Source: a virus | Strand: one strand, 5' to 3' | DNA: 26,493 nucleotides | Virus record (IMG/VR): IMGVR_UViG_3300009161_000192 | Span: 1-26,493 of that record | Shown here: positions 1 through 26,493 of the stretch, one piece after another | Layout: each line of letters opens with the position of its first letter | Numbering within the stretch: the first letter of the stretch is position 1 | Made by a program: the position numbers and the translations under genes | The notes under the pieces: generated by a model | Seen by the model: only the letters and a program-made list of their open reading frames with translations | Told to the model about the DNA's origin: nothing | Database searches by the model: none

Positions 1-22
1 AATTAAGGACGCTCTAGCTCTA

Positions 23-463
23 ATGGGGCTCACGTTTGAGGAAGTACAAGAGGCAGACAAGAAAATCGTAGACAAGGCAAGAGCAGGGGGAAGAGACAGA
101 AGGATCTGCGTGTGTGGGCATGCGGTGTCAAAACACACAACCTACGCAGGTATCCTTACGTGTAAACCTTCCGCTCTTCTCTGCCCGTGTAAACTTATAC
201 GCCCAGTCCTAACATGCTCCGATACTCGAGTATTCCTTAGAAAAACTGAAGGTGCAGGAGCAATGCATGCTTTAGCTCGAGGAATTTACGCATCACTGCA
301 CTCAGGTAAAGATGTAAACTGGATCATTGAACTCCAGTGTGATCGGTGTGGATCAACTAAGAATAACGTTGTGCCAGTACCAGTAACGCAATCAGGAACA
401 TCTTCAAGTGAAGCAACAGGATTCGACAAGCTGTTGTGTCCTGAATGCAGAACGGAGATCTAG
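23..463 (+). CDS. Cys-rich zinc-ribbon protein, possibly partial at 5' end
   Basis: A 146-aa protein of unknown function. It has a CVCGH cluster at residues 29-33, Cys at 47, 54 and 56, and a C-terminal pair of knuckles (CDRC 106-109, CPEC 139-142) typical of a zinc ribbon. The ATG at 23 has an AAGGA-like sequence about 12 nt upstream, which is rather far. The frame is open back to base 2, so the true start may lie outside the window. The next gene follows after 3 nt, so the two are probably cotranscribed. Nucleic-acid binding is a reasonable guess only. Confidence 0.75.
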   Translation: MGLTFEEVQEADKKIVDKARAGGRDRRICVCGHAVSKHTTYAGILTCKPSALLCPCKLIRPVLTCSDTRVFLRKTEGAGAMHALARGIYASLHSGKDVNWIIELQCDRCGSTKNNVVPVPVTQSGTSSSEATGFDKLLCPECRTEI

Positions 464-466
464 TCA

Positions 467-1132
467 ATGAGTGATATTCCACACTACAAAGTCGCCTTAG
501 CAACTCCAGGGCACTCGATGAAAGCAGAGTACGTCGCAAGTATGATAGACACGTGCAGAGAACTAGCTTCAAATGGATACACGTTTACCTTCCTAAACAA
601 GTACTCTTCCTTTGTGCCTAGCGCTAGAGAGCTAACTTTAACAGACACGTACAGTCACGACTGGAAAACAAATCAAGTAGGTTCAGGAAAATTCACCTGT
701 GACTCAGTTCTTTGGATAGACTCCGACATAGAGTGGAGACCAGATGATGTGTTTCGTCTACTTGACTCTACTAAAGATATTATCTCCGGGCTCTACCAAT
801 TAAACCCTTCTGGTCGGGTTGCGGTGAACATACACGATAATGAAGGAAGAGCAACAGTAGTTAACAAAGTCGAGTTTCTTCTGCACGATGACCCAGTAGA
901 GGTAGACGGTGTAGGCTTTGGGTTCGTTGCCATAAAGTCAAAAGTATTTGAAGTCGTGCCACGCCCTTGGTTCCTTATCGACCGTGCCAGACTTGAAGGA
1001 ATCGACTTCGATATAAACGTTGGAGAAGATTATTCTTTCTGCAACAACGCTAAAAAAGCTGGATTCAAGATATGGATAGATCCTAAAGTAAAAGTAAAAC
1101 ATCATAAGGAGACTGTGTTCGCAATTGAGTAA
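467..1132 (+). CDS. GT-A family glycosyltransferase
   Basis: A 221-aa protein with the layout of phage GT-A (GT2-like) glycosyltransferases. The N-terminal strand begins around VALATPGHSMK. A DxD motif (DSD, residues 85-87, in WIDSDIEW) should bind the metal and nucleotide sugar. A GEDYSFC motif lies at 186-192, and a conserved tail (IWIDP...VKHHK) supplies a His pair at 212-213. It probably glycosylates a virion protein, phage DNA or a host surface glycan; the acceptor cannot be told. The start is supported by GGAGA about 9 nt upstream. It overlaps the following gene by 8 nt. Confidence 0.85.
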   Translation: MSDIPHYKVALATPGHSMKAEYVASMIDTCRELASNGYTFTFLNKYSSFVPSARELTLTDTYSHDWKTNQVGSGKFTCDSVLWIDSDIEWRPDDVFRLLDSTKDIISGLYQLNPSGRVAVNIHDNEGRATVVNKVEFLLHDDPVEVDGVGFGFVAIKSKVFEVVPRPWFLIDRARLEGIDFDINVGEDYSFCNNAKKAGFKIWIDPKVKVKHHKETVFAIE

Positions 1133-1337
1133 AGACCATCACCCAGAGAACTGGTCGGGCACTCGCGAAGTAATTCACATCAAACACCCCTGTGGGTTCT
1201 GTATGGTAGATGATCATCATCTATGCCGTCATGAACTCGGGTGGTATGACAAGTTGTGGATATGCGGATGCCAGTGTAACAAGGACTGGAAACCACTCGA
1301 CGTTGTTGTGGAAAGGAAAACAAACAAAGCAGTTTAA
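1125..1337 (+). CDS. Small Cys/His-rich protein
   Basis: A 70-aa protein of unknown function starting at TTG inside the end of the glycosyltransferase gene. An AAGGAG lies at 1106-1111, about 13 nt upstream, and the overlap suggests translational coupling. Cys 23 and 26 (CGFC), Cys 34 with neighbouring His, and the CGCQC cluster at 47-51 could bind one or two zinc ions. A role beside the glycosyltransferase is possible but not shown. Confidence 0.65.
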   Translation: MSKDHHPENWSGTREVIHIKHPCGFCMVDDHHLCRHELGWYDKLWICGCQCNKDWKPLDVVVERKTNKAV

Positions 1338-1437
1338 CCTTCCTCTAACATTCTGTTTCTACACAGCGTGAAAGCGAGGTGATTTCTCTCCTCTCACCCA
1401 CTAAACCTTCGAGTTTCGGTATAGAGTTGCGCCTACT

Positions 1438-1451
1438 GAGCCGAATGGCTC
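1438..1451 (+). promoter_or_regulatory. Short hairpin just upstream of an RBS
   Basis: GAGCC-GAAT-GGCTC forms a perfect 5-bp stem with a tetraloop, ending 2 nt before the AAGGAG (1454-1459) of the gene at 1465. The 127 bp between 1338 and 1464 hold no gene. The hairpin could be a weak terminator, a processing site or an RBS-exposure element. Confidence 0.35.
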
Positions 1452-1464
1452 AAAAGGAGAAATC

Positions 1465-1662
1465 ATGAACCAAGTAGAAATGCAAAAGATCGGCAAGTCA
1501 CTTCTTAATAGTTTCATCGCGGCAGTGGTTGCCTTGGTGTCTGCTGGAGAGAGTGACCCTAAGATTCTTATTAATGCAGGTATTGGCGCAGTGTCCATTA
1601 CCGTTGCACGGTATCTGAACCCTAAAGATCAATCTTTCGGTCTTAAGAAGAAAGCTGCTTAA
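1465..1662 (+). CDS. Small membrane-associated or helical phage protein
   Basis: A 65-aa protein preceded by AAGGAG at 1454-1459 with good spacing. A hydrophobic stretch at about residues 14-27 (LLNSFIAAVVALVSAG) is followed by a second, Gly/Ile/Val-rich stretch (INAGIGAVSITVARYL) and a basic KKK tail. It could be a small membrane protein or a helical hairpin. The position next to the lysine-rich protein and ahead of a terminator resembles late-operon small genes, and a holin-like role is conceivable but unproven. Confidence 0.7.
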   Translation: MNQVEMQKIGKSLLNSFIAAVVALVSAGESDPKILINAGIGAVSITVARYLNPKDQSFGLKKKAA

Positions 1663-1670
1663 GGGGAATC

Positions 1671-1838
1671 ATGCCTGAGAAAAAGACAAAGGCGACGGCC
1701 ACGAAGAAGACCGCCGTTAAGAAAGCTGCTAAGAAGATCCCTGCAAAACCTAAGGTTAAACCTAAGGTTAAGCCAACACCTGTTCCGGAGGTTGTTGTTA
1801 AAAAGAAATCTTTCCTTAGTAGGCTTTTGGGCCGGTAA
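1671..1838 (+). CDS. Lys/Ala/Pro-rich basic protein (H1-like)
   Basis: A 55-aa protein starting at ATG 1671, with AGGGGAA just before it. About a third of its residues are Lys. Thr/Ala/Lys clusters at 5-22 are followed by tandem PKVK repeats at 27-34, then a hydrophobic end (SFLSRLLG). The composition resembles the C-terminal tails of histone H1 or HU-like proteins, so nonspecific DNA or RNA binding is likely. It is last in its operon, 23 nt before a terminator. The function assignment is by composition only. Confidence 0.7.
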   Translation: MPEKKTKATATKKTAVKKAAKKIPAKPKVKPKVKPTPVPEVVVKKKSFLSRLLGR

Positions 1839-1861
1839 CGGTCTTCGATTAGTTCGAGGCA

Positions 1862-1914
1862 GGCTCCGTCACAGTCCTCTCCCCGGTTGACGGAGTCTGT
1901 CTCTTTTTTCTTTA
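1862..1914 (+). terminator. Rho-independent terminator
   Basis: A 10-bp stem (GGCTCCGTCA at 1862-1871 with TGACGGAGTC at 1888-1897, one G-U pair) encloses a 16-nt loop and is followed by a T-rich run at 1901-1914. It closes the operon that ends at 1838. Confidence 0.9.
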
Positions 1915-1918
1915 TATG

Positions 1919-1930
1919 TACAATTGAACT
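1919..1930 (+). promoter_or_regulatory. Promoter for a leaderless transcript
   Basis: TACAAT at 1919-1924 is followed by six bases and then ATG 1931. There is no Shine-Dalgarno sequence, only the terminator T-run, upstream. Transcription starting about 7 nt after the -10 would begin at the A of the start codon. The same spacing occurs at 18568 and 24277. Confidence 0.55.
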
Positions 1931-2857
1931 ATGAGTAACCTTCCTACGCCTATTGATGATGATGAAGTTGATGCTAATGATCTAACTCCACGCATTGAAG
2001 ATCCTGTAAACATTCGTCCTGATCTTTCTTCCCTCGGTATTCTTGAGGTTGAGCGTGGTATCTGTGAAGACACTTTTGAGAATCGCTCGGTCCTTCGCGC
2101 GAGTCAAATGGGTTGGGATACTGTTTACGCGTCAAACGGTGTGCCTACTGGTTTGATTCAGGCACGGTCTAAAGATATGGTTACGCAGCGGAGAATTCTT
2201 TCTCTTGCTGAGAAGAAACCTATTCTTCTTGATCCAAAGAATATGAACTCTGATTACTTGACCGGGCTTGATCTTATTGCTGAGTCGGCGAGTGATCACC
2301 TTGTTCCTCCTTGGGTTATTGGCGCGACACGGATGTGGGTAGCTGAGCAAGATAATCCTGTTGCTACTGAGAAGCGTCGTCCTACTGCTATGCCTCACAG
2401 GTGTCGTCAGATTAAGGATGATCAGATTCGTTGCATGCTTTGGTCATCGGGTAGATTGAAAGATGACGGCTTGTGTCGTGTTCATCTACGGCATGTCAAG
2501 AAGAACCCGAGTGATGATATTGAAAGAGCACGGAAGAAACTTTTGCAGGCTGCGCCGTACGCTGTTGATATTCTTGAAGATCTTATGCAGAACGCAATAT
2601 CAGAGCCTGTGAAATTAAAAGCTTCTACGGAGATTCTGGATCGCGCGGGTGTTCGTGGTGGTGTAGAGTTGGACGGTAGCATCTCAGTCATTGATGGTCG
2701 CCCTGCGGCGGACATTATTGCTGAGAGGCTAGCTCGTCTTGCGACTGGTGCTATTCAGATTGCGGCCTCGCTTTCGTCGAATGGCACGGTAATTGATAAT
2801 GACAATAGCGACGGAATTATCGATGCAGTCATAGCTGAGACGGGAAATGAAGAGTAA
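1931..2857 (+). CDS. Putative terminase small subunit-like protein
   Basis: A 308-aa protein. The middle holds a Cys/His zinc-binding segment (H156, C158, C168, C182, H185). An amphipathic helical region at 198-243 follows, with the ARKKLL...AVDILEDL...LKASTEILDRAGVRGG pattern and a later AERLARLATGA. I know this order from actinobacterial phage proteins annotated as small terminase or head-associated. Recognition of phage DNA for packaging is therefore the leading guess, although the large subunit is 16.6 kb away here. The N-terminal 150 residues are not recognised. The gene probably starts a leaderless mRNA. Its codons favour T in third position. Confidence 0.7.
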   Translation: MSNLPTPIDDDEVDANDLTPRIEDPVNIRPDLSSLGILEVERGICEDTFENRSVLRASQMGWDTVYASNGVPTGLIQARSKDMVTQRRILSLAEKKPILLDPKNMNSDYLTGLDLIAESASDHLVPPWVIGATRMWVAEQDNPVATEKRRPTAMPHRCRQIKDDQIRCMLWSSGRLKDDGLCRVHLRHVKKNPSDDIERARKKLLQAAPYAVDILEDLMQNAISEPVKLKASTEILDRAGVRGGVELDGSISVIDGRPAADIIAERLARLATGAIQIAASLSSNGTVIDNDNSDGIIDAVIAETGNEE

Positions 2858-3033
2858 TGATGGCGGCCTTAATGGAAGACATGTTTCATCAGTTGAAGGA
2901 TCATGCAGCTCGGCTTACGAATGATGTTGAACTTGCGGCGACACGTGAGGATCATATTCGATTGTCGGCACGGGCTAACGAGGCGGACAACCTTGCGCAG
3001 CTTGCGCAGAAGATAATGACGCATATAGCTTAG
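2857..3033 (+). CDS. Small helical protein
   Basis: A 58-aa protein whose ATG overlaps the previous stop codon (TAATG), so it is probably translated by coupling. It looks entirely helical, with many Ala, Leu and charged residues (HQLKDHAARLTND, then EADNLAQLAQKIM). It may form a short coiled coil. No family recognised. Confidence 0.65.
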   Translation: MMAALMEDMFHQLKDHAARLTNDVELAATREDHIRLSARANEADNLAQLAQKIMTHIA

Positions 3034-3045
3034 GGCGGTACTACA

Positions 3046-3795
3046 GTGACGGCGGATAAGGTTATTGAAGTTGCTGAAGGGTGGCTTGGTCACTATTCGG
3101 CGGCGGGCTTGCGTACACCTTTTGGTGAGTCAACGGGCTATGACGGGAACCTTTGGGCGGGTTCCTTTATTGATTTCGTGTTTCACACGGCGGGCTTGAC
3201 TATTCCTTCCTGTGTTTATGCACCTTCAGGCCTGGCGGAGTTTATTAAAGCGGGACGGTTCCATTCCAAACCCCAGCCTGGGGACGTGGTGTTCTTTACA
3301 TTTGGGACGGGCGATGCTTTTTCCGTTGGGCATGTCGGCCTGGTAGCGGACTTGTCACGGTGGAAGCTAACGGATGGCGGCGTGGTTGGTACTATTGAGG
3401 GTTGCGTGAATAGCGGCCTGGCTAAATCGGACCCCAGCCTGACGGGCGTGTTTAGGCGGGTACGATCACATCAGGAGATCATCGGGTTCGGTAGACCTGA
3501 GTTCAGGCCTGGGAGGGGTTATAAAACCGTGACGGGTCAACGGGCGCTAGTTAAGCTTGAGTCAATCAGGCCTGGGAGACGTAATAAATCAGTCGGGATT
3601 ATTCAGGACGGGCTTGGCTTAACAGTCAGCCTGCGATTCCCGATGACGGACATGTTCGACGGACCTACCCAGCATGCGTACGCTAGGTGGCAACGGGTCA
3701 ACGGGTACGTTGGTAATAACGCGAATGGTGTGCCTGACCTGCGGTCGTTGACTCGACTTGGGAACGTGACGGGTCTTTTCGACGTTGAGAGCTAA
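3046..3795 (+). CDS. CHAP-like protein with peptidoglycan-binding C-terminus, catalytic Cys missing
   Basis: A 249-aa protein starting at GTG 3046. Residues 1-120 follow the CHAP/NlpC amidase layout: an AEGWLG start, a W-x-x-x-F helix at 37-41, the PGDVVFF strand at 79-84 and the GHVGLV His motif (H96). The Cys expected right after the Trp (usual WCAAF) is Ala38 here (WAGSF), so hydrolase activity is doubtful. Residues 184-240 resemble the repeat region of actinophage endolysins (TQHAYARWQRVNGY...GVPDLRSL), likely a wall-binding part. There is no signal peptide. It may be a virion or wall-binding protein rather than the lysin. Its GC content is visibly higher than that of its neighbours. Confidence 0.75.
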   Translation: MTADKVIEVAEGWLGHYSAAGLRTPFGESTGYDGNLWAGSFIDFVFHTAGLTIPSCVYAPSGLAEFIKAGRFHSKPQPGDVVFFTFGTGDAFSVGHVGLVADLSRWKLTDGGVVGTIEGCVNSGLAKSDPSLTGVFRRVRSHQEIIGFGRPEFRPGRGYKTVTGQRALVKLESIRPGRRNKSVGIIQDGLGLTVSLRFPMTDMFDGPTQHAYARWQRVNGYVGNNANGVPDLRSLTRLGNVTGLFDVES

Positions 3796-4013
3796 TTGAG
3801 AGCTAGGGGCATCCCGGCTGCGATCGCGGTTGACTTCCGTGTGGAAGTTTCAAAATCCAGCTTATACCAGACAAATCGGACAGTACAAAAGGTACAAAAG
3901 GTATAAATAGAACAATAACCTCGATGCCGCAGCTAGTAGCTAGACTTCCGTGATAAATGCAAGAAGTTGAAAAAAACTTTTAGTGTTTCCTTTAGTCCAA
4001 ACTCTTCCCTTCA
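3796..4013 (+). repeat. Intergenic region with short direct and inverted repeats
   Basis: About 220 bp with no gene. It holds a tandem TTGAGAGCTA pair (3785-3794, 3796-3805), the dyad ACTTCC-GTGT-GGAAGT (3833-3848), the 10-mer GACTTCCGTG repeated at 3832-3841 and 3943-3952, and a tandem GTACAAAAG pair continuing into GTATAAATAG (3883-3910). TTGACT at 3830-3835 could be a -35 element, but no good -10 lies at the right distance. This may be a regulatory boundary between the unit to the left and the accessory region. Confidence 0.5.
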
Positions 4014-4022
4014 TGATATAAT
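4014..4022 (+). promoter_or_regulatory. Phage promoter (extended -10)
   Basis: TGATATAAT followed by TAAAGTA matches the repeated promoter core of this phage. A leader with ACGAAAGGA (4045-4053) follows and sets the start of the next gene at GTG 4060. Confidence 0.8.
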
Positions 4023-4059
4023 TAAAGTAATGACCACCAAAATGACGAAAGGAAGCTAC

Positions 4060-4692
4060 GTGCAACACACGCCATACCAAAGTATAGCAGCGCCGTCTAG
4101 ATCTGTTTTTCTTGTTATTGAAGAAATTCTTCTAACTGCGACACAACCACTGACAGCTACAGAAATTACTGAAGCTGTATCACGAAAGCTTGATAAAGCT
4201 TTTACAGAGAATCCTATTAGACTTGTTCTAGGGGAGCTCAATTCATCAAAAACAATTTCTTCGCGCGTTGAAACTCACAGAGAACGAGTAACTCGTGCAA
4301 ACGATGAAAATGTTCGCTCTAGTAGAGCTGCTCTCTACTGGGCGCCATACGCTGATGGAATTGTGCCAGAACGCACAATGACAGAAGTCATTCCGGGAAT
4401 GATTCTTTTTCAAAAAGAACTATACCCAAAGCGCAGCGTGTCAAATGCAGCAACAAAGAAGAAGCGACGCGAAGAAGCAAAAAGAGCGTATAAAAATAAA
4501 AAAGCAAAAACGCTCTCTCGTGAAGCTTACTCGATTACAAACGATGCAACCACGGTATCTAATCCAGTTATTGATTACCTGATTGAAAAAATTGTTACCG
4601 AGAAAACTGCTGAACTCACAAAGACGCTTAAAGAAACTCAAGCGGAACTCTCTCGCCTGCGCGGATTCTTGAAATCAGCGATAGGCAACTAA
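4060..4692 (+). CDS. Winged-helix-like protein with C-terminal coiled coil
   Basis: A 210-aa protein. The frame is open further left (ATG at 4030 and 4042, and a start at 3967), but the promoter at 4014-4022 and the ACGAAAGGA leader put the start at GTG 4060. Residues 15-95 resemble a winged helix (IEEILLTATQPLTATEITEAV, then a basic helix and RAALYW). A Lys/Arg-rich linker follows around 130-155. The end (EKIVTEKTAELTKTLKETQ...) is a predicted coiled coil. It is probably a DNA-binding regulator. It is the first gene of the accessory region. Confidence 0.75.
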   Translation: MQHTPYQSIAAPSRSVFLVIEEILLTATQPLTATEITEAVSRKLDKAFTENPIRLVLGELNSSKTISSRVETHRERVTRANDENVRSSRAALYWAPYADGIVPERTMTEVIPGMILFQKELYPKRSVSNAATKKKRREEAKRAYKNKKAKTLSREAYSITNDATTVSNPVIDYLIEKIVTEKTAELTKTLKETQAELSRLRGFLKSAIGN

Positions 4693-4699
4693 CAGGTTC

Positions 4700-4732
4700 A
4701 ATGGTAAGGCTGGCTTCCCCCCGGCCTCCATT
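4700..4732 (+). terminator. Possible terminator hairpin without T-run
   Basis: AATGG (4700-4704) pairs with CCATT (4728-4732), and the inner AGGC pairs with GCCT after a small bulge. There is no T-run, so it may be a weak or factor-dependent terminator after the gene ending at 4692. Confidence 0.35.
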
Positions 4733-4751
4733 AAACTAAATCTGCTATAGG

Positions 4752-4781
4752 TTGTACAAAAGCAAACATCTATGATACTAT
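4752..4781 (+). promoter_or_regulatory. Phage promoter
   Basis: TTGTAC (4752-4757), an 18-bp spacer and TACTAT (4776-4781) preceded by TGA, then AGTACTAAC as in the other copies. It drives the gene at 4836. Confidence 0.75.
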
Positions 4782-4835
4782 AGTACTAACGCCGGAACCC
4801 CGGTGAAACGACAAATGACAAAGGGAAGGGTCCAA

Positions 4836-5168
4836 ATGACCAGCACCACAATCCGCACCACCGTCACTGAAGTAACAGTGACAAACCCCGTAGTAATTCT
4901 TGATTCAAGTGTTGACGCACTTGTCAAGGAGTACGCTCAAGCTAAAGCAGATATCAAGGCGCTTGAGGAAAAGAAGAAAAATGCTGAAGCAGCAATCCGT
5001 GAATTACTTGGTGACGCCAAGATTGGATTCATCGATGGCGTTAAGCGCGTCGAGATCAAAGATCGCACGCTTACCAAGGTTGATCGTAAGACTCTTCAAG
5101 AGGCTTACCCAGAAGCCTACGAAGCTTCGCTTCGCACAACTGAGTACACCGTACTCGACGCTGAATAA
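4836..5168 (+). CDS. YqaJ C-terminal-tail-like protein
   Basis: A 110-aa protein. ATG 4836 is chosen because AAGGGAAGGG sits 5 nt upstream; an in-frame GTG at 4803 lies within the leader. Residues 28-110 (VKEYAQAKADIKALEEKKKNAE..., LGDA..GFIDG, then VDRKTLQEAYPEAYE and a TEYTVL end) closely recall the region after the nuclease core of YqaJ-type phage exonucleases. No nuclease core is present here. It could be a standalone partner or recombination-associated protein. Strong coiled-coil propensity around 30-60. Confidence 0.7.
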   Translation: MTSTTIRTTVTEVTVTNPVVILDSSVDALVKEYAQAKADIKALEEKKKNAEAAIRELLGDAKIGFIDGVKRVEIKDRTLTKVDRKTLQEAYPEAYEASLRTTEYTVLDAE

Positions 5169-5179
5169 TCAAAGTCGGA

Positions 5180-5208
5180 GAAACCCCTGGGAAACTGGGG
5201 GTTTCTTC
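5180..5208 (+). terminator. Rho-independent terminator
   Basis: AAACCCC (5181-5187) pairs with GGGGTTT (5198-5204) around a 10-nt loop, followed by TTTCTTCC. It lies right after the gene ending at 5168 and before the next promoter. Confidence 0.75.
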
Positions 5209-5218
5209 CTGACTTACC

Positions 5219-5227
5219 TGATATAAT
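5219..5227 (+). promoter_or_regulatory. Phage promoter (extended -10)
   Basis: TGATATAAT then AGTATTAACAAC, followed by a leader with ACGACGGAAGGA. No clear -35. Confidence 0.85.
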
Positions 5228-5261
5228 AGTATTAACAACAAATACGACGGAAGGAACAAAA

Positions 5262-5573
5262 ATGATGGGATACACGTTAAGCCCAGGAGCATTAGGCAAT
5301 GGGACCTCGCTACAAGGGTACGTAACTACTACTCTAGACACGTTAATTGGTACTTTTGGTGAACCTGAGTATTACGGTGAAGGAGACAAGGTTACTGTCG
5401 ATTTCACAATTTTATTTGACAATGGAACCATAGCTACAATTTATGACTGGAAGCGTTACGAAAAGGGAACCCCAGGACTGGATGAAGTCTTTCAATACAA
5501 TATTGGTGGACACAATCTAGAAGCGGTAGCTCTAGTACAACAAGCACTACACCCAAACTTCTCATTTTCCTAA
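5262..5573 (+). CDS. Small phage protein of unknown function
   Basis: A 103-aa protein starting 9 nt after ACGGAAGGA (a second ATG at 5265 is possible). The pattern LFDNGTIATIYDWKRY...NIGGHNLEAVALV is one I associate with small conserved phage proteins of unknown role: an acidic beta-rich core with a substrate-like 'DGT.A.IYDWK' turn. It is a single-gene unit, flanked by its own promoter and the next promoter. Confidence 0.75.
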   Translation: MMGYTLSPGALGNGTSLQGYVTTTLDTLIGTFGEPEYYGEGDKVTVDFTILFDNGTIATIYDWKRYEKGTPGLDEVFQYNIGGHNLEAVALVQQALHPNFSFS

Positions 5574-5579
5574 TATACC

Positions 5580-5588
5580 TGATATAAT
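5580..5588 (+). promoter_or_regulatory. Phage promoter (extended -10)
   Basis: TGATATAAT followed by AGTACTACACCC and a leader with ACGACGAAAGGA. It starts 7 nt after the previous stop codon. Confidence 0.85.
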
Positions 5589-5619
5589 AGTACTACACCC
5601 AAACGACGAAAGGATAAAA

Positions 5620-6081
5620 ATGACGGAAAAAAATATGCTGGTAGGAAAAGCAGTTTACATGGAACTGCGCAATAATGGTTACACCTACCAAATAATCATC
5701 ACTCCAGATGGTGTATCTTCTACTGGAAGAGCAGTCCCTGCAACTATGTACCGCAGAAGGCTATCTGTAAACGAGCCACGCAAAACGTGGAGAACGTTCG
5801 GACTACCTAGTCTACCACTAGACTCCTTCGGTGCGTACGAATATAAAGATGAAGAGTACGTAATGAATATGACGTACTCACGATTAGAGCACATCGCTAA
5901 TACGATGAATCAAATAAAGTCGTATGGCTACCAACTCTATAAAGCACCACTAATTGTTGAGGTATCTCAAGAAGATATTGAGCAGATTAGAGTGTCGAAG
6001 ACTCCATACAAGATTCTTGGTCGCGTTACCCGCGTGCGCAGGACTCTTGGATTCAGCGAAGAACTTTTCATAAAAGACTAA
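5620..6081 (+). CDS. Hypothetical protein, first gene of the MoxR unit
   Basis: A 153-aa protein with no family I recognise. It is mixed alpha/beta, Tyr- and Arg-rich, with a basic middle (MYRRRLSVNEPRKTWRTF) and a basic end (GRVTRVRRTLGF). The RBS is GAAAGGA. The next gene (MoxR) has the same ACGACGAAAGGA leader but no promoter of its own, so both are probably read from the promoter at 5580. Confidence 0.7.
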   Translation: MTEKNMLVGKAVYMELRNNGYTYQIIITPDGVSSTGRAVPATMYRRRLSVNEPRKTWRTFGLPSLPLDSFGAYEYKDEEYVMNMTYSRLEHIANTMNQIKSYGYQLYKAPLIVEVSQEDIEQIRVSKTPYKILGRVTRVRRTLGFSEELFIKD

Positions 6082-6118
6082 CACACCCAAAACAAAACGA
6101 CGAAAGGAAACAAATAAA

Positions 6119-7132
6119 ATGGATACATACGCACGCACTACACTGTTAGAAAATATTGATAGCTTGGCGCCAGAGTCTGCAGTTAAGTTAAGTACACTAG
6201 TACTTGACACTCTTTCGCAAGCTTCTCTTCCGGCCGCGTCTACAAGACTAGACTCATATGTTCTGCCACAGGGTAAAGTTGCTAATCGACCTACCCCTGC
6301 AAAGAAAGTAGTCCCAGTCGTGTCAGCAGACGCTCTTGTTGGAACTGAACAAAAGTACATTCGCCCTAATGGTGAGGAATACCATTCACGTAAATGGGGA
6401 GAGCATGACGACGTTATGGTTCTCCGCAAAGCGCGAATGGACTCACAATACATTCTTCTGTACGGTGCTCCAGGTTGCGGTAAAACTGCACTGGTAGAAG
6501 CAGCGTTCGATGACATGTACACTATTCTTGGTACTGGTGACACAGAACTTTCAGATCTTATCGGAGGGTACATTCAAACTCCGACAGGTGGATTCGTCTG
6601 GGAAGATGGGCCACTGCTAAAAGCTGCAGAGCGCGGCGTTCCACTTCTCATTGATGAGATTGGTCTCGTTGATCCAAAGGTTCTTTCTGGAGCGTATGGC
6701 TTGATGGATGGTCGTCGAGAGTACACAGTCACTGCGAACCCAGAGCGTGGAACAGTAAAAGCAAAGGATGGATTCTATGTCATTGCTGCTACAAATCCAA
6801 ATGCGCCTGGAGTTCGAATCTCAGAAGCGCTTCTGTCTCGGTTTACTATTCAAGCAGAGATGACAACAGATTGGTTACTTGCTAAAAAGCTTGGAGCTTC
6901 TACTCAAGTTGTTACTGTTGCACAGAACATCAATCGTCGTCAGGCAGCTGGCGAGTGTAGTTGGTGTCCACAAATGCGTGAGTTGCTCGCGTTCCGCGAC
7001 ATCTCTAAATCGTTCGGTACGAAGTTTGCAATCGCAAACCTAATCGCCTCTGCTCCAGAGATGGACCGCCCCGTCGTTGCGGATGTTCTCACACGAGTCT
7101 ATGGCGAGGAGTGCCGTCCCGCGAAGATCTAA
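6119..7132 (+). CDS. MoxR-family AAA+ ATPase
   Basis: A 337-aa AAA+ ATPase. Walker A GAPGCGKT is at 116-123, Walker B LLIDE at 176-180, sensor 1 (ATNPN) around N226, and an arginine-finger candidate is R241 in LLSRF. The GxxELSDLIGGY segment (140-151) and the absence of a long C-terminal lid are typical of the MoxR branch. MoxR ATPases are known to work with VWA-domain proteins in remodelling or metal-insertion complexes, and such a partner lies at 7307. Residues 1-95 are not recognised and may recruit the partner. A terminator-like hairpin and a tRNA separate the two genes, so they are transcribed separately. Confidence 0.9.
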   Translation: MDTYARTTLLENIDSLAPESAVKLSTLVLDTLSQASLPAASTRLDSYVLPQGKVANRPTPAKKVVPVVSADALVGTEQKYIRPNGEEYHSRKWGEHDDVMVLRKARMDSQYILLYGAPGCGKTALVEAAFDDMYTILGTGDTELSDLIGGYIQTPTGGFVWEDGPLLKAAERGVPLLIDEIGLVDPKVLSGAYGLMDGRREYTVTANPERGTVKAKDGFYVIAATNPNAPGVRISEALLSRFTIQAEMTTDWLLAKKLGASTQVVTVAQNINRRQAAGECSWCPQMRELLAFRDISKSFGTKFAIANLIASAPEMDRPVVADVLTRVYGEECRPAKI

Positions 7133-7152
7133 TTCCCCTTCGCAGAAGGGAA
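7133..7152 (+). other. Hairpin after the MoxR gene
   Basis: TTCCC and CTTC pair with GAAG and GGGAA around a 3-nt loop (one bulged base), directly after the stop codon. It probably protects or processes the mRNA end, together with the following terminator. Confidence 0.45.
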
Positions 7153-7153
7153 A

Positions 7154-7187
7154 GGCTCTAGGTTGGGTGCCTAGAGTCTTCTCCCTT
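7154..7187 (+). terminator. Terminator between MoxR and tRNA
   Basis: CTCTAGG (7156-7162) and CCTAGAG (7170-7176) form a perfect 7-bp stem with a 7-nt loop, followed by TCTTCTCCCTT. The tRNA starts 2 nt later. It could also act as a 5' processing signal for a tRNA read through from upstream. Confidence 0.6.
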
Positions 7188-7188
7188 A

Positions 7189-7262
7189 AGGGCGGTAGCT
7201 CAGTTGGTTAGAGCCCCGGACTCATAATCCGGTCGTCGTCGGTTCGAGCCCGACCCGCCCTA
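7189..7262 (+). tRNA. tRNA with CAT anticodon (Met, or Ile2)
   Basis: A complete cloverleaf. Acceptor AGGGCGG pairs with CCGCCCT, the D arm is GCTC/GAGC, the anticodon arm CCGGA-CTCATAA-TCCGG has anticodon CAT at 7223-7225, the variable loop has 5 nt, and the T arm is GTCGG-TTCGAGC-CCGAC. The discriminator is A and no CCA is encoded. The anticodon stem lacks the three G-C pairs of initiators, so it is elongator Met or, if C34 is modified to lysidine, Ile for AUA codons. It has no promoter of its own type, and a phage promoter starts 7 nt after its 3' end. Confidence 0.93.
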
Positions 7263-7268
7263 CTTACC

Positions 7269-7277
7269 TGATATAAT
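7269..7277 (+). promoter_or_regulatory. Phage promoter (extended -10)
   Basis: TGATATAAT then AGTACTACACTGACGGAAGGAT. It drives the VWA gene. A -35 element at the usual distance would fall inside the tRNA T arm, so the extended -10 must carry the promoter. Confidence 0.85.
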
Positions 7278-7306
7278 AGTACTACACTGACGGAAGGATA
7301 TAAAGA

Positions 7307-9103
7307 ATGGGACACATCAAAGTCTCTGCCACAAGGGCAGAGGTAACTCCAAGGGAGTGGCTGCAAGCTGGCGCTCAACTAGGAGACCTTGTTAACACAT
7401 GGGCAGGTCGTACCGACATTGTCGCGTACGTTGGTCCAGGAGCTGGTGGACAAACTCCAGCGTGTTTTAACCCGCAATTAGCAGAAGTTGAAGTCAATGT
7501 TAGCGTTGCCTTTGGCGCAGGTGTAAGTCCAGAGTTAATCGGTGATATTCGTTTACGTGATACACAGTTCGACTATCCTAGAGCGTCTGGAGCAATTTTC
7601 CATGAAGCGCTACACGCCCGGTACTCTCGATTTGATCTTTCTAAAGCTATCGAGGAACTTACTCCTTCAGAGTATCAGTCTCTTACATTACTAGAAGAAA
7701 CTCGCATTGAAAAGCTCGGAGTAGAAAACTTCCCAGCAAATCGAGTATTTCTTCGCGCATGTGCAATGGACATAGTTCTTTCAGAAATTAATGAACATCT
7801 AGATGAGTCAAACACTACTCGGGCAATTGGTAGCATTGCAGGACTCGTTCTTGCACGCATCGATGCAGGTTCGCTAGAAGAGGATGATGTCATTGAGGTA
7901 AAGAAGCTTGTTCTAGAGTTCTTAGGTGAAGAGACGTACGGCAAACTACGTAACGTGTGGCTTCGATTCCAAATGCATGATGATCATCGCAATCCAACTA
8001 ACTTGTATGTTCTTGCTAAAGAGTGGGATAAGATTCTTTCAGAAGTTGCAAAAGAAAGAGGAGAGCAAGAGCCAGTAAAAGGCACGCCTTCGATTATTGA
8101 AGCAATCATTGAAGAAATTCTCGATGAAATGAAAGAAGCTTCAGAGAATATCGCTATATCAGTAAACGATGATGCGCAGGATCAAGAGCAACAAGAAGAT
8201 TGGAAAGAAATAATCACCAACAGAGACAAGGCAGCTAAGGATCAGCGCGAAAACAAAAAGACTGCTGATGACGTTTTCAGTATGGACACTGCTGCGATAG
8301 CAGCATCCAAGACGCTATCTTCTCTTCTCGATGTTCGCAAGCCAGAGCCTAAGGAACGAGCAGCAGCAGTGAAGATTGCTCAAATGCTAGAAAAAGCTAA
8401 GTATCGTGAGCGCGATGAAAAGGAGATCAAGAGTATTCTTCCTCCAGGCAATCTTCGCACGCGCGCGATGGTTCAGAATGCTGCGTACAAAGCGCAAGGA
8501 TCGATGTTGCGCGCAGAACCTTGGCGTCGAACAGTGCGTAAGCACACTGATGATCCAACGTTAAACGTTGGTGTCATCGTTGATATCTCTGGTTCAATGA
8601 ACAAAGCAATGCAGCCAATGGCAGTCACTGCGTGGGCAATGTCGGAAGCAGTGCGTCGCGTACAAGGTAGATGCGCAATGGTGTATTACGGAAACGACGT
8701 GTTCCCTACACTCAAGCCAGGACAGCACCTTGACCAAGTTAATGTGTACTCTGCTCCTGATGGAACTGAAAAGTTTAACAAAGCATTCAAAGCTGTTGAT
8801 GGTGCATTGAATCTTATCAATGGAACTGGCGCTCGTCTTCTTGTAGTTGTGAGTGATGGTTGCTACGTTGAGAGTGAGGTAGCCGCAGCAAAAGAGTGGA
8901 TAAAGAAGTGTGACGCTAGTGGAGTTGCAGTGTTGTGGCTTCCATTTACTGAAAGCTTCCGTCTGAACTATGCGCGCGATATCATTCGTGGAACTTCAGC
9001 AGTTCTAATGGGCGACATAACAGACCCAGTAGATGCTGCTCTAGAAATCGGAAGAGCTGCTGCGACGGCTCTATCAAAGATTGGCAGCCGCCTGGCTGCC
9101 TAA
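7307..9103 (+). CDS. HExxH metallopeptidase-like protein with C-terminal VWA domain (CobT-like)
   Basis: A 598-aa protein. The N-terminal part has a zinc-metallopeptidase motif HEALH (99-103) followed by LLEETRIE (128-135), whose Glu could be the third ligand. This is the arrangement of DUF2201-type putative metallopeptidases. The middle (250-400) is acidic and Lys/Glu-rich, as in CobT. The C-terminal VWA domain carries the MIDAS motif DISGS (426-430), a candidate MIDAS threonine (T487) and D517 in VVVSDG. It is very likely the partner of the MoxR ATPase at 6119. VWA-MoxR pairs act as chaperone or metal-insertion machines, and the peptidase part suggests a regulated protease. The target is unknown. 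Confidence 0.88.
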   Translation: MGHIKVSATRAEVTPREWLQAGAQLGDLVNTWAGRTDIVAYVGPGAGGQTPACFNPQLAEVEVNVSVAFGAGVSPELIGDIRLRDTQFDYPRASGAIFHEALHARYSRFDLSKAIEELTPSEYQSLTLLEETRIEKLGVENFPANRVFLRACAMDIVLSEINEHLDESNTTRAIGSIAGLVLARIDAGSLEEDDVIEVKKLVLEFLGEETYGKLRNVWLRFQMHDDHRNPTNLYVLAKEWDKILSEVAKERGEQEPVKGTPSIIEAIIEEILDEMKEASENIAISVNDDAQDQEQQEDWKEIITNRDKAAKDQRENKKTADDVFSMDTAAIAASKTLSSLLDVRKPEPKERAAAVKIAQMLEKAKYRERDEKEIKSILPPGNLRTRAMVQNAAYKAQGSMLRAEPWRRTVRKHTDDPTLNVGVIVDISGSMNKAMQPMAVTAWAMSEAVRRVQGRCAMVYYGNDVFPTLKPGQHLDQVNVYSAPDGTEKFNKAFKAVDGALNLINGTGARLLVVVSDGCYVESEVAAAKEWIKKCDASGVAVLWLPFTESFRLNYARDIIRGTSAVLMGDITDPVDAALEIGRAAATALSKIGSRLAA

Positions 9104-9123
9104 CAGATCTGGTGCGGGCGGTA

Positions 9124-9136
9124 ATCCTTCCGTCAG
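9124..9136 (+). promoter_or_regulatory. Sequence complementary to the phage Shine-Dalgarno leader
   Basis: ATCCTTCCGTCAG in the gap between the VWA and subtilase genes is perfectly complementary over 13 nt to CTGACGGAAGGAT at 7287-7299, the leader and RBS of the VWA gene. Its core TCCTTCCGT also matches the ACGGAAGGA of many other leaders in the window. RNA from here could pair with those RBSs. Seen in sequence; any function is inferred. Confidence 0.35.
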
Positions 9137-9185
9137 ACGTGTGCCCCGTCCGTACCAGTTACTTTTACAAACAAACAATGACAAA

Positions 9186-10073
9186 ATGAAAAATAAAAAG
9201 CTAGCAATCATCGGCGCTTTTATTACAGCAGCAGCGTTACTCGCAGCTCCTGCTCATGCGGCCAATGAAAAATCAGTAGTAATTATCGATAGTGGCGTGG
9301 ATACGCAAGGCTTCCTTAAAAACTACATTGTTGATGAGGCGTGCTTCATTGAATACGGCAAGTGTCCAAACGGATTGAATTCAATGACCGGCGCGGGTGC
9401 TTCCCACATCTCCCCCACCTCTACCAAAGATCGTGTATTTAGTCACGGCTCGGAAATGGCGTCAGTAGTTATTGCCCGTAACCCAAATGTAAAGATTGTA
9501 ATGATTCGGATTATCGGCATGAGTTCAAACGGATTCGCAACTACCTTCACACCTAAAGCTGTTGAGTTAGCGTTGGCTTGGGTAAATGAAAACGCGGTAC
9601 GGTTAAATGTAACCGCCGTGCTTGCCTCAATGGGTCGTGAAAATAAAGGTGGCGTGTGTCAGATTGAAAAGCCACTCCAAGATTTAGTTATCTCACTTAA
9701 CGGCAAGGGAGCACAGGTAATTTCCTCAACGGGTAACATGGCGCGGAACTACATAGATTATCCGGCTTGTATCCCAGAGGTAGTTGCAGTTGGTGCAACC
9801 GATAAGCCTTACAAACTCAAAGGCTGGGGAATGATTCAACCCGTTCAACAAGCCTCAAACTACGGAGTCGAACTTGATTTCGTAATGCTTGGTTGGTTCA
9901 ACTCAACCACACTTGACGGAACAAAGAGAGATACCACTGGGACGTCTAACGCAGCGGCGGCGTTTGCTGGGCTCTGGAGTTCACTGAGCGGCGTATCGTT
10001 GGACTCTCTAAAGGCAACCGCGGGTACCAGTATGCGCGGCTTGACGCCTCTACCAAATACGTTCTTGAATTAA
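9186..10073 (+). CDS. Secreted subtilisin-like serine protease (S8)
   Basis: A 295-aa protein. ATG 9186 is chosen because a clear Sec signal peptide starts there: KNKK, a hydrophobic core at 7-20, and APAHA before the cleavage site. The longer frame to 9081 would bury it. The catalytic triad is D35 (VVIIDSGVD), H87 (FSHGSEMASV) and S254 (GTSNAAAA). Oxyanion Asn184 is in STGN. The mature form of about 270 aa has no propeptide or wall anchor that I can see. No strong SD or phage-type promoter precedes it, so it may be read from the VWA promoter. Secreted subtilases are rare in phages. Possible roles are host envelope or surface protein degradation, or release. Confidence 0.85.
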   Translation: MKNKKLAIIGAFITAAALLAAPAHAANEKSVVIIDSGVDTQGFLKNYIVDEACFIEYGKCPNGLNSMTGAGASHISPTSTKDRVFSHGSEMASVVIARNPNVKIVMIRIIGMSSNGFATTFTPKAVELALAWVNENAVRLNVTAVLASMGRENKGGVCQIEKPLQDLVISLNGKGAQVISSTGNMARNYIDYPACIPEVVAVGATDKPYKLKGWGMIQPVQQASNYGVELDFVMLGWFNSTTLDGTKRDTTGTSNAAAAFAGLWSSLSGVSLDSLKATAGTSMRGLTPLPNTFLN

Positions 10074-10094
10074 GGCCTGACTATCCAATAAACC

Positions 10095-10103
10095 TGATAT
10101 AAT
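10095..10103 (+). promoter_or_regulatory. Phage promoter (extended -10)
   Basis: TGATATAAT then AGTACTAG. It is followed by an unusually long, structured leader before ACGGAAGGA. Confidence 0.82.
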
Positions 10104-10112
10104 AGTACTAGT

Positions 10113-10154
10113 GGTGCAGGGGGTTCCAGATACGGATCCGGCCTCCTGCCCACC
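10113..10154 (+). promoter_or_regulatory. Leader hairpin upstream of the RBS
   Basis: GGTG (10113-10116) pairs with CACC (10151-10154) and CAGGGGG (10117-10123) with CCTCCTG (10142-10148), with a 2-nt bulge and an 18-nt loop. It sits between the promoter and the RBS at about 10163-10171. Other leaders of this class are short and unstructured, so this one may be regulatory. Confidence 0.5.
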
Positions 10155-10179
10155 CTAACATCGACGGAAGGACAACGGC

Positions 10180-10344
10180 GTGGCGACTACGATACACGCA
10201 GGAGACTGCATCAACGGGTGCGATACCTGTAGAGAAAACTATCACAACGGCAAGCCTGACATATTCAGAGTGTATGACGAAGACTCTATTCTTGGAGACG
10301 CCTACTACTGTACTCTTTGCAATGACTTACTGCAGGTTGGATAA
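10180..10344 (+). CDS. Small zinc-ribbon protein
   Basis: A 54-aa protein starting at GTG 10180, 8 nt after ACGGAAGGA. Cys 10, 14 and 17 and the CTLC knuckle at 44-47 make a plausible zinc ribbon. The stop overlaps the next start (TAATG), so the two are coupled. Function unknown. Confidence 0.72.
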   Translation: MATTIHAGDCINGCDTCRENYHNGKPDIFRVYDEDSILGDAYYCTLCNDLLQVG

Positions 10345-10562
10345 TGAAACCTATATATGTTGCGCATGAAGGTTCCGGTGCGATTTTCAATTTAGCGGAC
10401 ACTGGTTACATTTTTTCGCAAGAAGACTTAGAAGAAAACCCAGGTATGGCTGATGATATTGAAAACGGCGATTGTGAAGGCGGGTACGAAGTTACTCCAG
10501 GACTAGCAGTAATGTTCTATGAGTTAGCAAAAAGCTACTGGGAGTTCGAAAACAAAAAATAA
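10344..10562 (+). CDS. Small acidic protein
   Basis: A 72-aa acidic protein starting inside the preceding stop codon. Segments read as alternating strand and helix (YVAHEGSGAIFNL, then EDLEENPGMADDIENGD and a final helix). No family recognised. An acidic DNA-mimic role cannot be excluded, but there is no specific evidence. Confidence 0.68.
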   Translation: MKPIYVAHEGSGAIFNLADTGYIFSQEDLEENPGMADDIENGDCEGGYEVTPGLAVMFYELAKSYWEFENKK

Positions 10563-10574
10563 TTCCGGAAGGTG

Positions 10575-10604
10575 TTGTACTTTATAATAGATCTATGTTA
10601 TAAT
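10575..10604 (+). promoter_or_regulatory. Phage promoter with -35 and double TATAAT
   Basis: TTGTAC (10575-10580), an 18-bp spacer and TATAAT (10599-10604) preceded by TGT. A second TATAAT (10583-10588) lies within the spacer. It is almost identical to the promoter at 12911-12940. Confidence 0.85.
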
Positions 10605-10631
10605 AGTACTAACAACGACGGAAGGACTGGA

Positions 10632-10931
10632 ATGAACACAAATGTATGGATGCGGGAAGCTCAAGGCTTTAGCCTAGAGACTGCAGTCAACATAGGCTCT
10701 GAATGGACTTTGGCTGAAACTCGTCAACTTGAACTTATGAGAGCTTCTGGCAAGTCTATAAAAGAGATCGCAAAAGCTTTAGGACGCTCTTACTACTCAA
10801 TATCAACCAGACTTATCAACATTGGTGCAGTAACCCACCACAAAAAATCTAACAAGCCTGCTCCTCTAGCTCCGGTAATCTGCGGAAAATGCTTTACAGT
10901 CTCATCAAAGTCCGGGGTCTGCCTCTGCTGA
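10632..10931 (+). CDS. Small HTH (Myb/SANT-like) protein with zinc knuckle tail
   Basis: A 99-aa protein. ATG 10632 follows ACGACGGAAGGA; a frame-compatible GTG at 10572 lies in the promoter. Residues 23-65 (EWTLAETRQLELMRASGKSIKEIAKALGRSYYSISTRL) are a Myb/SANT- or GcrA-like helix-turn-helix of the type phages use to bind DNA. The tail has CxxC (GKCF preceded by IC) and CLC, which may bind zinc. Likely a transcription regulator. Confidence 0.8.
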   Translation: MNTNVWMREAQGFSLETAVNIGSEWTLAETRQLELMRASGKSIKEIAKALGRSYYSISTRLINIGAVTHHKKSNKPAPLAPVICGKCFTVSSKSGVCLC

Positions 10932-10937
10932 GGCACC

Positions 10938-10967
10938 CTGTACTTATTCCTCACTGCCTGATATAAT
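10938..10967 (+). promoter_or_regulatory. Phage promoter
   Basis: CTGTAC (10938-10943), an 18-bp spacer and TATAAT (10962-10967) with the TGA extension. The leader has ACGACGGAAGGA. A hairpin GCCTC-TGCT-GAGGC (10921-10934) just upstream overlaps the previous stop. Confidence 0.85.
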
Positions 10968-10997
10968 TGAACCATACCAACGACGGAAGGATAGAAA

Positions 10998-11186
10998 ATG
11001 ATCTACAAAGGAGACGTAGTAATCTATGACTCAAGTCTGACCTTGGATCAACTCAAGGACATGTGGGGTTATATGCAAGAAGAAGATGCAGTAGAATTTA
11101 CGCAAGAAGAGCTTGATAAGCTCGGCGCTGACATTAATGATGCGATTCACAGCACCATTGAAGACTTCTTGAATAGTAGGGACTAA
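10998..11186 (+). CDS. Small acidic protein
   Basis: A 62-aa protein with a good SD-led start, first of a tight multi-gene unit (10998-12596). It is acidic and largely helical (LTLDQLKDMWGYMQEED, then FTQEELDKLGADINDAI). No family recognised. Confidence 0.7.
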   Translation: MIYKGDVVIYDSSLTLDQLKDMWGYMQEEDAVEFTQEELDKLGADINDAIHSTIEDFLNSRD

Positions 11187-11190
11187 TCAA

Positions 11191-11469
11191 ATGACTCTAT
11201 ACAATTCGGACATCGTACAAGTAAATGATTCTCTGTACGACAACATCAACACTGCAGTTACCTACATCAAAGAAAATTGGAGAGCAGAGCTCGATCTTGG
11301 CTTTTTCAGTAGCGAGGATGCAAAGCTAGTCTCTGTCGAGTACGCCGAAGCTGGAATAGTAGTGAAGTACTTAGCAGTTGGCTACTATGATGAGCAAGAC
11401 AGCGCAATTATGAAAGAAATCGAAGAGATTCTTGAAGTCTCATACACATCGATGATGGTGACTGTCTGA
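11191..11469 (+). CDS. Hypothetical protein
   Basis: A 92-aa protein starting 4 nt after the previous stop codon. An alpha/beta pattern with an N-terminal helix (YDNINTAVTYIKENW), strands (KLVSVEYAEAGIVVKYLAVGYY) and a C-terminal helix. No family recognised. It ends in TGATG, overlapping the next start. Confidence 0.7.
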   Translation: MTLYNSDIVQVNDSLYDNINTAVTYIKENWRAELDLGFFSSEDAKLVSVEYAEAGIVVKYLAVGYYDEQDSAIMKEIEEILEVSYTSMMVTV

Positions 11470-11648
11470 TGGGTATTCTACTTACAGATGGTAATGCCTT
11501 CGCTATTATCGGAGCAGGACGTAGGGAACTAGAAAAGCTTGGGCGCGGTGACGAAGTTTCGACGTTCACTGCAGAGATGACAGCAGGCGACTACAATCAC
11601 TTGCTTCAGACAATGTTGAAATGGTTTCCAGAGGTGGAGGTAGCATGA
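11469..11648 (+). CDS. Small hypothetical protein
   Basis: A 59-aa protein translated from the overlapping TGATG. It has a short strand-turn start (GILLTDGNAFAIIGAGRREL) and a C-terminal helix (AGDYNHLLQTMLKWFPEVEV). The Gly-rich turn resembles a nucleotide-binding loop only superficially. Overlaps the next gene by ATGA. Confidence 0.62.
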   Translation: MGILLTDGNAFAIIGAGRRELEKLGRGDEVSTFTAEMTAGDYNHLLQTMLKWFPEVEVA

Positions 11649-11848
11649 AAACTTATACAATCAAGTACACTTATGAAAAGTGGTATTCAATAAACGTTGC
11701 CGCTGAGAGTGAAGAACAAGCTAGGGAGCTTTTCTTTTCTGGAGAATTCAATAATGAAGATCGAGTGCTTATAGGTGAAGAAATCCAAGATGGTATAGAC
11801 ATTGAAGAGATAGACGAAAGGACAGATGATGAAAAAGAAAGTAAATAA
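11645..11848 (+). CDS. DpnD/PcfM-like small protein
   Basis: A 67-aa protein. ATG 11645 is preferred because GGAGG lies just upstream and the start overlaps the previous stop. The pattern (TIKYTYEKWYSINVAAESEEQARELFF...VLIGEEIQDGIDIEEID) recalls the DpnD/PcfM family of small phage and plasmid proteins, whose function is unknown. It ends in a very acidic tail. Confidence 0.65.
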   Translation: MKTYTIKYTYEKWYSINVAAESEEQARELFFSGEFNNEDRVLIGEEIQDGIDIEEIDERTDDEKESK

Positions 11849-12056
11849 AAATAGCGCAGTGTTCTATGCGTTAGTTGTTACGTCAGCAGTGATTGGCACT
11901 GGTGGCTTTCCGCCAGCCTGGGCGATTACAGGTTGGATGCTTCACTCTCGATTCCAAGTAAAGGTTCAACGTAAAGAAGTAGTTGCGGCTGCACCTGCGA
12001 GTCCAGTAAAACAGACTAAGCCTGTTGCACGAGTAAAGAAGGTAGTTGTCAAATGA
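11826..12056 (+). CDS. Single-pass membrane protein with basic tail
   Basis: A 76-aa protein starting within the end of the preceding gene. GACGAAAGGA lies inside that gene, just before ATG 11826, so the phage-type RBS is embedded in coding DNA. It has a KKK N-terminus, a hydrophobic segment (VFYALVVTSAVIGTGGFPPAWAI, about 12-34) and a Lys/Pro/Val-rich C-terminus, probably cytoplasmic or nucleic-acid facing. No family recognised. Confidence 0.68.
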   Translation: MMKKKVNKNSAVFYALVVTSAVIGTGGFPPAWAITGWMLHSRFQVKVQRKEVVAAAPASPVKQTKPVARVKKVVVK

Positions 12057-12424
12057 TTACTGCGATAAGAGTAAACACAGACTTTACAACAGAGATCTTG
12101 GATCTTGAGACGGAAAGCCTTGCACAACTCCAGGAAGCGGTAGGCGGACTCATTCAAGCTGTCGACTTGCGGGAAGATCTAACTCTGTGGTGCAACGAAG
12201 AAGGTAAGCTTATCAACGGCATGGAACCAAATGTCATCGGCACGCACCTGTGGGAAAAATCTTTTGGCATGACAGACATCATTATGGGAGACATAGTTCT
12301 TACCGGACCTTCTGATGAAGAAGGAGAAACGTTACCATTGGCGCAAACATGGGTAACGCAAGTACAAGAAATTGCGTCAACGCTTCAATACGCTCGCGAA
12401 GGTTACGGTGAGATCATTGGCTAA
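12053..12424 (+). CDS. DUF3846-like protein
   Basis: A 123-aa protein overlapping the previous stop codon. The pattern LQEAVGGLIQAVDLREDLTLWCNEEGKLINGMEPNVIGTHL...GDIVLTGPSDEEGETLPL matches my memory of DUF3846, a small conserved domain in phage and plasmid proteins with unknown function. Full length for the family. Confidence 0.8.
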   Translation: MITAIRVNTDFTTEILDLETESLAQLQEAVGGLIQAVDLREDLTLWCNEEGKLINGMEPNVIGTHLWEKSFGMTDIIMGDIVLTGPSDEEGETLPLAQTWVTQVQEIASTLQYAREGYGEIIG

Positions 12425-12596
12425 AAACAAAAGTGCTGGGATCTGGGAAATACAAGACGTCAAGACTGGCGAGCGCATCTCTAAGTTTAGAGCGCGTCGG
12501 CACGCTGACGTGACCAGATACCTGGAAATGGCTCACATTGGGTTGAAGAGACCTATAGGCGACTTCGAGGCTGTATTCATTACAGATTGGGAATAA
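12408..12596 (+). CDS. Small basic hypothetical protein
   Basis: A 62-aa protein. GTG 12408 has AAGG about 5 nt upstream; TTG 12417 is an alternative. It overlaps the DUF3846-like gene by 17 nt. Strand-rich start (SAGIWEIQDVKTGERIS), then a basic segment (KFRARRHADVTRYLEM). No family recognised. Last gene of its unit; the next promoter starts 2 nt after its stop. Confidence 0.62.
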   Translation: MRSLAKNKSAGIWEIQDVKTGERISKFRARRHADVTRYLEMAHIGLKRPIGDFEAVFITDWE

Positions 12597-12598
12597 CC

Positions 12599-12607
12599 TG
12601 ATATAAT
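12599..12607 (+). promoter_or_regulatory. Phage promoter of a noncoding unit
   Basis: TGATATAAT then AGTATTAACAAC, exactly as before protein genes, but no ACGGAAGGA and no usable reading frame follow. Confidence 0.85.
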
Positions 12608-12613
12608 AGTATT

Positions 12614-12905
12614 AACAACTTAATACTAGGTTTGGACTTACTGAATCTTGGGGCATACGGGTATCTCATGGAGACACTACTCCCAATAAGCCGACGGTTA
12701 CCGCAGGGTAACTTGGTTCAGGAAAGAGACCGGAACAATACTAACTTAGAGAAGTTCGGAGTAAAACCTGATAGCCGGAAGGCATGATCCACATCAGATA
12801 GTGCGCAAAAAGTGAAGCGCGACTCAAGCTCTTGGTGCGTGAAAGTCTGTCCACTTTTTTGAGGCTGGCTGCTGTCTTGTTGACTGCGGTCAGCCTCATT
12901 CTTTT
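12614..12905 (+). ncRNA. Structured noncoding RNA of about 290 nt, family unknown
   Basis: Between the promoter at 12599 and the terminator at 12861-12905 there is no gene, but a series of hairpins. TTGGG/CCCAA (12648-12652/12682-12686) encloses GTATCTC/GAGACAC. GTTACC-GCAG-GGTAAC is at 12697-12712, and GTTCAGG/CCGGAAC (one mismatch) at 12716-12736. AACTT-AGAG-AAGTT is at 12743-12756. CTGAT/ATCAG (12768-12772/12793-12797) holds GCC-GGAA-GGC. CAAAAAGTG (12806-12814) pairs with CACTTTTTTG (12852-12861). I see no tmRNA, RNase P or 6S signature. Exact ends are inferred. Confidence 0.72.
12861..12905 (+). terminator. Rho-independent terminator of the noncoding RNA
   Basis: GAGGCTGGCTGC (12861-12872) pairs with GCGGTCAGCCTC (12886-12897), interrupted by one or two mismatches, with a 13-nt loop, then ATTCTTTTAT. 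Confidence 0.85.
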
Positions 12906-12910
12906 ATATA

Positions 12911-12940
12911 GTGTACTTTATAATAGATACATGTTATAAT
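12911..12940 (+). promoter_or_regulatory. Phage promoter with -35 and double TATAAT
   Basis: GTGTAC (12911-12916), 18 bp, TATAAT (12935-12940) preceded by TGT. A second TATAAT lies in the spacer, as at 10575-10604. Confidence 0.85.
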
Positions 12941-12968
12941 TAAACTAACAACGACGGAAGGATAGAAG

Positions 12969-13109
12969 ATGAAGCTTACTAAAAGAGGACGCATCGTAGT
13001 TGGCATCTTTGCCGCACTCGCTCTATTCGGACTGTGGGAAGTTTCCACACATCTATGGTGGGTTGGAAATGGCTACTGCTGGGGCGATGCTCTCAAGTGC
13101 TACAAGTAA
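12969..13109 (+). CDS. Small membrane protein
   Basis: A 46-aa protein with ACGACGGAAGGA upstream. A basic start (KLTKRGR), one transmembrane helix (about 9-22, IVVGIFAALALFGLW) and an outside tail with two Cys (GYCWGD, KCYK) that could form a disulfide. This small-protein layout is common in actinophages. Function unknown; effects on the host membrane or superinfection are possible. Confidence 0.72.
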   Translation: MKLTKRGRIVVGIFAALALFGLWEVSTHLWWVGNGYCWGDALKCYK

Positions 13110-13112
13110 GTA

Positions 13113-13142
13113 GTGTACTTATTCACACATGCATGATATAAT
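13113..13142 (+). promoter_or_regulatory. Phage promoter
   Basis: GTGTAC (13113-13118), 18 bp, TATAAT (13137-13142) with the TGA extension, then AGTACTA. The leader is longer than usual and ends in ACGACGGAAGGA. Confidence 0.87.
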
Positions 13143-13194
13143 AGTACTATCATCGGAAACGGTGACAAAACGACAAAACGACGGAAGGAATAAA

Positions 13195-13437
13195 ATGCAA
13201 AAGAAATGGTGTCTCCTTAAGGAGTCAGATGGCGCCCGCGGAGACAAAGGACGCAAGAAGATCTACGAAGTAATCGTAGATGGACCAATTGTTCGCACGA
13301 GCTGGGGAATGGCTGAAAAAACCAATCGCCAACAAGAAGTTAAAAACTTCTTTGATGAAGCTTATGCACGTCAGGCTGCATTCTTGAAAGTTCAAGAAAA
13401 AATCGACAAAGGCTACGAACTAGCCTACTCTGCATAA
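13195..13437 (+). CDS. WGR-domain-like protein
   Basis: An 80-aa protein. ATG 13195 follows the leader RBS; an upstream in-frame ATG at 13129 lies in the promoter. The order KIYEVIVDGPIV..SWGMAEKTN...EVKNFFDEAYARQAAFLKVQEKIDKGYELA follows the WGR domain, a small nucleic-acid-binding fold known from PARPs and MolR-like bacterial proteins. The signature reads WGM rather than WGR. A single-domain WGR protein would most simply bind DNA or RNA ends. Confidence 0.72.
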   Translation: MQKKWCLLKESDGARGDKGRKKIYEVIVDGPIVRTSWGMAEKTNRQQEVKNFFDEAYARQAAFLKVQEKIDKGYELAYSA

Positions 13438-13507
13438 AAAGTATTCCCACCTGAGTAAGTGCCAAAACTGCTCACCTAAAACCACAACTACAGTTAGGAT
13501 AGCTAAA

Positions 13508-13651
13508 ATGAATAAGTGTCTTACATGCGGTACACAGGAAAACATCGTCTACTCTGGTGTAGATTCACTCGTGCTTGGCGTAATGGATCAAATCGAAAAG
13601 ATCTGTTACCCCTGCGCAAACAGAAAAGCTCTTGCAACACAGACAAACTAA
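13508..13651 (+). CDS. Small zinc-ribbon protein
   Basis: A 47-aa protein with AGGA 8 nt before ATG 13508. Two knuckles, CLTC (4-7) and CYPC (33-36), separated by 25 residues, make a minimal zinc ribbon. Function unknown. Confidence 0.68.
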   Translation: MNKCLTCGTQENIVYSGVDSLVLGVMDQIEKICYPCANRKALATQTN

Positions 13652-13674
13652 GAATCATTCATTAAATAACTAAG

Positions 13675-13680
13675 TACAAT
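13675..13680 (+). promoter_or_regulatory. Possible -10 element
   Basis: TACAAT lies 25 nt before ATG 13705 in a 53-bp gap; it lacks the TG extension of the other promoters. Weak evidence. Confidence 0.3.
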
Positions 13681-13704
13681 TGTCTATGGGACCGGAGGTA
13701 CAGA

Positions 13705-13911
13705 ATGGAATCTACTGTGATTGAACAAACAGATGAGAAGATTACAGATGAGAAGAAGTACGAAATTTGGATTCCATGTGACTCGTGCAGAGTAGCTCGA
13801 GCAATGTGGCACATCAAAGGATCTATAGGTGAATTGTTCTTTTGCGGTCATCATAAGAATCTTTATGAATCAAGTATGACAGTATGGGCAAACGAGTACA
13901 TTCAACTGTAA
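13705..13911 (+). CDS. DUF7455-like zinc-binding protein
   Basis: A 68-aa protein with a canonical GGAGG before ATG 13705, unlike the GGAAGGA of most neighbours. The core CDSCRVARAMWHIKGSIGELFFCGHH (25-50) matches the small actinobacterial DUF7455 pattern: CxxC, then CGHH as the second zinc pair. Often found in actinobacteria and their phages. Function unknown. Confidence 0.75.
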   Translation: MESTVIEQTDEKITDEKKYEIWIPCDSCRVARAMWHIKGSIGELFFCGHHKNLYESSMTVWANEYIQL

Positions 13912-13915
13912 ACTA

Positions 13916-13924
13916 TGATATAAT
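13916..13924 (+). promoter_or_regulatory. Phage promoter (extended -10)
   Basis: TGATATAAT then AGTATTACC and ACGACGAAAGGA. GAGTAC at 13894-13899 may serve as a -35 with a 19-bp spacer. Confidence 0.83.
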
Positions 13925-13952
13925 AGTATTACCAACGACGAAAGGACATAAC

Positions 13953-14114
13953 ATGCACATCGAACTAGATGACAAAGAAATCGGAATGGTTCTTCGCGCA
14001 CTAGGTAAAGAAAAAACCTGGTACCAAGAAGGAGGATTTTACCGTCTCGCTCACATGACGTCAGACATTATGGTGCGTATCAAAGATGCAGCGCAAGAAA
14101 AGACAACAACGTGA
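13953..14114 (+). CDS. Small hypothetical protein
   Basis: A 53-aa protein. ATG 13953 follows ACGACGAAAGGA; the in-frame ATG at 13884 lies in the previous gene and is rejected. Acidic start (IELDDKEIGMVLRALG), then helices. It overlaps the next gene by GTGA. No family recognised. Confidence 0.68.
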   Translation: MHIELDDKEIGMVLRALGKEKTWYQEGGFYRLAHMTSDIMVRIKDAAQEKTTT

Positions 14115-14365
14115 TATGCGACAAATGCGGTCTAGTCACACTTGTAGACCAGAATTTTAATACATTCGATAATCTACTTACGCTTACCGCTTCAGGCGGA
14201 TACGGTGAATATGTAGACTCAGCATTTATCAAACCTGAAGACTTAGAGTTCAACCTTTGCCACAAGTGTGCGCATAGATTTATGAAAAGATTCCTTCACG
14301 TTAACACCACTCGCTGGCATCCACGCACAAAAGACAGATACTGCGATGGGTGGGTTTTCCAATGA
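14111..14365 (+). CDS. Zinc-binding small phage protein
   Basis: An 84-aa protein starting at GTG 14111 within the previous stop. CDKC (3-6) and CHKCAH (about 51-56) would form one zinc site around a conserved stretch (FNTFDNLLTLTASGGYGEYVDSAF) that I associate with actinophage small proteins. Overlaps the next start by ATGA. Confidence 0.72.
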   Translation: MICDKCGLVTLVDQNFNTFDNLLTLTASGGYGEYVDSAFIKPEDLEFNLCHKCAHRFMKRFLHVNTTRWHPRTKDRYCDGWVFQ

Positions 14366-14559
14366 GAGATGACTGTGTTGAATGCAGCATGACGCACGAA
14401 AAATGTACAGAGTCTATTGTGCAGACAGGCGTAGACTTATTCATCATGCAAAAAGCTTCTGAAATTCTCCCAGTAGAACACTCTGAAGTACTGAAAAGAA
14501 TTGTCCTAGAATGGAGAACGCATGCTCTTCCAAAATGCAGTCCTCTATCAATTGACTAA
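14362..14559 (+). CDS. Small Cys-containing protein
   Basis: A 65-aa protein. ATG 14362 is preferred over GTG 14350 because it forms the ATGA overlap seen throughout this unit. CVEC (5-8) and Cys 14 lie near the start, and the rest looks helical. No family recognised. Confidence 0.65.
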   Translation: MRDDCVECSMTHEKCTESIVQTGVDLFIMQKASEILPVEHSEVLKRIVLEWRTHALPKCSPLSID

Positions 14560-14574
14560 GGAGAACTAGAAAAA

Positions 14575-15150
14575 ATGGCAAAGATAATTAAACCAGTGTA
14601 CCACGAGCAAAAACTACCAGTAAATGCTAGCGACAAGCTTAGAGAAATAACTGATAAAGAAACTCGTGCAGCATACATTGCGGTTCTTCGTATGGAAAGA
14701 TGGACGCTACAAAGCATTGCCTCCGCATGCGGACTTACTCGTGAGCGAGTTCGACAACTGCAAGCCGAGGCCAGACCATCAAAAGTACTTAGCATCCTGG
14801 GAATGCCAAATCAATTCCCAGTACCAGAGATCCCGACAAGGGAAGTTGAAGTAAAAGATCCACCTGTGTACATTGAACCTTCATCTCAAGCACTGAGTCG
14901 TTTACTAGAGCTTCAGCCTCTTGCACAGCAAGTACGATACGACCATCCTCAGTATCGAAAAGAAGCAGAAGAGTACACGTCTCTTCTCAACTACGTTCAT
15001 ACCGTAGAGAAAGTTACGCTGTACCGTCTTGCAAAGAGACTCGGAGTAACTCATGGCGCTCTACGTTTCCGTCTTGCTCGTTACGGGTATATGAAACATG
15101 CAGGAAAAAGTTCTTGCTATACGCCAATCAAAGAAAAGAATCGAGTTTAA
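14575..15150 (+). CDS. Protein with two HTH motifs, N-terminal one sigma-region-4-like
   Basis: A 191-aa protein with GGAG 11 nt upstream. Residues 43-63 (WTLQSIASACGLTRERVRQLQ) look like the region 4 helix-turn-helix of sigma factors. A second HTH at about 147-168 (TLYRLAKRLGVTHGALRFRL) is AsnC/MerR-like. The linker contains LSRLLELQPLAQQVR, which recurs in similar form in the protein at 24289 (RIARLSPLARRYR). The two appear to be paralogues with the same three-part layout. Likely a transcription regulator; a role in choosing promoters is speculative. Confidence 0.8.
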   Translation: MAKIIKPVYHEQKLPVNASDKLREITDKETRAAYIAVLRMERWTLQSIASACGLTRERVRQLQAEARPSKVLSILGMPNQFPVPEIPTREVEVKDPPVYIEPSSQALSRLLELQPLAQQVRYDHPQYRKEAEEYTSLLNYVHTVEKVTLYRLAKRLGVTHGALRFRLARYGYMKHAGKSSCYTPIKEKNRV

Positions 15151-15165
15151 TCATGGCGCTCTACG
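15051..15165 (+). repeat. 15-bp direct repeat exactly 100 bp apart
   Basis: TCATGGCGCTCTACG occurs at 15051-15065 inside the HTH gene and at 15151-15165 across the start of the next gene. The reading frames differ in meaning (HGAL versus the start MALYD). It could be a trace of slippage or recombination, or chance. Confidence 0.5.
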
Positions 15166-15326
15166 ATTTGGTAAACGTATTCAATAGCTCTAACAAATGG
15201 CTCGGTCAGTTCATGGACGAGGCGACTGCAAAAGAGTGGTTAAAGAAACAAGGATATGATATCTCTGAACACGAAATAAGTAAGAGACACAGTCCAAACT
15301 TTAAAGGAGTAGCAAATGTCGATTGA
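15153..15326 (+). CDS. Small hypothetical protein
   Basis: A 57-aa protein. ATG 15153 is preferred to TTG 15114, which lies in the previous gene. It has a beta start (YDLVNVFNSSNKWLGQF), a helix (DEATAKEWLKKQG) and an end, a layout typical of small phage adaptor-like proteins. No family recognised. Overlaps the next gene by 11 nt. Confidence 0.65.
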   Translation: MALYDLVNVFNSSNKWLGQFMDEATAKEWLKKQGYDISEHEISKRHSPNFKGVANVD

Positions 15327-15603
15327 TCCACATAAAATAGAAATTATTGATGTAGAACATCATCGTAATGGAGTCGCAGGTGCTCCTTTCAAAGTAGCGC
15401 TAATCGATGATGCGAATACATCTGACGTGAAACTAGTCATCATGTTTGAAGCTGAAGGGCACACTGCCGTCCTGAGTCTAGATAAGCTTATAGAGGAAGA
15501 CATCTCGTTCGGGTCTAACTCCTGGCGCGGTGATGTATACGAAGATGCCCTTCGAAGTGATCTATGGGAAGATGACTCTGACGATGACGATGAGCTAGCT
15601 TAG
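15316..15603 (+). CDS. Small phage protein with acidic tail
   Basis: A 95-aa protein with AAAGGAG before ATG 15316. The core (RNGVAGAPFKVALIDD... then FGSNSWRGDVYEDAL) is a pattern I associate with a conserved actinophage protein family of unknown function. It ends in an acidic stretch (WEDDSDDDDELA) that may contact basic partners. Confidence 0.72.
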   Translation: MSIDPHKIEIIDVEHHRNGVAGAPFKVALIDDANTSDVKLVIMFEAEGHTAVLSLDKLIEEDISFGSNSWRGDVYEDALRSDLWEDDSDDDDELA

Positions 15604-15646
15604 GACAAAACGGACATATAGTACATTTTACTTTCTCTGTACTTTA

Positions 15647-15655
15647 TGATATAAT
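15647..15655 (+). promoter_or_regulatory. Phage promoter (extended -10)
   Basis: TGATATAAT then AGTACTAAG and a leader with ACGACGAAAGGA. CTGTACTTTA just upstream recalls the -35 region of the 10575 and 12911 promoters but with shorter spacing. Confidence 0.85.
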
Positions 15656-15691
15656 AGTACTAAGAAAACGAAAACGACGAAAGGAACGGAA

Positions 15692-16021
15692 ATGGACACA
15701 GAGACTCTTATTGCTCAAATTGAGGCAGGAGCTTTTGATTCTTCATTAGGCAAGGTAAAAGCTGCCATAGATTTACGTATGAGTGCTTCTCGTAAGACTC
15801 GTACATTAAATGATTATCATGTTGGAGAAAAGGTAGTATTTAACGAACTTACCGCTACTCGTTACATGGTTGGTCAACAAGCAACTATTGTTAGTAAGAA
15901 GTTGAAGAAGGTTGTAGTTCGACTAGAAACTCCTAAAGGAAGATTCGCGCATACTCGTTTAGACGGAGAAGTCCAGTCTGCTCTTGTAACTGCGCCAATC
16001 GAGATACTTGACCTAGTATAA
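15692..16021 (+). CDS. Hypothetical phage protein, possible SH3-like fold
   Basis: A 109-aa protein in a single-gene unit. N-terminal helical part (LIAQIEAGAFDSSLGKVKAAIDLRMSA), then a beta-rich basic part (VGEKVVFNELT..RYMVGQQATIVSKKLKKVVVRL) that reads like a small SH3/KOW-type barrel. Such domains bind RNA or proteins. No specific family can be named. Confidence 0.7.
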   Translation: MDTETLIAQIEAGAFDSSLGKVKAAIDLRMSASRKTRTLNDYHVGEKVVFNELTATRYMVGQQATIVSKKLKKVVVRLETPKGRFAHTRLDGEVQSALVTAPIEILDLV

Positions 16022-16068
16022 GGGTTACTAACCCGGGCGCATAGGATATAGTTTCCTTAACGCCCGGG
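16022..16068 (+). promoter_or_regulatory. Two overlapping hairpins before the proteasome-like gene
   Basis: GGGTT-ACT-AACCC (16022-16034) shares its CCC with the longer stem CCCGGGCG/CGCCCGGG (16032-16039/16061-16068), whose loop contains AGGA/TCCT. Only one can form fully. The long stem may be the terminator of the 15647 unit or a read-through switch for the gene at 16096, which has no promoter of its own. Confidence 0.55.
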
Positions 16069-16095
16069 AAGTACCACTTTTGTTGGAGGAAGATC

Positions 16096-16668
16096 TTGAC
16101 TACTCTTGTCGCAATTCAAGGTGACGGTTGGACAGCTATCGCATGTGATTCTCGTTCTTCAGGAGAAGGCGGACGCATGCTTGAAATGGCAACGCATAAA
16201 GTTGTAGAAAACAATGGAGTTCTTATTGCTGGAGCTGGCTCGGGTCGCGGTTCTAACATTATGCAATTCGGTTTAGTAGCTCCACGCCCAACAGCTGCAC
16301 AGAAAAAAGATCTAGACTCTTTTGTTACAAAAATATTTATACCAGAGATGCGAGCAAAGTTTATCGAAGCTGGCTACGATATGAAAGAAGACGGCGAGTC
16401 CGCTGCGCATGACTCTGAGTTCATCATATCAATATGCGGAGTTCTATATCCAATATACGAAGATTACTCATGGGACAGAGAAGAACGCAACATATATTAT
16501 GCTGGAAGTGGTTCAGATTTAGCGATAGGCGCATTAGAAGCTCTAAACTACTCTAAGTGTAAAACTCCAGAAGCTGCAGAGAAGCTTTTGCGGCGCGCTG
16601 TAGAAATTGCAGTTAAGCACGACATCTACTCCGGTGGAACCGTTCATACTTTTGTTCAAGAAGCTTGA
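16096..16668 (+). CDS. Proteasome beta/HslV-like Ntn hydrolase
   Basis: A 190-aa protein starting at TTG 16096 behind GGAGGA. Removing Met1 exposes Thr2, the expected nucleophile (TTLVAIQGDGWTAIACD). The Asp (D18) in ACDSR and Lys35 (HKV) sit near the positions of D17 and K33 in proteasome beta subunits, and AGSGSDLAIGALEAL matches the conserved helix start of HslV and beta subunits. Known members assemble into rings with a AAA+ unfoldase. There is no HslU or Mpa gene here, and the only AAA+ in the window is MoxR. Size is normal for HslV. It could work with a host unfoldase or act as a self-processing Ntn hydrolase. Confidence 0.85.
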   Translation: MTTLVAIQGDGWTAIACDSRSSGEGGRMLEMATHKVVENNGVLIAGAGSGRGSNIMQFGLVAPRPTAAQKKDLDSFVTKIFIPEMRAKFIEAGYDMKEDGESAAHDSEFIISICGVLYPIYEDYSWDREERNIYYAGSGSDLAIGALEALNYSKCKTPEAAEKLLRRAVEIAVKHDIYSGGTVHTFVQEA

Positions 16669-16691
16669 TGGTTTCTATAGCTGCATCTACC

Positions 16692-16700
16692 TGATATAAT
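16692..16700 (+). promoter_or_regulatory. Phage promoter (extended -10)
   Basis: TGATATAAT then AGACCTA and a leader with ACGAAAGGAC. It drives the three-gene unit ending at 18433. Confidence 0.83.
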
Positions 16701-16735
16701 AGACCTATAAAGAACAAATGACGAAAGGACGCAAC

Positions 16736-16960
16736 ATGGCACTAACAGATGAGACATACCTCATAGAAACACAAGCGTGTTCCTGGTGCGGTAAAAATGG
16801 AGTCGTTGAAGTTCCAGCAGTTGGATTTCTTGCACGTCAACTAGGTGCACTTATTCAAGAAGCTTACCCAGACTTAAGCGCACCTTTGCGTGAACAACTA
16901 AAGACTGGGTATCACCCAGAGTGCTGGACAGAAATGTTTGGTACCGAAGAAAACGAATAA
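16736..16960 (+). CDS. Small zinc-binding protein
   Basis: A 74-aa protein. ATG 16736 follows the RBS; ATG 16718 lies upstream of it. CSWC (15-18) with HPEC (61-64) form a zinc site that brackets a helical middle. First gene of the phosphatase-deacetylase unit, and its stop overlaps the next start. Function unknown. Confidence 0.72.
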   Translation: MALTDETYLIETQACSWCGKNGVVEVPAVGFLARQLGALIQEAYPDLSAPLREQLKTGYHPECWTEMFGTEENE

Positions 16961-17523
16961 TGACTATAGATAAAAGAGGAAAAATGACAAACAACGTAGA
17001 GACAAATACAGAAGCATACGCACCTGACTATAGCATTTCAGATTGGGATTTCCCTCTCTGGAGTGAGATTCTGCCAAGACTATGGGTCGGTGGCACAGAC
17101 GATGACGACACTCTAGAATTTAGAACACATCTAGATCAAGATAGAAACATAACTAAAGATGACTTTGATACGGTCATCACCTTGTACGCTTGGGCACGAC
17201 CAACAGACTGGTTAGTCGAAGAACTTCGTTATGGTTTCTATGATTCAGAAATTTCTCACATCGATATGCCAACGCTAATCAACGCTGTCAATCACGCGTA
17301 CGACGCTTGGGTATCTGGTAAGCGTGTTCTTATTCGTTGTCAAGCTGGGTTAAACCGTTCCGGTCTAACTGCAACGCTTGTTCTTATGCAAGCCGGATTT
17401 ACTGCTAAAGATGCTATAGCGCTTCTCCGTGCAAAAAGAACTCATCATGTTCTCTGTAACGAGCAATTCGAAACGTTTCTTCTAGCTCTTGATGTTGCTA
17501 AGGAGATTAATGAAAAAGAATAA
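16960..17523 (+). CDS. Dual-specificity protein phosphatase
   Basis: A 187-aa protein. The signature loop IRCQAGLNRSG (125-135) gives C127 as nucleophile and R133 as phosphate-binding Arg in the CX5R motif; an IRC start in place of the usual VHC is a small deviation. The general-acid Asp is probably in the HIDMP loop (D102). LWVGG at 41-45 is the typical N-terminal strand of small DSPs. It should dephosphorylate Ser/Thr/Tyr on proteins, or possibly RNA 5' ends or nucleotides. Start taken from the TAATG overlap; ATG 16984 is possible. Coupled to the deacetylase gene. Confidence 0.87.
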   Translation: MTIDKRGKMTNNVETNTEAYAPDYSISDWDFPLWSEILPRLWVGGTDDDDTLEFRTHLDQDRNITKDDFDTVITLYAWARPTDWLVEELRYGFYDSEISHIDMPTLINAVNHAYDAWVSGKRVLIRCQAGLNRSGLTATLVLMQAGFTAKDAIALLRAKRTHHVLCNEQFETFLLALDVAKEINEKE

Positions 17524-18433
17524 GTTACATATTGCGTACGATGACGTCTACTTAAAGTGGAAGCTAGGGCACACTGATAGCAGTCACCCTACTAACCCAA
17601 TTCGTGCAAAGATAGCTACAGAAATGCTATCAACTGAGTTTGATGTAGAAATACTAACTCCTAATGCTACAGTCATTGATCGTGACAGACTTGGTCTTGT
17701 GCACAGTAGCAGTTACATATCTGAAGTACTTGACGATGGCTGCAGTAGCGAGTGGTTCCCTGACAGCATAGAAAAAGGACAAGTAGCTTTAGAAATGTTT
17801 GCGGGCACAGCTCGCTGTGCTGAAAAGATTGTTTCAGGAGAAGCTACCATAGCTTTCAATCCGCAAGGAGCAAAACACCACGCGCAGCGAAAAAACAGTT
17901 CTGGTTTCTGTGTGTTCAACGACATGGCATGGGCAGCTCTTGATTTTAATGCACGCGGATACAAAGTTATGTACATAGACTGGGATGCGCATCACGGAGA
18001 TGGAGTAGAAAACATTTTGCGTGACCACTACGACATTATTACTGCCAGCATTCATGACTCTGTTATTTTTCCAGGCACAGGGCTAAACGGGCACTCGCCT
18101 GACGAAGGAGTCTACAACTGGGCGTTAGACCCAGCAAGTGATGACAAAGCTTTTGCATCAGCGATGATTGAAATAGAAGCTCTTGCTGACAAAGTAAAAC
18201 CAGACATCGTCTTGCTAGCTACAGGAGCTGACGCGCATATTACTGATCCATTATCCACTCTTATGTTCGATTATCCAGGATACACGCATGCGGCTGAAGC
18301 AGTAGCAAGAATCGCAAATAAGTATTCTCAAGGTAGAGTTCTTATCGGCGGCGCTGGAGGGTACCAACCTTTTGACCATACTCCTAAAATTTGGGCAACT
18401 GTTGTTTCGCAGATCTATCGCAATGTGTTATAA
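17510..18433 (+). CDS. Histone deacetylase-family amidohydrolase
   Basis: A 307-aa protein with AAGGAG before ATG 17510, overlapping the phosphatase by 14 nt. It has the full HDAC/acetylpolyamine amidohydrolase motif set: HH at 123-124 with GFCVFND, the zinc ligands D159 and H161 in DWDAHHGDG, D241 in GADAHITDPL, and GGY (Y285) near the end. It should hydrolyse acetyl-lysine or acetylated polyamines. In bacteria the family includes protein deacetylases such as AcuC and polyamine deacetylases; the substrate cannot be chosen from sequence. Paired with a phosphatase, it could reset host protein modifications. Confidence 0.9.
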   Translation: MKKNKLHIAYDDVYLKWKLGHTDSSHPTNPIRAKIATEMLSTEFDVEILTPNATVIDRDRLGLVHSSSYISEVLDDGCSSEWFPDSIEKGQVALEMFAGTARCAEKIVSGEATIAFNPQGAKHHAQRKNSSGFCVFNDMAWAALDFNARGYKVMYIDWDAHHGDGVENILRDHYDIITASIHDSVIFPGTGLNGHSPDEGVYNWALDPASDDKAFASAMIEIEALADKVKPDIVLLATGADAHITDPLSTLMFDYPGYTHAAEAVARIANKYSQGRVLIGGAGGYQPFDHTPKIWATVVSQIYRNVL

Positions 18434-18434
18434 T
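18426..18434 (+). promoter_or_regulatory. Phage-type promoter over a stop codon
   Basis: TGTTATAAT overlaps the end of the deacetylase gene. The ATACTAGGT after it also occurs after the promoter of the noncoding unit at 12599. No RBS or gene follows before the terminator. Confidence 0.6.
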
Positions 18435-18439
18435 TACTT

Positions 18440-18563
18440 ATACTAGGTAAGGTTCCCGTTCGTTTCCTATACCTAAGGTCTCTCGATGTACTCCAATCCA
18501 TCGATAGTAGACACCTTTCGAGGGGGGAAAGCTAGGTGTTTCTGCACCTAGCTTTTCTTTTTT
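18440..18563 (+). ncRNA. Small noncoding RNA or terminase leader with attenuator
   Basis: A 124-nt segment with no gene between a promoter and a strong terminator. AGGTAAGG/CCTATACCT (18445-18452/18466-18474, one bulge) and TCGATG/CATCGA (18483-18488/18499-18504) form two hairpins. ACACCT (18511-18516) can pair with AGGTGT (18534-18539), which would break the terminator stem. It is either a small RNA or a leader that controls read-through to the terminase gene. Confidence 0.6.
18528..18563 (+). terminator. Strong rho-independent terminator
   Basis: AAAGCTAGGTG (18528-18538) and CACCTAGCTTT (18545-18555) form a perfect 11-bp stem with a 6-nt loop, then TTTTCTTTTTT. Confidence 0.92.
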
Positions 18564-18567
18564 AATG

Positions 18568-18579
18568 TACTATGTACAC
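18568..18579 (+). promoter_or_regulatory. Promoter for leaderless terminase mRNA
   Basis: TACTAT (18568-18573), six bases, then ATG 18580. No Shine-Dalgarno sequence is present because the terminator T-run is directly upstream. Confidence 0.5.
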
Positions 18580-19974
18580 ATGGGCAAAAGCGTAATGGAA
18601 CAACTAGCACTTCTTCCAGAGGAAGAGCGTAACCAAATCCTAGCTGGGTTTGATATGGAGCAGCTCATATGGGACTGGACCGTGTGGGGAAGACCCGAAC
18701 AACAGACTCCTAAAGGAGAATGGTCTATATGGATGTACCTAGCTGGTCGCGGAGCTGGTAAAACAAGAGCTGCTGCCGAATGGGTTAGAGAAGAAGCTAA
18801 GCACACTACGACAGGACAACGCCGCTTTGCTTTAGTAGCTCGTACAGCAGCTGACGTACGTGACGTTATCGTTGAAGGTGAATCAGGAATTATTAACATA
18901 ACGCCACCTAGTGAGCGTCCTTTGTACGAACCGTCAAAGCGACGACTGACTTGGCCCAACGGCAATACGGCAACATGCTTCACAGCTGACGAACCAGACT
19001 CCCTTCGTGGACCCCAGTTCACTCACGCTTGGGGAGACGAGGTAGCTGCTTGGAGACAAACTCCTGATGCGGCTGGTATGACTGCGTTCGACAACCTTCG
19101 TGTTGGTACGCGTCTTGGTAACAATCCAAAGATAATGATTACTACTACTCCAAAACGAGTTCCATTACTTTATTCTCTTTTAGCTGAGGCTGATAAAACT
19201 GGAAGAGTAGTTGTTACACGCGGATCAACACTTGACAACTCAGGTAACCTTTCACAGTCATACCTCGATGCTATACTAGGAGTATACGAAGGAACTAGGC
19301 TCGCATCACAAGAGTTGTTTGGAGAAATGCTTTCAGATGTAGAAGGAGCGTTATGGACAATAGAGCTTATCGAAAAGGGAAGGCAAATGTCCATGCCATT
19401 AGGCGTTCCTCTCCGTGTAGTAGGCGTAGATCCTTCAGTTGCGGAGAACCCAAAGGACGAATGCGGAATAATCGTATGTGCTTCTACTGGTGACCGTGAC
19501 CTATACAAGAGACAAAGCTGGGTGCTTGAGGACGCAACCGTTCACGGCTCTCCAGATGTGTGGGCAAACAAGGTAGTTCAAATGGCCCGCAAGTGGGGAT
19601 GTCCAGTAGTGGCTGAAGTGAACCAAGGTGGCGCACTAGTTCGTAACGCCATTAACACCATTGACCCGTCAGTTACCGTCCTTGAGGTCCATTCTAAGTA
19701 TGGTAAAGCTCTTAGAGCAGAGCCTATAACATTGGCTTACGAACAGAGTCGCGTGCACCACGTTGGGTATTTAGGGGACCTCGAGTCGCAAATGACCTCT
19801 TGGATTCCTGGAGAAGGTAAGTCGCCGGATAGGGTGGACGCGTTAGTTCACGCGCTTACGGCCTTGCTGATCAAGCCTCCTGCGGGTTTCGTTGGGGGTC
19901 GAATCACAGCAAAGTCCCCGGCTCAAAGGAAAATGCCTAGCTTTAGAGGTGGAAAAACATATAGGGTTAGATAG
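18580..19974 (+). CDS. Terminase large subunit
   Basis: A 464-aa protein, the DNA-packaging motor. The ATPase has Walker A GRGAGKT (56-62), Walker B ending in WGDE (151-154) and the coupling motif TTTP (188-191). The RNase H-like nuclease has D284 (VGVDPS), E346 (VVAEVNQGG) and the late Asp pair in PDRVDALVH (D417/D420). Length is normal for a short siphovirus-type TerL. ATG 18580 is preferred for the leaderless layout; ATG 18565 in the terminator T-run and ATG 18595 are alternatives. The portal starts only 5.5 kb downstream, separated by small genes and the lysis genes, an unusual order. Confidence 0.95.
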   Translation: MGKSVMEQLALLPEEERNQILAGFDMEQLIWDWTVWGRPEQQTPKGEWSIWMYLAGRGAGKTRAAAEWVREEAKHTTTGQRRFALVARTAADVRDVIVEGESGIINITPPSERPLYEPSKRRLTWPNGNTATCFTADEPDSLRGPQFTHAWGDEVAAWRQTPDAAGMTAFDNLRVGTRLGNNPKIMITTTPKRVPLLYSLLAEADKTGRVVVTRGSTLDNSGNLSQSYLDAILGVYEGTRLASQELFGEMLSDVEGALWTIELIEKGRQMSMPLGVPLRVVGVDPSVAENPKDECGIIVCASTGDRDLYKRQSWVLEDATVHGSPDVWANKVVQMARKWGCPVVAEVNQGGALVRNAINTIDPSVTVLEVHSKYGKALRAEPITLAYEQSRVHHVGYLGDLESQMTSWIPGEGKSPDRVDALVHALTALLIKPPAGFVGGRITAKSPAQRKMPSFRGGKTYRVR

Positions 19975-19993
19975 TACATTTTCCTGATATACC

Positions 19994-20002
19994 TGATATA
20001 AT
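19994..20002 (+). promoter_or_regulatory. Phage promoter (extended -10)
   Basis: TGATATAAT then TAACCTATCACC and a leader with ACGACGGAAGGA. A partial copy (TGATATACC) lies just before it. Confidence 0.83.
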
Positions 20003-20048
20003 TAACCTATCACCAAATAACTGGTGGTAAACGACGGAAGGACTCGCA

Positions 20049-20207
20049 ATGATAAGCTACCACTTAGGAAACGCGATAGACGCAGTATCAGACTTCTTCG
20101 GAAACATTACAGACTGGTTGAACGACAATCTAACCACTGATGGACCTTGGCCAGCATTTGTTGGCGTAGGAATTGCGTTAGCTCTATGCTTCATCTTTGG
20201 AGCTTAA
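20049..20207 (+). CDS. Small membrane protein, paralogue pair member 1
   Basis: A 52-aa protein after an ACGGAAGGA leader. An amphipathic first half (AVSDFFGNITDWLNDNL) is followed by one transmembrane helix (about 36-51, AFVGVGIALALCFIF). The next gene has the same DW..(D/E)N + FxGxG transmembrane layout, so the two seem to be tandem paralogues. A holin-like or membrane-anchor role is possible. Confidence 0.7.
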   Translation: MISYHLGNAIDAVSDFFGNITDWLNDNLTTDGPWPAFVGVGIALALCFIFGA

Positions 20208-20209
20208 TT

Positions 20210-20329
20210 ATGAATAACACACTTTTAGCAGTTGCAGACTGGATGGATGAAAACATTCAGTCTGGAATTATCGGTGCATTTATTGGATTGGGCATGGCAG
20301 TAGTTATTGCCCTTGTCTTTGTATCATAA
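20210..20329 (+). CDS. Small membrane protein, paralogue pair member 2
   Basis: A 39-aa protein starting 2 nt after its paralogue. VADWMDENI (8-16) then a transmembrane helix (GAFIGLGMAVVIALVFV, about 22-38). No SD of its own, so probably coupled. Its stop overlaps the next start (TAATG). Confidence 0.65.
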   Translation: MNNTLLAVADWMDENIQSGIIGAFIGLGMAVVIALVFVS

Positions 20330-20655
20330 TGACATCGACAAGTAGAAATGATAGTACAAACAAATGCGATGTCTGTGAAGCCATTGATGGCGCTCCTCAT
20401 TGTAATTGTGGACAATGCGATTGCAGAGCCAGTAGTTTAATTGTGGCGCAACCAGTCGAAGGATCCGACGAAACATTTGTTGCTCAGACTGAGTTTTACC
20501 GAGTTCACGAACCGACTTTTATGTGCTGTGATCAAAGTCAATTCACATATTACTGTATAGCTCACGATGAAAAAATGGATTGTCAGTTCTGCGGGTTCAA
20601 TCCTTACGAAGAATGTGGTTGTATAACACGCGCGATAGTAAAAGGTAACGCGTGA
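20329..20655 (+). CDS. Cys-rich protein
   Basis: A 108-aa protein with 13 Cys. A CDVC pair then a cluster (HCNCGQCDC, about 23-31), CC at about 65-66, YCIAH, CQFC and ECGC. Several zinc knuckles, or a disulfide-rich fold if exported; no signal peptide is seen, so zinc binding is more likely. Coupled at both ends (TAATG and GTGA). No family recognised. Confidence 0.7.
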   Translation: MTSTSRNDSTNKCDVCEAIDGAPHCNCGQCDCRASSLIVAQPVEGSDETFVAQTEFYRVHEPTFMCCDQSQFTYYCIAHDEKMDCQFCGFNPYEECGCITRAIVKGNA

Positions 20656-20870
20656 CGTCCCATAGTCCAACAGAAATTACTTATGGCAAAAGCCTAATGG
20701 ATCATGACTTGTACTCTTCATGTTTTCACTGCGATTCGAATATCATACGATCAACGTGGTATGACGATGATTGCGGATGGCGCACAGACAAGTGGGCAGT
20801 CATTACTTGGGTGCCTGGAGTATCTGAAGGAGTAACAGTATCAAGAGCAGAATACGAGTGTAAGGAGTAA
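20652..20870 (+). CDS. Small Trp/Cys-containing protein
   Basis: A 72-aa protein starting at GTG 20652 in the GTGA overlap. CFHC at 24-27 may pair with the later Cys 41 and Cys 70. Trp- and Asp-rich middle (TWYDDDCGWRTDKWAVITW). No family recognised. Confidence 0.65.
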   Translation: MTSHSPTEITYGKSLMDHDLYSSCFHCDSNIIRSTWYDDDCGWRTDKWAVITWVPGVSEGVTVSRAEYECKE

Positions 20871-20871
20871 C

Positions 20872-21159
20872 ATGTCAATCTCAGCAAAGGAATACCGCAG
20901 ACGCGGATTCATGTATCGAAGACTAGCACTATCTGTTAAAGTACTATTCAGTTTCTGGTGTATAGCAATGACAGGAATATTTGCTTTAGACATCAGGCTA
21001 CTTACTCTTTTCATATCTTTAGCAGGAATAGCCGCATTAGGCGTACCTTCCGTACTTATCATATCTACCTTCAACGAGCTTGCTGAAAGACAGTTCAATA
21101 TGGCATCAGCCACAAAAGAACAAGCTCTTCTAGGAGTAGTACGTCCAAAAAATAACTAA
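20872..21159 (+). CDS. Two-helix membrane protein
   Basis: A 95-aa protein with AAGGAG right before ATG 20872. A basic start (KEYRRRGFMYRR), two transmembrane helices (about 24-40 and 44-66, FSFWCIAMTGIFAL and TLFISLAGIAALGVPSVLII) and a cytoplasmic helix. No family recognised; could be a membrane-associated accessory protein. Confidence 0.7.
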   Translation: MSISAKEYRRRGFMYRRLALSVKVLFSFWCIAMTGIFALDIRLLTLFISLAGIAALGVPSVLIISTFNELAERQFNMASATKEQALLGVVRPKNN

Positions 21160-21165
21160 CCAAAA

Positions 21166-21196
21166 ATGTACAAACCAAGGCATGAAGGATTATAGT
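21166..21196 (+). promoter_or_regulatory. Probable phage promoter
   Basis: ATGTAC (21166-21171), 19 bp, TATAGT (21191-21196). It lacks the TG extension. It precedes the gene at 21224. Confidence 0.5.
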
Positions 21197-21223
21197 ATAC
21201 ATAATGACAAATACGGAGGAGCA

Positions 21224-21670
21224 ATGACAAAAGGAACTGTTCAACGCGAACAGGTATATGTGTATGGAACCTGCTCTTCGTGCAGTGACACAAACGTACT
21301 TGTCTATGAAATGGATGATGTACTTGTGTGCGCGCACGACTATCGCAGGATAGTTAGCACACACAACTATGTTCAACACTGTGACAAATGTGATTCACCA
21401 TACTCTGTACGTGACCCAGACCATCGCCGTAACGAGTACCTGTGCTTAACATGTCACGCGGAAAATGGATTCAAAATAAACAATAGCGTAGTAAAGAGAT
21501 CAATAACTTCTTTAATAACTGGGCTTATTAAAAAAGAAAGAGTTCAGTGCGCTGCTGCAGGTTACGGGTCAGACTGCGACAATAACGTTAAACCACGTTC
21601 CGCGTGGGAAGGAAGATCTCTCTGCAACGTACACGGTAAGAAAGCGCCAAAGAAAGAAAAGAAATCTTGA
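21224..21670 (+). CDS. Multi-zinc-ribbon protein
   Basis: A 148-aa protein. ATG 21224 is chosen for GGAGGA 5 nt upstream; an in-frame ATG at 21182 lies in the promoter. Three Cys/His units: CSSCSD...CAHDY, CDKCDS...CLTCH, and a C-terminal CAAAGYGSDCDNN...WEGRSLCNVHG that resembles small phage HNH-less zinc modules. The last unit (GSDC...CNVHG) recalls zinc-binding tails of endonuclease-like proteins, but no nuclease residues are clear. Basic end (KKAPKKEKKS). Confidence 0.72.
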   Translation: MTKGTVQREQVYVYGTCSSCSDTNVLVYEMDDVLVCAHDYRRIVSTHNYVQHCDKCDSPYSVRDPDHRRNEYLCLTCHAENGFKINNSVVKRSITSLITGLIKKERVQCAAAGYGSDCDNNVKPRSAWEGRSLCNVHGKKAPKKEKKS

Positions 21671-21951
21671 GTAGTCAAATGCTACTCGATGAAGCGCGTG
21701 ACTTAATTGCACAGTCACGTACTTTGCTAAACACAGAGTGCAACAACGAAGAAATGAAGAAAGGTAACACAATGTCAACAGTATCACCAACACAAGCAGC
21801 GCAACTCTACACCTCAGGTAAGTCAGTGGTTGAGGTCGCACAAGATCTCGGAATCACATACGGTAAGGCTCGCAAGCTTATCTCTGAGTCTGGTACTGAA
21901 ATTCGCAACACATCAGATCGTCTTAAGGGAAAGACCCGTAAGACTAAGTAA
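21667..21951 (+). CDS. Small HTH DNA-binding protein
   Basis: A 94-aa frame from TTG 21667 (TTGA overlap). An alternative start is ATG 21772, with GAAAGG 7 nt upstream, giving 59 aa. The C-terminal part (QAAQLYTSGKSVVEVAQDLGITYGKARKLISESGTEIR then NTSDRLKGKTRK) is a helix-turn-helix protein type I know from many actinophages and plausibly binds DNA. The first 35 residues look helical and may be coding, since other gaps in this operon are tiny. Confidence 0.75.
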   Translation: MSSQMLLDEARDLIAQSRTLLNTECNNEEMKKGNTMSTVSPTQAAQLYTSGKSVVEVAQDLGITYGKARKLISESGTEIRNTSDRLKGKTRKTK

Positions 21952-22124
21952 TGCTACAAAACCTTCGCATAATGATTCGTGATTTAATCTGGCCTGCAGT
22001 TATCTCAGCTGGGTTATCACTCCTTGCGGTGATCGTAGCAGTAGCGTATCCAGACAAAGGTACACTTGTACTTTCGTTAGGACTAAGCGCAATTGCAATG
22101 GCATGCCTAGCACAGACAATATAG
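21951..22124 (+). CDS. Small two-helix membrane protein
   Basis: A 57-aa protein overlapping the previous stop (TAATG). Two hydrophobic helices (about 14-33, WPAVISAGLSLLAVIVAVAY, and 39-56) around a short PDKG turn. The layout fits small phage membrane proteins, including class II-like holins, and it is about 0.4 kb upstream of the transglycosylase. Holin is a hypothesis. Confidence 0.65.
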   Translation: MLQNLRIMIRDLIWPAVISAGLSLLAVIVAVAYPDKGTLVLSLGLSAIAMACLAQTI

Positions 22125-22318
22125 TACTAGAGCAATCTCTGGATGCTTCCTCACAAGGGGAAGCTCCAGAGGCCATGTACTTGTGCGCCTGCGGGTGTGG
22201 AAATATTAAAAAATACGATGCAGTATTCATAGTAAGAAACGAAGAAGACAGACAAAGAGCTGTTCTAGAACTATCCAAACTAATTGAAGAACGAACTAGA
22301 CACAACAAACTTAACTGA
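22103..22318 (+). CDS. Small protein with CxCxC motif
   Basis: A 71-aa protein overlapping the membrane protein gene by 22 nt; no clear SD. YLCACGCGNIKKYDAVFIV at about 26-44 is a short zinc-binding beta hairpin, followed by a helix (EEDRQRAVLELSKLIEERTR). The CACGCG pattern is common in actinobacterial small proteins. Function unknown. Confidence 0.6.
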   Translation: MPSTDNIVLEQSLDASSQGEAPEAMYLCACGCGNIKKYDAVFIVRNEEDRQRAVLELSKLIEERTRHNKLN

Positions 22319-22353
22319 AACCACCAGCTCAGTTAGCTTTCTATTAGCCTAAT

Positions 22354-22369
22354 GTGATATTATTATCAC
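22354..22369 (+). promoter_or_regulatory. Promoter overlapped by a dyad
   Basis: TGATATTAT (22355-22363) is an extended -10 variant. GTGATA-TTAT-TATCAC forms a perfect dyad over it, which could be an operator. Confidence 0.5.
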
Positions 22370-22405
22370 AGGCAAAAGCCACTACGGAGAGACGGAGGAC
22401 TAACG

Positions 22406-22456
22406 ATGTTATCCCTTCTTATCCCCGGCCCTATGCAAGCGGTAGAGGACAGATGA
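22406..22456 (+). CDS. Possible 16-aa leader peptide (uORF)
   Basis: ATG 22406 follows a canonical GGAGG (7-nt spacing) and encodes MLSLLIPGPMQAVEDR before TGA. It sits in the structured leader of the transglycosylase gene, and its last codons overlap the hairpin region. It may couple translation to leader folding. Confidence 0.4.
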   Translation: MLSLLIPGPMQAVEDR

Positions 22457-22505
22457 AAATCTGAGGAGCATAGCGGTAGCAAGAAGCCTAGCGCAGTTAG
22501 CTAGG
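22431..22505 (+). promoter_or_regulatory. Structured leader of the transglycosylase gene
   Basis: CTATGC (22431-22436) pairs with GCATAG (22468-22473) around an inner hairpin CAGAT-GAAA-ATCTG (22450-22463) with a GNRA-type loop. A second hairpin is CCTAGC/GCTAGG (22487-22492/22500-22505). AGCGGTAG occurs twice, in the internal loop and just after the stem. The layout looks like a riboswitch or regulated leader; no class is recognised with certainty. Confidence 0.5.
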
Positions 22506-22540
22506 TTGTCCCATCCCCGACCTAAGGAGGCGAACTAGCA

Positions 22541-23128
22541 TTGCTCACATTACGTGGACTAGCAGTGTCGACCGTAGCCTATATCACTGCAATAGTGATT
22601 GGTATATCAGCAGTAACAATGATGCGTAGCCAGGCAGTACAAATGGACACGCCAAAACCAAATGCGGCGCCAGTGACAAGCGCTGAAGCAGCACCAGTAG
22701 ACCCTTTAGACAAGTACAGAGACGCTACTGATTTAACAAGCGAAGAGCTTATAGACCTATTAAGTAGCGTTGGATTTAAGGGTAGCTCACTAAAAACAGC
22801 ATGGGCTGTCGTAATGCGGGAATCGCGTGGACACCCTACATCACACTTTGATAACATTGGAACTGGCGATAACTCTTATGGGTTATTTCAGATAAATATG
22901 CTAGGAGTCTTAGGCTCTACTCGTAGAGATAAGTTTAACATTAATAGCAATGCGGAGTTGCTAGACCCAGTCACCAATACTCAAGCAGCATACTATATGA
23001 CTAGTAAGGGAACAGACTGGGGTTCGTGGGGTCTAGGCCCTAACGCCTATGATGGGACTGCTAGCGAGCCTGCGGTAACAGTCTGGTATGACAAGTTCCC
23101 ATCTACCAAGTCAAAGCCAAAAGGATAG
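22541..23128 (+). CDS. Lytic transglycosylase (SLT-like), membrane-anchored
   Basis: A 195-aa protein starting at TTG 22541 behind AAGGAGG. One N-terminal transmembrane or signal-anchor helix (about 11-27), a Pro/Ala-rich linker to 55, then a lysozyme-like fold. E94 in VMRESRG is the expected catalytic Glu, and GDNSYGLFQIN (109-119) is the SLT signature. It cleaves the glycan strands of peptidoglycan. It could be the endolysin, exported through its anchor, or a virion wall hydrolase. With the next gene it forms a two-gene wall-attack unit. Confidence 0.87.
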   Translation: MLTLRGLAVSTVAYITAIVIGISAVTMMRSQAVQMDTPKPNAAPVTSAEAAPVDPLDKYRDATDLTSEELIDLLSSVGFKGSSLKTAWAVVMRESRGHPTSHFDNIGTGDNSYGLFQINMLGVLGSTRRDKFNINSNAELLDPVTNTQAAYYMTSKGTDWGSWGLGPNAYDGTASEPAVTVWYDKFPSTKSKPKG

Positions 23129-23143
23129 GAATAAGATATCCAT

Positions 23144-23629
23144 ATGAATCAAGAACACGAAGATCAACCTGCAGAGAATCAAGAACATACGGTACCTACA
23201 GAAGCAGTAGTCGAAGAGGCACCTGCTCAGCCTGAAGTGCCTGCTCAGCCAGAAACTCCTGTACACGTTGAGGAACCTGCCCCAGTGGTGGAGGAACCAG
23301 CTCCAGTAAAGGAACACGTACGCGCAGACAAGTATCGTCCCAACGTTGCGGTAGCTGGCTTAGACCAAGACGAGGTGCACCTTGCTAACTGTGTGTACAT
23401 GAACAAGGCAACACGTAAGTCTCTTTCAGTTCATCACCTACAACGTCGCCTTACGGAGCTAGGCTTCAGTGACGCTGACGCTGACAAGGATGGATGGTAC
23501 GGTGAGCTAACAAAGCTTGCTGTAGAGAAGTTTCAAAATAGCAAAGGCTTAACAGCTACTGGTCTACTCGATGAAGAAACATTCACACTGATCTTCGCTG
23601 GAGATCCACACGTTAACATCGTTGTATAA
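23144..23629 (+). CDS. Peptidoglycan-binding protein with Pro/Glu-rich N-terminus
   Basis: A 161-aa protein. The first 60 residues are an acidic Pro/Glu/Val/Gln repeat region (PAQPE, EEPAPV units), probably an extended linker. Residues 94-155 are a PG_binding_1 domain (LQRRLTELGF...DGWYGELTKLAVEKFQNSKGLTATGLLDEET). No catalytic domain and no signal peptide. It may supply wall binding to the transglycosylase; the two together look like a lysin split into catalytic and binding chains. RBS weak. Confidence 0.82.
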   Translation: MNQEHEDQPAENQEHTVPTEAVVEEAPAQPEVPAQPETPVHVEEPAPVVEEPAPVKEHVRADKYRPNVAVAGLDQDEVHLANCVYMNKATRKSLSVHHLQRRLTELGFSDADADKDGWYGELTKLAVEKFQNSKGLTATGLLDEETFTLIFAGDPHVNIVV

Positions 23630-23656
23630 CTTAACAACTTAATATCTTCTCTTAAG

Positions 23657-23704
23657 TAAAAGCCCTAGGGTAGCATATGTCCCTAGGGTTTTTATTTTTT
23701 TATT
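23657..23704 (+). terminator. Strong rho-independent terminator
   Basis: CCCTAGGG at 23663-23670 and again at 23681-23688 pair (the sequence is its own complement), flanked by an AAAA/TTTT extension, then TTTTTATTTTTTTATTT. Confidence 0.93.
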
Positions 23705-24250
23705 TACATTTATTACAAATGATCTAGCTACATCAGTGTACTAATACACTACACTAGATCTATTATATAGCATGTACCTAATGCTACTAATGTATACACG
23801 CACGCGCCCTGTGCTTAACACGTCTACACAGAAGAGCGCAGGTTACTCGTCAGTAACATACACACAAGCTTACAAAAGAAAATATAAATAGCAAGTATAA
23901 CTTCTATTGATCTATAGAAAATTAAATCATAGATACTAAAATAAATAATCTAATACTTATATAGATAAAGATTAAACATTCAATGCTTAGGTATACTTGA
24001 TCCTAATAGTAATAGATCTACCTAATCTACACATATATCTAATACTTGTTGGTTACGCCACGTACATACACCAACTTATTTTATTTTTTATTTATTACTC
24101 GTAAAGTTTACAAAAACTTTTTTACATTGAAAAAATAACTCGAGACGTTTTAACGGTTCGTCCAATATAACGATTGCCCATTCTCGCCTCCAAGCCATTT
24201 AACCTTAAGGTACTGCTTCGTCGATTTGTACATCATCTTATCACCGCAGT
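23705..24250 (+). other. AT-rich noncoding region, candidate origin or packaging region
   Basis: About 545 bp with no supported gene and a clearly higher AT content than the rest of the window. It contains the nested inverted repeat at 23721-23760, hairpins at 23842-23857 (GTTACT-CGTC-AGTAAC) and 24048-24075 (GTTGGT/ACCAAC), ATCTAATACTT twice (23948-23958, 24037-24047), several GATCTA or AGATCT motifs, and A/T runs near 24105-24135. It lies between the lysis genes and the structural operon. An origin of replication or a packaging site are the main candidates. Confidence 0.6.
23721..23760. repeat. Nested inverted repeat
   Basis: GATCTAG (23721-23727) and CTAGATC (23754-23760) enclose AGTGTA-CTAA-TACACT (23735-23750). 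The structure can form a two-part cruciform or hairpin on either strand, and has no T-run after it, so it is not a terminator. Confidence 0.75.
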
Positions 24251-24277
24251 TTGTACATAAACGTCTCCGAAGATGAT
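24232..24277. promoter_or_regulatory. Operator-like inverted repeat at the late promoter
   Basis: ATCATCTT (24232-24239) and AAGATGAT (24270-24277) are perfect 8-bp arms around 30 bp; the right arm touches the -10 element of the 24289 promoter. TTTGTACAT occurs twice (24225-24233 and 24250-24258). Confidence 0.5.
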
Positions 24278-24288
24278 ACAGTATTCAC
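24274..24288 (+). promoter_or_regulatory. Promoter for leaderless structural operon
   Basis: TGATACAGT: TG extension and TACAGT -10 (24277-24282), six bases, then ATG 24289. TTGTAC (24251-24256) could be a -35 but with a 20-bp spacer. No Shine-Dalgarno sequence. Confidence 0.55.
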
Positions 24289-24780
24289 ATGGCTAAAGCA
24301 CCGAGTCTCCCGCAAAAGGAGAAAGATCTTCTCGCCTCGCTCGAGAAGGAAAAACTTTGGCGCAGAGTTCAAGAACTTTCAGAGGCAGGATGGTCGCTGC
24401 AATCGATCGCTGATGCGTTTTCTTCACCGCGACGTAGATCCACGATACGCTCCTGGGTAGTTAAACCCTTGCCTGAGTCTGTCACCGCGTTGGGTAATGT
24501 TCCAAAGCCCCCGGAAAAAAAGAAACGATCAAATAGAAAAAGGCCGCCTTCGCCTGGTATATCTCTAGATGATCAATTGCGTATTGCGCGACTGTCACCG
24601 CTAGCGCGTAGGTATCGTGCTCGTACACGTCCGAATAGCTCCTCTCGTATGGCTAATGAGGAGCTTACGTACCTGGCAGGTGCGTTATACTCCTCAGGAG
24701 TTTCAGTGTCTGAGCTTGCCCGTGCGTCAGGAGTCACCTACCGCGCGATGAAACGTCGCGTAGATAAGGCATCTCTATGA
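24289..24780 (+). CDS. Protein with two HTH motifs, first gene of structural operon
   Basis: A 163-aa basic protein. N-terminal HTH-like segment at 24-57 (ELSEAGWSLQSIADAFSS...STIRSW), a Pro/Lys/Arg-rich linker (71-90), then RIARLSPLARRYR and a second HTH (139-158, SVSELARASGVTYRAMKRRV). Same layout as the protein at 14575, including WSLQSIA/WTLQSIA and the LSPLA/LQPLA box. It could regulate late genes or recognise packaging DNA; first position before the portal operon would suit either. Overlaps the next gene by ATGA. Confidence 0.78.
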   Translation: MAKAPSLPQKEKDLLASLEKEKLWRRVQELSEAGWSLQSIADAFSSPRRRSTIRSWVVKPLPESVTALGNVPKPPEKKKRSNRKRPPSPGISLDDQLRIARLSPLARRYRARTRPNSSSRMANEELTYLAGALYSSGVSVSELARASGVTYRAMKRRVDKASL

Positions 24781-25160
24781 AAGCCTTTATTGACATTTTT
24801 CCTGCATCTATTGTTGTTGTTCCTCCGGGTGTCGTCGAAGACTTTACATCGCTCGCGGTGACGACTTCGCCTCCTAAGGGTGGCAAGTATTTGGAGAGGG
24901 TTAGACTTGTTGTTATGAAGGATGACGAGTCCTATATTCTCACGGTTGCCGGAGATCACCATTCTGGTCCTAGGGTTATTTTTAATGAAAGGTTAGAAGA
25001 CCTTAAATGGTCTGGTAATAAAAGCGATGATTCCCAGGCGAAGACTCGTTCCGGGAAAATAATATCGTTCAAGTACGTTCAAGGGTGTAACTGCGGTAGT
25101 AGATTACGTTCCTGGAGCCCGTACCGAATGATGGACTCAGCGAAGGATCCTACAGAATGA
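24777..25160 (+). CDS. Small conserved actinophage protein
   Basis: A 127-aa protein in an ATGA overlap. Beta-rich core (VRLVVMKDDESYILTVAGDHHSGPRVIF) and a Cys pair in a GCNCGSRLRSWSPY motif near residues 104-117 that I have seen in actinophage genes close to terminase and portal. Function unknown. Cotranscribed with the portal. Confidence 0.72.
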   Translation: MKAFIDIFPASIVVVPPGVVEDFTSLAVTTSPPKGGKYLERVRLVVMKDDESYILTVAGDHHSGPRVIFNERLEDLKWSGNKSDDSQAKTRSGKIISFKYVQGCNCGSRLRSWSPYRMMDSAKDPTE

Positions 25161-25480
25161 AAATAGACACAGACCTTAATAATCTAGTATCAATGCCGTT
25201 TCTTCATTTCATTGTCCTATGCCTGTTAGTGTACCGTCTTACGCGGGTGATCGTCATCGATGATCTATTCTCAACGCTCCGTGACGCGGTGTGGGCACGT
25301 TGTTCACCTGGTGACAGTTATATAGGGTATTTCTTTACGTGCCCTTGGTGCGTTTCTATGTGGATTTCGCTCCCTGTTACTGTTTTATATATCATTTTTC
25401 CAAGTATCACATTCTTAGTAGGGTGTATATTTAGCTTATCCGCAATAGCTGGACTGATAACTGCACGTTTGGATCAGTAA
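25157..25480 (+). CDS. DUF1360-like membrane protein
   Basis: A 107-aa protein in an ATGA overlap. The order VYRLTRVIVIDDLFSTLRD, then FTCPWCVSMWISL and a hydrophobic C-terminal half fits DUF1360, small bacterial and phage membrane proteins with a CxxC in a conserved CPWC..W motif. Two or three transmembrane helices are likely. Function unknown; its place next to the portal is common in actinophages. Confidence 0.8.
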   Translation: MKIDTDLNNLVSMPFLHFIVLCLLVYRLTRVIVIDDLFSTLRDAVWARCSPGDSYIGYFFTCPWCVSMWISLPVTVLYIIFPSITFLVGCIFSLSAIAGLITARLDQ

Positions 25481-25516
25481 TGATTAAACGTTCCGTTAGA
25501 ATGACGAGGAGATTAC

Positions 25517-26493
25517 GTGGCTCTTTTTAGTAAGCGAAATGAACCATCGAGTTCACGTCGCCCTGCCCGTCCATCGTCTTCCCGTCCGAAGCAAAATAAT
25601 ACTTCTTCCGCTACTGTTACTTATTCAGAGAGTAATTACGCCCAAGCTGTTCCCTACTCCGCGCCACGGTCTATTACTGCTGCTGCAGTTCAAATGGCTA
25701 TTAATGATAAAGGTGAAGTAGAGAAGTTTAAGCAACGTCATGCTGGTGGAAATGCTGACTGGCAGGCCGAGGCTTGGGAGTACTACGACGCCATTGGTGA
25801 AGTAAAGTACGCGTTTAATCTTGTTGCATCAGTTGTTTCGCGTATCCGTTTATACGCTGCTTCTATTGATAATCCTGCGGAAAGCCCTATTCCTGTAAGA
25901 AACAGCGACGTCGTTGACGATCGTCTTGCCTCTGCAGCAGAGCGCGTTCTAGCACGACTCGATTCCGCTTATGGCGGACAGGCAGGGCTTCTCCGTGATG
26001 CTGCATTGAATTTAAGTGTTACTGGTGAATGCTATCTTGTCCAATTCCCTGAGCGTTTAGGTTCAAAGCTCCCCGAGTCCTGGGATATTCGTTCAACTGA
26101 TGAACTTCAGTTAGACTCGCGTAACAAGTACGTTATCGTTCCTCGCCGTGAAAGTTCAGGCACTGGTTCTGCTAAAATTTCTGGTATGCCTCTTCCATCT
26201 AACGCGTTCGTTGGTCGTATCTGGAGAGCTCACCCACGCTACTCTGAAGAGTCTGATTCGAGCTTGCGCGGTCTTCTTGACCTTTGCGCTGAGCTGCTTC
26301 TCTTAAATCGTACATTCCGTGCTACTGCTCGTTCACGTCTCAACGCTGGCGCACTTTATTTACCAGACGGTCTCGCGGTTGCAGCATCACCTGACCCAGA
26401 TTATCCGTACGATGACGAAGCAAATCTTAATCCAGATATTACTGCCGAGGAAGCAGCCGATGAGTTTGAGGATCAACTCATTGATGCAATGAC
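25517..26493 (+). CDS. Portal protein (partial, cut by window end)
   Basis: GTG 25517 behind GAGGAG opens a frame that runs without a stop to the window end (325 codons seen). After a Ser/Arg/Pro-rich start (about 1-45), WQAEAWEYYDAIGEVKYAFNLVASVVSRIRLY (82-113) and later DELQLDSRN, FVGRIWRAHPRYSEESDSSLRG, LLLLNRTFRATARSRLNAGALYLPDGL match the portal proteins of actinobacterial siphoviruses. The portal forms the dodecameric ring at the capsid vertex through which TerL packages DNA. The C-terminal part is missing. Confidence 0.9.
   Translation, partial: MALFSKRNEPSSSRRPARPSSSRPKQNNTSSATVTYSESNYAQAVPYSAPRSITAAAVQMAINDKGEVEKFKQRHAGGNADWQAEAWEYYDAIGEVKYAFNLVASVVSRIRLYAASIDNPAESPIPVRNSDVVDDRLASAAERVLARLDSAYGGQAGLLRDAALNLSVTGECYLVQFPERLGSKLPESWDIRSTDELQLDSRNKYVIVPRRESSGTGSAKISGMPLPSNAFVGRIWRAHPRYSEESDSSLRGLLDLCAELLLLNRTFRATARSRLNAGALYLPDGLAVAASPDPDYPYDDEANLNPDITAEEAADEFEDQLIDAM

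Follow-up and report, generated by a model that had tools for sequence, protein, structure and literature searches.

To our knowledge, few families of structured non-coding RNA carried by phages have been defined, and their roles are mostly not established. Among phage RNAs, GOLLD and ROOL assemble into cages made solely of RNA, with GOLLD combining a constant region and a variable one (PMC12286853). RNA anti-CRISPRs (Racr, rAcrVIA1) target host immune proteins, in the case of rAcrVIA1 by structural mimicry (PMC12948488). Here, we analyze a non-coding stretch (12597-12968) of a viral IMG/VR record, which was considered in its entirety (26,493 bp, referred to as the window). An initial annotation had proposed that positions 12599-12905 encode a promoter-driven structured non-coding RNA of no known family, a claim that is supported both by covarying stems and by a negative Rfam search (see below).

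Organization of the locus

Positions 12599-12905 contain the house promoter of the phage, a folded RNA body of 219 nt (12634-12852) and a terminator, without a conserved open reading frame (ORF). The promoter (12579-12607, + strand) consists of ATTACA, a spacer of 17 nt and TATAAT with a TG extension, as found by a scan for sigma-70-like sites and by the house motif. The extended -10 element TGATATAAT at 12599-12607 ranks among the top sigma-70-like sites of the window portion that was scanned. It matches the house motif CTGWTATAATWRNNCTA, for which the window holds 26 matches versus 4.7 expected (as many in 0 of 100 shuffles), in agreement with the initial annotation, which had recognized the standard promoter of the phage. 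The intrinsic terminator (12861-12910, + strand) is formed by a hairpin at 12861-12898, a strong stem in the fold, and a T-rich tail; the strong terminator noted earlier is thus confirmed. The previously given length of about 290 nt holds for the predicted transcript but not for the conserved body, which measures 219 nt.

Promoter and terminator are present in homologues as well, the terminator as a hairpin of different sequence at the equivalent position. The segment from the -10 element to helix P1 (12608-12633, + strand) comprises 26 nt in the window and 6-27 nt in homologues. The shortest distance, 6 nt in L173, indicates that transcription can start at P1 itself, and neither a leader nor a ribosome binding site would fit into it. 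In the type-D members L022 and L024 no TATAAT occurs within 60 nt 5' of P1, hence the promoter is not universal in the family. A tandem promoter and a ribosome site of its own precede the gene 3' of the window terminator. Two overlapping -10 boxes (TACTTTATAATAGATACATGTTATAATTAAACTA) are located at 12912-12960 and at 10576-10624 of the window (repeat identity 90%), constituting a tandem promoter module that is also present in relatives.

Comparative evidence for the fold

Folding energy alone is weak evidence for a structured RNA, with z = -2.4 for the + strand versus -3.45 for the reverse strand. Comparison of homologous sequences argues strongly for the predicted fold. Alignment A3 comprises 10 distinct sequences aligned by MAFFT without structure, the structure being taken from RNAalifold. 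Under this structure, which derives from the very alignment tested, 95.6% of cells are paired and 14 base pairs display changes on both sides; neither value was reached by any of 500 shuffles, which ignore relatedness. Sliding the partner by 1-3 columns as a control left 0-2 pairs with both-side changes.

Independent support is provided by helices P2 and P9, whose pairing is held in distant members not used for deriving the structure. P2 reads CUGAAUC/GGUUCAG, CUAAGUC/GACUUAG or CUAGGUC/GAUCUAG in subtype A and CUAGACC/GGUCUAG in subtype B, while P9 reads AGACAG/CUGUCU in subtype A and AGCAGAU/AUCUGCU or AGUAAAU/GUUUACU in subtype B. In the model-fitted alignment A6 of subtypes A and B, both-side changes affect 5 of 7 pairs of P2 and all 7 pairs of P9; only helices 1-4 and 6 of A6 were used, because this alignment scrambles the interior of arm 2 for subtype B. 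Covarying stems in homologues, proposed by the initial annotation as a test, are hence found within A3 (14 pairs) and, for P2 and P9, across subtypes. We regard it as nearly certain that the locus is a real structured RNA gene.

Anatomy of the RNA

The conserved body of subtype A (12634-12852, + strand, as are all elements below) matches our covariance model R1 with 197.6 bits and contains the 14 both-side-changed pairs of A3. At least six hairpins were described initially; instead of independent ones, the data show a closing helix, P1, and two branched arms. P1 joins the ends of the RNA, pairing UGGAC (12633-12637) with GUCCA (12849-12853); it covaries in A3 and occurs in relatives as UGGAC/GUCCA, UGGGC/GCCCA, UUGGAAC/GUUCCAA and UUGAAC/GUUCAA.

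Arm 1 (P2-P3-P4) is based on P2, in which CUGAAUC (12641-12647) pairs with GGUUCAG (12715-12721), with covariation in both A3 and A6. P2 encloses P3 and the variable hairpin P4 (GUUACC-GCAG-GGUAAC, 12697-12712), the latter seen in the fold and in A3. P3 (12652-12692) is the core hairpin, common to the four subtypes of the family and matched by covariance model R2 with 46-88 bits in A-D. It is built from a base stem, an asymmetric internal loop AUAC/AAUAA (RUAM/RANAA), a GGG/CCC step, a CU bulge, an upper stem and an AUG triloop. The upper stem varies between UCUC/GAGA, UCCC/GGGA, ACCGC/GCGGU, UCCAC/GUGGA and UCUGCC/GGCAGA, and one type-D member displays UGG/CCA in place of GGG/CCC, a compensated change. 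For P3, the hallmark of the family, the listed members yield the consensus RUAM-nGGU-[stem, triloop]-(G or AC)UA(C/A)UCC-n-ANAAG. The internal loop presumably resembles the UAA/GAN motif. A palindromic CAUG triloop was considered as a site of dimerization and dismissed, as it is not preserved in every member.

Arm 2 extends from P9 to P6/P7. At its base, P9 pairs AGAC (12727-12730) with GUCU (12845-12848), followed by AGAG/CUCU, by P8 and by the hairpins P6 and P7. AGAG (12748-12751), first described as a hairpin loop, probably pairs with CUCU (12829-12832): relatives also have AGGG/CCCU at this place, with one both-side-changed pair (A3 helix 8). A hairpin loop at AGAG with a pseudoknot was also considered; a long irregular arm fits the comparative data better. 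P8 pairs GAGU (12759-12762) with ACUC (12822-12825) and occurs as GAGU/ACUC and GAUU/AAUC (A3 helix 9). P6 (12768-12797) consists of CUGAU/AUCAG with a conserved loop (AGC, AUC-AC) and has 3 both-side-changed pairs (A3 helix 10). Within P6, the RNA of the window alone bears an insert GCC-GGAA-GGC (12774-12783), which confirms the GNRA-like loop mentioned initially but restricts it to the window. P7 (12803-12820) has the sequence GCGC-AAAAAGUGAA-GCGC and is conserved in subtype A (A3 helix 12).

Coding potential and downstream genes

No ribosome binding site follows the promoter, and the longest ORFs on the + strand, 39 amino acids from ATG and 51 from TTG, are not preserved in homologues, in line with the initial view of a non-coding RNA without ribosome binding site or gene after the promoter. 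Alignment gaps of 1, 2, 5, 8 and 13 nt are mostly not multiples of 3, and the frame is broken. A tiny ORF starting at the AUG of P3, which is preceded by AAGGG and kept in most members, was rejected, as its frame differs between subtypes and most codon changes alter the residue. The AUG of the triloop does not act as a start codon, given that it is replaced by GUG in L201/L202 and by ACU in L022. A gene on the minus strand was likewise rejected, its frame being broken in the window, L028 and L031.

The locus might be viewed as non-functional, be it by chance folding or as remnant DNA, or as an unrecognized gene for a small protein. The modest z-scores, better on the reverse strand, and an open reverse frame of 50-67 amino acids in several subtype-A members would fit this reading; however, the covariation in A3 and in P2 and P9, the frames broken in other members, the gap lengths and the exchanges in the P3 triloop make it barely conceivable.

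In attenuators, a terminator usually comes directly after a structured element. The RNA of the window displays this layout, which would suit a leader acting in cis on the downstream gene, be it a riboswitch, an attenuator or an antiterminator. However, the genes 3' of the terminator belong to many families, encoding a small membrane protein (window), a WGR-like protein (L168) or various unrelated small proteins (other carriers), and nearly all of them have their own -10 box 3' of the terminator. Since downstream genes vary almost from phage to phage and possess their own promoters, cis regulation is very unlikely. An action of the RNA in trans, conversely, appears very likely.

Family, distribution and accessory nature

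By blastn, homologues with 62-82% identity are found in related phage contigs, mostly just 3' of the same gene pair. Based on the locus list, later IMG/VR pattern scans and the covariance models R1 and R2, 30 IMG/VR contigs besides the window carry homologues, falling into subtypes A (14; the subtype of the window), B (6), C (5) and D (5). P1, the P2 arm and the near-invariant hairpin P3 are common to the four subtypes; the remainder is rebuilt. Although this includes arm 2, body length stays at 205-232 nt in all subtypes. Subtype D was first seen in L168; L022 was assigned to it by an R2 match (E 0.01), and the assignment is borne out by L022 being 69-71% identical to L168 and L169. The search pattern GGTTACCGCAGGGTAAC in part matched unrelated contigs. 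Pattern matches in L193-L195, L197, L199 and L200, as well as weak matches of R2 to other genomes (E 0.09-0.9), were discarded, as they lack P1 and P2 and resemble coding sequence. The P3 pattern, the only host-side test, was found in 0 of 84,980 prokaryote genomes, a plasmid search with the RNA of the window gave no match, and no prokaryote-genome locus was found for the window terminase. This terminase shares 79% identity with its counterpart in DSL-LC01, a Dishui Lake phage whose assembly spans 129 kb and which its authors regard as an actinobacteriophage (PMC10611076); R1, R2 and blastn did not detect the RNA in DSL-LC01. The carriers are freshwater phages and, presumably, actinophages.

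Each carrier record of 99-131 kb contains a single copy of a single subtype. On a terminase (TerL) tree of 31 rows, presence of the RNA is patchy and requires no fewer than 5 gains or losses, of which strongly supported branches force 2; most negative records used span 8-10 kb upstream of terminase, absence in a fragment being no proof. L097 and L099, which have no RNA, are nested in the subtype-C clade, and in both (L099:3739-3849, L097:2089-2198) the promoter abuts a type-C terminator while the RNA body is missing. Given this position and the surviving promoter and terminator, a natural deletion of the body is the best reading. The cassette, whose neighbours are small genes that are prone to turnover and have promoters of their own, has been gained, lost and moved; as judged from these genomes, the RNA is accessory and dispensable.

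These data also bear on the reading as a self-assembling RNA or one bound by a phage protein, i.e. a packaging-type RNA, a scaffold or a cage like those of GOLLD and ROOL. The closed P1 and the three-way branching are reminiscent of phi29 pRNA, and RNA-only cages are on record for phages (see above). However, phages whose terminases are closely related do without the RNA, and L097/L099 have lost it, so it is not needed for packaging; moreover, it is much smaller than GOLLD, with no Rfam match to GOLLD or ROOL. We consider this explanation unlikely, and the packaging RNA put forward in the initial annotation is made improbable by the absence from close relatives and the loss event.

Several other elements were observed. 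A non-coding segment of about 170 nt (24120-24288) before the gene at 24289-24780 is conserved (~63-93%) in about 45 terminase relatives; it is far more widespread than the RNA and could be a packaging or regulatory site. Adjacent genes at 17489-18433 and 16921-17523 encode a histone-deacetylase-fold protein (179 bits) and a dual-specificity phosphatase. Genes at 6119-7132, 7307-9103, 9081-10073 and 16096-16668 encode a MoxR-like AAA ATPase and, next to it, a large protein with a DISGS motif, a subtilase and an HslV/proteasome-like protease. The DISGS motif of the large protein suggests a VWA domain, although it has no Pfam or PHROG match; in DSL-LC01, the neighbour of the AAA ATPase is annotated as cobalamin biosynthesis. 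In L027 (1245-1390) a house promoter precedes some 110 nt that contain CCAGCCGCTGG and lack an obvious gene, possibly another small RNA.

Possible mode of action

Our best explanation treats the locus as an independent gene of freshwater actinophages whose product, an accessory structured RNA, acts in trans. The RNA would be made during infection and would present P3 to a protein, most likely one of the host, which it may sequester or redirect; the remainder could serve as scaffold or as a variable specificity part. The outcome of the contact would be host takeover or counter-defence. We tentatively favour this model as the best explanation as a whole, at somewhat less than even probability. 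A host protein is preferred because of the cassette setting, in which the RNA behaves like optional host-interaction genes, and RNA anti-CRISPRs show that phage RNAs can act on host proteins (PMC12948488). Binding of a host protein is the least certain step, and we propose it with reserve. Host interference or a protein decoy, both among the initial guesses, is our tentative leading reading. In a narrower version, the RNA would form a new class for counter-defence or host takeover, in which the constant P3 captures a host protein and the rest is an allelic specificity or scaffold domain with one allele per genome; this we consider rather doubtful. Known counter-defence genes were not identified beside the RNA.

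The main rival to protein capture is a trans-acting small RNA that base-pairs with mRNAs of host or phage, its structure providing stability and display of a seed (P6/P7 loop). A stand-alone unit of promoter and terminator is the usual form of such RNAs, and the loops of P6 (AGC..AUCGAC) and P7 (AAAAAGUGAA) are conserved within subtypes. On the other hand, the P7 loop is not preserved in L033 and L173, nor is the P6 loop in subtypes C and D, and what is conserved across subtypes is the internal loop and bulge of P3, a structured hairpin rather than an open, single-stranded seed. Base-pairing regulation therefore seems a minor possibility. The conservation of P3 would fit equally with binding of a phage protein, an RNA-RNA contact or a tertiary fold, and the hairpin could serve mainly as a stability element.

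The way the RNA comes and goes in patches among phages of lake actinobacteria suggests that it takes part in their struggle with the host. Its function can be approached directly, as about 30 carriers in four subtypes are available, the constant module has been pinpointed, the ends are nearly exact and deletions occur naturally.

Comparison with known RNA classes

Searching the window against Rfam 15 (4227 models) at the gathering cut-off yielded only a tRNA elsewhere, i.e. a tRNA-Met (CAT) gene adjoining a hairpin at 7189-7263, the sole Rfam match of the window. At permissive E-values, one member each of A, B, C and D gave nothing near the cut-off. The comparison with all of Rfam recommended by the initial annotation has thus been performed, and no family matched the RNA. 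A self-cleaving or otherwise catalytic RNA might be suspected from the compact branched fold and the invariant nucleotides of the internal loop, but no Rfam ribozyme family was matched and we deem this highly improbable. Ro60 (TROVE), reverse transcriptase and TnpB or Cas12f-type nucleases were each found in 0 of 6 carrier records, which for Ro60 extend up to 131 kb and do not reach a host Ro. A Y RNA, a retron RNA and a TnpB omega RNA or Cas12f guide scaffold are disfavoured by these missing partner genes.

With 6S RNA, tmRNA and RNase P RNA the RNA shares the character of a stable bacterial or phage RNA of about 150-400 nt; it differs from them in having no match in Rfam or by ARAGORN (tRNA-like domain plus tag frame, for tmRNA), which bears out the initial statement that their signatures are absent. 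An RNase P-like GGAAAG after P2 was dismissed, being absent in other subtypes and without Rfam match. RNA anti-CRISPRs would be similar if the RNA acts on host immune proteins, and they too are accessory cassettes. They differ in that no direct or inverted repeats were reported at 12560-12960, by a search that a single copy of a CRISPR-repeat mimic would escape, and no known family is matched; the comparison concerns the way of working only. The pRNA of phi29 type is alike in its helix-joined ends, three-way branching, similar order of size and a structure that is kept while the sequence drifts; it differs in that the present RNA is dispensable and has no Rfam match. Such a pRNA contacts the portal and the ATPase, assembles into a ring through loop-loop pairing and, being required for packaging, is expected in all relatives that use the same motor. 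GOLLD and ROOL are likewise structured, stand-alone non-coding RNAs of phages, and the combination of a constant with a variable region is a trait that GOLLD shares with the family described here. In contrast, both are much larger and often close to tRNA islands, and neither matches the RNA in sequence or structure, their Rfam profiles included. A search of the open-access literature yielded no description of this RNA. Taken together, it is a new RNA family within a known broad kind, the phage-borne orphan structured RNAs.
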